A stretch of 64,000 nt of DNA from Xylaria sp. FL1777 (Eukaryota > Ascomycota > Sordariomycetes > Xylariales > Xylariaceae), in the NCBI GenBank assembly GCA_022578965.1, contig MU400589.1, forward strand, positions 146,591 to 210,590, read 5' to 3'. The position numbers and the translations under genes were made by a program. The notes beneath the pieces are model-generated. The model made no database searches, had not been told where the DNA came from, and worked only from the letters and a program-made list of their open reading frames with translations. This document shows positions 1 through 64,000 of the stretch, in pieces (position 1 is the stretch's first letter; every line of letters starts with the position of its first letter).

Positions 1-2
1 TA

Positions 3-464
3 TTCAATGACATCGTCTCTGAAACTGGGCGAGCCGCAGATGCTCTCCTATCATTTACAACGATCATCTTCGCTTCGGTATACTATACCTATCTTAGTAC
101 ATTTCGAGTGCGCCAAGATGCTAGTATAGTGTCTATTACTACTGTTTTAGCCCCGGGGCCGTGCTTTGTACAGGCTAATGGCTGTTCGGGATATGCCTCG
201 GTAACAGCTTTGCTTTTTATGCACATACTATGTGTAGCAGTCATTGCAATTGTCTACGTCCGTCAAGTACGATACTCACGGTACAAGAACATATGGCATA
301 CAATATCGCAGCTGACGGGAGACGGTTTGGCTGATATGCTTAAAGAAGCACAGCATGCCAGCGATGCAGAAGTGGAGCGTACTGTAGACAAAGAATATCA
401 GAACTGCAAAGTTAAGGTAGGTAGACAACAAGCAGGTGGACCTGTCGGGGCTATCGGAATTTAG
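3..464 (+). CDS. C-terminal part of an integral membrane protein (5' end outside window)
   Basis: The frame is open from the first complete codon at base 3 to a TAG at 462-464, about 153 codons, so this is the 3' end of a gene that begins before the window. I see two hydrophobic stretches: one near the window edge (residues ~20-40 of the visible part, ending in Tyr/Thr-rich sequence) and a strong one (TALLFMHILCVAVIAIVYV) that looks like a membrane-spanning helix. After it comes a polar tail of about 60 residues with acidic and Lys/Arg clusters ending in a Gly-rich stretch, probably cytosolic. The only internal start-like codon in this frame is GTG at 108, which is not a credible eukaryotic start. 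The layout is like that of large fungal hypothetical multi-pass proteins, but I recognise no named family and assign no function. Confidence 0.55.
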   Translation, partial: FNDIVSETGRAADALLSFTTIIFASVYYTYLSTFRVRQDASIVSITTVLAPGPCFVQANGCSGYASVTALLFMHILCVAVIAIVYVRQVRYSRYKNIWHTISQLTGDGLADMLKEAQHASDAEVERTVDKEYQNCKVKVGRQQAGGPVGAIGI

Positions 465-1228
465 TTGATCTCGAACCGGGCTTTGAGAGCTGTTGGATAA
501 TATTAAACAGAAACACTAGATCGTGTTGGAAAATGGTTAGTCGAATGAGTGTGGAAAGCAATCGTCCACGTGGAACTTTTGACGACTTACCGACCTGCTA
601 CTGAAAGCCGCTTTTTGTTTCAGTATCACGCTCGCTTGATACAAAATGTATTTGCCACGTACTGACTTCATCAAGTCATATTTCTATAGTTTCAATGTGA
701 CATTCCTTGACTGGCTTATTGATAGGAGAGCTGACGGGATCCCGGGATCCCGGGGGGTATAGTCGTACATGGCAGATTTATCTTCAAATTATTATTATAA
801 GGGTGTCTTGACCGTGTGATAGTGATATATTTTCATATACTTTTAACCTCAAGGTTAATACAAGAAAACAGGGAGGAGCTAGATTCACCCTCACTTTTTT
901 CTGAGCATCTAGTTGGTCTTAGATCAGAGATGATTTATCCAGTTACCTGTCTTAGGCATAATAGTATACTTAGAGGGATGCTCCCATTCGTAGCTAAATG
1001 AACTAGCCTAATACTTTCTTTTGCGCTTACTGATGTTTAAGAATATTATCATCCGTAGCGACCTAAATGGGGCCAAATATGGTTATTCACTGCCCCCAAC
1101 GGGGGGAATGCTCAGCCTGTTCGCTCATCTTTTCATGATTTAAGGCGGTCTCTTGCATTTCGGCTATCGTATTAGTGATCTTCAATCTCAAGGGTCAAGA
1201 ACATATCTATTATATCCACTTCGTTAGC
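465..1228. other. Intergenic, no gene seen
   Basis: The spacer separates two genes that point toward each other, so it holds two 3' flanks. A short GC-rich inverted repeat built on GGGATCCCGGG lies near 738-756. The small open frame at 816-1001 lacks an ATG start and any protein-like composition, and I do not regard it as a gene. Confidence 0.5.
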
Positions 1229-2523
1229 CTATAAAATAATAATCGGATAATTGGGTACGAACTTTTGCAGAAACTTCTTGATCGCATCATCGGTTTCCTC
1301 CTCCGGCTCTGGAAATGAACTAGCTTTTTTGTTCATCACAGCGTCGCCTGCCCGGTCTAGTACTCGCTGCAGAGTAGGCCGTTTACCTACGTCCTGGTAC
1401 ATACATTCTGCAATGAGTCCGGCAAGATCCGGATCCAGCCATGGGTAAGGGTTCCCCCAGTTCTGAGGCAAAAGCTCCCCCGCCATTGTTGAGAGGCCTC
1501 TATATAGTTGCTTTTGCTGCAAGTTTATACCGGCCATCTTAATCATAAACGCCACAAGCTGGTTTATGGGAAGCACGGTTAGTTAGATAACCTTAAATAA
1601 AAACATGACTTTAAGGCATCGTAAGAATTACTCTAGAAATACCAAGTAGGTTCCGTAGTGGTCCTAATTTAGAGCCACTCGCGTCGTCCGCTTGACCGAA
1701 GTCGATTAGCTTAAATATATGTCCTATATGATGCTCGCCGAGCTCGTCCCCCGTCCCTAGCATGACATTTCTAATAGCAAAGTCATTATGCGTGAGGGCA
1801 TGTGGTGGTCTGCCGTCGGTTGGGATCCTTTCAAGTATTGGTGCCGTGCCCAAGGGGCTACCAATAGGATACGCCATTCCAATACATGCTCGTGTCACTT
1901 CAATTCTTTATATCAGTCTATTATTCTCTTGATTCATACCGCAAACAATGTGCTATAGTATAACTGGAGACTTACAACAGAGGAATAATGACCAAAGCAT
2001 TCTATTGGGCATATGCACGTCATCAACCGTCATTCTTCTGAAGAAGGTCAACAAATCACCATTCTCGATATACTCCAGTGCAACTACCGGTCCTTCAAGT
2101 TGAGCGAGCGAGTTGAACGCAGTTTGTGGAGGCACAGGTTGCTGTTCTTGAATTTGAGGCTCCTTGTCCCAATCTTGCCGACTCGGCTTGTCACAGGACG
2201 CTAGGATCCGTACAATATGCTTGGAGCCATGCAGGTGCTTTTATTCGTTTCACCCTGTTAGCTAGTCTTATATGAAATATGGAAACTATAATGATTCCAA
2301 CCTTCAACCACTTGATTTCATTTCGTAACTCGTTCGCTACGTTAGGAAACGCGACTTTCAAAGCAATCCGATGCCTATGCGGTCCAAACTCCGCCTTTTG
2401 TCGCAAGAGAATGGCCAAGCCGTATCCGCCATGGCCTAGAGTTTTTTCGTACTCCCAATAACTCGAAGTCTCAAAAAAGCCCTGAAGTGTCTGGCCAAGT
2501 ATTTGTGCTTGTCTCTGTGCCAT
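1229..2523 (-). CDS. Protein-kinase-fold protein, four exons
   Basis: Exons, in transcript order, are 2523-2302, 2237-1976, 1897-1632 and 1558-1229, separated by introns of 64, 78 and 73 nt with GT...AG ends; the splices keep frame and give 359 residues. Kinase motifs appear in order: glycine-rich loop LGHGGYGLA (~29-37), the Lys of ALKVAF (K56), a helix-C-like NELRNEIKWLK, a hinge ALEYIENGDLL, the catalytic loop HNDFAIRNVML (D200, N205) in place of HRD, and the metal-binding LIDFG (D227). The C-lobe ends with Pro/Trp and KRPTLQRVL as in active kinases. The catalytic set is therefore complete enough for activity, although HND replaces HRD. The start used here is the first ATG in the glycine-loop frame. 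Real coding sequence clearly continues upstream in other frames (see the entry for 2524-2801), so the native N-terminus is longer or the gene is broken. Substrate unknown. Confidence 0.7.
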
Positions 2524-2801
2524 AATGGATGATATTTTGTTCCGAACTTCTTCGCGATACAGTGGATTCTGGATCAATTTGAGGGAGGGCTAACTCCAAA
2601 TATTTTGCAGTAAACAATGAGTATTGAGATAAGGTCTGCTTTGTCCTTCGCAATATCGGTACTTTTTTGTTAGCGCGAGTGGCATCAATACTGTATACGA
2701 ACTTATGCCTTTATTTTCGTGAACAAAAGAGACGGTTCCGGCGTCCCCAGCGCAACTCTAAAGCGCGACAATGCAGTTAGTCCCAACTCCCCCAACTTCT
2801 C
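2524..2801 (-). pseudogene. Frame-broken N-terminal coding part of the kinase gene
   Basis: Read on the minus strand, 2801 to about 2706 gives a protein-like segment beginning EKLGELGLTALSRF and ending LLFTKIKA. One extra base later the reading continues in a second frame as KFVYSIDATRANKK and runs through YSLFTAKYLELALPQ. One extra base near 2578 moves it into the kinase frame as LIQNPLYREEVRNK. Each segment is stop-free and protein-like, and they join end to end, so I read this as one former N-terminal region of at least 90 residues interrupted by two single-base insertions. Introns cannot explain shifts of one base. Either the gene is a recent pseudogene or the assembly contains two indels, for example in the AAA run near 2578. 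No start codon was found; a TGA lies just upstream near 2805. Confidence 0.55.
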
Positions 2802-3637
2802 ACATCAGCTCAAGTGCAGCGCCCCTGGCTTAATCAGGGTCTCGGACTTTGAAAATTTTGGCCCTTAAGGCTTATATACTAACACTTCAACATTTGTATG
2901 CAACCCCCTGCCTATCGCGGGAATTTATCCTCCCTGCTGAGCGCCAAACCCCTTTCTCGACGACTGAGTTACACCTGGCGAAAGCTGATGACCGAGGGTG
3001 TTCATGTCGGCCTAAAAAGAAATATTAACAAAAGATTTTTCCAGTAGTGCAAAAGACGGCTGTGTATCTTATGACACGCTGTAGGGATCTGGATGAGTGG
3101 GCGTACTTGTAACGTCGATGCCAAGTGGCGTTCTTTACATCTGCCTTTATATATTAAGGAGTAATAAAATATTTGATTCTGCGTTCATTCGCCTTAGTGC
3201 ACGTGTATATTTCATGTTTTGGTTTATGTCTCTGGGTCAGTGCATAGTTCAGCTCACCATTGGGGCCACCCACAAGCCACATCTAAATCAGCGCCACTGA
3301 ACCCCATACTTTTATATGAACAAACAGTTTTATACAAACACACACTTTTATTACTGACTCTATTGTGTATGTATAACTGGGTGCAAGGAAAGGGCAAGCG
3401 TCGCGCACTAGACGTCTTGATAAGGATCAAACCATTATATACAAACACACACTTTCATACAAACAAAAAATTTTTATACAAACAAACGCCATCGGGAGAA
3501 CCAGAAACCTTCATCCTAAAATTCATCTGTCGCGGCTCTTATTAATTCGAACACAGAAGTCTTGGTTCAGCATTGGACTTGCCTCTACGTCTTCTTTCTG
3601 CGTCCCGGAGCCCAGCGCCAACACGACCCCGGGCAAC
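2802..3637. other. Divergent intergenic region
   Basis: The region lies between the kinase gene (minus) and the APH gene (plus), so it probably carries both promoters. A cluster of imperfect TATACAAACA repeats (separate entry) sits about 150 bases before the APH start. The small open frames here overlap one another and show no domain. Confidence 0.45.
3310..3490. repeat. Dispersed copies of a TTTATACAAACAMAC motif
   Basis: At least five imperfect copies of a T(A/T)TATACAAACA-type unit begin near 3311, 3328, 3434, 3453 and 3472, all in the same orientation and separated by a unique segment at about 3350-3430. The motif is A/C-rich on the plus strand and is not seen elsewhere in the window. 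The last copy ends about 150 bases before the ATG of the APH-family gene, so it may lie in its promoter or leader. Confidence 0.5.
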
Positions 3638-4873
3638 ATGTCAGACATAAAATCAGTCATGGAGTCAGACGCAGGATCAGTCGTAGAGCCAAAGACCTCG
3701 ACTATTGAATACGACCATAGATCTTGGATAACCATCCGGCTCCAAGTCTTAGCACTCGCGAAGCAGACTGTCTGGGTCGACTCTGCGACAGCTGAAATCA
3801 GTGTGGAATATCTCGTCCGAAGTGAGCACAGTCGCGCCATCGGTATCACACGGCAGGCTCAGGACAAAACCAACACGAGAACCTCCTATATTCTCAAGGT
3901 TCGACGCTTCCATGACACCCAAGTGGACAATGATGTTGCAACGCTGCTTTTTGTCCAGCGATACTCGGAAATCCCTGCTCCCAGGGTCATAACATTTGAT
4001 AATTCCGCGACAAATCAGCTCAACTCACCATATATGATACAGACCCGTCTAGAAAATGCAGGATTGTACTTCTGCATGCCTAGGTTGAGCCAGGAACAGC
4101 GATGCCAGCTCGCTCGAGAATTGGGAAGCGTCTTCCGTCAGATGCTTTCTATTCGCAGTAACAAAGCTGGTAGGCTAGTACTACCGTCTGATAACAAGAC
4201 TCTCGACGCGCCGCTTCATGTTGCGCCATGGATACAAGCCGATATTCCAATTTCAACGGCGTATGACGACAGTGCGCCGTCGGAAACCGTGTATGACTTG
4301 CTCATTAATACGCTCCGGACCCGGAAGGCTGAAGAGTTGAAACTACGACCAAATAGTACTTCCAGGCATGATCTCATAACACGCTTCATGAGCATGGCAG
4401 CTCAACTTGAGGAAGCGGGCTGGTTGAGCAATTGCCCATATTCGCTTGCTCACCTTGACATTACTCCACACAACATCATGATTCGCAGACCATTTAATAA
4501 CTCAGAACGGCCAATCATTTCCGGCATCCTGGGGTGGGACAGCGCTGTGTTCAGCCCCATGTTCATGTCATGTACTCCACCAATCTGGCTCTGGGACTGG
4601 GAGCGCGATGACAGCGACGATGAGATCGAGGTGGCAGATTACCTCCCTCCAACAAAGGATGGTCAAACGCTTAAAGATATCTTTGAAGAAGCCGCTGGTC
4701 CGGAATTCAAGCGCTTCGCCTATCAGAATGCTTATCGGCTGGCAAGACAGCTCGTTCAGTTCACGATTAATGGCTTGCGTTCGAATGAGGATATCAAGGT
4801 TGCCAATACGATGCTAGAGGAATGGCAGGGGATACTACTTTCAAATAAAATATCATGTTTTTCAATCAAATAA
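3638..4873 (+). CDS. Fungal APH/choline-kinase-fold phosphotransferase-like protein
   Basis: This is a single-exon gene of 411 residues with a clean ATG. The APH (aminoglycoside phosphotransferase) fold is shown by an ATP-site Lys in TSYILKVRR (K87), by PAPRVITFD typical of fungal APH proteins, and by the catalytic loop AHLDITPHNIMI (H272, D274, N279). The next motif is usually LDWDSAVFAP, where the first Asp binds metal. Here it reads ILGWDSAVFSP, so that Asp is replaced by Gly299, followed by the typical CTPPIWLWDWE block. A C-terminal helical domain contains AEELKL-like acidic and basic segments. Fungal genomes carry many APH homologues of unknown substrate; aminoglycoside resistance is not implied. 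Loss of the metal-binding Asp suggests weak activity or a pseudo-enzyme. There is no signal peptide. Confidence 0.85.
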   Translation: MSDIKSVMESDAGSVVEPKTSTIEYDHRSWITIRLQVLALAKQTVWVDSATAEISVEYLVRSEHSRAIGITRQAQDKTNTRTSYILKVRRFHDTQVDNDVATLLFVQRYSEIPAPRVITFDNSATNQLNSPYMIQTRLENAGLYFCMPRLSQEQRCQLARELGSVFRQMLSIRSNKAGRLVLPSDNKTLDAPLHVAPWIQADIPISTAYDDSAPSETVYDLLINTLRTRKAEELKLRPNSTSRHDLITRFMSMAAQLEEAGWLSNCPYSLAHLDITPHNIMIRRPFNNSERPIISGILGWDSAVFSPMFMSCTPPIWLWDWERDDSDDEIEVADYLPPTKDGQTLKDIFEEAAGPEFKRFAYQNAYRLARQLVQFTINGLRSNEDIKVANTMLEEWQGILLSNKISCFSIK

Positions 4874-7800
4874 AACACAATGGCCTATGGAGGGTGGTTA
4901 CCGCCTTCTCGCCAAACCGCCAGTCATTAAGCTGTTAAGTCATTACAAAGCCTTTGCAAGACTCGCTAGTTACCATTAGTTAACTAACTAGCTACTAGGT
5001 TAAAGTTAGATCTACATTACACATTAATTAGAGCTTTAGATTTACACTTTTATTGGCCTAGGCGATGTTTTAACAGATGTGCATAAAAAGCTAGTGAATA
5101 AAATCTAAAGAACAAGCTGATTATTCCCAAGTCATAAATATAAAATTTAACAGCAGCACTTAACTTATTTTCCTTTAAGAAATCTTGTTTTCAAATACCG
5201 TTAAAGAGTGTTGTTTAGAAATATTACTATGTGTGTTATTTAATACCACAACGTGTTAGAATTCTACAATTAACATAACAACTTGTTCTTTACTTGCCTA
5301 AAGAGGTGAATCCCAAGGAGTAGAGATGAAATATATTACTAAATAACTAAACTTTATATTTATAATGATCTTCTAACCAAGCTAGTCCCTTGGATCTTCT
5401 TGTCGTAAAGTTCAAATTGCCAAGAGGCAAATACCCTCCGACACAAAGGGAGAAACTAAAAGGGATATACACATATTAGTCTATATTTATTGAAAAAAAA
5501 AGATTCTTCAAATTTATCAATCTCCCTAAAGCCTGCTCCTTTAGGGACCTCGTACAGAAGAACCTTATAACGGAGGTGTTTAAACGCCTTTTTCATTTCA
5601 ACTTCTAGCATTTCAAACCAATACAACTTTAACCCTCATCTCAAATATGATTCTCAGTTGCGTTGCTTAGGTTTACGCCCATTGCTCTTTCAAATTGCTG
5701 GCGATTGTGTTTTGCTGAAAGTCTGCGTATTCAAATCAACCCAGAATCACCTCTTGGTATCCGTATTCGGTGTCTGCCTGCTCTATACGAACAATGTGAA
5801 ACACTGCGGGAGGCCTGTGAAAGTCACTTACTACTAGTGGCCTGTCAGCCTGACCAGGCTCCAGAGCGGATACTTATAAATTGTAGATCCTGTGCGGACA
5901 GGAGATAATTCTCAATATTCCTTGTCGGAATCGGCGCTCGGCTAGAAGGTTATAAGTAATATGATAATGCTTAGTCTTGTGTTGGGGAGGTATTCGATTG
6001 TTGAATTACGTCATGGAAAGTTGTCTATTATCATAATGCTGACGAGATTTGTTTTCATTTGATATTTAGTTTACGTTTGAAGTTTGTTTTCTGGTTTCAT
6101 TTAAAATATTATCCTATCCTTTGCGCCTTGCTCCTTGTTATGGGGGACTTTAGAGCCATGCATGTCTTCGGCTTTTAAAAGTTGAATTAGGATATTGCAG
6201 GTTAAGGCCCCATGTTTTGTCACAATCCAGCAAGTTCCGAAGCGGGGATATTCACCATCATGGCTGTGACATAAAAATATTAACAGATGATAGAGAGTGA
6301 AAGCTAATGGCTTTAATCCCATCTCTGCGCAGCCCGGTAAGTCCGAAAAACAGACATTAGTTATGCGGACCCTATACACGCCAACTCTATAATTAATGTC
6401 ATAGCGTTTTCGACGTATACGATTTCCGGTGGCGGAAATCAATGCGTGCTACCCGTTAATATAGCCAAAAAAATATTCAGGCCTAACTTGGATAGGCATT
6501 CTTTAGTATAGCTCGTGTTTGAAGCCCGGCTTTATATTTACGATGACTCAGTATTTCTGCCTGATTACCGCTGACGGTGAAAATCACCACGTGGTGTCTT
6601 CAAATGGCAGGGTTAACTCTACACGTGCATTTCCGCACTCATCTCGCCAATCAGATGTCGGATAATTATTAGGATGTGTCCAATCAGTGGCTATATCGTT
6701 GAATCCTAAATAGGAGATCCAAGGTCTGAATTTGGTAATATGGTTGGGCCAAGCCTCTCTTGGCAAAGCCGACTCATTGGTTGTGATCACGCGGTCACGC
6801 GGCAAACTCATACTAAGTAGTCATAGCGCGATGACCTCAGCAACTATCTTTAAGCGCGATGTATGTTGAATTGGTATTGCAAAAGGCTGGGTCGGGTCTT
6901 AAAATGCGTTAATACGAAATAAGAATTTGGAGAGCTGACAATAGTTTAGCTGGCGCAGACCAATGACCCAATAATAGTAGACAGAATTTCCGAAGCCGCG
7001 CAATCGGGGACTTCGTAACATGTTTCTTTTTTAAAACACTATCTAAAATTGTATCTAGTAACTTTCGCTAGCTCGTAGTCCGCAATCCTACAAAATATGC
7101 CTTGACTGCCTCAACCCAATGCGTTATCTCGGTAGCATCCGGGTATGCTGTTTCCAGGCAGAACAAGTCACGAGCTCATCTTGATTGGTTTTTTTTTTGT
7201 CGTATCAAGCTAAAAAAAAGATGCTCTCATTAGCCTACCAGTGGAAATACTGCCTCGCGCAATTGAAGAATGGTCAGGTTCCCCCTAAAAACAGTCCTCG
7301 AGTTGCCTAAGCTTGCGAAATGACTTGATTTGTAGTCAGAACTGTCAGGAACTGGAATCTTGCTATTGGCTGTTGAGCATGGAGGCCTTCAGATTTCAAG
7401 ATGTGATAGTTGGCTTCTAACCTAAATCGGAAGTGAGATGGTTGACCAGATCGGTTCCTTCAGCCCTACAACCCCAAACTCGGCAACGTGAGCTACTGAG
7501 CCTCATCCCACGACAGATCCCCTGGGGATCTTTACGCTCCATATGGTCAGCGGGAGCTGCGTAAGCCATGTGTTTCGCCGGGAACTGCATGGATACTCCA
7601 ACTTCGAACGGAAGATTCGAAGATATAGAAGTAGCCTATCATTCGTGATATCCCAACCTGCATTCTCCCTTCCGCAATGACAGTTTCCTTTCTCAAACGT
7701 CGTCTCCGTCGTGTCAGAATTAGGCATGAAGTCAGCAGCCCTTCAGACGGGTATGCCGCGTGTTGTTATCGTGCCTAATTTTATGGGAAACGCGATAGAT

Positions 7801-8195
7801 ACGATTCTGAGAAACGAGAGTCGTTGGGCATGAGATCACAATTAGAACTAGTATTGCTATCTAGAAGAGGTATCAACATGCCATCATTGAAGAAGTCTAT
7901 ATAAGATGATGCCACTGGAATTGATGAGTGAAGAATAACTTACGAACAGAAAACATATGTTATTAGATCATAGACCCAGCTTCCAACTTACAGACAATTG
8001 CACTCATATAAAACCGACTTCTCGCCGGACAATACATAAAAGAGAGGAAGAAAATCAAACGACGACGAACCAAAGCAAGGCAACACGGTAACATCTAAGA
8101 GCCCTCTCCCTTTAAGCAAACAAGATTGAAGGGATAGAACGACAGCAACTGCAGCAACAACAAAGACAAGAGAAAGAGAAAAAAGATCCAGCATC
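4874..8195. other. Long gene-poor region, partly AT-rich
   Basis: I see no convincing gene. From about 4920 to 5660 the DNA is clearly richer in A+T than the flanks and is full of TAA/TTA, suggesting an old decayed repeat. Short open frames at 5663-5908 (TTG start), 6101-6442 (minus), 6584-6811 (minus, from an ATG at 6811) and 7503-7727 (minus, starting MPNSDTTETTFEKGNCHCG) have no recognisable domain or splice partners. The last 200 bases (7990-8195) are A/G-rich and are probably the leader of the deaminase gene. Confidence 0.45.
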
Positions 8196-8921
8196 ATGCC
8201 TCAATTCATCTTCATCGAACTACCTACATTCCGCATAAGAGACAAGAGCGGCAATGCCGTGTCCTTGTCGAACCGCCACCTAGCCCGCGTGATAACCCTG
8301 CTGCAATACGTGCGCAGCGGCCTCCGCACAAGCGGCGACTACCACCTAGACCTGTGCACATCGCTGCTCTTCGGCAACGGGGAGACAGATCTCTGGACGG
8401 CGCTCCACACGACGCCACAGGGCCACCACGCAGAGGAGAACCTCCTGCAGGCGTATTTCCAGAGCTTCGACTCGCCAGGCGCCTACCCGCTCGTGGACGC
8501 GATGCTGCTGAGCTCGAAGCCGTGCAGCAGCTGCATGGACTACTTCTCGCTGAACGGGAAGCACCTGCGGCCGCTGGACGACGGCATGGGCGCCGCCAGC
8601 ACGGCGGCCTTCCGCGCCAAGTTCACGCCGCGCGCCGACAAGACGTACACCCCCGTCTTCTACCTCGCGCGCTCGCTCAGCGCGGCCCAGCGCGAGCACC
8701 TCTGGCTGCAGCTGCGGCAGATGTGGACGGGCGCGCTGGGCGCCATGGGCATGGCGCTCGCCTTCTCGCCCGCCGTGGCCATGGGCGAGATGTACTACCT
8801 CTTCGGCGACGAGGCCGCGCCCTGGTACGCGCTCAACGGCCAGGAGAGCATGAGCGATGCCGAGATCGCCGAGGCCATCTCGCGCCAGGACCTGAGCCCC
8901 GCGTACTGGATCGGGAGGTGA
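8196..8921 (+). CDS. Zinc-dependent deaminase-fold protein (cytidine-deaminase superfamily)
   Basis: This is a single exon of 241 residues. The zinc-site signature of the deaminase superfamily is plain: H78-A79-E80 within QGHHAEENLLQAYF, then about 28 residues later SSKPCSSCMDYF with P109, C110 and C113. His and the two Cys would hold zinc, and E80 would be the proton shuttle. The N-terminal 70 residues and the C-terminal 110, including the Ala/Met-rich stretch ALGAMGMALAFSPAVAMG and an acidic end, match nothing I can name. The substrate could be a free nucleoside or base, or nucleic acid; it cannot be decided from the sequence. Base use is odd: from about 8400 to 8900 nearly every third codon position is G or C, unlike any neighbouring gene. 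That also creates long open antisense and +1 frames, which I treat as shadows. No signal peptide and no introns; transfer or strong codon selection are both possible. Confidence 0.75.
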   Translation: MPQFIFIELPTFRIRDKSGNAVSLSNRHLARVITLLQYVRSGLRTSGDYHLDLCTSLLFGNGETDLWTALHTTPQGHHAEENLLQAYFQSFDSPGAYPLVDAMLLSSKPCSSCMDYFSLNGKHLRPLDDGMGAASTAAFRAKFTPRADKTYTPVFYLARSLSAAQREHLWLQLRQMWTGALGAMGMALAFSPAVAMGEMYYLFGDEAAPWYALNGQESMSDAEIAEAISRQDLSPAYWIGR

Positions 8922-10248
8922 GGTGAAGGAATCGATCGCACTTCCCAGGGGTAGGGCAGATGGGCCCCCTCGTGATTTTCACATCACGAGGACCAAAAAC
9001 AACATTGCGCCATCGATACGATACGTAAGAGGAAACGACGGCACCGAAAGAGTTTCCTCGGGCTGTTGCTGGTTAATGGTCTTGAGTAAATAAGGTGCGT
9101 TACATCATATTAAACTATTAGGTTCAAAAATCCGGGGATAGACTATGTCACATAGAAGCATTAGACAGGGGACGGAGGGTGAATAAGCCACGTGCATTAG
9201 GGCAGGCACCGAGGCATGTAAACCTTCACCCGCAGGGTTCACGGGTTGAAAAGGGGTGGAGAAGAAGAGCAAGGGCCGGGCCCGTACATAGCACCTAGAT
9301 AGGTACGCATATGTATTACGCATTTATTACTATCCTCTCATCGTCTCTAGCGCGGAAGTTATATATAGTTTCCTAGAAACCTAAATACATAAGGTAATCA
9401 TCCCACGTGGGCTCATTATACGTGTACAATATGTTAAACTATGTCGCAATACTATGCTCAACTCATCTTGTTGTTGGGATGGCACCCGAGCTTGCCAGGA
9501 ACGGATGACTGGCCGGCTACAAGTACGAGATGAAACCACGAATCTAGATTCTGCTGAACTGTAATCAGATGCACGGTGACAATAGAGGCAATCCGAGACG
9601 CAAGGCTTTCCGTTTGCAGCTCATCCGAGAAAATGACAAACTCCCTGTATGCTTCAAAGGTAAGCTCATAAGGTGACCTTTGGGGGGTTCCGTCATCTTG
9701 ACTGGTAAGCTACATCCAGCCTTGGGACGCTCTTTTGCATGTGATTTCTCCTGGATACAGGTCCTGCATTAGGAGCTGTAAGTACGTAAACAATCATTGC
9801 ATACCTAGTCTACGCGCCTTTGGATAGTACCTGGAGGTACCTAGAGGTTAAATATTTTGAGTAATTGTTTGTAGACTGTCATTTTCTTATGCTGTTTTAT
9901 TATTGTTAGTAGGCGATAAGAAGAATAGATTTATGCATCGCATCGCATCGCCAAGGTGACACCATTCGAAAGATAGTAACCGTACTGAGGATGAAAATGT
10001 GTAATCATTAATTTGATGTGATCCAAAAGAATATCCAAGAGAGTATCCAATATAAACCCCCGAACAGATAGCCGCTCCCATACTACATTATCATAGCAAC
10101 ACACTACATATGCCAACCAAAATAAATAAATCCTACTCGTCCAATACCCCTAATATACTTACTATAATCCAAACATTATATCAAAGCCTGGCCACGCTAA
10201 CTTTGAATGAAGATATGTCTATAGCATAAATGCAGAAAAAGTGTTGCA
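8922..10248. other. Intergenic, convergent 3' flanks
   Basis: The region lies between the deaminase gene (plus) and the P450 gene (minus). A short tandem CGCATCGCATCGCC sits near 9937. Open frames on the minus strand at 9105-9323, 9887-10081 and 9931-10116 lack domains and splice support. Nothing else is seen. Confidence 0.45.
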
Positions 10249-12485
10249 TTAAAGGAATTGATTGAAGTGCTCCATTTCAGACGCATCGGAGTCAGACTGC
10301 CCCGAAGAGATCGGTGATCCAGCACTAAACTGCGTCGAGATGCTCGTTTCACTACCCCGATCACTCGAGGTATCGTCAAGGACGACGAGGGCTGGTTTAT
10401 CCCTTTTCCTTGCCGCATTAGCCACCCTGGGATATATTTGCTGGCGGAACTTGTGCGGGAGGAATTGATTTTCTTTCTCAGTACCACTACAGTACTTAGC
10501 GTTAGCCATTGGCGACCTTTCCCCCCCGTGATCCGACCTAGAAGCAGTCCCCAAACCCCCAAGAGCTGCCATACAATAGCTGAAGGGGGAGGGGTTGAAA
10601 GAGTGAGTTTTTGACTCTTAAGAATGAATGTGACTTACTCCGCACACTTCTCCGTCTCCCACATCTGTCTTAGGAGACCCTTCTTCTCCTCGCTGCGCAC
10701 GATGGCGTCGAACTCGAAATAAACGGGCTTGGCAATGAGGAGTGGCGTGTAGTCGTTCCAATGGACTGGAATCTCGCCGCCGTCGGCGCGTTTCTTTTTC
10801 CGTAAATCGAAGGCCCAGGCCATGCCGCCCATGGCAAGATATAGATCCTGTTCCACTAGCGGGATACCCTGGCATGTCCGCCGACCAAATCCGAACTGGC
10901 TGAACCCGTTCAGCTTAGGATATTCTGTCAACGGTTCTCTATACGTTGGGTAATTGGGATCGAGCCAGCGTGCCGGGTTGAAGCCGTCGGGGTCGGGATA
11001 CGTCTTCTCATCTCTCGTTATAGCCCTAGTCTCGAGTTTAGCCATGTTGTTCTTTTCGAGGGAGAGGAAGCGCTAACGTGTAACGCCCTAAACTTACCAT
11101 TCCAAGGCATGAATGGTGGCGCCGGCGGGGATGAAATAACCATTATACATATCGTCTTGTTCGACTGCATGAGGGATCCCTAAATTGTCCACGTCAGCAC
11201 TGATGGCAGTCGTTCGACGAAATGATATGTGGATCATCTCTATGCTGCACCCATTTCGCTACGTTGTCGACATACCTGTCGGGACAGGTGGCCTCCACCG
11301 AATAACCTCCTTGACAACCGCGCGTAGCAGTGGTAGCTTTTCCCGATCTTCCCACTGGGGACAAGCGCCATCGCAGACCCTATCAATTTCGTCCTGGAGC
11401 TTCCTTTCCCATTCCGGGTAATGCAGCATCGCCAAGATGAAGCTCTGAATAGGGCTGCCAATAGTCAACGCCCCAGCAATGGCCATCTGCCCAACAACAT
11501 ACGAAGCCTCGACCTCATTAATACATTCTGATTTGCCGCCGGGAAGGCCTGTATTCTCGATGAACGTGCGGATTAAGCTCGGCTGTACGGTTCCGTCGTT
11601 GATACGGTCATGCGCATATTGGACATTATCCTTCAGAAGTTTCGCCTCCATCGCATGACGGGCGTTTTCTTCCTTCTTCCAGGGACTCAAAAAGGTAGGG
11701 AGATACATTAACCACGAGATAAGATTTGGCAACGCTCCCGCCGGCGAGATCGTTACGAGGAGACCGGCTGTTGTGATGCGGAGCCGATCTGCTGAGTGTG
11801 GACTTCCCCATGTTAATCGGGCTACAGTGCGCGACGTAAACTGCTCAATAAATTCGCGGTATTGGGATGGGTCGGTCGAAAGGAGATAGAGGAATCGATT
11901 GCGCTCTTGTGTCGGATAATTGTGCAATGATGCATTAGCAGTCATCAATTGCTGAGCTAGTTTGCGCTGACGTTTCCATGTATCTATGGGCTTCATAAGC
12001 AAATAGTACTCCCCCTTACACGGATTTTAGAAACGTGCCGTTGCGACCTGTCAAAGCCAGGTAGTCTCCTTTGGTTCGGTTATCGGGGAGATTAGGAATC
12101 TGAGGGCGATCAGAGTAGATAGCAGCGCGTCGGGACAGTAGGTCGTGGGCGACTTGTTCTGATGAGATCCAGACGTGAACAGTGCCAAACATCTCAGTTT
12201 GATAGATTGGCCCGTATTCTTTGCTCCACTCATAGAATTTAAGCCACGATGCCTTGGATGGTACATCATGTACCCGGCCGATGATCGGGTAGGCTATCTA
12301 TGTTAGTGATATATGATACGAAAGACTCACCCACATGTCATTGGATAGGTGGGATATAGCTACTTACACTTGGGGCCCGGAAGAGGTTGGGCTCCAGGAG
12401 GAATCTTGCCCCTAGCAAGTTGTTGGCGCAAGACATAAAGTAGCAGTCCTACGAACGCAAATGCTACGAAGGGGATTACTGCCAT
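10249..12485 (-). CDS. Cytochrome P450 monooxygenase, six exons
   Basis: Exons in transcript order are 12485-12368, 12293-12048, 11983-11276, 11179-11098, 11025-10639 and 10579-10249, giving 623 residues in frame. Introns are 74, 64, 96, 72 and 59 nt; the second uses a weaker donor, GTCGCA. An N-terminal membrane anchor (VIPFVAFAFVGLLLYVL) is followed by the Pro-rich hinge PPGAQPLPGPK, the C-helix DTWKRQRK, the K-helix KEVIRW (ExxR), the PERF-like FNPARW and the heme loop FGFGRRTCQG with ligand C436. The I-helix reads AGALTIGSP, so the usual acid-Thr pair is not conserved. If the last intron is retained, a TAA inside the splice donor (10637-10635) ends the protein at 514 residues, a normal P450 length. 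Splicing instead adds a ~110-residue Ser/Asp-rich tail. The protein is an ER membrane monooxygenase of unknown substrate, with no biosynthetic cluster around it. Confidence 0.85.
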
Positions 12486-14464
12486 GGTAATCACTTCGAG
12501 GGGCTAGATTATAGGCATATGGCCGAAATCAAGGGCCATTTGACTATATGCTTCAAGTCTATTGGTGAGAGTAGAGCCCGAAGTTAGAGGTATCAGATGC
12601 CACTTATAAGTTGAACCGTGATTTCGTTATAATGGGAGTTGCTTATGGAAGCTAGGTCCCGAAGCTAATTTCGACCTATTTAAATCCACGAAAGTTTACT
12701 GCATGCAAAGCTGTCCGGCTCTCAAGATCCCCCCGAACCGTGAAAGAAGGCAAGGGTAGCTCGATGTCATTGGAGGGCCAGGTTATGAGAAGATTTCTCG
12801 GCAGGAATCGGCTTCATGGTATTGCCGTGATATGAGAGCAGAATGATTCTATCTGTTCCTTTACTGGTTGGGCGGCTCATGATATCGTAAGGCCTTCTAC
12901 GCCACATGGGATTACGAGAAAGGCACAGTCAGGGATGTGTAGTTGACCGGCGACAATATCCTACATCAAGAAATGTCGGCTAGTGTTGCTAATCAGGATT
13001 GGGTTAACATCGAAGCACCACCAGGATACTAAAATGCCTTCCTATCGGGAAATACTCCCAGGCTTTACTAGGGTCATAAGATTTCATGCTTGTTCCGAGA
13101 GGTTAAAGCGAGTCGATTTTAGTTGCTTGTCAAAGTCCCGATAGCCGGCGTCACAAGGGTTAGCCCGTCGCTGTGAAACGTTCTGCAAACGCCGTAGAGG
13201 TTGGTTGCTGTTTGTTTATGGTTCCAGGAAGCCATGGGAGTCGCGGCGAAGGAATAAAGCGAAGAGCCGACTCCAGCCACAGATTACATCAAAATGATTC
13301 CGATTCAGCCCTGGCATGGGCACTGGTGATTCCGATATCTCAATTCATCATTAGGAACCTAGATCGAGCTACTGAATGACTAGCTGAGCAGATGTGGCTG
13401 AGACATGCGCAGAATTTGCAAATAAACGACCAGAATACAGATGCGGTGTTTTAATTGGTATATATTGCTGTAGTTCATGATAATGACAGTCGAAACGAAT
13501 GTTCACGATCATTAACAAAGAGGCTGGCTGGCGGAGTACAACGTATCGAGATGTCACGATTACAGCTCGAAATATATTTTCTCGCCAAGTCGACCATAAT
13601 CGTTCGTATTGACCTGAGTTCGCCGGCGCGATGTGGATCATCCGGCCGTCTGCACGTCTCGGGGCTTAGAAAGTATAAATTGAATGGTCGGATGTGCACG
13701 TGAGAGGCAGCCACCGTCCCAATAGTGTGGATTGTGGATGGTGGAACGAGAATTCGAATCGTCCTCGCCCAATCAATGCCAACGCTCCGACCCTGTTAGA
13801 TCATTGGGTGAATGTCGACGTTGGAGACTGAATAGAGTAATGAGATGCGATCCACAGTCGGGATATTCTAAGCACGATCACCCTTCCCTACCATGCAAGG
13901 AACGTTGCAGTTGCAATCTTCTTACTCCCGTGTCCGGAAAGCGTTGCGAACGGGTGCAGTAAGAAGCACGGGGAGACCGAAGGACTAAATAGGCAGGTGT
14001 AGCTGGAATAGCCGGACACTGAGCCCGGCTCCTAAGACAGCGGCCCGAGACAGACCATGCCTTGGGGTCAAACATAAGACATGTCAGGTTAGATATGCAC
14101 AGTAAGTTCGCACCAATGCACTCGCCATGGCCTTTGGAGTTCAAATATTAGCGGCTAACCCTGATTAAGTGGTGCCACGGCGGACTCACGTCTTATTTAT
14201 TTACCTACGAAAAAGCCTCTATTAGCTGTCGGTACCCTCGTTCTAGGAACCGGTGAACGAGAGACCGTTCTCCAATCCTCCAACGCACGCCTGCCTTTGT
14301 CGTACATAGTGGCGTCGCGACCTCGCCGCGGCGTAGATTGCGTGCTTTCAATCAATCAAGGCTGCGAGTCAATATAGTAGTGCATGATCCAGCCCTAGCG
14401 GGGAGGTCGCGCTCTTATGCTCCTCGTAGGTGATACGACATCCTACTCTCTAGAAATAAAGCGC
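12486..14464. other. Intergenic, no gene seen
   Basis: The region holds the P450 promoter side and the 3' flank of the arginyl-tRNA synthetase gene. Several short open frames (13173-13379, 13369-13703 on both strands, 13732-14144) overlap each other and show neither domains nor consistent splice sites. I see no tRNA or repeat. Confidence 0.4.
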
Positions 14465-17025
14465 TCACATCCTGCCAAGCAGTGAGTAGATTATTACGCT
14501 AGACTTAAAGGAAATCTCAAGTTCTTACCTCTCAACAGGTGTAAGTCCCAGCAAGCGCATGCCATTGCTGAGGACGATTCGTGCCGTATCATACAAAGCC
14601 ATACGAGACTTCATGAGGCCCAGTTCTGATCCTACGATCCTTAGGTGGTCATAGCTCGAACTCAAGATGTGAGTCATCTTGAACAGGTAAGTGAGGACCG
14701 TCGTAGGCTCACTAGACGTGGTATTAGAGAGTATCCTCACTGGAGACGAGAGCATGAAAACTCACAGTGTACGAAGCGTGTTTTGTACAACATCGGGCCA
14801 TTGCGATAAGACCCGTACAAGGTTAACAGCGTGAACCTCTGTAAGCAGAGATAAATCGGCCGATGCGATTTCTTCTTCGCTGAGATTAGCCTTGCGGGTA
14901 ATGGAACATAACCGAGCATGGGCGTATTGAAGATAAGGGCCGGTGTCACCCTCGAACGAAGTCATGACGGCCATATCGAACTGGTAATTGTTGATCCTAA
15001 AAATATGGTTAAATTTAATGAATGTGAAACACAAAGGACGGCGCAATACGTACCTCTTGCCTGCCATATCTTGACACATGACGGCGCTGATCCCTAGAAT
15101 GTCGGCAACGGCGTCGGGATTTTCAACCTGCTGATACTTGTCCTGGTTCTTCTTCATCACATCGTGCATATAATCGCCGACGTCCCGAAGAATATCATCC
15201 AAGAACTTGACAGTGCCCTTTCGTGTACTCATACCTAAAACCATCCCAAAGTTGATGTGCTGCACTTTGGCAGCGATGTCTTTATGACCCATGAGCTCAA
15301 CAATCTTGAAAAACTGCTTGACATGCAAATCCTGCTGAGAAGCTATGACGTATATCATGTGGTCAAAGTGGTACTTTTCCTCGCGGTTGAGCAGTTCGCT
15401 AATATCACGAGTGAGGTAGAGGGCGGTGCCGTCTTTCTTTCGGATGATGGGTCTCTCTAGCGCCTTGCCAGGTTTTCCTGGTACATGCTTGCTAAAGTCG
15501 ACAATGAGTGCACTATCTGACTCCTCGGCGATACCCTTTTTTAGCATCTCTTTGGCTGCTTCATTCATAGCCTCTTCCGACACTTGACTCTCGCCTGAGT
15601 ATTCGTCAAATTGAATGTTTAGTCGTTTATAGGTCTCTTTATATCGATCGATACTGAGTTCTCGGAATCGCTTCCACAGAGCAAGAGCCTTCTCATCGCC
15701 ATCCACCATCAACTTGAAGTAACGACGAGCTTTCTCATCGGTACCATTTTCGATAATGCTTTGAGCCTCGGCAGCCTTGCCATCTTTCTGTAGTCTCTCG
15801 CTTTCTTCCTTCTCTTCGGCTATCTCCCTGTTCACTCTGACATAAATCTCGAAGAGATGATTGATGGGGTCCTGAGCTAGGGCCTCCTCACTACCATACC
15901 TCTCAAAGCCGATAGCGAGGATACCGTACTGCTTGCCCCAATCGCCGAGGTAGTTGATACGAACTACATCCCACCCCGCGGCGGCGTACAGATTACTCAG
16001 AAATCCTCCGATAATGGTGCTTCGCAAGTGGCCTGCGTGAAAAGGTTTGGCGATCTGGGCGAAGTTAGCATCCACTGACCCAACACGGTAACTCGGCAAG
16101 ATATTGAGGGGAAGCCGAGGCATATCTTACATTCGGACTCGAGAATTCGATGAGAATGCGCTTCTTGCCCTTTGATGGATCGCTTCGGTCCTTAAGACCA
16201 TTGGCCGTGTTCCTGCCAAAGTCGTGTCCCAGCTTCCGGGCGGTTGGTATCACAGCTTCTGTCAGAGGACCGGGCTTGAAGAAGAACGGCATGAAGGTGC
16301 CGCTGAGGACGGGTTTTTCGACGAGAGGGGATTCTGGCCACTAATAAAACATATGTCAGCACAAGAAAAAACAAACACGTCCAATAGGCTGGACACACAT
16401 TCTCTAGCCACTTCTGCCCGAGTTCGGCGGGCTTGCCCTTGACCCGAAGAGCGGGGATGGCGAGGACTATGTCGCCTTTGTCCAGAGACAAGGTCCATTG
16501 GAGCGCATTGTAGATAATGGTGCTGTCGACGCCGGTGATTTTGTGGAGGATGGAAGTTATGTGCGCCCGGTAGATGTCTTGGGGATTGAGCTCGGGGTAG
16601 CAGTTGGGATAGTCGTCGAGGGAGCCCAGCTGCAACCGAGCAGAGAGCTGTTTGTCTGGGTCGGTAGTAGTAGCAGTCATGGTGATAGCGCGCGTTTGTC
16701 TATGTGAGAGACTTCGTAATCTTTCGAAGGGTAGGTGTGCTGTGAAAGACTGGTCGGAAGAAGGGCGTACACTACCAGGTCTACGAGAAGAGTGGTAGGA
16801 GTGGTGATGGTGGTGGAGTTGAGGTCGAAGATGAAGTCGAAGTTGAAGTTGTGTATGCTGATTTTGGTGTTGGTGTTGGAGTTGGGGTTGGAAGACGTGG
16901 TGGGATTTTTGGCGGGGTAAAAATACTGAATTAAAGTTGTATCGCAAAGGCCGGGCAATGCGCAAATGTCTACCGCTAGACAGCGAAGAAGCGAATGAGA
17001 CGATGTGGGCTGAAGGCAGCGTCAT
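14465..17025 (-). CDS. Arginyl-tRNA synthetase, class I, six exons
   Basis: The enzyme charges tRNA-Arg with arginine. Exons in transcript order are 17025-16399, 16340-16131, 16054-15054, 14996-14766, 14711-14529 and 14471-14465, giving 752 residues. Introns are 58, 76, 57, 54 and 57 nt. The second junction rebuilds the invariant motif SSPNIAKPFHAGHLRSTIIGG, with HAGH (the HIGH signature) at 285-288; MSTRKG, the KMSKS equivalent, is at 554-559. The C-terminal anticodon-binding domain includes SYDHLRIVG and ends LGLTPVERM. The last exon is only 7 nt and supplies part of Arg, the conserved final Met and the stop. The N-terminus from 17025 is Arg/Ser/His/Gln-rich without acids at first, like a mitochondrial presequence. 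A second ATG at 16680 starts MTATTTDPDKQLSARLQ and gives 637 residues, the normal cytosolic size. One gene could thus supply both compartments. Confidence 0.93.
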
Positions 17026-17496
17026 ATATTCGACCACTCAGAAACCAGCGCTGTCGGGGCAAAAGGCAAAATGACCATGGGGTTTGGGTATCGTGTCCTG
17101 GCTTGCATACCTAATACTACAGGTATTTGCTATGAGGTTAGGTAGAGATTTTTTTTGTTTTAGTTTTAGTGAGTCAACAAGCGCCGATGCCGTCGCATGC
17201 TACCTATGTAGGTATGACAGGGAGCGGAATGCCACCAATGCGCCTGGTAGTTAAGTACCTGGGTAGGTCCGGGCCGGAATTAATCCCGCTAGCTGATGTC
17301 CTCAGGCAGCATGTTTCATTTTATTAGGTAGGTCTTCATTTCATCTGCATTTAAATAAACAGTTCACGAAGCGTAGTCTATTCCCTCCTACCTCATCTCG
17401 TGTTATGCCCAAACGCGAGCGTAATCCACGCAGCGTAGTTGTATATAAATAAGGGGGTATATACGGATCATGCAAGTCTTCCTAATTAGACCCTAC
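17026..17496. other. Short intergenic region between two minus-strand genes
   Basis: It holds the promoter side of the arginyl-tRNA synthetase gene and the 3' flank of the ferric reductase. Copies of the TAGGTAGG/TACCTA-type motif that recurs across the window lie at about 17205-17215 and 17255-17268. No gene is seen. Confidence 0.4.
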
Positions 17497-19414
17497 CTAA
17501 AAACTGTACTCCTCAACGTGTAAATAAATCCCTTGCGCCCCTGTACCTTTATGGACGGCTCGCTCGTCACTCAGCTTCGCCACGCTCGTTCTTACTTGCG
17601 CTACTAGTGACTGACCACCGCATACCACCACGCCTGTCTCGCCTCCTGTTGCTTCGACTGCGCTTCTGATGAAGCCCGCAACATTGGGTCTAGCCGCCGA
17701 CTGGAATATGTGTGAGTCAATGCTACTTTGAGATAGTCTCTTCCGAGGTGTCAGCCTGCCCGCAGGAATTGTCTCAACCCTCGCCGCCATCTCTCCACCC
17801 CGTATGAGTGTCTTCTCCGTATCAGGGTTCAGATTTGTAGACACTGGTGCCAGCGTTTCTAGCTGTCCATTTCCTGTGACGGCAATATGGACCGTCAGAT
17901 CAATGCCTACTGACTGCGCCTTGTCGATAGCTTCGTGAAGCCGTTCGTGGTAGAACCCTACTTCTTCACCCTGTCTTGCCGTCAACACGAAGTCTACCCG
18001 CTTTGTGCAGTTCGTCACTTTAGACTCGAGGAGGCTTTCGAGGATCGGTAATGTAAACGAGGCACCTGTCGATGCGGAAATGAGAATTAGAGTTTCAAAA
18101 ATGTCCCAGCGCGGAGGTTGACCGTAGGGCCCAACCACGAAGGCCGTCACTGTCGCTTTTTTGCCGGTATCCTCTGCTTTCTGCGCAAATTGATGAAGCC
18201 TTTTCGAAAACCCGTTATGTGATCGAACTACCAACTGGATACTATTGCAGATGCAAGTGCCAGGTAGAGGATGGGCAGTGGCAATAGTGTAGGGATGTGT
18301 TTCAATAAGTCCAATGCGAGGGATCCATATATAGAGATGCTGCCCGGCAGACCACTCAAAGTGCACATTTGAGAGAGTTAGTACCGTTATCGAGTTTCCA
18401 ATAGCTGTAAGTTGCGTCTCATAGCCAAATCGCCGGCCACCCTTGCAGCATGTTTTCTTTGGCTCAAATTTCATATTTTGCCAGACTAGCAGAACTAGGC
18501 GGCTGGCTCGATCAAAAGAGATGGCAGCAATGGCGAACCAGACATTGTACCTCGCGGCAACAGGGACATGGACGTACACTACATATAAAAATATGACGGC
18601 CGCTAGGATATGCTGAATGACGAAAAACTCGTAGGCCATAGACCGGAATGGCTTGAAAGACGTGATCGTCATCCATAGTAGAATACCCCACGCTGCAAGA
18701 CCGTAAGGCACAATGGTATATAGCGTTTCTAGCTCGTCTTGAACGATGTCATAGTACACCCACTCAGACCAGAAGTGGAAACCATGGACAGTGGCGGTAA
18801 CAAACATAGTCCGAGCAACCCATCGGTGAAGCCAGTTTAGCCGCTCATGACTGGTGCCAATGATGATGCCAATCATGTTGGTCTTGGACGCAAGAAGATA
18901 GAGCAGGGGAACTTGGGTTACGGTGACCCAGGCATTCCGGTAACCAATTCGTTCCCAGAAGTAAACGTCCTTAATCACGGCGCCTTGAACCATCATGTAG
19001 ATGATAACAGCCCAGTACGCAAGCATTACGAGAACACGGCCGAGGGGGGGAGGGGTCATCCAAGATAGGTATCGGACGGGAACGTAGAGTTGTGGGTAAC
19101 TCATCTCCCTCGCTACAGCCGTCAATGTCGCCCATATTTGCATAAATTGATTCGATGGTTTCGTGGGATACTGGACCGAGACGATCCTAGATCTGCGGAG
19201 TCTGCCATTCCAAAGTTAAACTAGGAGACCTCGAATTCATCCTGTCGATGTTGGCGCTGACTCACCGAATTGAATTCTGGAGGGAGTTGATGCCACGGAT
19301 ACCTGCTAGCAAGACTATGACAGCGGCAACAATATACCAATATCCCCGACCAAACGCCTGGTTCACCGGTGTGAACAAGGGATTCGTAGAGCCATGGTCG
19401 TGTCTGCGCTGCAT
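17497..19414 (-). CDS. Ferric reductase-like transmembrane protein (FRE family)
   Basis: Two exons, 19414-19266 and 19201-17497, are joined over a 64-nt intron and give 617 residues. The protein would reduce extracellular Fe3+ (or Cu2+) by passing electrons from NADPH through FAD and two hemes. An N-terminal helix (YWYIVAAVIVLLAG) precedes the ferric-reductase membrane domain. Its four heme ligands form two HX13H pairs: H175/H189 in LHRWVARTMFVTATVHGF and H247/H261 in IQHILAAVIFLYVVYVHV. The FAD motif HPYTIA is at 352-357, then GPYG near 408, an NADP-site STGASFTLPILES near 428 and the C-terminal VVVCGGQSLV. All catalytic elements are present, so it should be active at the plasma membrane. 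The upstream region contains HGATAA-type sites but none I would call a definite SreA operator. Confidence 0.9.
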
Positions 19415-20740
19415 TCTGCGTGAATGTCAGCGCTCGAGGATATGAGCAGCTGTGTGCGGACGGAACTGTCGACCAAAGTTCTAAGGCTGTAAACTTATCA
19501 TCGCCCGCGGTATAGCTTCAGAATGCGACGGCTTCTTGGCGGGGTATCGAAGGAGATCCGGAGATTTCAGCAAGCGCGAATACTCGCGTGGTTGGCCTCC
19601 TAGTAGACGATAAGTTCGGGAGAAAGATGGTGTCGACGCCACAGAAGAAAAGCCTTTGCGCAACGTTGAAATTTAATGTTAGCGTCAAAAAGGGTGTAGG
19701 TTATGAAGATGCAGATTGTAGACTACGTAGGTAGGTATGTATTGAAGGATAGAAAGCCGTCGGTAGGTATGGCATGTGGGTAGATGGCAGTGCTGCACAT
19801 ACGCAGTAGCAGCAGATACGTGGGCAAGATTACTTGGGTACTTGCTCTTTCATTGGACTTCTAGATAATCATTATGAACTACGAAGGTAAGTAAAGTACT
19901 TGCTTAACCTAACCTAGAAACCTGCCTCGCTGCCACAATGGAAACTTGCTCATAGCGAAAACTTGCTCACCATGCGACTAAGTATGTAAAGTGGGACGGA
20001 CTCGCCAGAACCATACCTCGGGTACACAATGATCCGTCCTCTCACAAAGATGTCACCATAACCGAGATTCTACAGGAAAATAAAGCATTTATATAACATA
20101 TAAAGTACTACAAATAAGACATGCCTTACACCGTTTCATTTTCCCAAGGTAGCGAAGCGTACGTGTGAAACAAAGGGTAGGTACCGTTTGATCTCAAAGA
20201 GCTAGTAATTGAACGGAACCCCGAAGCTTGGTAAAGGACACACGAAAATTATACCAAGTCCCGTAAGCTTTCCATGGGGATGGTATAGAGCCGTATATGG
20301 TAGATTTCACGGCTTTCCTTCACTATTGTTGTCAAATAGCAATTGCCAGTTTCCCAGTGCTAAGGTATGGAGTGAATACATGTACCTAGTTGACTTCTTC
20401 TTAATCAGGGTATGTCAACCTTGTTTCTCACCAAAGTTCATTCGCTGCTTTTGCATCACAAAGCTTAACCAATGATTTCGGATCGAATAATACCAATGAC
20501 TTCTTAAAAGGGCAGTTTCCAACCTCAACCCTTGAACTGTCGAATGTCTAAATTAACAGCCCTATAGAGATATATAAGAAGAGCTGCTGTAACGATATTC
20601 AATAATATCAATGATTAGGCCATCTCACTGTACCCCCAGTCCCTCGTGTTTAGTGTGTAAGTTTAACTTACTTATTCAAGGCTTTGGCTTAACGCAGCGC
20701 GGCTCATGTCCCCATTAAGACCTGTGTGTACTATTCATCA

Positions 20741-20770
20741 GGTCAGAGACTGCCAGAGACTGCCAGAGAC
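20741..20770. repeat. Short tandem repeat, 10-bp unit TGCCAGAGAC
   Basis: Two exact copies of TGCCAGAGAC (20751-20770) follow a third copy changed at its first bases (GGTCAGAGAC, 20741-20750). No function is apparent. Confidence 0.6.
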
Positions 20771-21830
20771 ATGAGGGGTCGTGGGGAACTGAGGGGCACC
20801 GTAAATCTGATAGGGAAGTGGGGCTACTGAGCAGGGCTCTGGCTGGGGCTCCGGCAGGGCTTCGATCGAATGCCGGGAGTCCGAGTGCGCTAGCGCCTGC
20901 CACAACTTGCTCAAATAGCCTCAAAGGGAAGCCTAGCCTGCCTCTAGGCCAGTCGCATCGCTGCCCTCCTTCTCGATGCCCCGCTAGCTAGCAGCTAGCC
21001 CAGCTGCGAACCCCGTTAGCGAATCTCTGTGCAGTGCATGCATGGCCTGGGCTCCCAAGCAGCCATCAGCAGCCATCGACAGATGCCCCCACCACAAGAG
21101 CTTGTTTTATATGTACCATATAGTTACTGATATCGATATTATCCAATATGCTCTGGTACAGTAGCATCATTACTCCTTCGTTCGGTTTTCCAGGTCTACC
21201 AAGTACGAAATTATATCGTATACGTGACATATATGACCAAGGAGTTACCGGTAGTCAAATTTGTTAGGGGACATAGTAGGTACTTAAGTAGAGAGTATCA
21301 GATCAGGCACAATATTGCTGGAGATACCTAGGTATGTCAAAGAGAAGATGAGCGGCTACCTACATAGGTAGCTTATAATTGTCCACGGACGAGAGAGGGG
21401 TCATGCAATTCCTGGCTAGATCCCGTACTGGGTAGGTAGCGACCGTAAGAGAATCTTGCTCATCTTGCTCATATTAACCTCATTCCAGTTCTATATGCGT
21501 GAGATACATGATACATGAAGTAAACTGCACCAACATGTACTTATTGCCCCTTCAATTCCCATTCCCAGGTAAACTCTAGTGACAGGTTAGGTAGTGTAAC
21601 CAAATGTACAAAGAGAAGCTGAAACTGTACACCATAAGTACATGCAATTCGCCTACTGGTGCACTTATTAGATGTGGTTGGAGCTACCAGGTTGGCACTA
21701 GGTAGGTAACAATATGGAGTAGGTACGGTTACCAAGAACCCGGATGGCAATGAGTCCCCGAGGTCTTGAGCAGATTAGCTACATGTATACATGTACACAT
21801 CCACATGTATAAGACCGTGCATACCTACAT

Positions 21831-21848
21831 AGTACCTAGGTAGGTACT
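21831..21848. repeat. Palindromic AGTACCTAGG/TAGGTACT element
   Basis: An 18-base near-perfect inverted repeat built on TACCTAGGTA. Related copies lie at 31571-31580, 39018-39027, 39458-39477 and 47593-47610, always between genes. See the finding on this motif. Confidence 0.5.
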
Positions 21849-22045
21849 TACCTGAAGTGAATAGTATAGAGTGGCGGGTCTGCTTGTTTTTCGCTACCGC
21901 CATATAAGAGCTACCACGGTCAATTTCTTTTGCCTCTATCTCCTTAGATTAAGACACCTCCTTCTTCACCGTGATCTGCAGGCTTCTTCGCTCCCCTACA
22001 CTTCGTCCAGCCGTATATCGTTCCCGCATCGCCCACCCATTCACA

Positions 22046-22921
22046 ATGCTACAATCCATCGTCACCGCGGCGCTTCTCCTTGCCGCCAGCGTCCATGCTC
22101 ACTTCACTGTCCAGTATCCGGCAACTGTAGGCGCGTTCAACGACGACGAGGAGGGCCAGGCGCCATGCGGTGGCTATTCGCCCGACATCACCACCATCGA
22201 CACGGTTGACTTCCACGTCGGCGGCGACGCCATTGCCACCAAGTCTACACACCCCCAGACCACCTGGTTGTACCGCATCACTACTGAAGCTCTCTCCAAG
22301 AACAATTGGACCCAGGTTTACGGCATCGTCCAGCAAAGCGGCCCTGGCGAGTTTTGCGTCAACGCTGTCACTCTTCCTGCCGAGTACGTTGGACAGAAGG
22401 CTATTCTCAGCATTGTCGGTTCCGGTATCGACGGTGTTCTGTACCAGGTAAGTTGGGGGTTGTGCTGCATATTTACCCTCAAACCTGCACGTACACAACA
22501 TACGCTATGGTTCAATCGCACGAGAAAACGATCAATCCAAACCGGGGACCGGGGACCGGGGAAAAATTGGTGCATAGCAATACTAACGCTCCGCCTTTTC
22601 TTCTAGTGCTCTGCTCTTCACTTCGTCAACGGTACTACCGACACCCCATCGGCTTGCACCAACGGCACCGGCATTACAGCGTCGTACGACACAGATGCCA
22701 GCCTTAGTAGCATGGTCAGTAGCAGCACCGTCGGTAACGACAGCAGCAGCAGCAACAGCAGCAGTCCGAGCGAGACCTCGGCATCGACCACGACGTCATC
22801 GCCGTCTGAGACCTCAACTCCCAATGCTGCGCCTTCCCTCCACACCTTCGCGACAGGAGGCTTCGGAGCTCTCTTGACTACTGGGATCATGGTGTTGGCA
22901 GGATTCGCATTCATGGTATAA
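22046..22921 (+). CDS. X325/BIM1-like copper-binding GPI-anchored protein
   Basis: Two exons, 22046-22447 and 22607-22921, around a 159-nt intron (GTAAGT...CTTCTAG) give 238 residues. A signal peptide of 18 residues ends SVHA, so the mature protein begins with histidine (H19, HFTVQYPA). An N-terminal His of this kind is the copper-brace hallmark of LPMO-related proteins. The body matches the X325 family, which includes the copper acquisition factor BIM1: a Pro-Cys-Gly-Gly turn (QAPCGGY), FHVGGDA, GPGEFCVNAV and QCSALHFVNGT, with four Cys likely forming two disulfides. A Ser/Thr-rich stalk (from about residue 170) and a hydrophobic C-terminal end (GALLTTGIMVLAGFAFMV) indicate a GPI anchor. Known relatives bind copper at the cell surface and lack LPMO activity; that role is inferred here. 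The intron contains a run of three GGGG tracts. Confidence 0.88.
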
Positions 22922-23611
22922 GGAGGAATGCTATTTGCGTGGAAATTACCTCAGCTGAGCTGAGTTGTATGAAAAAGGGAGGTAAAGCATTTACAGGCAG
23001 GCGTTCAGTACTAGACTTTGCTCTTCTAAGCATCCCGTGTGCGTCCATCAGGTGTATGGCTGCGCAATAGGGTTTTGTTCTTAGGTTAAGAACTATGAAT
23101 TTGATACCCATTAATAGCAATCGCAGACCTGACTCGTTTTCGCATTTGACACTATTATTACTTCGCGCAGTCGTCGTAAATCCTAATTTTCGCTTAGCTT
23201 ACGGGAAAAGGTGAGAACTTCCAAGTTCAAGTCAGCTCGCCTGACAACATTGAAAATGGAAAATGCCTGTTAAGCCATAATACCTGTTAACCAGTTAATC
23301 GCGTTAGAAAGACTGATCAATTAATTACCTTATGTACCTTACGCAGTAGGTACCTAATAGGTACCTTTCAAGCCATGCAGTTCTATTCCAATCATCCAGT
23401 ACCTTAGATCATGGGTAAACCTCCACCCTACTCTATATCTATGTGTCGGTATATATATATAATTGAATGGGACAATGTAGCCTCAAAATGCTATCCCGGG
23501 GTCCGCCATGCATACATAATATTTATTAATCTCTGTATTGTTATTCACCTACTCTTACATGTGAGTCTAGCGATGGCTTGATACAGAGACCAAGTCAAAG
23601 ACCATCACTGG
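22922..23611. other. Intergenic, no gene seen
   Basis: Follows the X325-like gene. It holds TAGGTACCTAATAGGTACC near 23347-23365 and a short TA run near 23451-23461. No gene is seen. Confidence 0.4.
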
Positions 23612-25023
23612 TTGCACCCGTCTTGTCCCTTCTGTCTGCCCTCGCCACACGTCCAATTGAAGTCTACATACGAAAACCTGAGGGAGTCCGGCGAGAAGGG
23701 CTGCGAGAAATGCAGACTTTTGACCCGGGTATTGTCACCATTTGCACCCCTGGAGCTCGTCTCCGGACGGTCGAGTGGATTTGGAACTGCAGCGTGCTAA
23801 CCGGTAACAATCGGGCTCACGTCCGTAAAGGTGAGGCTAAAGCTGATATAGTATCGGATTATGAAATAGAATTTTTTTCTAATTCACACAGGTAGGCTTG
23901 ATTCATTCATTCATTGTTTTGAGCGGCGGTGGCTGTCTGTGACTACAACTTGTTCACATCGAGAACGAAATCACCAACCCAGTCCAGAGTGATAGATTTA
24001 AGGAAAACACTTGTGCTAAAGCCTAGACTCTCGACTGAATCTCATGCTGGTCTCCCGGTTCCCAAAAGGGCAAATCTCGAGGCTACTCTGAGCTAGATTC
24101 GATGTTAGTACTCGTCGGCCATATGTAACGTGTACTCGCGAGCAGCGCTGACCCTAGCAGCGATCGACTCGCCCGATTCGCACCATGGGCTATACTCGGC
24201 AGTTACAGAGGACTACAGATCTTACGAATTCCCCTTGACCCTGAACGATGAGATAACCACGCTCCTAGTCCAGTGCCGACGGTCAATCCCGCACTTCACG
24301 AATAGCGAAACATACGCCAGAGAGGATGATATTGCACTTTTTCTCTAGCGCGGCTAGGTTCTCCGGGAAAGACTTCTTTCCCGTCATGTATTGTACTTCG
24401 CGAAGAACGAAGTAACATGGGGTGCCTTTAACGGTGGAAGTTCCAATGCCTCGGCGACGGCGCCGAGAGCCTCAGGTGGTGTGCGTGCGGTCCGCTAAGG
24501 GAGCGGCCAAAGGAGTGAATCGCACCGACGTGAAGTTGGGCCTCGGTCAGCAGCTAGGCCGCGAAGCACTCAAAAATAGCTAAGAAGTTCCTGACGTCGA
24601 TAGAGGTGAACTGCGTCTCGGTGGCCTCGGATCCAACAGGGCAGTTGAAGTCCGCCAGCATGGTTGTATGTGGACCCGCAGCCGCCGGAATACTACTGTG
24701 AGAAGATGCGGATGTAAACCTGAGTTGCATGTTCTCGGTACAATTCAGTTCAAGAAAGATGACGGGGTGTTTCCGGCCGGACTACGCGCTGCATACGGCG
24801 GGCGATAAGTGTGGTGGCCCACAGGGCTTAGAAGTTCTGGCGCTCGCTGTTGTCGACATGCCGTGGCCAAGCAGGCGACAACACGATTACCTCGGGCTGA
24901 TACTACGGCAGAGTAGCAAGGATCCCTAGGCATATGAGAGGATCGGTAGATTGAAAATTCAGAGCACGGACGACCATAGATTCATGATAGATCGCGCGAC
25001 GGGAAGTAAGTTAATTATTGTAT
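23612..25023 (+). pseudogene. HET-domain (heterokaryon incompatibility) pseudogene
   Basis: Pieces of a HET-domain protein can be read in order but in different frames. From about 23615 comes CPFCLPSPHVQLKSTYENL and GCEKCRLLTRVL, the usual N-terminal Cys-rich part. From about 23985 comes RVIDLRKTLVLKPRLS, the segment just before the HET core. From 24130 comes YSRAALTLAAIDSPDSHHGLY, the block after the core. In the same frame after TAG stops at 24346 and 24355 comes VLRERLLSRHVLYFAKNEVTWGA. From about 24850 comes VDMPWPSRRQHDYLGLILR, then a TAG, then AYERIGRLKI. The core block around the YCWG motif, about 60 residues, is missing between 24080 and 24130, so part has been deleted. Stops and frame changes make it non-functional. 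The TAG at 24355 stands where family members have Trp (TGG to TAG), a G-to-A change. Confidence 0.75.
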
Positions 25024-25241
25024 AATTAACTCATAATCGCCTCACGGAGCGGAGGGTAGTATCGCGTACATGAAGCTCGCATATCTAAGGCAAGTCGTTC
25101 AGAATCCGGCGATAAGTCGCCGTATACTCTCACTATAACCATGAACATCGATCTACCTAACCTATGAACATTCCACAGCTGAAATAAATTTTCATCGCCA
25201 ATATTCATGTCCTATACATTGTGCGAAGAAAGGGTCGGCGA

Positions 25242-25481
25242 TCAATACTTCCTCTTCTTCACGTTCACACAGCGGCTGTCTCCCCCAATTGGGGTCGGGA
25301 GGGGCTTTATGGTCGCCCCCAAACCGGCTATTATCGCCAATATTATGCCAGATACGGCATGACTGACGAACACGGTCTGTTCTCCGGAAGTCTGATTCTT
25401 CCGAGCCAAACCGCATAACAGAGCCCAGCCAAGCAGATACAACAAGCTCAAGCGAAACGAAATGAAGGGTAGCACACACAA
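25242..25481 (-). other. Possible last exon of a small membrane protein
   Basis: A minus-strand frame of about 80 codons carries two hydrophobic stretches (LLYLLGWALLCGLA and VFVSHAVSGIILAIIAGLGA), the second preceded by a polar loop, and ends in the basic NVKKRKY. There is no ATG in this frame, so an upstream exon would be needed and I did not find one. It could be a relic or a chance frame. No family recognised. Confidence 0.22.
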
Positions 25482-25672
25482 CTTCGCTTGTCATGATCAA
25501 ATAGTTTATAACCTCTAAAGAACTTGCTATATCACGTAGACATGCGTATGAAATAACATCAAGAAAGTTGTTCGATTTTTAGTCTCCATCTCCGTCTGAC
25601 AAGTCTTGGGTTTGATCGTCCCCATTACATTTCTATTCCCTGCCCCCCCTTCCTCACCACACTAGCGACAAG

Positions 25673-26330
25673 ATGAGATACAGAACCTTCTTCTTTATCC
25701 TGCCACTCATAACATCTTACCCTACGTCTACGGCATGCGCAGAAGTAGCCGCAGGGTTACAACAACAAGAGCCATCGAGCAGCGCAACACCCGTCCTCAC
25801 CATCGCAGACCAATTCACATCACCACCATCCTCGCTCCCAACCCCAGCACCTCCCCCCCTATCCAAGCGACGACAGCACACAGTAGCGCTAGCAGCCCGA
25901 ACGACATCTGCGCCGGCAATAACAGCCGCGGCAACGCCACCACCGCTCCAAGCACCACGACCCAGGGATGAGGACGAAACTAGCGAGAGCAGTAATACAG
26001 AAGACGCCGCCTCCCCGACGACAACGATAACGATTACCCGCAACAGGACAACCACGATCCGGCCCACAGTGACCGTGACCTCGCTGTTCTCTTCGATAGG
26101 GTCTACCACGTCGGGAGCCGGCAGACATCAGGAGGCTCCTCGGGGTTTAGTTTCCGGGTGAGTTGCTAGAGCTCTATACGTCTCTCTTCCTACAAAAATC
26201 CCTTTCTCCTTTCTTTCTCCCTTTTCATCCTGTTTTCTGTTACAGCAGTAATAACGCACCAACTCGTCTCCAATTCCGATTCCCCCAGCGCAAGAAGTAC
26301 GGATATGCGACTACCGAACCCACGTGGTAA
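25673..26330 (+). CDS. Small secreted Ser/Thr/Pro-rich protein, two exons
   Basis: Exons 25673-26157 and 26246-26330 join in frame over an 88-nt intron (GTGAGT...TTACAG) to give 189 residues. A signal peptide (MRYRTFFFILPLITS...TACA, about 22 residues) is followed by low-complexity sequence rich in Ser, Thr, Pro and Ala, then a basic RPRDEDET segment and a Thr-Ile repeat region (TTTITITRNRTTTIRPTVTVT). The second exon adds a basic end, FRFPQRKKYGYATTEPTW. Only one Cys is present, at the signal peptide end, so it is not a typical Cys-rich effector; a cell-wall or surface role is possible but unproven. An intron-retained mRNA would stop at a TGA inside the donor. It is convergent with the HeLo-protease gene downstream. 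No named family. Confidence 0.55.
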
Positions 26331-26650
26331 TTCTTCTGCTAACTCACATGTCATAGATTGATATGTACTTTGAGTTTTTATTTCTCCATGTACTGGTTGG
26401 TTTTAACTACCTAAGCGATCAAAGAGTAGGTAAACAGTTTGGTATAATGCGTTGATATAGAGTAGTGGAAAAGAGCGGCCGTGCTGGGCTTGGGAGGAAA
26501 ACGTACGGACCAAGAGGGGATAGGATGAAGCGGAACCCAAAAGAAAATGACCGCAAATCACATCCTGAAATTCACCTTCGTCATTACCATCATTTCAAAT
26601 TCGTGATCAAGACATTCAATTTACTTCATTCCGCATCGAACCTTCGTTTC
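26331..26650. other. Convergent 3' flank, nothing seen
   Basis: Short region between the stop codons of the secreted-protein gene (plus) and the HeLo-pseudokinase-protease gene (minus). No feature recognised. Confidence 0.4.
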
Positions 26651-29600
26651 CTAGATATGCACCTTGTCCATATCTCTTGCTAGGATATCCATGTTCACAT
26701 TTTCCTTCCCTACATGAGCCTGCGACGATTGGTAAATGTCTTCGGTATCTGGGATGTCGTCTTCCGTCCATGGTTCCGAGCCTGATATTTCCACAACCTC
26801 GTTATCGCCCCTATGCTCGGAAAACCCGATAATGGCGTCTCCATTGGGAAGCCGCACGTCGATTGCTTGGAGTGTCTCCGCGATATCGAGAAGGAGGACG
26901 TCCATAGGGCATATATATGCAACCTGCTTACGCTCGCTCCACGCTAATATGTGGCCGCACAGGCGACCATAAAGTCTGTCAACGATCCAAGCACCCGAGT
27001 CTCCAGGTATTCCAAGGGATACTCCACGTCCTTTCTGATTGGGAGGCGTCATGGGTTTGGATATGCCCGGTATTCTTCCACTGACTTGGTATGAATGGCT
27101 TGGTGAAGCACGTCCGTAAATCTTGACAGTCGTGAGGGCAGGTAGAATTCGACCAGCCTAGAACGGGTCAGCTGTTTCTTGGCAGGATGATAAAGACGTC
27201 TATCTGGTCTTTGGGCCATACCTGTGAACCGCTCGTGCGAGCCACGCATTGAACGTCTAGTCCGGGTAAAGATTTTACGGGAGCTACCTCCACCGGCTGT
27301 AAGTGATCCAAGGTCAAAAACCGGTGATCTCCAACCGTGACTGGCGGAAACAGATTTTTATCTGGCAGTCTATCATCTTGGAACTCGAATAAAGCCCAGT
27401 CAATCTCGTGGATAAGGTTATTTTCAGTTCTCCTTCGAATCCCAGAGGAGGCGTAGACTTCGCCGACGCTGTACGTATCAATATGATCCTACGGAAGGGT
27501 TGGTTAACATGAGGAAATCCGCCACAACATATCCTTTCGAAAAAGGACATCAAGAGGAAAGGGATTATGTACCTCATTTTCCGTTTCACGGGAGGGATAA
27601 AACCCGTCAGGGACGTCGTCAAGAGCAGGTTGTGTCACAATATATCCTGAAAAGCCTACATCAGCGGGGTGACATCTCCTGTCAGGTTCGACGCTTTGGA
27701 TCACCTCCGCTACCCCCGAATGAATATTATCGCCACGATCTTGGAACTGGATTCAGGGCTTTGACTAGTCCCAGGCCTTACATACCGTGTCCACATCCTG
27801 GTTCTATCCCGGGGATGTCGCCGGGTTGGTTGAACTCCTCGTCTTCATCTTCGTCCTCTTCGTCGCTAGTTATATCTGTCACGGAGTATTCGGATTCCGT
27901 GTCAGAGAACTCACAAGCGAAGTCGTCGCTGCTTTCAGAGGACGTCTCTCCTTCAGTGAGGTATGGCAAGTCTCGTGCTGATGCGCTGCTTCGAAAAGCG
28001 GGCGCACTTGCTCGTGTCGCAGTTCCTGGATATCCTTCAAATTCATCTGGCGTTTGAAAAGGACGATCAGGGTCATCTAACATATGGTGTACAGTCATTC
28101 CATAAGGCTTATCATCTACGATGATGACACCTCCTAAACTCACGGGTGGGAGATGTTTATCCCCAATCCAAGCTCCGATGCTCGCCCCATTTTGTGGCTT
28201 TTCTTGATAATCAGGATTAGCTGCAGGGATCTCCTGAGACTCATCATCATCGCTATAATTATGCTGACTCGAAGCATCTGGTCTGTCGCTCTTTGCCATA
28301 CTCCGCGTGGGACCTTTCCTTGATCGTACTACGGATCCTCGACATACTTTGAGTGATATATTGGTTGTTGTGCCGTCAAAAAGAATACCTAACTTCTTAT
28401 TCAATATGGCGCGTACTTTGTTGACAGAGGTGCAGACAACTAGCACAGTCGGTGTGGTTTTCTGAGGGGACTCGCCGATTGATTCGAGCGATATTTCAAC
28501 TGATTCTGGGTGCTTCCGATAGAAATGACGTAGAGCTAGATTAATTTGCGGCATCAAGATCTCATTCCACTGTTCGACAATATCCGCCGGTAGTGGAATT
28601 TGAGGATAAAGACGAAGCTTGGGTTGCTTCTCTTTTGACTTTTCAGGTTTAGTTTCGACTGGCTGCGCTATACAGAAGTCAGCATAATAAAATAATACTA
28701 CGCTCATCTTAGTGATCGTCTTACACTTAACAAGGGGTTCACGGTCGAGGGGAAAGGATTGTGACCGTTCCTGTGGTAGAACACGCTTTGTGTCATAACT
28801 TTGACTTTTCGGGGTAGCCATGGAAGATCCCGGCAACGACGTGGCGGAGGCTTTCGGTTTAACACTCTGGCGTGATGGTGCATGCACGAAATCATCACTC
28901 AGACGATCTTCAAGTTCGCTGACACTGTCCAAAATACAGCATGCTTCGAGGTAGCCGCTTGCTCGCGTCTGTACTTGTCTGATAATTTCGTCTCCATTTC
29001 CCGGTCGTGAGAGTTCAAGTTCAACCGCATTCCAGCATGCTTGTACGGCCCTCATGTATGGCGTGCCGCATCGAATGGCCAATTGACCAAGAACAGACTC
29101 TGGAACGCTTGGTGAGTCTAAGTTGGGTACGAGGTTCTCCAGTGTGGTCCATAGGCCGATAGAGACGAGAATCATGGCAAGAGAGTATAGATCTAGTGTT
29201 TTGGTATCGCTGTTGACGGCAAGCGGAGACTGGCTAGTGGTCCGTGGATCAAGTGGATGGCGATGTAGGAGAAACATGGAAGGAGAATTACTGGTCGAGG
29301 GTGAACTACGGAAGATATCGAAGGATGAAATTAGTGGACGCCTAATGTCTACTTCATTCATACCGGGCATGCTAGAGTCATTGCCCACCGTGTTGGCGAA
29401 GGAGATTGTGGAGCCGTCAAGGTTACCATGTGTGATTCCCCGGGAATGCATGTCAAAAACAGTATTGGCCAAGTTGTAGGCGAGACGAAATTTAGCCTCC
29501 AGAGTCGGTTCGAAGTTCGGCCGACTAAGCAAGTTGGTCAGCGTGCACAGATTGTCGACCGGGTGCTGCGTCAGGTTTTCGAATGTTACGGCGTTGAAGG

Positions 29601-30543
29601 TAGGAGGGAATGAGTAGATCAAGGCTAGCCTAGAACGTTCCATATCCTCATAATAACCCAGCAGAAGAGGCAATCCTATCCAGGCGCCAGAAGACCTAGA
29701 AGACTCTGTCTGAAGCCCTGCACTCAGCCTCTCAAAACGAGTCATCTCAGGCATGATTCCTGTTGCTGAGTAGATTGGATCAAACTCAGCGTATTCGACT
29801 AGAAGCGGAGACCATGGTCGTCCAGCAGGTCTGTGCGTCAGGTCGGCGTAGGCCTGCTTGCTCATGAAGAAGATTTCCTGAGGTCGATCAAGAGGGGGCG
29901 CACTCTCGGACAAAGACTGGGCCTGCAAAGACCGGAGGCTTAAGAGATTCTGGGGATCGATATGCTGAGGTGTCTGTATTCGCGTGGAACCGTACGGCCG
30001 CATATCTTCCATGGATGGTTTTGATGTAATTGACTTCCCCGAAGCGCCGGTAGTCATGGTTGCGGACGAACGAGTGCGGGACAGGTCACAAAGCGTGTCG
30101 ATCGAGGCAGTGAGGTCCTTTACAAGATCCTCGAACCGACCCTTATCCCACACTATCAGTGGAGCTTTTCGGTCTCCCGAGACCTTCTCGGCGGATTTTT
30201 CACTCCCAGTAGGCCGTTTCGAGGCAAGCCAGAGAGGCTCTGCTTCGGCTAGGATATCCTTGATGGTGGCCATGATACTCCCAACGAGGTCCGTCAGGCC
30301 GGCTTTATTGAGAGACTCGTCGATCTCGGCAGACTGGTTCGGGTCGGACCATTCCAACCCCCAGCTGACAAGCCTGTCCTTTTGAATGCGCAGTTTACGA
30401 TGTAATGCCTTGATCTCGGGATCATCGGCAGCCTGCACGGGCTCCTGAACGAAGTCGGAGGACTTCTTAGTGTCATTATAGAGTCTACTCAGCCGACGTT
30501 GGACACCCAGGGACATCCGACCCCGAGGAAGGTAAGACTCCAT
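26651..30543 (-). CDS. HeLo-like / pseudokinase / trypsin-like serine protease fusion, five exons
   Basis: Exons in transcript order are 30543-28725, 28667-27786, 27709-27573, 27488-27222 and 27157-26651, giving 1203 residues. Introns are 57, 76, 84 and 64 nt; the first is a multiple of three with no stop and is inferred from GTAAGA...CTGAC...TATAG. Residues ~15-155 resemble the fungal HeLo-type helical domain ([27 protein letters not shown]). Residues ~225-545 have kinase shape but lack catalysis: [11 protein letters not shown] (372-382) replaces HRDxxxxN, SSFDIF replaces DFG, and [13 protein letters not shown] matches the C-lobe DVWSLG. A Ser/Lys-rich linker follows. Residues ~770-1140 look like a trypsin-fold protease: [11 protein letters not shown] (H801), [10 protein letters not shown] (D976) and [10 protein letters not shown] (S1089) form a full triad. 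HeLo domains are membrane-toxic in fungal incompatibility, so a protease-gated cell-death or signalling role is inferred, not shown. Confidence 0.82.
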
Positions 30544-32012
30544 CGTGAGAGGTCAAGAAAGCGGCTAGCAGTAGTTGAATCCGGAAGATGTGGGGTTTTC
30601 GATATATCCCCCAATGTCAGTCAGATATGTTGAAGACGAGCACAGCTAGATAACGCAAGTCTCTCAAGCTAGCGTCATGATGCCAGCGACACAATTACAA
30701 TTAGATAAATATGTCGACGAAGAGGAGGAACTGGATTTCCAGAAGAGCACGACAGAAATAAACGCCTTGCGTTGAATTCGATCCGAGACAAGAACAAACT
30801 CGAAGAAACTCAGTAATACCGCTGCCTTGAGCAGGCAGTGGAACGTGGCTGTCTGTGGGTAATTTGGGTGCCTGGAATGGATGTCGGCGTTAGAGGCTCG
30901 GATGTTGAAGTGGATCGAGAGATGCTCATGTGGTAGGCCGCCGGTGGCGGTAGGCCGGGTAAGCGCTGTCTTGTTGCCCTTACTTTAGGTACTTAAGTAG
31001 GTACTTATGACAACTACCGCGTACCTGGGTATACTAGGCACTAGCATAATACATGCAGTACACGGGCAGCAGTACCTACGTAGAAGTTGGTATATAAGTG
31101 TGTGTGTACTGCATTTTGGTGTCGGGCAAATCGACGAAGGCTACCACCTATTAGAGAAATGGTAACCTAGTACCAACAAAATACTGGGTACATAATCCTG
31201 CTGCCTGATCTCCTTCGTCTTACCCGTCGACCAATAAGTACGGCATCCCTCATTTTCTCAATTGAGGTAGCACCAAGTAACCTATATGTAGTTTAGTGTG
31301 GTCGGTGGTAGCCTATCAATCTCCTCTTAACCCAACCAAGTTAGTGCCATTCACGATTTGACATCTGTAAAGCAGTCTGTGCCAGCTGCAATTATCTGTT
31401 GAATCTACCGTCCAAGCTAACGAGTTCTTCCAATATCATACTCTAGGTACAGATAAATATATTCTAACCGCCTGACGCAGAAGCAATAAAACCCCTGTAT
31501 ACCGGGTCTCACCAGTCTTGCGCAAACACTTAACGAGGCACCTCTTACTGAGCGCCAAGGTAGTGTGGTATACCTAGGTACTTATTTACACTTATCTATC
31601 TACCTAAGGAACAATGAGGCTGATCTATTTAAACTTTCAATCATAAAGTCATTCTTTAAGCATGCCTTGCATTGTCAATAGGCGCGGCAACAATGAGCAA
31701 AGGGATAAACAATGTTAGTAACATAGCCAACAATGTTCAATAAAATAATACACACTGTTCCACAAACAACCAACATCCGCTCCCTTTGTTAGATCTCTAA
31801 GCTGTTGAAGACCAATGAATATTATTACCCCTGGCAGCAAGATTTAAAAAATCTTATATTTATATTGGTATATCTCTTCCGTAGTTGTCTCTCTTTCCTT
31901 GGTCTTCAGTGAACACAGATATCGAGCAGCAAAAGGCGACGACAGCAACCTTGGCATTACTAGAACAAGTCTTCCGAATCTCTTCGATTGAGATTTGCCG
32001 TCACCAAATACC
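30544..32012. other. Intergenic, upstream of the HeLo-protease gene
   Basis: The promoter side of the minus-strand fusion gene. Rich in TAGGTAC/TACCTA motifs (near 30985-31080 and a perfect TACCTAGGTA at 31571-31580). No gene is seen. Confidence 0.4.
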
Positions 32013-32360
32013 ATGGTTCCCTGGTGGCCACATCGGCACTCGAAGAGCCCGGCGGCGAAAACCCAATCAGACACCAAGGGCCGCGAAGTAACCATTGATA
32101 AAAATATCACCCTATATGTACCTCGCCAAGATCGCTGCTGGGATTTCGGGATAGTTTACGCGTGTGGTCACCCCGTTATGATAGATAAGGGCTGCTGCCG
32201 CAATGTCGAGCAGAGGATCCGAGTGAAGCGAGGGAACCATCACAGACATTGTTCACTGAAGCGCTGCGTCGTTGCCACACAAAACCATAAGCTTCCGGAA
32301 AAATGCACGAACTGCGAGATAACGGATCTGAGGTTTCAAGGCGTGCATGTGCCTCAATAA
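32013..32360 (+). CDS. Small Cys/His-rich hypothetical protein, possibly zinc-binding
   Basis: This is an open frame of 115 residues from ATG 32013. The second half has regularly placed metal-ligand residues: YACGHPV, GCCRN, HHRHCSLKRC, NHKLPEKCTNCE. Fungal proteins of this general type carry a CGH...C...C...CxxC pattern that probably binds zinc in a RING-like manner, but I cannot name the family and the spacing is irregular. The first half is basic and Pro/Trp-containing (VPWWPHRHSKSP). No intron or signal peptide is evident. It may be a real short gene, or the 3' exon of a longer one whose upstream part has decayed, since the kinase relic that follows shows the locus has been mutated. Confidence 0.4.
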   Translation: MVPWWPHRHSKSPAAKTQSDTKGREVTIDKNITLYVPRQDRCWDFGIVYACGHPVMIDKGCCRNVEQRIRVKRGNHHRHCSLKRCVVATQNHKLPEKCTNCEITDLRFQGVHVPQ

Positions 32361-32894
32361 CATGTATACGGGAAAACAACGGTTTGGACTAAGTGTTTTT
32401 CTTGCTTTCTTTCTATTTTTTGAGGAAACCCCATCTCACAAGATGATGCCGCTCCGTTTCATCCCCACCATCTCGCCTTATAACGCTTCTGAGAAAAGGA
32501 GCTAACAAAGGATGATGAAAGGTATCTTAATAAGCTTTTATAATATAAACTGAAATGCTCTGTGTTCAAGTTACCAGTATAATTTATGTTGTTAGAAGTA
32601 TTAAGTTATTTTTACCACTGAATTGTAATACACAGTTAGTGTACCGCACACCACCTGACCTAGTCCGATGACTTAGTCATAGTTTTGCCTCTGTCCTCAT
32701 CATATGGCTTCTTACGCATGAAACAACCATGTCAAATAACTTAAAGCCGTGCGTGATCTTAAAGTATTTCGTAGGAGTCTGGAGAGCATTCCGCCTACTA
32801 AAAAACTAACGGGCAAGGACCTACTAGGAGAGTATCTGAGAATTATGAAGCTGGATTATCTAATTTCCGCAATAGATTTATGGTTAGGGCGTAG
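32361..32894. other. AT-enriched spacer
   Basis: Moderately AT-rich DNA with no recognisable gene; grades into the kinase relic downstream. Confidence 0.35.
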
Positions 32895-33306
32895 TATATG
32901 CGGATCTGTGCCTTGAAGGATTTATTTTGTTGATGCTACTACACTAAAGTCCCTGGATCTTTAGCTTTGCGATTCTGGCAGTCTGAAGTATGAGAAATTT
33001 GGCCTAGACGGCAAACATCTTGTAGATACGGGTTTGTTTGATACAAATTTAACGCAGGTGACAACCCCTGCTCCATGCATATTCAGTGTTAGATCCATCC
33101 TTTACACTATACTTACCGGAAACAAACAATACTGGGCCCCCGGATACCTCAAGACGGTGATAGAAATAGAAAGCTATAACTAGCCAGTTGAGGGTCTTTT
33201 TAAGCACAGTATATTCTCTGATGTCGAAGGGCTTCTTAGAGCAAAGATCATCTTAGACTATTGGACGTCGAAGTATAATAGAGTAGACAATGTCTACGCG
33301 GGTTAG
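32895..33306 (+). pseudogene. Protein-kinase C-lobe pseudogene
   Basis: One plus-strand frame reads as the C-lobe of a fungal kinase-like protein with only in-frame TAG stops. An ADL-type catalytic loop (about 32900-32925, one base out of frame) is followed by FVDATTLKSLDL, a TAG at 32962-32964, LCDSGSLKYEKFGLDGKH in place of the DFG segment, IFSVRSILYTILTGNKQYWA, KTVIEIESYN, a TAG at 33181-33183, PVEGLFKHSIFSDVEGLL, IILDYWTSKYNRVDNVYAG and a final TAG at 33304-33306. Most substitutions keep frame, so decay has been by point change, as RIP or drift would give. No intact N-lobe is seen upstream. Confidence 0.65.
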
Positions 33307-36137
33307 GCTTAGAGTTGATGAAGATAAACGAGTGCTGATTTTAAACAGTTAATTGTAAGAGGTAAAGAGTGTTGCTTCTTCCGGCCTTGTGCCTCTTCTA
33401 CCTTAGGGGATTCTCCTTGACCGTGTGATGTGGTGTTGTCTAATCATTACAATATATAAAGGTGAAATCGGCGTTCTCCTAGTCACCACACCTACTGGTT
33501 TGTTTGAGATATATTTTTTCGCGTCGAAAGGTGAGTTTTTAGAAGTGTATGGTGTTGGGAGTAACAATTATCTAGGGAGATGTTCAAGGCTACTTGGAAA
33601 GGCATGTCAGGTATAGGCTGAATATAAAGAATAAGAAATCATCAAATTGGGCTGAGAAGGTAAACCTTGTGATATCTCAGCTCCAAGAACAAAAGAAGCA
33701 TTTACATACTAACTTCAATGGTTGATACGGGTAGATAGACTAATTTAGAGGCAAATGTTCAGAGTTAATGCTAGCTTTATGCCACTTAAGATATGGTAAG
33801 AAGATGCATCATGAACTGAGACTCCTTTAAACCTCAACATTGTACAGATACAAGACTTGCACACCGCTAGGAGGAGGTCTTAGTTAAGCCGCATACGCCA
33901 ACATAAGCAACTGACTCACATTGGATATAATAAGGATGAGAGGGGTAAGTTTCTAGGCTACAGTCAGAGAGCGAGTGGGATTTTACCCTCAAATGTGTTT
34001 GAGTGGGCACTTCATGAGGATGGGTCTTCCCGAGCACATGCGAGATCCCTACAGTATGTAACACTGCCCTCGTGTGTAATTATTAATAGAATGTAAACGG
34101 TCTGCCTAAAGTTCGGAAAGTCCCAAGATAGGGAGTGATAGAAGGGGAGAGAAAAGAGGAGCGCACTGTGTTGGCGTGAGTTAAGAAGAACGGTTCCCGG
34201 TTTGCCATACCGTACTATATGGATTGACTCTCATCCTAAAACGATACTACCAAAGTTTAGGTGTCCTATGAGTGAATGAGAGACAGCAGATAAAAAGAAG
34301 GATTATCACTTTATATCATATGCGCATCAACTCATGAGAATTTAGTTAGGTAGGTGTCATATGATTTAAGAGTCAAGCTGAACTTCAAAGCAAACCAGTC
34401 AAACCCTGTAACAGGCATATAAGTATGTTGGTGGAATCACCTACTTTGCTGTGCGACCTGTAGTGTGACTCAACTAGTCTTATAGCCTCTCTGGCTCTCA
34501 AACAATCCTAGTCCTTGATTTGAATCTAAAAGGGAAAAGAAACCGCGTTCAAACAGCGGTGCCCAATCCGACCCTAGTACACCACGTCCCAAGACTAGGA
34601 ACCAGATCAGGAACGAACGCCACCAGCCATCGCGGGCGAGATCGGGCTGCACACACGATGCAAGTACCATAATGCACAGGCTCATCACTATCGACGAACC
34701 GCATCTTAAGCGCGCAATAGTAACGTTGGGCACGACCGCCCTCGCGCCTGTTCGTTCTGTCGACAGCTCTTGGCGCTGTGCCTCCTGGCATATTCAAACG
34801 ATAGACCCGCGATGTGTTTCATCAGACTGTGGATATACACAAATTGCGAACGGCCGCATTGCAGGCCAGTCTGGAAGAAACGTACTTATGGTAATTGAGG
34901 AGGTTGGGTTGAGTGGGCGGGTGATGAGTGAGTGAGTGAACCCTCGTTCAGTATTCTCTCGTCACACCTATACTCATGCGAGGCGCAATGCCAATTCGAG
35001 CTTACTCGTTAGCGCGGCCTATCTCACATGCAAGGCAGCCTCTGCTACCGAACAGGAGCTCCCGCGGGAACCCACGAGACCGCTACATCCGAAGCCTCAG
35101 CGTTAACCCATGTGTGTAAATCTAGGAGTATACCTCCCAGCGGGTAGCGGTTAGGTATCTCGGGCACGCAAACCACGCAATCGCAAACGCATATCTGATC
35201 TTCCGAATTCAACCTGGTGTGAGGGGAGTTACACAAAACATCTTCAGCAGCGAATTGCTGTGAAGGGCGTCTCCGCAATCTCGCCGCTGTGTGTTCCCTG
35301 TCTGAGACACAGAGGACTGATAAAACCGGGGAAGAGGCACATGCAACGCCAAAAACCGTATGTGTCATGATTCATGTGCGTCCTACAACGATCTGTACGC
35401 TGGCTAGCTACGGCGTACTGAACACGAACGGCGGCGTTACTTAGCCCGATGTCCGGGCGTGCACGGCATCAAGTCAAGCTCTGTCTGGTTTATGATTGGC
35501 AAAGTCGCCCATGTGCGATAGTGCTGCTTGAGGTGCCAGGTAGGGGAAAGAACATTTGGGGGCGAGGGTTGACAAGGCTGCGCTCTAGGCGGGTGAACCA
35601 GAACCAGTCCTAGGCGGGGTGCTTGCAGCACCTTGCAGGAAGATGACCTAGTGTAGCTAGTCGTGCTACCCATCTCTCGTCTCAACCGTAGATGTATGTC
35701 TTGTGGTTGGCTGGCCGACGAATGTGAACTGCGCAAACCAGCTCACACATATCGGGATGTTGCAGGTGTGCCTGATCCCATATGAGGGGCGGTCAAAGAA
35801 CGAGAGGAGCAAGACTAGGCGACCTTGAGGGGTGACTCGGTCGCCCAATAGAGACACCTCATCGTACCTACGGTAGGAATAACGTGTCAAGCGTGAGCCG
35901 TCGAGCATGATACAGCCACCGAGGTGTGGGTAGCCTGCAGGCACAAGTTTCGGAAACTGGGTAGACATGATGACTGCTGCTGTCTCTGGGGAACAGCGAA
36001 CCCAGGAACCAGGCGCAACAATTTTGTAGTCCAAATCAAAACCACAGATACGACACCAGGGTCCGATGAATTTGGGACGTCATGTCCTAGATTAATAGGA
36101 GCTTGATTATCTTGCATAATATTCTTCTGTCTTTTAG
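33307..36137. other. Long region with decayed sequence, no intact gene
   Basis: From 33307 to about 34450 the DNA is AT-enriched and looks decayed, with no recognisable protein. From 34450 to 36137 composition is normal; a long minus-strand frame (about 36060 down to 35666) is open but has no domain, ATG or splice partner I can support. The first exon(s) of the membrane-protein gene that follows probably lie in the last few hundred bases. Confidence 0.4.
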
Positions 36138-36918
36138 GGCAGAATAGCAGACATCAACTCCTGTTGGACATGTGTGGGCATCAGACAACCTTCATGGAGA
36201 GGCAGATATTACCATCCGACGGCATCCGCACCTTGACAATTGCGCGGCCAGAATCAACATTCGTTCAAACACTGACACTCGGAAACGGCGTTGCATCCTC
36301 GACGGATGTACCAGCTGCCGTTGTGTCAGCTTCGGGATCGTCGAACCAGAGTTCAAATTACGTCGGGGCAATTCTAAGCGGGGTCGTTGTCGTATTGGTA
36401 TTGTTGTTCGTCATTTGGGTTTGCTGTCGGAAAGGTAATTTATTGGGGAGACTATCCTACCAAGGCTGCAATCACTGACGAATCCTTCTATAGGTCGCAA
36501 GCGCTCGCGTCGTTCAAGGGGCTCAAGCCGCCAAAGTAGGTCCTCTCCAAGCAAAGGTAGCTCAAACAGTTCAGAAAGCTCCGGTGGTCCATCCGACGAT
36601 GGTGGGACCGCTTCGGCCGCCAGCGAGATGGCGGAAGAGGAGCAATGGGAACAACCGGAACGGCATATGCCGGGGATGCCTCCTCTGGGGCGATGGCCAG
36701 GCCCTCCACCTGGACATATTGTCCCGCCTCCTGGAGTTGCTATGGGTCCTCCTGGTGCGGGTTTGGGACCACATGGAGTTGGTATGGGAATGCCTTTTGG
36801 TCGTGGTGTTCCTCCCCCGATGATGGGAAGAGGTGACGGCCCGTTGCCTAATTACGGGGGGCCACCACCAATGGTACCAATGGTTGGCAGCGGCGGGCCG
36901 CCTCCAATGCCTCAATAG
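36138..36918 (+). CDS. Single-pass membrane protein with Pro/Gly/Met-rich cytosolic tail (5' exon not found)
   Basis: Two exons are clear: 36138-36434 and 36494-36918, joined in frame over a 59-nt intron (GTAATT...TCTATAG). The first begins after a good acceptor (CTGTCTTTTAG) in a phase that needs an upstream exon; an in-frame ATG at 36170 is the fallback start. The product has a Ser/Thr-rich outer segment, one membrane helix (YVGAILSGVVVVLVLLFVIW) followed by CCRKGRKRSRR, a stop-transfer basic cluster, then a Ser-rich stretch, an acidic AEEEQWEQPE and a long tail of PGMPP/PPGP/GVGMGMP-type repeats ending PPPMPQ. This layout is common among fungal surface sensors of the WSC or Mid2 kind, but no such extracellular domain is visible, so function is open. 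Its stop is 150 bases from the stop of the CCC1-like gene (convergent). Confidence 0.6.
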
Positions 36919-37069
36919 TATTGCAGAGGACAAAGCTAGATTGGGGATAGGCAAGGCGACGCGGATCCTCAAAGGTACGATTGTGTGCGAGCACACCAGC
37001 TTGGTATCGATATGGTATACTCTATATGAAGTTGTTGATTGGTACAAGAGTAGCATAGCCACGAGTGAC

Positions 37070-37987
37070 TTACGACACGACGCCTTCGAAGAGTCTAACA
37101 CATAGGACGGCTGCAACGGCGGCGATCCCCCCAAACACTACCATTCTGGCCCCTTCCCATAGTCCACGTTTGACTAAATCCCACCGAAGTAGCCGACCTG
37201 TTTTTGTCCTCGAGTTGTATCTATGCCTCCATGTGTTGACGTGTAATACATACTCCTTGGTGAACCCGAAGATGAATAGAGCTACAATGCAGATACCAAA
37301 GCTCCATAGCAACCCCTCAGTCACAGTACCGACAAAGAAATAGGGGGCGAGTGGGAAAGATCCCCCTAGAAGGTACCCAAGGGCGACTGAAAGGCCGGAG
37401 ATGATTGGAGTCGTTTTAATGGGCTCTGGTGTCGGGTCGTTCCTGGCAAAATACGGACTATCAATCAGTCGTGCCGCGACTTCTGGTGATGATTCGACAT
37501 GGGTCATGACGCTCTGAAGCAAGTCGGAGGGTAGCTGGAGGAGAGCTATGTAATCGGCAACTCCTTGCTCCTCGCTGAGAGGTACACCCGATGTCGACTT
37601 CTCAAGGTCGTTGTCCTTGTCATCATTCTCGATGCTATGGTTATTATTCATTGTGTCATCGGGCCTTGCAGCCAGATAACCACCGATACCCATGCTGATG
37701 CAGCCGGCACAGATTTCTGCCATGCCGGCATAGATGACCGTATTAGTTTGGCCTAGCGAGGAAAGACCTGCGGTCAAAGCAAATGGTACGGTAAGCCCAT
37801 CTGCAAAGCCTAAGGTGAAGTCGGCCAGAAATCGGGATAGTAAAGGACGGGCCCCAGTGGGATCCGGGTAATCACTGCCGCCATCCTGGGTCGATGAGGT
37901 ATCAGTAGTTGCGGTTGGAGTCGTCGCTAACGTCGAATAAGCTTGATTCCGTTTGTTCCAGCCGGGAAGATGCTGCAACAGCTCCAT
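37070..37987 (-). CDS. CCC1/VIT1-family vacuolar iron/manganese transporter
   Basis: This is a single exon of 305 residues. The family moves Fe2+ or Mn2+ from cytosol into the vacuole for storage and detoxification. The signature first helix FLADFTLGFADGLTVPFALTAG matches the CCC1 consensus (D-x-x-x-G-x-x-D-G-L-T-V-P-F-A), and the second, MAEICAGCISMGIGGYLAAR, matches the A-G-x-I-S-M-G-x-G-G-Y block that carries metal ligands. A central hydrophilic loop (about 110-195) includes the acidic SIENDDKDNDLEKS and the EEQGVADYIALLQLP helix. Helices 3-5 follow (GLSVALGYLLGGSFPL, WSFGICIVALFIFG, MVVFGGIAAVAAVLCVRL). The length and all core motifs are normal, so I expect function. In related fungi CCC1-type genes are controlled by iron through HapX/SreA; no such site was confirmed here. 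Confidence 0.9.
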   Translation of the reverse strand: MELLQHLPGWNKRNQAYSTLATTPTATTDTSSTQDGGSDYPDPTGARPLLSRFLADFTLGFADGLTVPFALTAGLSSLGQTNTVIYAGMAEICAGCISMGIGGYLAARPDDTMNNNHSIENDDKDNDLEKSTSGVPLSEEQGVADYIALLQLPSDLLQSVMTHVESSPEVAARLIDSPYFARNDPTPEPIKTTPIISGLSVALGYLLGGSFPLAPYFFVGTVTEGLLWSFGICIVALFIFGFTKEYVLHVNTWRHRYNSRTKTGRLLRWDLVKRGLWEGARMVVFGGIAAVAAVLCVRLFEGVVS

Positions 37988-39802
37988 CTTCTTTGACGGC
38001 GAGTGTAGGTTTTGTGGTGGCGTGAAATAAGATGCTAAATTTCAATAGGCGATTTTCGACGAAAAGCCAGCAGATAGAGTCTTAGTAAAAATACCCGCTA
38101 ATTTCGGTTGTAGTATATACTGTAGTATACGGTATACGGTATAACGTAAGAGAGACGACCTCAAGGTTCAGGTATTAGTAGTAGTGTACTGAGCAGGTAT
38201 GTATGCAGCCTTAAGTGACAAGCTGAATAGGAACAAGTTCTCGGGCAATCTCTGACGGACAGGGGCAATTCAGCTGCTGGTTGTCGGAGACTTGACAGCC
38301 AAGCGACGGAAGCTATTATCCACGAAATGACCAATCTTCTTCTCGATAATCAGCAGGTGGTTATGGTAATAGACTCTAACTTTCACGGACTAAGGTAGGT
38401 ACTGTACGTATTACATATGATATAGTGTAGACTCGAAAGAAAGGACAAGGAGCAGCGAATCATTTCATAGACATTACAATCCACGGCCTGTGTGCAGCGA
38501 GCATACCACTAAAGCATGCACACATTACCTGTATCGACCGCCATTGGTCACCACTGACAGCATACACTAATGTGTAGTGTACACGCTAATTCCCGTCCCC
38601 GGCTCCCGGCCGCGTGTTAGTGTATCTGTAGCGTCAGGTCGTGTGGTGGTGGGAATGGGTCTTGCCGGTATTAGGAAGGTAGACAAGCATTTGGGTGGCG
38701 TTACCGGGATGAGCTTTAGTAGCAGTCGATGCTCAATTTGGCATTGCCGGCTCTTGGCCAGTCCTTGGCCTTCACTCAGACACGTGCCCACCTGTTCATC
38801 TTCTCTTCATCTTCCTTCACCTCTTCGCCCTGGCTAGCCTTCTGATGGCGCTGATGGTTTCGATAATAGCGCTGACGTCGTATTCTGGTCGCCTGTCCAT
38901 TGCGATCCGTCTTCTAGTGTTAGGCCGAAAAAACGATGGTACCGGCCATTCGGATATTGGGATGGATCTGTCAAAGTTGCTACAGCAGTACCGTTGAACA
39001 AATTAGTGTACACTATCTACCTAGGTATGTAACCTACCTAGTGGAGTAAGGTATGAGTACATAGATGCATACAGATGTGCACTGGGACAGCATCTCGCAT
39101 ATTCCACCGAGCTCTGGGGTCCTCCAGGCTCGGCTTTCGGCGTAGTCAGGACTTGAGCAGATGGACAGTGTAACATTATATCTCCCTGGGTATACTAGAT
39201 AAACAACGCTTAGAAGAGGCAGGTATTAGTGATAGAATAGTAGTCGTAAGTATTCCCTATATGTACCATGCTAACTACGACAAGAATAGGTTTGTAATCA
39301 TCACTTATAAACTACGTAAAAGGGAAACAAAAAAAAGATAGAAAGATAGACAATCGACTTGTGAGTGAATAGATAGATGTCTGCCCAGGGATCATCTGTG
39401 GAGTACGTAGTAGTGCTATGCATCTGCGTATGCGTAAGACACAACTACTTACACAGACTACCTAGGTTAGGTAGGTTAAGTGTAGTACAGTACATAGTAG
39501 ACTTATGATATTCTTGACCGACAGACACACGTGCAGATCCTCCAGGTTACCAGCCTGGTTGGCTCCCCACGTGTATGTATCCTAGCTGTACGGGTATACT
39601 TACTTACCAGCACACATGCAGCCGTTTCCACTCGGGCAGCTCGTTCAGCTGGTATTAAAGACTCGCTTGGCCGCGGCCCAGGGTCTTACACCACTTCCCA
39701 ACGTGCTCTCTTCTGTGTCTTAGTTCTTTCTGGGACACTCCTGCCGTCGTCGCCGTCGTCGCTCGAGTGTGAAGAAGTTGAGAGTTGCTGTCCGACGTCA
39801 AG
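37988..39802. other. Divergent intergenic region
   Basis: It holds the promoters of the CCC1-like gene (minus) and the acid phosphatase (plus). Near 38110-38145 there is a run of short GTATAC/GGTATA palindromes. Near 39018-39041 and 39458-39477 lie copies of the TACCTAGGTA element. No gene is seen. Confidence 0.4.
39458..39477. repeat. TACCTAGGT...AGGTAGGT element
   Basis: A copy of the recurrent TACCTAGGTA-type motif, 326 bases before the acid phosphatase start; a second copy is at 39018-39041. Confidence 0.45.
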
Positions 39803-41087
39803 ATGCGTTCCTTCACCCCATCCGTGTTGCTCCTTGCTGGCGGCGTCGCCGCTCAGATCGAGAATATATACACGGCCACAGGAACTGCCGAGGTTGCCGC
39901 TGCTGCTGCCACCGCTAAGACCTTGAGCCCAACTAGCCATGTCAGGGGCAAGGCGTTCGATCGCTTCGCCGTCATCTGGCTCGAGAACACCGATTATGAC
40001 ATGGCTATCAACGATCGTGCGTTCTGACCCCTCACCTCAAGTGGGTGTTTATTTGGCGCATCATAAACTAACACCGGCTACAGCGAACCTCGCCTGGCTT
40101 GCTAAGAAGGGAATTACCCTGAGCGGTTATCACGCCGTGACACATCCCTCGCAGCCGAATTACGTCGCTTCCATCGGCGGTGACTACTTCGGCATGCAGA
40201 ACGACGACTTCAGTCAGATAGACAAGAACGTGTCCACCCTCATTGATCTTCTAGAAGACAAAGGGATTTCGTGGGGCCATTACCAGGAGGACCAGCCCTA
40301 TTCGGGCTTTGAAGGTTTGGCCTGGATAAACCACGCAAACGGCAAAAACGACTACGTCCGCAAACACAACCCGGCGGTGAGCTACAACGCGAATGCCGGC
40401 GTTCTTGATCGTCTGGCCGTCATCAAGAACCTCACCGAGTTCCATAAGGACCTTGCCAACGAAAAGCTGCCTCAGTGGATGTTCATTACTCCCAACATGA
40501 CGAGTGATGGCCACGACACGAGCGTCACCACCGCCGGTGTATGGACGCGCACCTTTCTTGAACCTCTGCTCAACGACAGACGGTTTATGCAGAACACTCT
40601 CGTCCTAATTACCTTTGATGAGAACGAGACCTACACCGCCCAGAACAAAGTGTTGGGTATCCTCCTCGGAGATGCCGTACCCCAACATCTTGTGGGAACT
40701 ACTGATGACCACTACTACAACCACTACAGTGAGATCTCTACCGTCTCTGCCAACTGGGGTCTCCACACCCTAGGCCGTTGGGACGTTGGCGCAAACGTCT
40801 TCAAGGTCGTAGCCGACAAGACCGGCGATGTTGTCCGCCCGTGGGATGGCAAGGTACCGCTCGCTAACATGTACTTCAACTCATCATATGCTGGCGTCTT
40901 CAATGAAGCGGGCGGCAATAAGAGATACCCTGCACCCAATCTATCATGCTCTGACAAGTTGAAGCGAACGGTCCTCCCTAGCATCGCGAAAGCCTGGAAG
41001 GGTAGCCCGGCCCCTGTGTATTACGATTCTAAGGTGGCAATCCCTGATGGCCAACACCCACCAGCTGGATATACTCCCGCGGCTTAA
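39803..41087 (+). CDS. Secreted acid phosphatase (phosphoesterase family PF04185, PhoA-like)
   Basis: Two exons, 39803-40016 and 40084-41087, around a 67-nt intron (GTGCGT...CTACAG) give 405 residues. The splice restores DPNLAWLAKKGITL, a conserved family block. A signal peptide of about 17 residues (MRSFTPSVLLLAGGVAA) directs secretion. Active-site elements of the phosphoesterase family are present: the metal-binding WLENTDYD, THPSQPNYVASIGGD around the nucleophile region, and LVLITFDENET with the Asp-Glu metal ligands, followed by DDHYYNHYSEISTVSANW. NVS, NLT, NMT, NET and NSS sequons suggest glycosylation. Fungal homologues release phosphate from organic phosphomonoesters at acid pH and are induced by phosphate starvation; that regulation is inferred from the family. 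Nothing is truncated. Confidence 0.92.
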
Positions 41088-43095
41088 TTACATGCGCAGG
41101 GTTATTAATATTTTAAAATTTTAAATTGAGGCATGTAATTATTAATACTGCTCTCATACTTCCCAGATCTGAGTACTATGAAAGCCTTCGGCTACTTTAT
41201 TATATAAATTTAGTGCGTTCGTAGTGCTAAACTACCTGCCGACGAATTTATGATCCTCAGCGTTAAACAAATAATTTGCGAGGGACTTGGAAAGTAGAAT
41301 AAGTAGCTAGTAATTTAATATACATACTTACCATAGACCGCATCTTATTCTCCTACCGTCATATAAACAATGTAAGTCTACCATCATTTCCGGAATGACC
41401 TAGCTAGTAGTCACAACAGAAACAAAATATCTCCTACTTGGCACAGCACCTATCGAAGCGCCAATTCATACAGTCAAGACGATATATTTAACACATGACA
41501 CGTGCACATTGACCATGTGTTAGCCTCTGAAGAGTACATCATCAACACATGATTCGATTCTCATATGGACTGACTGAGCATAGACTGCGCTTCGAAGAGC
41601 CATCTTGGCCTACAAACCGTATATTAATGAAAAGAGATTAAATTCTACAAAGGATCCCCTTTTAATCGTCAATCTAAGCACTTCACAGTTAATATACTCT
41701 CCCTCCCGCTTCCTCCTGTTCATAGGCCAAATACGACGCAACCTTGAAGATGGTTCCCATCAACGACAAATGCCCGTCTAAACCACACCTGTAACCCTGA
41801 CAAGAGTATTACTCGAGAAGCCGAACATATACCTTGGCATAACGTGAATGAATATAGCCAACTACTCAGTGCCTTTTTAGAGTCAAAATACCTATCAATC
41901 CAAGTTTTCACCACACCAACGACTCTCTCCTTTCAGTAAAGGCAACCAATCATCCCTCGGCGCAACATATCAACACGATCATGTCCCAACCTCCCTACCT
42001 TCTTCATTCTTACGTATCAAAAACTCAGCCTCGAACAAGCCGTGTAGCCCTCTTTCTTTTAGCCACCTCACGCTAAGAGCAATCTGATCTTAAAAATCTA
42101 TAGTATAAGGCTACACCTATCCGCGGATACACACTCTAGCCACAGAAGTCTACTATATATACCTACTCTCCTATGATTAATAGGTAGCAATTGACTAATC
42201 TCATAGCATAAAGGATCCCCCTGGCCCCCTTCGCAGTTAACTCTGAGCTATGCTATCCGCACATAAAGTTACTTCGTCAGACTAGGAAGGCTGGGTAAGT
42301 AACAGGCATAAGTATCACGGCCTTCTCATAAATATAACAGAGGAAGAATTCAGGCTTGAAAGGGGGGCGAAGTGGAATGAGTGTGGTATAAGTGATTATG
42401 GGATATCTATATTAGGTGGCCCAGGACTCTTGACTATAAGTCATTCCGTATGCCTAAAGTTACAACACGAATTGTCTATGACAGCGAAGCATAGTTGTAG
42501 CACTTATTTTGATGAAAGGGCTTGGAAATTCAGACAAGCAAGTACATTCCAGACTATGTAAATTTTGGGATTAGTCATTTTTGATCCGGATGGCCATGTC
42601 ATTCCTTTCTGGAGAACCGTGCCCTAGCTAGCGACCGAAACTATTTTCCTCGTTTATGCTCTTAATCACCCTCCGTGCTTTTATTGTGCCTACCAGGTAA
42701 CGGCCGACCAAAGTCCTCAACTCCTCGCCACTCTATGACCAGGCAAGAGCAAACGCTGTTGCGCCATTGAATTCGCCATACGAGGCGATCCAGAGTCCGG
42801 CTAGTGGCAATGATGTAGGACATGCGACCGAACGCAAAACTCAACAAATATCAAAGCCTACAACATGTATTACCACCCCTTTTCCTTTTCTCCTGTGCCG
42901 TCAATCAGTTATGAGCGCCGAAAGCCGTGCAAACCCCCGCCTTTCGTGTATTTTGGGGGTATCATAAAGTAAATGCCTCGAAACACCGTGATGCACAGTC
43001 CGAAACGCCATGGCCAGATATGCCCAGAAAATTCATTTTGAAAGTGGAGATGGGCTGTGAACAAAAACAGAACAAAGCATGATTCCCTCCCGCAT
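41088..43095. other. Convergent intergenic region
   Basis: Between the acid phosphatase (plus) and the PP1-targeting gene (minus). The DNA is moderately AT-rich with many short direct TACCTA-type words. No gene is seen. Confidence 0.4.
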
Positions 43096-45388
43096 TTAGC
43101 AACTAATGGCTTTAGCGGTGTGGGTTTCTGATGTGAATGGAGAGCAATCTTGCACGTGTTGAATGTTGTGATATTGGTTTCGATCAGGGACAGGCCCACT
43201 TGGAGCTGCACTGCTGGGACCTTTACCCAAACTAGAATGATTTCCCCCAGAAGCCTGTATCGAATACTCATATGTACCATCATATCGGCCGTTTAGTAAA
43301 GTGCCGTCCTTCATTTGAGGACTGGATTGCTTGGAGCCATTGAACTACAATGACGGAGCTGTTAGTTATACTGATAAAGATCACTTATATAGAAGCGGGT
43401 ATCAGGATCCACGGGCGACCAGATAGGCGCTTTCGTTATGTACGTACAAAGCAATACTTATTAAGAATCTCCTCATACGAGGCAGATGCGATGCTGGCAG
43501 ACGACGGGGAGACCATTTCAGGACTCGGAGTGAGCGCAGCTGTATATTCCGGCGTTCCAGCGGGTGACTGAGCCACGGGCGACCCAAACGGGGGCACAGT
43601 ACTCTGTGATCGAGGTACATCTGCGGGTGTGGATGAATCTGGGGCTTTTCTCTGATGTGCCTTCATGTATAGACCATCATTTTGCCGTGGACTCGAGTTT
43701 GGACTTTTCTGGGCTTGCTTGGCTGCACTGAGTGAAGCCCCAAAATCGTAGCGATTAGCAAATGCGACACCACTTGGGGTCGACAGTCGGCCTGGCAAGT
43801 TGTCACTAGGAAGACCCGTCGTCGACTTGGAAGTCTTGAGGCGCAGACTGGGTGGCTCCGATTCGCCGAGAAATTCATGAAGAGGCTGATTATTGGCCGC
43901 TTTCGGACTGTGTCCAAAATCATCTGATGGACCGACAGGCATGGACCTGGGGCGTGCTATTGTCGAAGGATTTGTTCGACGATTGCTGCGGGGTAAGGCT
44001 GGTCGTGAAGACGCCCCATGGACACCTCCCTTGCCATTTTGAGGAAGAAACTTTTTACGGAAGTCAACTTGAAAATTAACGTTGCCGTTGTTGTCCCAGA
44101 ACTCGAGTCCGTTCACGTTATACCGAATGCAGAAGAAAAGTGTTTTAGCTTCGAGATCAGCTATATCAGATAACTTGATGCTAAACTGAAAGCGATCATG
44201 AGCAATATCAGTCTCTCCCGGTCGGATCTCATGATGGTACTCCGCACCAACCTCGGATGTTGTCTTCCAGTAGTCGAACGTAAATCTGCAAACCACTGAT
44301 TTTTGGAATGCGAGGTTCGCCACAGAAATAAAACCAATCAAGGATTTCTGATCTGGCGACATCCACACTCTTTCTAGCCTGACAGGTAGACCTTTCCGGA
44401 TGGGCGTTTCAGCAGGCGGGTTATTCATCACAATCTCCCATTCGTAAGGAGGAGTTAGATGTACTCCTCGCTTATCACTAGGTTTGAACGGATATTCTGT
44501 ATCACTATCGTAATGATCAACAGGTGACGAGCCATTGCTGACCGCGAGTGGTCTGTCAACTTGCAAGAAATGGCGGACATGTTCTAAATGAGAATCAAAG
44601 TGAACGGCTTTAGAGAACGTGGGGGTTCCCGGCATACTTGAAGGGCGTCGTAGGGACGCAGGCCGTAGTGCAGGTCGTACCAATTCGCCAGACTTTTTGC
44701 GCACCATCGGAGGCTTCTTAGTCTCATCATGCTCGGAGCTCTCCTCTGACGTACTTAACGATGTTTCCGCTGTTTTAGAGAGATAGAGACTAGTATCGGT
44801 ATTGGATCTTGAATGGGATATTGTACGGCCTTTATGTGGAGTTGTGTCGATGACAGGCTTCGGCGGTGCTTCGATTAGTTTGTCAATTTGGGATGGACTG
44901 AACAGTGAACGGCTAGATGGGATCAGATTTGGTGAACCGACTCGACATTGTGGTATGCCACTGATTGCCTCTTTCAACTCTCTTATATTCTCAATTTCTC
45001 TCGCCCTCTCCACGTCCGTTACCCCCTCATCTTCACTAGATGACTCTGGTGGTGAGATAATGGCACCCGGAGGCATTACCTTAGCATCAGCAATAGGGGG
45101 CGGTGATTGGCGGACAGTAGACGAATGGTTAACGACCATATTTTTCAAGTTGTCCGAAGTACCGGGAGGGGTTATATCCGGAGTCGATCCATGATTGGGA
45201 GCCGGTACGGCAGTTGCGGCAGTTGCGGAGACAGAGCGACGATGTCTGGTAAGATACGAGGCCGATCGTGGTAGCGCCGGTCTCGGTGAAGTTGTCGTAC
45301 TGAAATTAAATGAAGACCGCCGGCTGGCGTCTGGCGAGGTTGCAGCTGAGGAAGGGGGCGAGCAGTGGGAGGTAGGCGTGTAAGGCAT
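43096..45388 (-). CDS. Protein phosphatase 1 regulatory subunit with CBM21 domain (GAC1/PIG2-like)
   Basis: Two exons, 45388-43448 and 43344-43096, joined over a 103-nt intron (GTACGT...TTGTAG), give 729 residues. The family brings protein phosphatase 1 to glycogen so that glycogen synthase is dephosphorylated. The PP1-docking RVxF-type motif is KAVHF (260-264). The CBM21 glycogen-binding domain runs from about 335 to 443 (VRLERVWMSPDQKSLIGFIS, CRFTFDYWKTTSEV, FCIRYNVNGLEFWDNNGNVN). Both flanks are long, disordered and rich in Ser/Pro, with many SP/TP sites for phosphorylation. The C-terminal segment SYEEILNKYCF crosses the splice and continues into a Gly/Asn/Ser-rich tail. I chose the start MPYTPTSHCSPPSS because it begins the Ser/Pro-rich region; the frame stays open 214 codons further upstream, but that part is hydrophobic and unlike the family. 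Confidence 0.88.
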
Positions 45389-48300
45389 TCCCACGGATCT
45401 GGGCTGCCGGACGACACAAGGTGATGGGAGGAGAGCAGTAAAGTGCAAATCGGCTATGATAACGCTGTTGGACTTAGGTAGAATAGGTCTGGTGCGAGGA
45501 AAACAGGGGAATATGATCGTCTGCCAAACTTCATACCACGCTTCAGATCTGGAAGAATTATGAATGGCAGCAACGACTTTATGTCCGGGAAGGGTGTTTG
45601 GGTCTATGTAAGAGCCTAGGAAGGAAGAGAGTTGCATTAGCATATTTCCGAGACAGATAAAGTTCCATGATACGTCGAAAACTGAAAAGATGAAGAGCGA
45701 TAAGAATTGCCAGATTTTTTCTCCCTTCTCGAATGGTGTGCCGCATATAAAGCGATTGGAATTGTGAAGGTCTTGCGTAACAATAGGTGTGGTGATAAGT
45801 GGGCATCGTGAGGATTTTATGATGGAGTCATCAGGCAAGCAACCCAGCCTGTGGTTTAGGTAGGAATGCGACCCAGGAAGCAAACAAAGACAACATCGAA
45901 AGCTCGTGAGGTTGTCACAGGCGACGGAGCCTGGAATGGCGTCTCGCATTTCCCCCACAACCCTGGATCCCAGAACACCCAATTCCCACGTGGCACCCAA
46001 TGCTGATGTCTCAACTAGCGAACGATGCAAGGCGCAAAATAGAGGCAGAGGCGCAGAAATAGCAGGTGGAACGAGGTAGACTTACTCGAAAGCGTGGTGA
46101 GAGGTACCAGACGTACTCATTCAGGATGCAGATGAAGCTTTGTGAAGAAGCCGAAGGGAGGCCAGAAACCGGGAAGTTGTTTTGAGACGAATACAATGGC
46201 AATATTTCAGCAACAATGCAAACAAGCTCTTTCAAAGGCACGGTCTAGATGCTCAATCCCCAAAACTGCAGCAGGCGGGCGAGTCGGCAAGACTTTCCAA
46301 TAAACCCTGCAACGAGACGAGGTGACAAAAGAGTCGCGATGATAAATAGCTTCGTCTCACAACAGACAGAGGGGGGGTATTACGTCAATGGCGAGAAGTG
46401 AGGGCCAGCAGCAGATGGTGAAGGTCGCAAAGGAGGGGCCGAGACGTTTAACAAAGCCGGGTCATATATGCGCGCACAAAGGTGGTGGTGATGTTTTCGC
46501 AATTTCGCTCTGCGGGTGCGTAATAGGAGAGGAAGGAGAATTAAAGAAGTGGTATTGGCCGAGTTCACAAGAGGGATGGATAGTATCCAGCACCTATCTC
46601 AGCTTAGTCAACGTCTTAATTACCTCTATTCCCGTCTCTTATCTGGCCAAAGGGTATGTTGCACGTGTGGAAATTTTGATATATCTAAGAGAAGTAACTT
46701 ACTTGCAAACAACGAACCGACCAACTACGGAGTCCCTGTACTGGATGCACTATTAGGTGACGACATGCGGAGGGACAGAGTCGTATGGCAAACAGAAAGA
46801 CGAATGATAAACAGGAAGCAACTCGCACACACACCCGATAATAACGAATAATCAAGGCGAAGGAATATATGGATGCTAATACAATCCTAGGCCTATTTTC
46901 TAAAGTGACGATGTAGGTTGGGAGGTTTGGCAACCAGCAAAACCTGGTGGGAGGATGAATAGCAGGCGGCGACAGACTACCTACTAATACCTTGGTGAAA
47001 GGGATTTTAGTGAGAGATACAGGCATGTAGATAGTGCACTGTATGTTGAGCGCAAGGTATACTATACTGTAAGCGGCGCCGTAACGGTGGAGGCGAGGGC
47101 TACACAAGCCGGAGAGTACCTCGAGCAGAGGTACATGGATATCCAGATACACTACACCTTTGTAGGTTAGCAGAGCAGGCACTACGCCTCCAAGTCCTGG
47201 GCTGCATGTAACCAACCCTCACGTACTGACTGCGTACTGCCTCATGCATGCATGTCAGTCAACCAGCCGTTGGCGCTAGACCAAGCCAAAAGTTTTACAC
47301 TGTACCCCACCCAGTGGGTTTTTTTTGGCACCATACGTACGGTAGTATAGGCAATCTAGCTTAGGAATCATGAAGCAGTTTACTCAAGAATGCAACAGTG
47401 CAACTGTGGTTGTGCACAATCAACACTTACCTAGGTTAGAAGGAGACTGGAGATGCAACATATCAACTGGTAAGCTATTCGATGTGTTTGAAATATGGAC
47501 AAATACTCAACTTGATGTTTTACTGACTATTCAGCCACAGCTTCTACTAGAACTACGCAGTACTGTACAGCTATACTACATAGGTAGCTATCTAGGTAGG
47601 TACCTACCTAGTATTTATTGTATCTGTATATATGAACCCCCACCCTAATCAGTAGAAAACTACACTACGCATCGAGCAGGAATCGAACATTGATCGAAGA
47701 GGTTCATCAGCACCCAGTACTTAGTGTAGGTACCTAGTTAGTCCGCTTACACTGTATTATCTCACTAGGCACAGCTCCGTAGTCGCACTGTTTGGCTAGC
47801 TTGGTAACCTTGCTCGTGTAGAAAACCTGTTGAGGTTTTGCGCATTACGATCAGTGCGATCAAATTGTTTCAGCTTCATTTCGCAATAGTAATTTCTCTT
47901 TCTTCAAGTTGCTTGTTATCGTTTTTGTAAAGCTATTGTAGACTTGACATGCAATCTGATAATCCAGCAATGGTTTATTGCTAATACCAACGAGTTTCTC
48001 ATATCTCATCCATGCTATATTAACTATTGTTACTTGTTATAAACACATTTTCAGTTGGATATTAAGTAAGTATTATTTACCACATACTACGCAGTATAGC
48101 ATTGCTATTACTCACATATTCGTTACATCGTCTAAAATGTTTGATATTTCGTTTAGTCATCCCGAGCTTTGTGATCTCCAAGCTTACCTTCGGTCTGCAC
48201 TTAACCAGTTCAAGAGGCATAGCTGATTTAAGTTGTTATGTAAAAATATCGTACACATCCAAGAAACTAGGCGAGCCTCGAACATACCACGCATCCGGGT

Positions 48301-50570
48301 AAGGATTCTGGAAGCATAAGAGAGTAGCACAAGAGGAAGCAATCCACAAGGCTTGCATGCAGTCTGTTCTACGCAGTACTGCGTATAAAAGTGCCCAGTA
48401 CGGTACTGTGCACACAAAGGTAGACACCGAGAGTCATGCAATACGCGGGGCCGCTTTGGGAAGTGATGACGTAGGGGAGGGGGCGACTTGTCCCAGTTGT
48501 AGAAAATAAGCGGGAGAAAATTCTAACAAGGTACCTACAAAAAATACTCAGTAAATACTGTGCTGTGTACGCTATCAATACAGGGGGTACCTAGACTAGC
48601 CTGCATGTGCTTACTTATACTGCACTAGGTACACTTAAGACACTTATACGGTATCAAGGTAGGTTTGCTAAGAGCAGGCTTTAGACTCTCTCTTCTGAGG
48701 ATGAACGGGACACGGCGCGCACCATCGACTGTAAATGTAGGTAGGGTTATCCAACATCCGGTATGCCGCGCGTCTCGGCTGCGCAATGCAAAGCAACGCC
48801 ATAACTGAATTCTGGTACGACTCGGATCAGTGTAGCACTTATATACAGTAAGGAGAGTTGCATGCGGCAGATGTGCCAGTAGCGATAGGAGCAGGAGGAG
48901 GAGGAGTGCATCAGAAATGAGGCTTCCAGCGGCTCGTGCATAATCGTGCTTCTCTCATCTTGGTCTCTTATCGTGGACGAGCCAATGGAAATGCGGCATC
49001 AGGTCTTGCAAGTCAGCACCGACAAGGTTGTAGAGAACGCCATTTATCGCCGCTTTCTCTAAACGAGTCCCCATTGATCGGATACGGTTAGCTGGTGGCG
49101 GCCACGAGATAAACCACGCCATATCATACCACAGTGCCACACCTAAACTACATACATACGTACGTACTACAACAGCCAAGGTCAACAACAGAAAGTAGCC
49201 AATTGAAAATTTTTGTTGAGAGCCGATACCCTTAGTCCCTTACTTACTCGTAGAAACCCTACATGTACATGGCGTTCCCTTTCTTAATAATATGTTACAT
49301 AGGAGATAGAGTCTGCAAGCTGTGACACGAACTTACATCACTTGCAGCTTAACCCTACCAGAGGTTGTAGACTAGCGAATTTGAACATATTTGGTCTTCC
49401 AATCAAGAGCCACTTCACGGGGTCGACTTGATTCATACGATACTGCGTATACACTCCTTGTCAACCAATCGTGAAATATACCGGCCACGGCTCCAACACC
49501 CCGTATTTACCAGCATCGAACTACTGCAAATCATCTGTTCAGTTATTTAGCCATACATGATGTCGTGGCCGAGACAAACGCTGGTGTTGGTTACAGTATT
49601 GCATGTAACACTAATGCGCTTCATGTTTCCCCGGTAGCAACATGGGCAGTGCTATATAATAGTTCCATCTCGGTCTGAGAAAGGGTGTCTGATGCATATA
49701 CAGCTACAGCAAGGCCGGAAATGCCGTACAATTCTTATACGTAATCTTCAAAGACACTTGACACTTTGCTACGGAGACTCGAGATGAACTAATGGCGAAA
49801 GCCGGCAGTCGTTTTAGCCGTTGGCAAAGATGAAAATCTAACCTTATCGTTTTACATCTAGTAGAAGAAGAATTAAGCGCGAGGCCTTCGGTCTTGCTCG
49901 TACTACAAGCACAGTCATAAATGTAGGTATGTCATGAGAGGATTTCTTTACCTTGAGTCAGTGAAGCCCCCGTATGTTAGAGTCCAGCTCAACCACCGCA
50001 TCTGGGGAATCTGGAGATAGCTTTCCAGAAGTAGCTCTCCCCCTCAACACTAACCTCTGGGGCTGATGCAAAGCATTACGAAACCATTCACGCCGCTCAG
50101 CGCCGGGAGAACTATTCTTGCAGAGTACTTATTATATAACCTTGCAAAGCCTGTCCCGACCCACTTATAAGGTTCTTCTGGGCTTGTAGATGCCACGATC
50201 TACGTTAGCTGTATGGTCGGTGTAGCAGAGCCCGGTTGCTCCGGTTCATGAGCCTCTTACATATACTAGTACCCGTGTACAGGGTGTTTTTGATTGGGAG
50301 CTTGGCGGCATGGAGATACTACTGGCTGAGATTCCTCGTCGCGAACTAGGTACACTACTGCACACACTAAATACGGCAGGGTAGCTCGATGCAATGTTCA
50401 GGGATGGCACGGTTACCATATTCTATGCCTTTGAATCCTAGCTAGGCACTGATAGCAAATACGGCGTAGGAAATAGCGATGGTGTGCCTTCTAAATACTG
50501 GCCCAGAACCTTGTAATTACTACGTAAGGTTAGATCTGTACTCAAAAAAGTGAATGTCAAAGGAAAAACA
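45389..50570. other. Five-kilobase gene-poor spacer
   Basis: The first part is the probable leader and promoter of the CBM21 gene; its upstream frame is open to 46030. Beyond that, open frames at 46380-47215, 47370-47648 and 47978-49188 overlap on both strands and show no domain, intron pattern or codon bias of a gene. TACCTA/TAGGTA palindromes are frequent near 47578-47735. Base composition stays normal until about 50570, where it drops abruptly. Confidence 0.45.
47593..47610. repeat. Perfect 18-bp palindrome TAGGTAGGTACCTACCTA
   Basis: The sequence equals its own reverse complement over 18 bases and is the longest clean example of the motif that recurs in the spacers. Another partial copy is at about 47727-47742. 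Confidence 0.6.
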
Positions 50571-51975
50571 TTTCCTAAGTATAGTACTAAGAAACTATGT
50601 ATAAATACTACTAATTTAGGTAAAGCTAGTCCGTGTTTTTTAGGTTCTTGTATAATAACTATTGCATAATATATATTATAGCTTGTATTACTTAAAAGCT
50701 ATAATTATTTTTTTTGCTAAATAGTTGTTTTAGCTATTTATAAAAATAAAGCTATTTATAAATGCTTTTTAATATTTATACTATTAATACTTTTAATCTT
50801 TGTTTATTTTTTTTTAATATATGTTTGTTAATATACTATAAACTTTTTATTAAGTAGCTATTTTTGTTATAAGTTAAAAATAAATTATTGCTATTATATT
50901 TATTAAGCAATGTTATTTTTTTAAAGCTTTATAGTTTATATATATTGCTATAATAGCAACTTATAATAGCTTATAAGCTATTATAATATAGTTTAAATTT
51001 ATTAGCTTATTATTTAATATATAAAACTTAATTGCTAGTTTTATAAGTTTTAATTAAGCTTTTTTTCTTTTATAAATAAGCTTAAATTTAGTTTTTTAAT
51101 GCTTTTAAACTATTAAAGTAGTTATATATTAGTAGTGCTTTATAGTTTTATATTAAATATTACTAAAATTTAATTTTTTTTTTTTGTTTAAATTTTTAAT
51201 ATAATTAGTAATTTTTATAGCTAGTTGCTAATTTAATAGTTATGTTTTAAATAGCAAAAAATAGCTGCTATAGCTATTAAGCTTTAAAGTTTAATTATAT
51301 ATATAAATAACTGCTTTTAATAAAGTTTAAAAATTAAAATAGCAATAAGTTAAACTTTTATATAGCATAATTTGCTTAATATTATTATTAGCTTTTTTAA
51401 CTTTATTATTACTTTTAAGTTTTTTAAATATAATTAACTTTATAATAAAACTATTTAATTTATATTAATTAGTTATTTTTTTGCTTATAAATATGCTTAT
51501 ATTATTACTTATTTATTTTTTAAAAAAACTAAATATTTTGCTAATTTATTAAATTAGTAGTTTTATTGCTTTAAAACTAATATTAAGCATTATTTCTGCT
51601 TTAACTTATATAATAATATATTTAATGCATATTAATAACTTAAAATTAGCTATAAATATATAGTTTATAGCTTAATATATAAATAATAAAAGTAATATAA
51701 TAAGTTATAAGTTTAAAAGTTTATTTAATAGTAGTTTTATTAGCTAGCATTAGCTATATTTAATAATAATTTATTAAGCAATAAATATAGCTTTTAAGTA
51801 TTAAAAATGCTTATTTAGCTTTTAAATTAAGCTTTTAATAATAATATACTTTAAGTTAATATGTATGTTTTTTATGTTTTGTAGTAATTTTAGCACTTTA
51901 AGCACTTTTAAAAGCGTTATAACTTAAAATACTATATTAATTAAATATAAAAAGTTTTTTAAAGCTTATTTATAT

Positions 51976-52278
51976 AGTAAGGTCTACTATGGGTAGTGAG
52001 GCAATTAAGCATAGAAAGTGTGATGTAGATTGGAAGGAGGGGGGCCTTGCAGGCAATTGCTATGCAATTGCCTTAGGCATGGGCCCTACATAGCTATCTA
52101 GCTAAGCTACTATAGTGTAATATAGATTAGAAGAAGGGGGGCCCTGCAGGCAATTGCTACGTAATTGCCTTAGGCATGGGCCTTACATAGCTATTTAGCT
52201 AAGCTACTATAGCTACAAGTGGGAATATTACTGTAGCTGGACCTTATAGATATGGAGTTCTCTTTTCAGTTTGTATTA
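51976..52278. repeat. Left copy of a 303-bp direct repeat, probable LTR (least mutated)
   Basis: It aligns end to end with 60571-60873. It starts AGTAAGGTCTACTATGGGTA and ends near TTTGTATTA. Inside, a ~97-bp unit is tandemly duplicated (52019-52115 and 52116-52213), each with GCAGGCAATTGC and CATAGCTAT...TAGCTAAGCTACTATAG. It keeps about 50% G+C in 52021-52080, far above its surroundings. At 52051-52073 there is a hairpin with 10-bp arms (AGGCAATTGC/GCAATTGCCT). Confidence 0.75.
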
Positions 52279-55200
52279 AGTACTAGAGCACAAAAAAGAA
52301 ATTGTTGACCTTAATAAGGCTAATTTAGTTATTTATATAAACTGATCTTTATTTTAGAAATTACAATTAATTTAAGTTATTTATTAATTAATTAATTAAG
52401 CAAGCATAACTTTTTGTAGCTTTTTATATGGTTGCTTGCTAATAATAAGCTTTATAACTTTTGCTTTATTTTTATTTTTTAGTTTTAACTTAGCTTGTTT
52501 TTTTATATAAGCTTAGTATTTTTTAACTAAATTTTTGGCTAATTAAAGTTATTACTTCGATTTTTACTAGTTGTTTTTATAACTATATTTTTTTTATTTA
52601 ACTAAATAGTTAAAACCTAACTTAGTTTAATTAATATAATGCTTTAAAATGGTTTTAATTTTAAATAAATTATTTTCTTTGTTAAGGTTTTGCTTATTGT
52701 AAATAAAACTAAGTAAAAGTACAGTTTAATAAAATAGGTTTTTACTTTATTAGCTTAGTAAAAAGTGTATAATAAAAATTATAAAGTATATGCTAAAAGT
52801 TTTTAATAAATTAATATAATAAGCTAGCTAACTTATTTGTTTTATTACTTTATATAGTTTAATATATTGCTATAAGTACTTTTTAAATAAGTTATTAAAA
52901 AAATAGTATTTTTTATGCAGCTTTAAATAAACTTTGTTTTTAATATTAAATTTTATAAGCTTATGCTTATTATTATAATAATATTTAGCTTTTATAGCAG
53001 TAAAATTTATAGCTAATTTAGCATTTTTGCATAAATGTTTACAAAAAAAGCAAATGTTCTTTAATATGTTATATAACTTATTGTTATTAATAAGTACGTT
53101 GTTAGAACTAAAGAGTTTAAATCTAAATAATTGCTTATATAATAAAGATTTAATAAGATCTAAATATGTATTATTAAGGTTTTATTGCAAAGATGAAAAA
53201 ATATTTATTTAATTGTAATTAAGGTAAACAAAGGTGTAATGCTAAATAGCAATTTTAATAGTCTGATTTTTGCGTTTAAATATGTTATTACTTTATAAAT
53301 AATATGTAGTAGTTATTAAAAGCTATGCGTTATATTTTTTTTATAAATTTACTTAAAACTTCGAAGTAAACTTATGGTTATAATTGGAGATAATGCCACT
53401 TAGTATGCTTTAGTTGCATAATAGGAGCATTTTAGCAAAAGCAAGACTTTAATTTTTTGCTATGTATGTTTTATGACTTAAAATTAATAATGTGCGTTTA
53501 AATATAGCATATATTATAAGCATTAATGCATTATAGTGTGTATACTTATTTAATTATTATGGGGTTTTTATTATTAGTATATTAAGCAGATTTATAATAA
53601 AGTTTATTATAATTGTTTTTATAGGTTAAGAATTTTTAGGTTAAATTAGCTAATAATTGCTATTTGGTTTATTTCGACTTATTACGTAAAGTTTATAACT
53701 ATTATAATGCTGCAAATACGTTTTTACTTTTTAAGTTTTTTTTTTAATAAAAAAACCTTTAAGGTTATATATTATACGCTTTTTACTAAAGTAGTATTTA
53801 TTATTATAAGCTATAGTAAAAAACTTGCTAACTTAATCCTTAGGAATGCAAAAGTAATAATGGCTTTTTTTGTTAATATTGTAAAGTAGTTTATTTATAA
53901 TTGCAAAAGAATAGCTTAAGCGCAAAAAATTTGCAGCATTTTTGTTGTTATTTATATGTATTATGTTTAAAGTTTTATAATACTTTAGGTTTTTATTATA
54001 ATTAGCAATAATTTTTAATTTTACTTTATTACTTATAATAGCTTTTGCTAATATTAACTAAATATTATTAAGTATAAAATTTTTATTAGTTTTTTATATG
54101 TTGCTTTTTGCATTAAATAAGTTTTTAATGTTTTTAAAACAACTTAATACATTTAGTATATAATTAATATAGCTAAGCAAGTAGTATATTTGTAGATTAT
54201 ATTAAGAAAAGTAAATTAAGGCATTAATAAAGCGCTTATTAATGCAATTTATAAACGTAGTGTTTAGATTAGTTTAGTTAATAATGCTTTTAGTAGCAAA
54301 ATAGTTAATAAGAACAACTATAGGGTTTTTTAACGCTTTAATTATTATGTATAAACGTTTATATGTTTATATAATATAACTTATTTTTATTTTAAAGGGA
54401 CTATATTATAACTTAAGAATTAAGATATATTAGCTTAAATATATAACGGAAAGCATTTATGTATTAAAGATAAAAGTACTTAGTTATTATATATAATTAT
54501 TTTTTGTGTAGTATAGTATAATACTAAAGCTTTGCTTAAAAAATGCATTTATTTATATATATAACGACTTGCTAAGGTTGTAATAATATAGTATAGTATA
54601 CAAACAAATAAGATTTTAAATAGCTTAAAATAATGCTTTTTTGGCTTTTGTAAGTTCGAAAAAAGTTAAGCAGTAATATGTTTAATGCTTGTTAAAGTTG
54701 TTTACTTTAAACTTTTTGGACTTATGTTTTTTATTAAGTAATGTGGTTTTGCGTTTTTGTAATAGTTCTGAAATTTTTGCGTAAAACAAAATTAATAAAC
54801 GTAAAAAACTTATAATATTTAAGTATTGTTTAAGAGCTTTAAGTTAATAAAAAAATTTAATGTTTTGTATTATTTTAACTTTTTGCTTAATAGTTAATAT
54901 GCTAAAAGTGTTTATTTAAAAGCTTAAAAGCTTAATAAAAAGGTATGCTATAAAAAATTTTTTTAGCAAAAAGGATATTTTTTTGCTTTAAAACAGCTTA
55001 AAGATAGTGCATAAATAAAAGAGGTGTTTTTTTTTAGTATTAAAATAAATTATAATATTGTTAATAAAGGCGTAATAAAAGTGCTTAAACTTTTTAAGTA
55101 AGCAATTTATAAACTGTTGTACATATGTAAATATATTGCAAAATCTTATAAGTATAATTATAAACTGTTTAAAACCTTTTAGGCTAACAATAGTAAATCT

Positions 55201-58200
55201 ATTATAATAATTAAGATGTACTTTAAATTAGTAAAAGAAAAAAGTTGTGTTTATATAAGTTATGTATTTTTTTTTTTTAATTAACAAGATAACTTTAGAT
55301 TAAAAAAGCAAAGGATAATTGTTTAAAACGGCTACTTTGTTTAAAGTTTGCAAGTTAATTACTAGTTGTAAGTGCGGTTTTTCTTTTTTTTGCGTTTAAA
55401 CTACAAAAGTAAAGTGCGCAAATAAAGTAAGTTTGTTGATTTATTTTATTTGATTTTATGCGTAAAGCTAATTAAAAATAAGATTAATAGCTTTTTTATT
55501 GTAGATGCTTAAAAAATAAGGTTAATTGTTTAATTTGGTTTTTTGCTAATTGTTTACTAAAGGTATTTTTATAAGTTTATTTTTAGGAATATTAATAATA
55601 TTTTGGTTTTATTAAATTTTAGAAATTTTATTAATTAGTTGTAGGATTTTTTTTGTTGTTATATTTCTGCTAGTATAAATAAAGTAGCTAGCTAGTAATA
55701 TAACTTTGTTTTTTTTGTTAGGTTTTTTAATTTTTAAAGTGGAAATAATTTTGCAAATTTTGAGTTTTAGCGCGTTTAAGTTTATTGCATTATTTATTTT
55801 TTTTAGTAGCTAGTTAGTTAATTTTTTAATTATGCTATATATTGCGTTAATAATTAAGCTAGTGGTTAAAACACTAGTTTGTTTAAGCATGTTTATTATA
55901 TTAGCAATATTAGTTATATTAATATAAGGGTTAAAGTTATAGCTAAAAATGTATACGTTAATAGTAATTTATTTAAGTATAAAAGTTAAATTAATTAACT
56001 TATTTATGTAAAACGTGTTAAAAAACTTAAAGTTATTAGAAATATAAATGCTTTTATTAATAATATTTAAGCTAATATTAATAGTGTTAATAGTTTTAGC
56101 GCTAGTGTTTTTAGGTATTATGTTAAATAAAGCACTTATAGCTATAATGTTTGCAGCTAGTATAACTGTTTTTAAACATGCTTTTTAGGATTTTTTTTTA
56201 GCTTTGCTACTAAAAAACTGCTTTTAAATAGTATTAATATAAGTACTTTTAGGTATAGTTTTAATTTAAAGCAAAAGATTAACTAAAATTATATTTTTAG
56301 GAGTAGTGGACTTAATAAGTATAGCTATACTATTTTTATAAAATAGCTTAAACATAAAGTTATAATTAATAAGCAAAGGTTTATATGTAGCTAAAGCTTA
56401 TATTGTGGCATTAGGCTTAAAAAATACTTTGCGAGCTAAGGTAATTCTTTATGTATATAAGTATGCGCGTAAGTATACTTAAAATGGAATTTTAAAGTTA
56501 TTTATGTTAGCTATAGTTATTTTTGCTTTTTTATAATTAATAATTGCACTTTGTAGATTTAAATATTTAGTGCTTAGTAAAAAACAAAGTGTTATGTTTT
56601 TTTTAACTATTTAAGCTTTTTTTTTAATTTGTAAAAGCTTAGAAAATCTGTAATTATTATGTTTTAATAGGTAAAGTTTAAACTTAGCTTTTAATGTGCA
56701 GTAAAAGTGGCTTTTATTAATGCTTTTGATTTTTTTTGCTTGTTGACTTTTTTGATGTTTAATTGTATGTTTGCAAGTATTAAAAAGCTTATATGTGATA
56801 ATGTTTTATAATGTACTTATGTTTAAGCATACTTAAACTTTTTTATTATTAGGTTTAATATATATATTTACTTTAAAATATAAGTATTTAACGCTAAAAC
56901 ATTTTAATAAGTTGTTTGAAGTATTAGCAACTAAGGGTGCTTAGCATATATAAAGTATGATTAGTTTAGCTTTAGATTTAATGCTTTTAATTTCTGTAGA
57001 AACGTTTATTTTTAGCTAATATAAAGTTAAATTTGCTTGTGATTTGTTTGTACTGCAAGTTTTTAAGTAGCAAAACAGCTAATTATAAAAATTAAACAAG
57101 GTGTGATAATGCTTGTATATGTACGTTATTAAATTAGCAAGCAACTAAAATGTAATTTGTTTGTATAAGCAATTAGTATATTTATAAGCGTGTTAGTTTT
57201 TATTACATAACAAATTAAAAGTTTTTTTATAGTATTTGTATGTATTATTGTAGTTTATTACTATAAAAGCTGCGTTATTTAAGCTTTTTAAAGAAAAGAA
57301 AGTTAGGTTTTTAAACTTAAAAGAGGTGAACTTAGAATTAAAGTTTATAAAATAAGCTTGGTTGCGATTTTTTTTATGCTTATTATATTTATTTTAATAA
57401 TGCTTATAACTATATTTATGTTTGCGTTTTTTTTTTTTTTATAAAGGCTTATTATTGTTGTTTTTACTATTTTTGCTGAACTTATTTTTATTTTTTAATT
57501 TATACTTATATTTGTTTTTATAAGACTTGTAATTATAACTTTTAAGCAAAGGTAATTAGTGTTATGTGTATTGTTTTTTTTTTTTGCATGCGTGAAAGAA
57601 CATTTTTTTTGCTGCTGTAATGAGGATTGGCTTTGCTTTAGCAACTTTGGTTATATATTTAGCTAAAGATTTTTTTTTTTTAGAAGCATAAAAGTATTGC
57701 TTAATATTTATATTTATGTAAGTTTAAATAAAGACTATTATGTTTTGCTAATTATTATTGTTTTTAGTTAAGGTTTTTATTGCTTTAGCATATTATAGCT
57801 TTTTTTAAATAAAGGTTATTATTGCTATATTTTTTTAAGCTATGTTTTTTAAGGTAAGCTTGGTGCTATTAAATTATTAAGTTGCTTTAAAAGTAAGTAT
57901 TGCAAATTAAATTGTAAGTTTATTAAGTATTTTGTTTAATTTTTTAGTATAATAGCTTATATGTATAGCTAATGTTAACTTATTATTTTATTATATTACT
58001 GCAGTTTTTTTTAATAAGGTTTAGAATATTTTTAATATTTGCTTTTTGTTAAAGTTATAAGTGCTTAAGTTTTTAAGGAACAAAGAAATATAATTTATAA
58101 AACAATAAATATTAGTAAAAATTAGTTTATTATTATTTATAATTATGCTAACATTTTTAGGATTATTTTAATTAGGATTAAAATAGCTAATATTAGAACG

Positions 58201-60570
58201 TTTTAGCTTATTTAATTTGCTAATAGTAAATCTGTTCGATTTTTTTTTAAGGGTGGCATTTTAGTTAGTATAATTGCTTTAATTAAGCAAGTTAACTTTG
58301 TTTTTGCAAAAAGGTTATTTATTGCTTTTATTATTATTATTGTTGTTATTTAAGGGATTATCTGGATTTAGGTTAACGTTTATGTTTATATGTTTTTTAG
58401 CTTTTTTTTTATAACTATTAGAAGTGTAACTTTTTGTTTTTTTAGATTATTAGTATGTAGTAAAAAACTTAAACGGTTTGTTTTAGTTAAAACTATTGCT
58501 TTTAGGTGTTGCTTTATATATAGTTAGTTATGCAGGTATAAAAGTAGCAGCTTTTATATTAAGAACAAAAGTAGAGTTAGTTATTATAAGTGGCATAGTT
58601 GTTGTTGTTGTATTAGTTGTAATGCTTGCAGTAAATAGTACAAAAGGCATAAAAGCTATTGTTTGAGCAAAAGGTGCTACTAAAAGAACTACTAGTTAAG
58701 TAATTTTAATTAATAAGCGTAGTACTGTATTAGTATTAAAGTTAAACTAAAAAGCAGGAAAACAATTAATGTTTACTAAACTAAAAGTTGCTAAGTGTAA
58801 TAACTTCTGTGGTGGTTTTTAATAAAAGTTGCTTGCTGATTTAATAAGCGTAGCTATTATAGGCATTAAAAATAAAGCTGCTTTGTTTTTTTAAAGCAAT
58901 TGTAATTTAAGACTAAGTGCATTTGTATAAAATAATAGCAAAAATAGCTAAAGTAAAACTGGTTGTTTTAGCACTAGTTAATGTAGCACTAGTGTTTTTA
59001 ATAAAAACGGTGTTAAACTATTGTAAGTGCAAGGTGTGCGGTTTAAAAGTTTTTTTAGCATATTTTTTGTTTGATTATTACTTTTAATAACTTGGTTTAT
59101 TATTTCTTAAAAATAATTAACTTGCTTACTTAGGGTATTTAGATTTTTAATAAACATTTTACTAGTTTTTAGGAGATTTAGCTTATAATAAACATTTTTG
59201 TTTAATTTTTTTTAGTTTTAAACGATTTAAGCTATTTTTTGATTTTAATTAGCTAATTTATTTGTTAGGTATTATTATGTTTTTTTATTGTTGCTTATTT
59301 GCTTTAGGGTTAATAATAGACTTTTTTTTTAATTAGAAAAAAAGGCATTAGTATTAGCATTAGCTATAGCTGTTTTTTTTGGTAGAAAAGCATTTATAGT
59401 TTGTAAATTTTGAGTTCTTTTTTTGGAACAAACTAGTTTAAGAGTAAGCATAAAACGCAGTAGTTGCGGACTATGAAATATATGTAATATTGGCGGTTAA
59501 TTTAGTAAGTTAGCTGGTTTTTTGTTTATTTTAGAAGGTTTAAGCGGCTAATTTAGTAAATTAACTGGTTTTTTGCTTATTTTAGCAAGTTTTAGTGTTA
59601 AATTTTTAACGATAAACTTGGTTTTAAAACTTTTATAGTTTAATAAAGTACTTATTTATAAATTTAAAAGTGAGTTGTTAGAATATTTGCTTAGTAAATC
59701 GTTTTGTTTATTGTTTTAGTTTGCTATTAAGGCTAATGGCAGTGAGTAATGCAAGCTAAAAAATGACGTAAAGTATAAAATGTGAGTTTATAAAGTAATG
59801 CTAAAATTTAATGCATTAAAATGTGTAAGTGTGTAAATAGGTATAAATTAGCATGTTTGTAGAACTTGGAAAATTTTTTTAAGTTTAACTAGGTTTATAT
59901 TTAATTAGGTTAATGTTATTTGTTTGTTAGCTGCTTTATTAAATTGTTGTATAACTTTATAAAGCAGGTAATTTAAAATTAAAAGTGCAATTAAATATAA
60001 CGCAAATATAATAAAATTAGGTAAAATGTATTAAGTATTGTACGTATTAAAGAATTTAGTACAAGCGGAAAATAGCTAAATGTAGTGCAAACTAATGTTT
60101 TAAAAACTAAAAGTTATATAACTATAAACGTTAATATAAAGTTAAATATAGTAGTGTTTAAGCAGTATAGCTGTTTAGTAAATATAAGGTATATAAAGTA
60201 CTTAGCTAGTAAATAATTAATAATTAACGCTTGCAAGCAACATAGATTTTTGCAGATTAACTGTAAATAATGTAAATCTTAGCAGATTAACTTTAATAAA
60301 AGTTAAAGTAAGTGTTAAGAGCGCTTTAAATGTTATAAGAACTAATCTAAAAAGGGTAAATAATAAGGTTTACGTGATTTAAAAGCTAAACTTTATTCGT
60401 TTTATATAGTTTTGCTAAAGGAGGTTTAAATGTTATAAGAACTAATTTAAATAAAATAACGGTAGATTATATAAGTAAAAAAGCTATATTATATTTTGCG
60501 TATATAACTTGCTAGCAAAAAAAAAAAACTAAAGTATAAAGTATTAATTATAGGGCTTATTTTATTATTT
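52279..60570 (-). mobile_element. Internal region of a RIP-degraded LTR retroelement
   Basis: This 8.3-kb interval lies between the two direct repeats. The plus strand has more T than A and more G than C, especially 53.5-60 kb, so the minus strand is A-rich, as retroelement coding strands often are. Read on the minus strand, about 57600-57160 gives long stretches with few stops, Lys/Asn-rich then hydrophobic; a CSFTHAKKKNNTHNTNYLC segment near 57590 vaguely recalls a gag zinc knuckle. No intact reverse transcriptase, integrase or protease motif can be read. A poly-A/purine run at about 60518-60530 lies next to the right repeat. Element class is not determined. Confidence 0.45.
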
Positions 60571-60873
60571 AGTAAGGTTTACTATAAGTAGTGAAGCAAT
60601 TAAGCATAAAAAGTGTGATATAAATTAAAAAAAAGGGGGCTTTATAAGCAATTGCTACGCAATTGCTTTAAGTATAAGCCTTATATAGCTATTTAGCTAA
60701 GCTACTATAATGTAATATAAATTAAAAGAAAAAGGGCCTTGCAAGCAATTGTTATATAATTGCTTTAAGCATAAGCCTTACATAGCTATTTAGCTAAGCT
60801 ACTATAGCTACAAGTAGGGATACTACTATGGCTAAACCTTATAAATATGGAGTCTTTCTTTTAGTTTGTATTA
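60571..60873. repeat. Right copy of the 303-bp direct repeat, probable LTR (heavily mutated)
   Basis: Same length and order as the left copy, including the 97-bp tandem duplication (units start at 60614 and 60711). Nearly all differences are G-to-A or C-to-T relative to the left copy, for example GGTCTACTATGGG against GGTTTACTATAAG and GTAGATTGGAAGGAGG against ATAAATTAAAAAAAAG. The flanks on both sides are equally AT-rich. Confidence 0.75.
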
Positions 60874-63800
60874 TTATAGTTAATTAGCTTAAATAGCATG
60901 CTATTTTTTTTAATAAAGTGTTGTTTTATTTATTTTAAATTTATATTATATAGCAATTTAGTTTTAAAACAAAAATTTTTAAAAATAGCTTGCAAATTTA
61001 TAATGTTAAAATATTGCAGTAATATTATTAGCTATATTTTAGCTTTTAATAATAACTTTATATTAGCTTTAGCTTTTATTAATAAAAAAACTAATATAAT
61101 TAGTAGTTTTAATAGCTAGTTTACTAAAATGTTTAATTTATTTGTTTTATATATAATTTTTATGCTAAAGTATTTAATAGTGTTTAAAAAACGTATTATT
61201 TTTATTAATTATTTTGTTTTTGTTTTTATTGTTATAAAAAACTTATAATTTATATAAACAGTAATTTTTCTGCTTTTTACTTAATGCTATTAGTATTAAA
61301 ATGCTAGCATTATAGCTAATAATTTTTTTTTTTTGCATTAAGTAATATAATTAATATGCTTTAAGCTTTTTTAAAAAGTATGCTATTAAATGCAAAAATA
61401 TAATTGTTTTATAAAAATGCAGCTATATTAAATATGCTTTAATGTAATATATACTTAAGTTAATATTTATTATAAATAAAAGCTTTTAATTAAAAGCTTA
61501 AATAATTAATATAATAGTAATAGCTTTATAAATTTTTTGCTATGCGTTTTTAGCTTTTATGCTTAATTTTATTTTTTAGTTTTTAAGTTTTTTTATTAGT
61601 ATAATTAATAATATAATAATTAATAAGTAATTTTTAATAAAATGCTTAAAATAGCTTGTAGTATTTGCAAATGCTTTTATTTTTATAGTAGTTTTAAGCA
61701 TAAACTGCTTTTATATTACTGCAACTTTTGCTAAGTTTACTTTAATACTATTATAAAAAACATTAAAACTAAAAAAAATACTAAAATTTATAAAAAGCAA
61801 TATTTTTAATATATTAACTATTATGCTATATTTAATTAATTATATAAATAGCAAGCAATAGTACTTATATAATTGTTTTTTTGTTTTAGCTTAAATATAA
61901 ATATTATTAAATAAGCTAGCTAGCTATTTATAAAAAAGTTTAATTATTTTTTATATTAATGCTTAAAACATTACTAAAGCGTTATAAAATCTAAAAAGCA
62001 TTACTATTTATTTATATAGCTTAAATAATATAATAAACGTTATTTTTTTATAATGTAGTTTATATATAGCAATATATTAAAATTTATTTTTTAAGTTAAC
62101 AAAAGTATATTATTAGTGCTTTATAGCTTATTATATTTAGTTTGCTATATTAAGTAATAAATAAGCTTGCTTTTTTGTTTTTTTATTAATTTTATAATAA
62201 TTATAATAAAAATATTATATTATTAATTTATTATTTTTATTAAGCTTAATAATTATGCTTAACGCTTTTTTTAAAGTTAATAATGCTAGTAAACTTTATA
62301 GCTTTATGCTTTTTTTAATATAAATATTTTTATATGCTTTTATAAACTTATATAGTACTTTTTTTTACATTAAGCTATATTTTTGCAGTAGTAGTTTAAT
62401 TAGCAAACTATTGCTTATATTAATATAATGCTTTATTTTAGTAATAATGTTAGTTTTTTGCTTAAAATAATTAAATAGTTTAAAAAAGTTCTTTATATAA
62501 TAGTTTTAATATTTAATAATTTATAGTTTTTTTAAAGTATTTTTATGCTATTTAATAGTTATAATATAGCACTTTTTGTTAGCTATACTAATAAATAAGC
62601 ATTTTATTAGCTATATTAAAAAGCTTTTTTTAAACTTAAATAGCATAATAACTTTATAATTATTTAAAATAGCAAAAATGCTTTTTTATTTATAAAAAAT
62701 CTGTTTTTTAATAGTTATATTGTTTAAAAAAATATAGTTTAGTATTATATTTACTATTAATGTTTATATTTTTAATATACTGCTAATAATTATAAAATTT
62801 GCTATTATTTTATAATTTTTAGTTATTTAAGGTTTTGTTTTATTAATGTTATATATTATGCTTTATTTTTATAATTAATATAGTGCTAGCTTAAATGCTA
62901 AAAATTATAAAATATAACAACTAATATAACTATAGTTTTAAAAAACAGTAAATTTATAGTTATTAATTAACTTAGCTAAAAAAAAATTATAATAATTATT
63001 ATAACTATTTTTTAGCTTTTGCTTTTTATTAAAGTTTTTTTAGCTTTTGCTTGTTTTAATTAATAAAGCAAAGCTACTTTAAGCAGTATTAAAAATTTTA
63101 GCAAGTTTTTTATTAATTATATTATTTTTAAAATAATTAATAAAGTATTGCTTTATTTTATTAGTATTATTTTTATTTTTAGCATTATTTATAATAAAAA
63201 TATGCTTAAAGCTATTAATTAAAGCTTTGCTTTTAAAAGTTTTATATTTATTTTAAACTTTGTTAAATTTATTAAAAAAATTATTATAAAAAAGCCTGCT
63301 TTTAATAGTTATAAATTAGTTAATTTGCTTTTTTTAGTTTGTTTTAAAGTTTTTAAGCTATTTAGTTTTTATTTTGTAATTTTTTATATAATAGCTAATT
63401 TTACTACAATTAAAACATTTGTTTTATATTGCTTAAACTATAAATCTAGCTTTAAATTAGTTATTTTTATGTTTTATAACTTAGCTTATTTTTTGTTTAT
63501 TAGTTTTAAAGTTTAAAATTATTAATATTAATAATGTTTTAGTATAATTTATTAGTTAAATTTATATTATGCTTAGTTTTTTAATAGTTTTAGTGCTAAT
63601 ATTATATTTATAGTATAGTATTAAAGTGCTTTATAATTAAACTATTATTTTAAAAATACTATAAATTTTTAGCTTAATTAATATTATAGCTATTATATAA
63701 AATAGTTATATAGCTTTTTTAATTATTTAATTAGTATTTAAATTATTATTAAACTTTTTTATATATAGCTAAATTATTAATATAAAATTAATTAATTTAT

Positions 63801-64000
63801 TAATAATAATGTTATAAGTTTGCTATATATTTTTAATAATTATTAATAGCTTATAAAATGTTATATAAAGCTATTATAAAAAGTTTATTAATGCTTTATT
63901 TTATACTAGCAATATATTAATAAATATTATTAATAAGCTATAAAATATATTATATTTAGCTAATATTTAAATTATAGCTTTTAAAAAGTTTATTTAATTA

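Follow-up and report, generated by a model that had tools for sequence, protein, structure and literature searches.

HeLo domains (PF14479), present in HET-S and HELLP, are mainly known from death and incompatibility pathways, and in HET-S an N-terminal hydrophobic segment inserts into the membrane. MLKL of animals and plants has a helical domain followed by a pseudokinase, and is not known to have a protease. In HET-Q1/HET-Q2 and RCD-1, a fungal gasdermin and a subtilisin-like protease are functionally linked as two separate proteins.

A gene of Xylaria sp. FL1777, located in a window of 64,000 nucleotides (the whole stretch of DNA analysed), has something in common with each of these systems. 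Its protein resembles HET-S and HELLP in having a Pfam HeLo match above the cut-off, but differs from them in its hydrophilic start and in the pseudokinase and protease that follow the HeLo domain. A helical domain followed by a pseudokinase is the point of likeness to MLKL, although the entries listed by the PDB sequence searches included no MLKL chain. The combination of a protease with a death-type domain recalls HET-Q1/HET-Q2 and RCD-1; in the present case, however, both are in one protein and the partners are HeLo and S1-like. Judged by sequence comparison, the domain order is real, unusual and widely conserved. A conserved HeLo-pseudokinase-protease would suggest a core, non-polymorphic function as a further use of HeLo. 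It would also connect fungal death-fold platforms with proteolysis in a way open to direct test.

Gene structure and the deposited protein

The gene (26651..30543) is on the minus strand, as are all features described below unless the plus strand is named, and runs from a start at 30543 to a stop at 26651, the same ends as in the first-pass annotation. The spliced model has coding exons at 30543-28725, 28667-27786, 27646-27573, 27488-27222 and 27157-26651, separated by four GT...AG introns of 57, 139, 84 and 64 nt, and encodes 1182 aa in a frame that is open throughout. The gene was confirmed by P0001, a deposited protein of 1201 aa from the same contig of Xylaria sp. FL1777, in which the 57-nt in-frame intron (28668..28724) was kept. 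We took this segment as an intron because nearly all aligned relatives were gapped there (0.88-0.97 of 116 aligned sequences, depending on the position). The end of intron 2 at 27647 was agreed by P0001 and the orthologue P0002. A preliminary model of 1213 aa, with 31 surplus residues in exon 3, had been the query for the first Pfam, PDB-sequence and protein searches. With intron 2 corrected, the proposed catalytic His retained its number, H801, while the Asp and Ser numbered D976 and S1089 in the first-pass annotation became D955 and S1068. Near the start codon, the RNA folding was unremarkable (z 0.51).

A single uninterrupted frame of 924 aa (27778..30552) carries the HeLo domain, the pseudokinase and the mid domain and extends past H801, so that linking them requires no splicing beyond the 57-nt in-frame intron. 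The protein search found 813 proteins at E ≤ 1e-3 among 7991 scored candidates, and the best 120 of the 813 were listed. Of these 120, 117 align over 95% or more of the query length at identities from 96% to about 55%, which is more than chance would give. We therefore think it unlikely that the region holds two genes or that the fusion is an artefact of annotation: one frame joins HeLo to H801 and 117 of the 120 listed matches keep the triad order, the orthologues used in this argument being themselves predicted proteins. The open frame, P0001 and the orthologues bear out the proposal of one frame-consistent five-exon gene that encodes HeLo-like, pseudokinase and protease-like parts.

The comparisons below refer either to 121 rows, comprising the best 120 matches and the corrected model (P0001 is the same gene as the model), or to an alignment of 116 sequences that remained when five rows were removed.

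The HeLo domain and the pseudokinase

A divergent HeLo domain occupies residues 36-160 (30064..30438). It appeared as long helices in the structure models, as expected of the HeLo-like N-terminus that had been proposed, and gave a modest Pfam score of 28.3 bits against a cut-off of 23.2. HeLo was listed in all 38 proteins scanned, the deposited form included (E ≤ 1, best 5.3e-9), and for every one of the best 120 of the 813 matches. At E 0.01, a profile of this HeLo domain matched none of the other HeLo domains at the loci examined.

The domain is preceded by a conserved hydrophilic segment, residues 1-35 (30439..30543), that has a net charge of +3 in the present protein and was modelled with low confidence. 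The best 19-residue Kyte-Doolittle mean within the first 45 aa averaged -0.21 over the 121 rows, and the highest value, 1.25, was that of P0112, whose annotated start differs. Nine HeLo matches were found in the genome; of the seven examined, six had a hydrophobic start (1.23-2.04) and the seventh, L004, gave 0.34, a low value for which a wrong start may be responsible. The suggestion that the HeLo domain is membrane-toxic was thus not supported, the start being hydrophilic in the orthologues as against hydrophobic in six of the seven other HeLo domains examined in the same genome. A hydrophilic start argues against a HET-S-like pore, but is no argument against lipid binding.

These results bear on the proposal of the first-pass annotation that the protein is a self-contained sensor-protease-executioner, which would cut its own linker and so free the HeLo-pseudokinase half to damage membranes as MLKL and HET-S do. 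The domain parts and their order have stood, and the HeLo score above the Pfam cut-off, the MLKL-like succession of helical domain and pseudokinase, the conserved triad described below and the slightly basic N-terminus (+3 over 35 residues), which could bind acidic lipids, are all in its favour. Against the executioner part, the hydrophobic N-terminal stretch is absent and, in the fungal examples named above, protease and pore protein are separate; nothing found favours an executioner over a regulated protease. We consider this proposal quite improbable.

Residues 190-545 (28909..29976) form a pseudokinase that is kin to the fungal HeLo-linked and DUF7580 kinase-like domains; its kinase fold is indicated by structure searches, which returned kinases and pseudokinases. 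In the alignment, HGN (residues 372-374, 29422..29430) is found where HRD is expected, and residue 374, the position of the HRD Asp, was Asn in 113 of the 121 rows and Asp in one. The tripeptide previously designated the DFG counterpart is SFD (residues 407-409, 29317..29325), with Ser in 102, Phe in 120 and Asp in 118 of the 121 rows. No Lys in residues 222-299 was conserved above 95%. The catalytic residues are therefore lost, as was predicted for a pseudokinase without HRD and DFG. DUF7580 (PF24476) scored 15.8 bits, below its cut-off of 27, and 21 of the 38 proteins matched it at E ≤ 1 (best 2.3e-4). A conserved stretch with a Thr-Pro site in the consensus (residues 186-197, 29953-29988) was also observed in the linker that precedes the pseudokinase.

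A homologous kinase-like domain is found at three other loci in the same genome, L002 (C110), L007 (C15) and L012 (C63), where it belongs to fungal proteins of the HeLo plus kinase-like or DUF7580 type. In hhalign, L002 and L012 aligned with the kinase-like domain at 96.6% and 97.3%, respectively, and the second frame of L007 matched it with a profile E of 1.3e-9; the HeLo and kinase-like domain of L007 lie in two frames and were treated as one gene. HeLo scored higher in L002 (115.3 bits) and L007 (52.3 bits) than in the present protein, and the sequence around L002 (4.0 kb) and L007 (4.5 kb) showed no protease (no match below E 6). One frame of L012, at about 7.3-8.1 kb, carries Pkinase (96.5 bits) and then a DUF7580-like domain (26.5 of 27 bits).

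The linker, the mid domain and the protease-like half

Autocleavage had been placed in a linker at about residues 550-770. This was not supported, since residues 621-725 (28312..28626) are not linker but a well modelled, conserved α/β domain, here called the mid domain, that precedes the protease (mean pairwise identity 0.77, n=116), while residues 551-620 are the least conserved segment of the protein (0.27, n=116). A short GPS at residues 572-574 is kept within this linker (0.90, 0.76 and 0.93 per position, n=116; the present gene has GSS) and would suit an executioner that cuts itself, but the linker is otherwise poorly conserved. The search for a conserved autocleavage motif yielded none besides the short GPS; SLxG[PS]S occurs in 50 of the 116 sequences.

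The prediction of a serine-protease-like C-terminus with ordered His, Asp and Ser fared better. The putative catalytic His, H801 (28084..28086), is invariant in the 121 rows, as is H800, and the putative catalytic Asp, D955 (27399..27401, in EIDWALF), and Ser, S1068 (26996..26998, in GDSGAW), are each present in 118 of the 121. The three residues occur in this order in the same 118 rows, and the three rows without D955 and S1068 are short proteins of 813-929 aa that end before them. In contrast, the trypsin-like specificity that had been suggested was not borne out. Six positions ahead of the putative catalytic Ser, at the specificity-pocket position, the 116 sequences have Leu (85), Met (30) or Ile (one) and never Asp, so that the protease would not be expected to cut after Lys or Arg as trypsin does.

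Between the His and Asp strands there is an acidic insert, residues 806-886 (27829..28071), with a net charge of -21, a mean pairwise identity of 0.49 (n=116) and conserved S/T-x-x-D/E sites. Its core, FSDxES..S.TDITSDxE, is well conserved in the 116-sequence alignment and fits the consensus for protein kinase CK2 sites.

In the second structure model, 15 strands were found between residues 783 and 1091. Block pLDDT ranged from 28 to 89; it was low, about 48-69, in the region that holds the putative Asp (about 48 around this residue) and reached 84 at the Ser. For the protease half, searches of Pfam, NCBIfam and PDB sequences yielded no match, and P0002 likewise had none in NCBIfam. The PDB sequence searches as a whole gave nothing at E < 0.8, the closest entries being a bacterial regulator (0.83), the kinase CLK1 (1.6) and a photosystem chain (2.2). 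Besides kinases and pseudokinases, the structure searches returned unnamed entries of a viral library; no HeLo or protease structure was among them, which is uninformative because one domain filled the lists. A double β-barrel of the S1 type with its triad residues in contact is therefore putative. PADLOC gave weak matches only, MkoA at 0.0086 (P0002) and RT-Protease at 0.0055 (L022).

Relatives that share the protease motifs were found at five loci in the same genome, with profile E-values, computed over 185 preselected frames, of 6e-10 for L043 (C58), 2e-8 for L040 and 4.5e-8 for L018 (both C177), 1.5e-5 for L041 (C16) and 0.012 for L022 (C72). No HeLo or kinase family was found in their scanned frames. 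The mid-domain profile matched L022 (8e-5) and L042 (C102, 9e-4); the mid domain of the other protease relatives was seen by alignment only. L018 was aligned by hhalign at 73% (E 3e-5) over 176 columns that included GDSGA, although its likely Asp (VTDWILIS, identified by eye) was not aligned with D955. For the mid domain of L022, hhalign gave 25% (E 8e-4). L022 was the sole relative to reach Pfam Trypsin_2 (28.7 and 26.1 bits, cut-off 27.6), and the best entry in its PDB sequence search was the serine protease SplF (E 1.3). L018 and L040 are neighbouring genes that are 33% identical over about 380 residues; a frame upstream of L018 has a zinc-finger-like Cys/His pattern by eye and no Pfam match. 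As five or more further genes of the genome carry relatives of it, the protease half may represent a little-studied family of fungal intracellular proteases and pseudo-proteases. The present protein can accordingly be described, from these comparisons, as two joined halves, HeLo-pseudokinase and mid-domain-S1-like protease, the relatives of each also occurring separately in the genome.

In two of these relatives the catalytic Ser is replaced, by Cys in L041 (GDCGAW; C16, 402800-407000), whose C-terminal end is a transglutaminase domain, and by Leu in L043 (GDLGSW; C58, 26500-32500), which indicates that the fold can serve non-catalytic uses. In the protein described here, the protease half could likewise be a non-catalytic binding domain and the whole protein a pure scaffold, as the lack of a family match for this half would also allow. 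However, His, Asp and Ser are retained in 118 of the 121 rows, and so are their neighbours in the GDSGAW and DWAL motifs, and we regard a pure scaffold as a very doubtful explanation.

Conservation, genomic surroundings and likely function

Identity between species is high in the domains (116 sequences from the best 120 of 813 matches). Mean pairwise identity (n=116) was 0.82 for residues 1-35, 0.81 for HeLo, 0.72 for the pseudokinase and 0.76-0.85 for the four protease blocks, while residues 161-220 (0.50), 726-758 (0.44) and 963-998 (0.40) and the C-terminal tail (0.31) were weakly kept. Because sampling was confined to the nearest family members, these values overstate the conservation of the whole. 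The named matches among the best 120 are Sordariomycetes (Xylariales, Sordariales, Coniochaeta, Colletotrichum and others). Most of the relatives are deposited under the name hypothetical protein; some are called 'het-s domain protein' or 'HET-s/LopB domain protein'. The genome search, with 11 matches, showed no second full-length copy. The strong conservation between species among the best 120 of 813 matches suggests a core gene and would be unusual for an incompatibility locus, which is a further point against the executioner.

The interpretation that we favour, with about as much confidence as doubt, is that Sordariomycetes share a conserved, regulated serine protease that works inside the cell and is built on a HeLo-pseudokinase scaffold, the present gene being its single full-length copy in this genome. 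The HeLo-pseudokinase half would most likely sense a signal and assemble the protein, serving as scaffold and regulator without phosphotransfer. The mid domain and the acidic insert, possibly phosphorylated by CK2, would restrain the protease, and assembly or phosphorylation would then free it to cut a presumed target protein. Speaking against a protease are the missing family match and the low-confidence model around the putative Asp, the two relatives without the Ser and the unaligned Asp of L018; the modest HeLo score, together with the profile that matched no other HeLo domain, weakens the assignment of the HeLo part. A self-contained killer is probably less likely than such a regulated protease, and its support is incomplete: relatives of the two halves occur apart, the start is hydrophilic, the linker is poorly conserved and the pocket has no Asp.

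A further reading, to which we give a minor but appreciable chance, is that of a one-polypeptide initiator, in which induced assembly of the HeLo-pseudokinase platform would activate the built-in protease by analogy with proximity-activated caspases. If so, the protein would be a conserved fungal signalling protease, and its death-fold domain and dead kinase would together form the platform for activation rather than the killer.

As a rival reading, the protein could be a scaffold and protease with a housekeeping task, such as mRNA turnover, stress or development, and no part in death or immunity, its HeLo fold serving only for protein contacts. The high conservation is consistent with this reading, as are the surroundings in the window, where the identified neighbours have housekeeping or metabolic functions (a class I (Arg) tRNA synthetase, a ferric reductase, a VIT1 family protein, a phosphoesterase, a CBM21 protein and an APH-type kinase) and none of the eight frames scanned matched an NLR or HET family. 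The fungal pseudokinase Pan3 was among the Foldseek matches, but it was one of many that were nearly tied (1229 and 1104 at E ≤ 0.001, the best 50 being listed in each case). Nothing specific stands against a housekeeping role, which we nevertheless hold to be unlikely.

Two other frames in the window, both on the plus strand, were recorded. One (8130-8918) had a weak AID/APOBEC-like deaminase match, SNAD4, at 18.1 of 27 bits and thus below the cut-off. The other (21953-22606) encodes a short, secreted-looking protein with a signal-like start followed by His, which we take to resemble Bim1/X325-type copper proteins.
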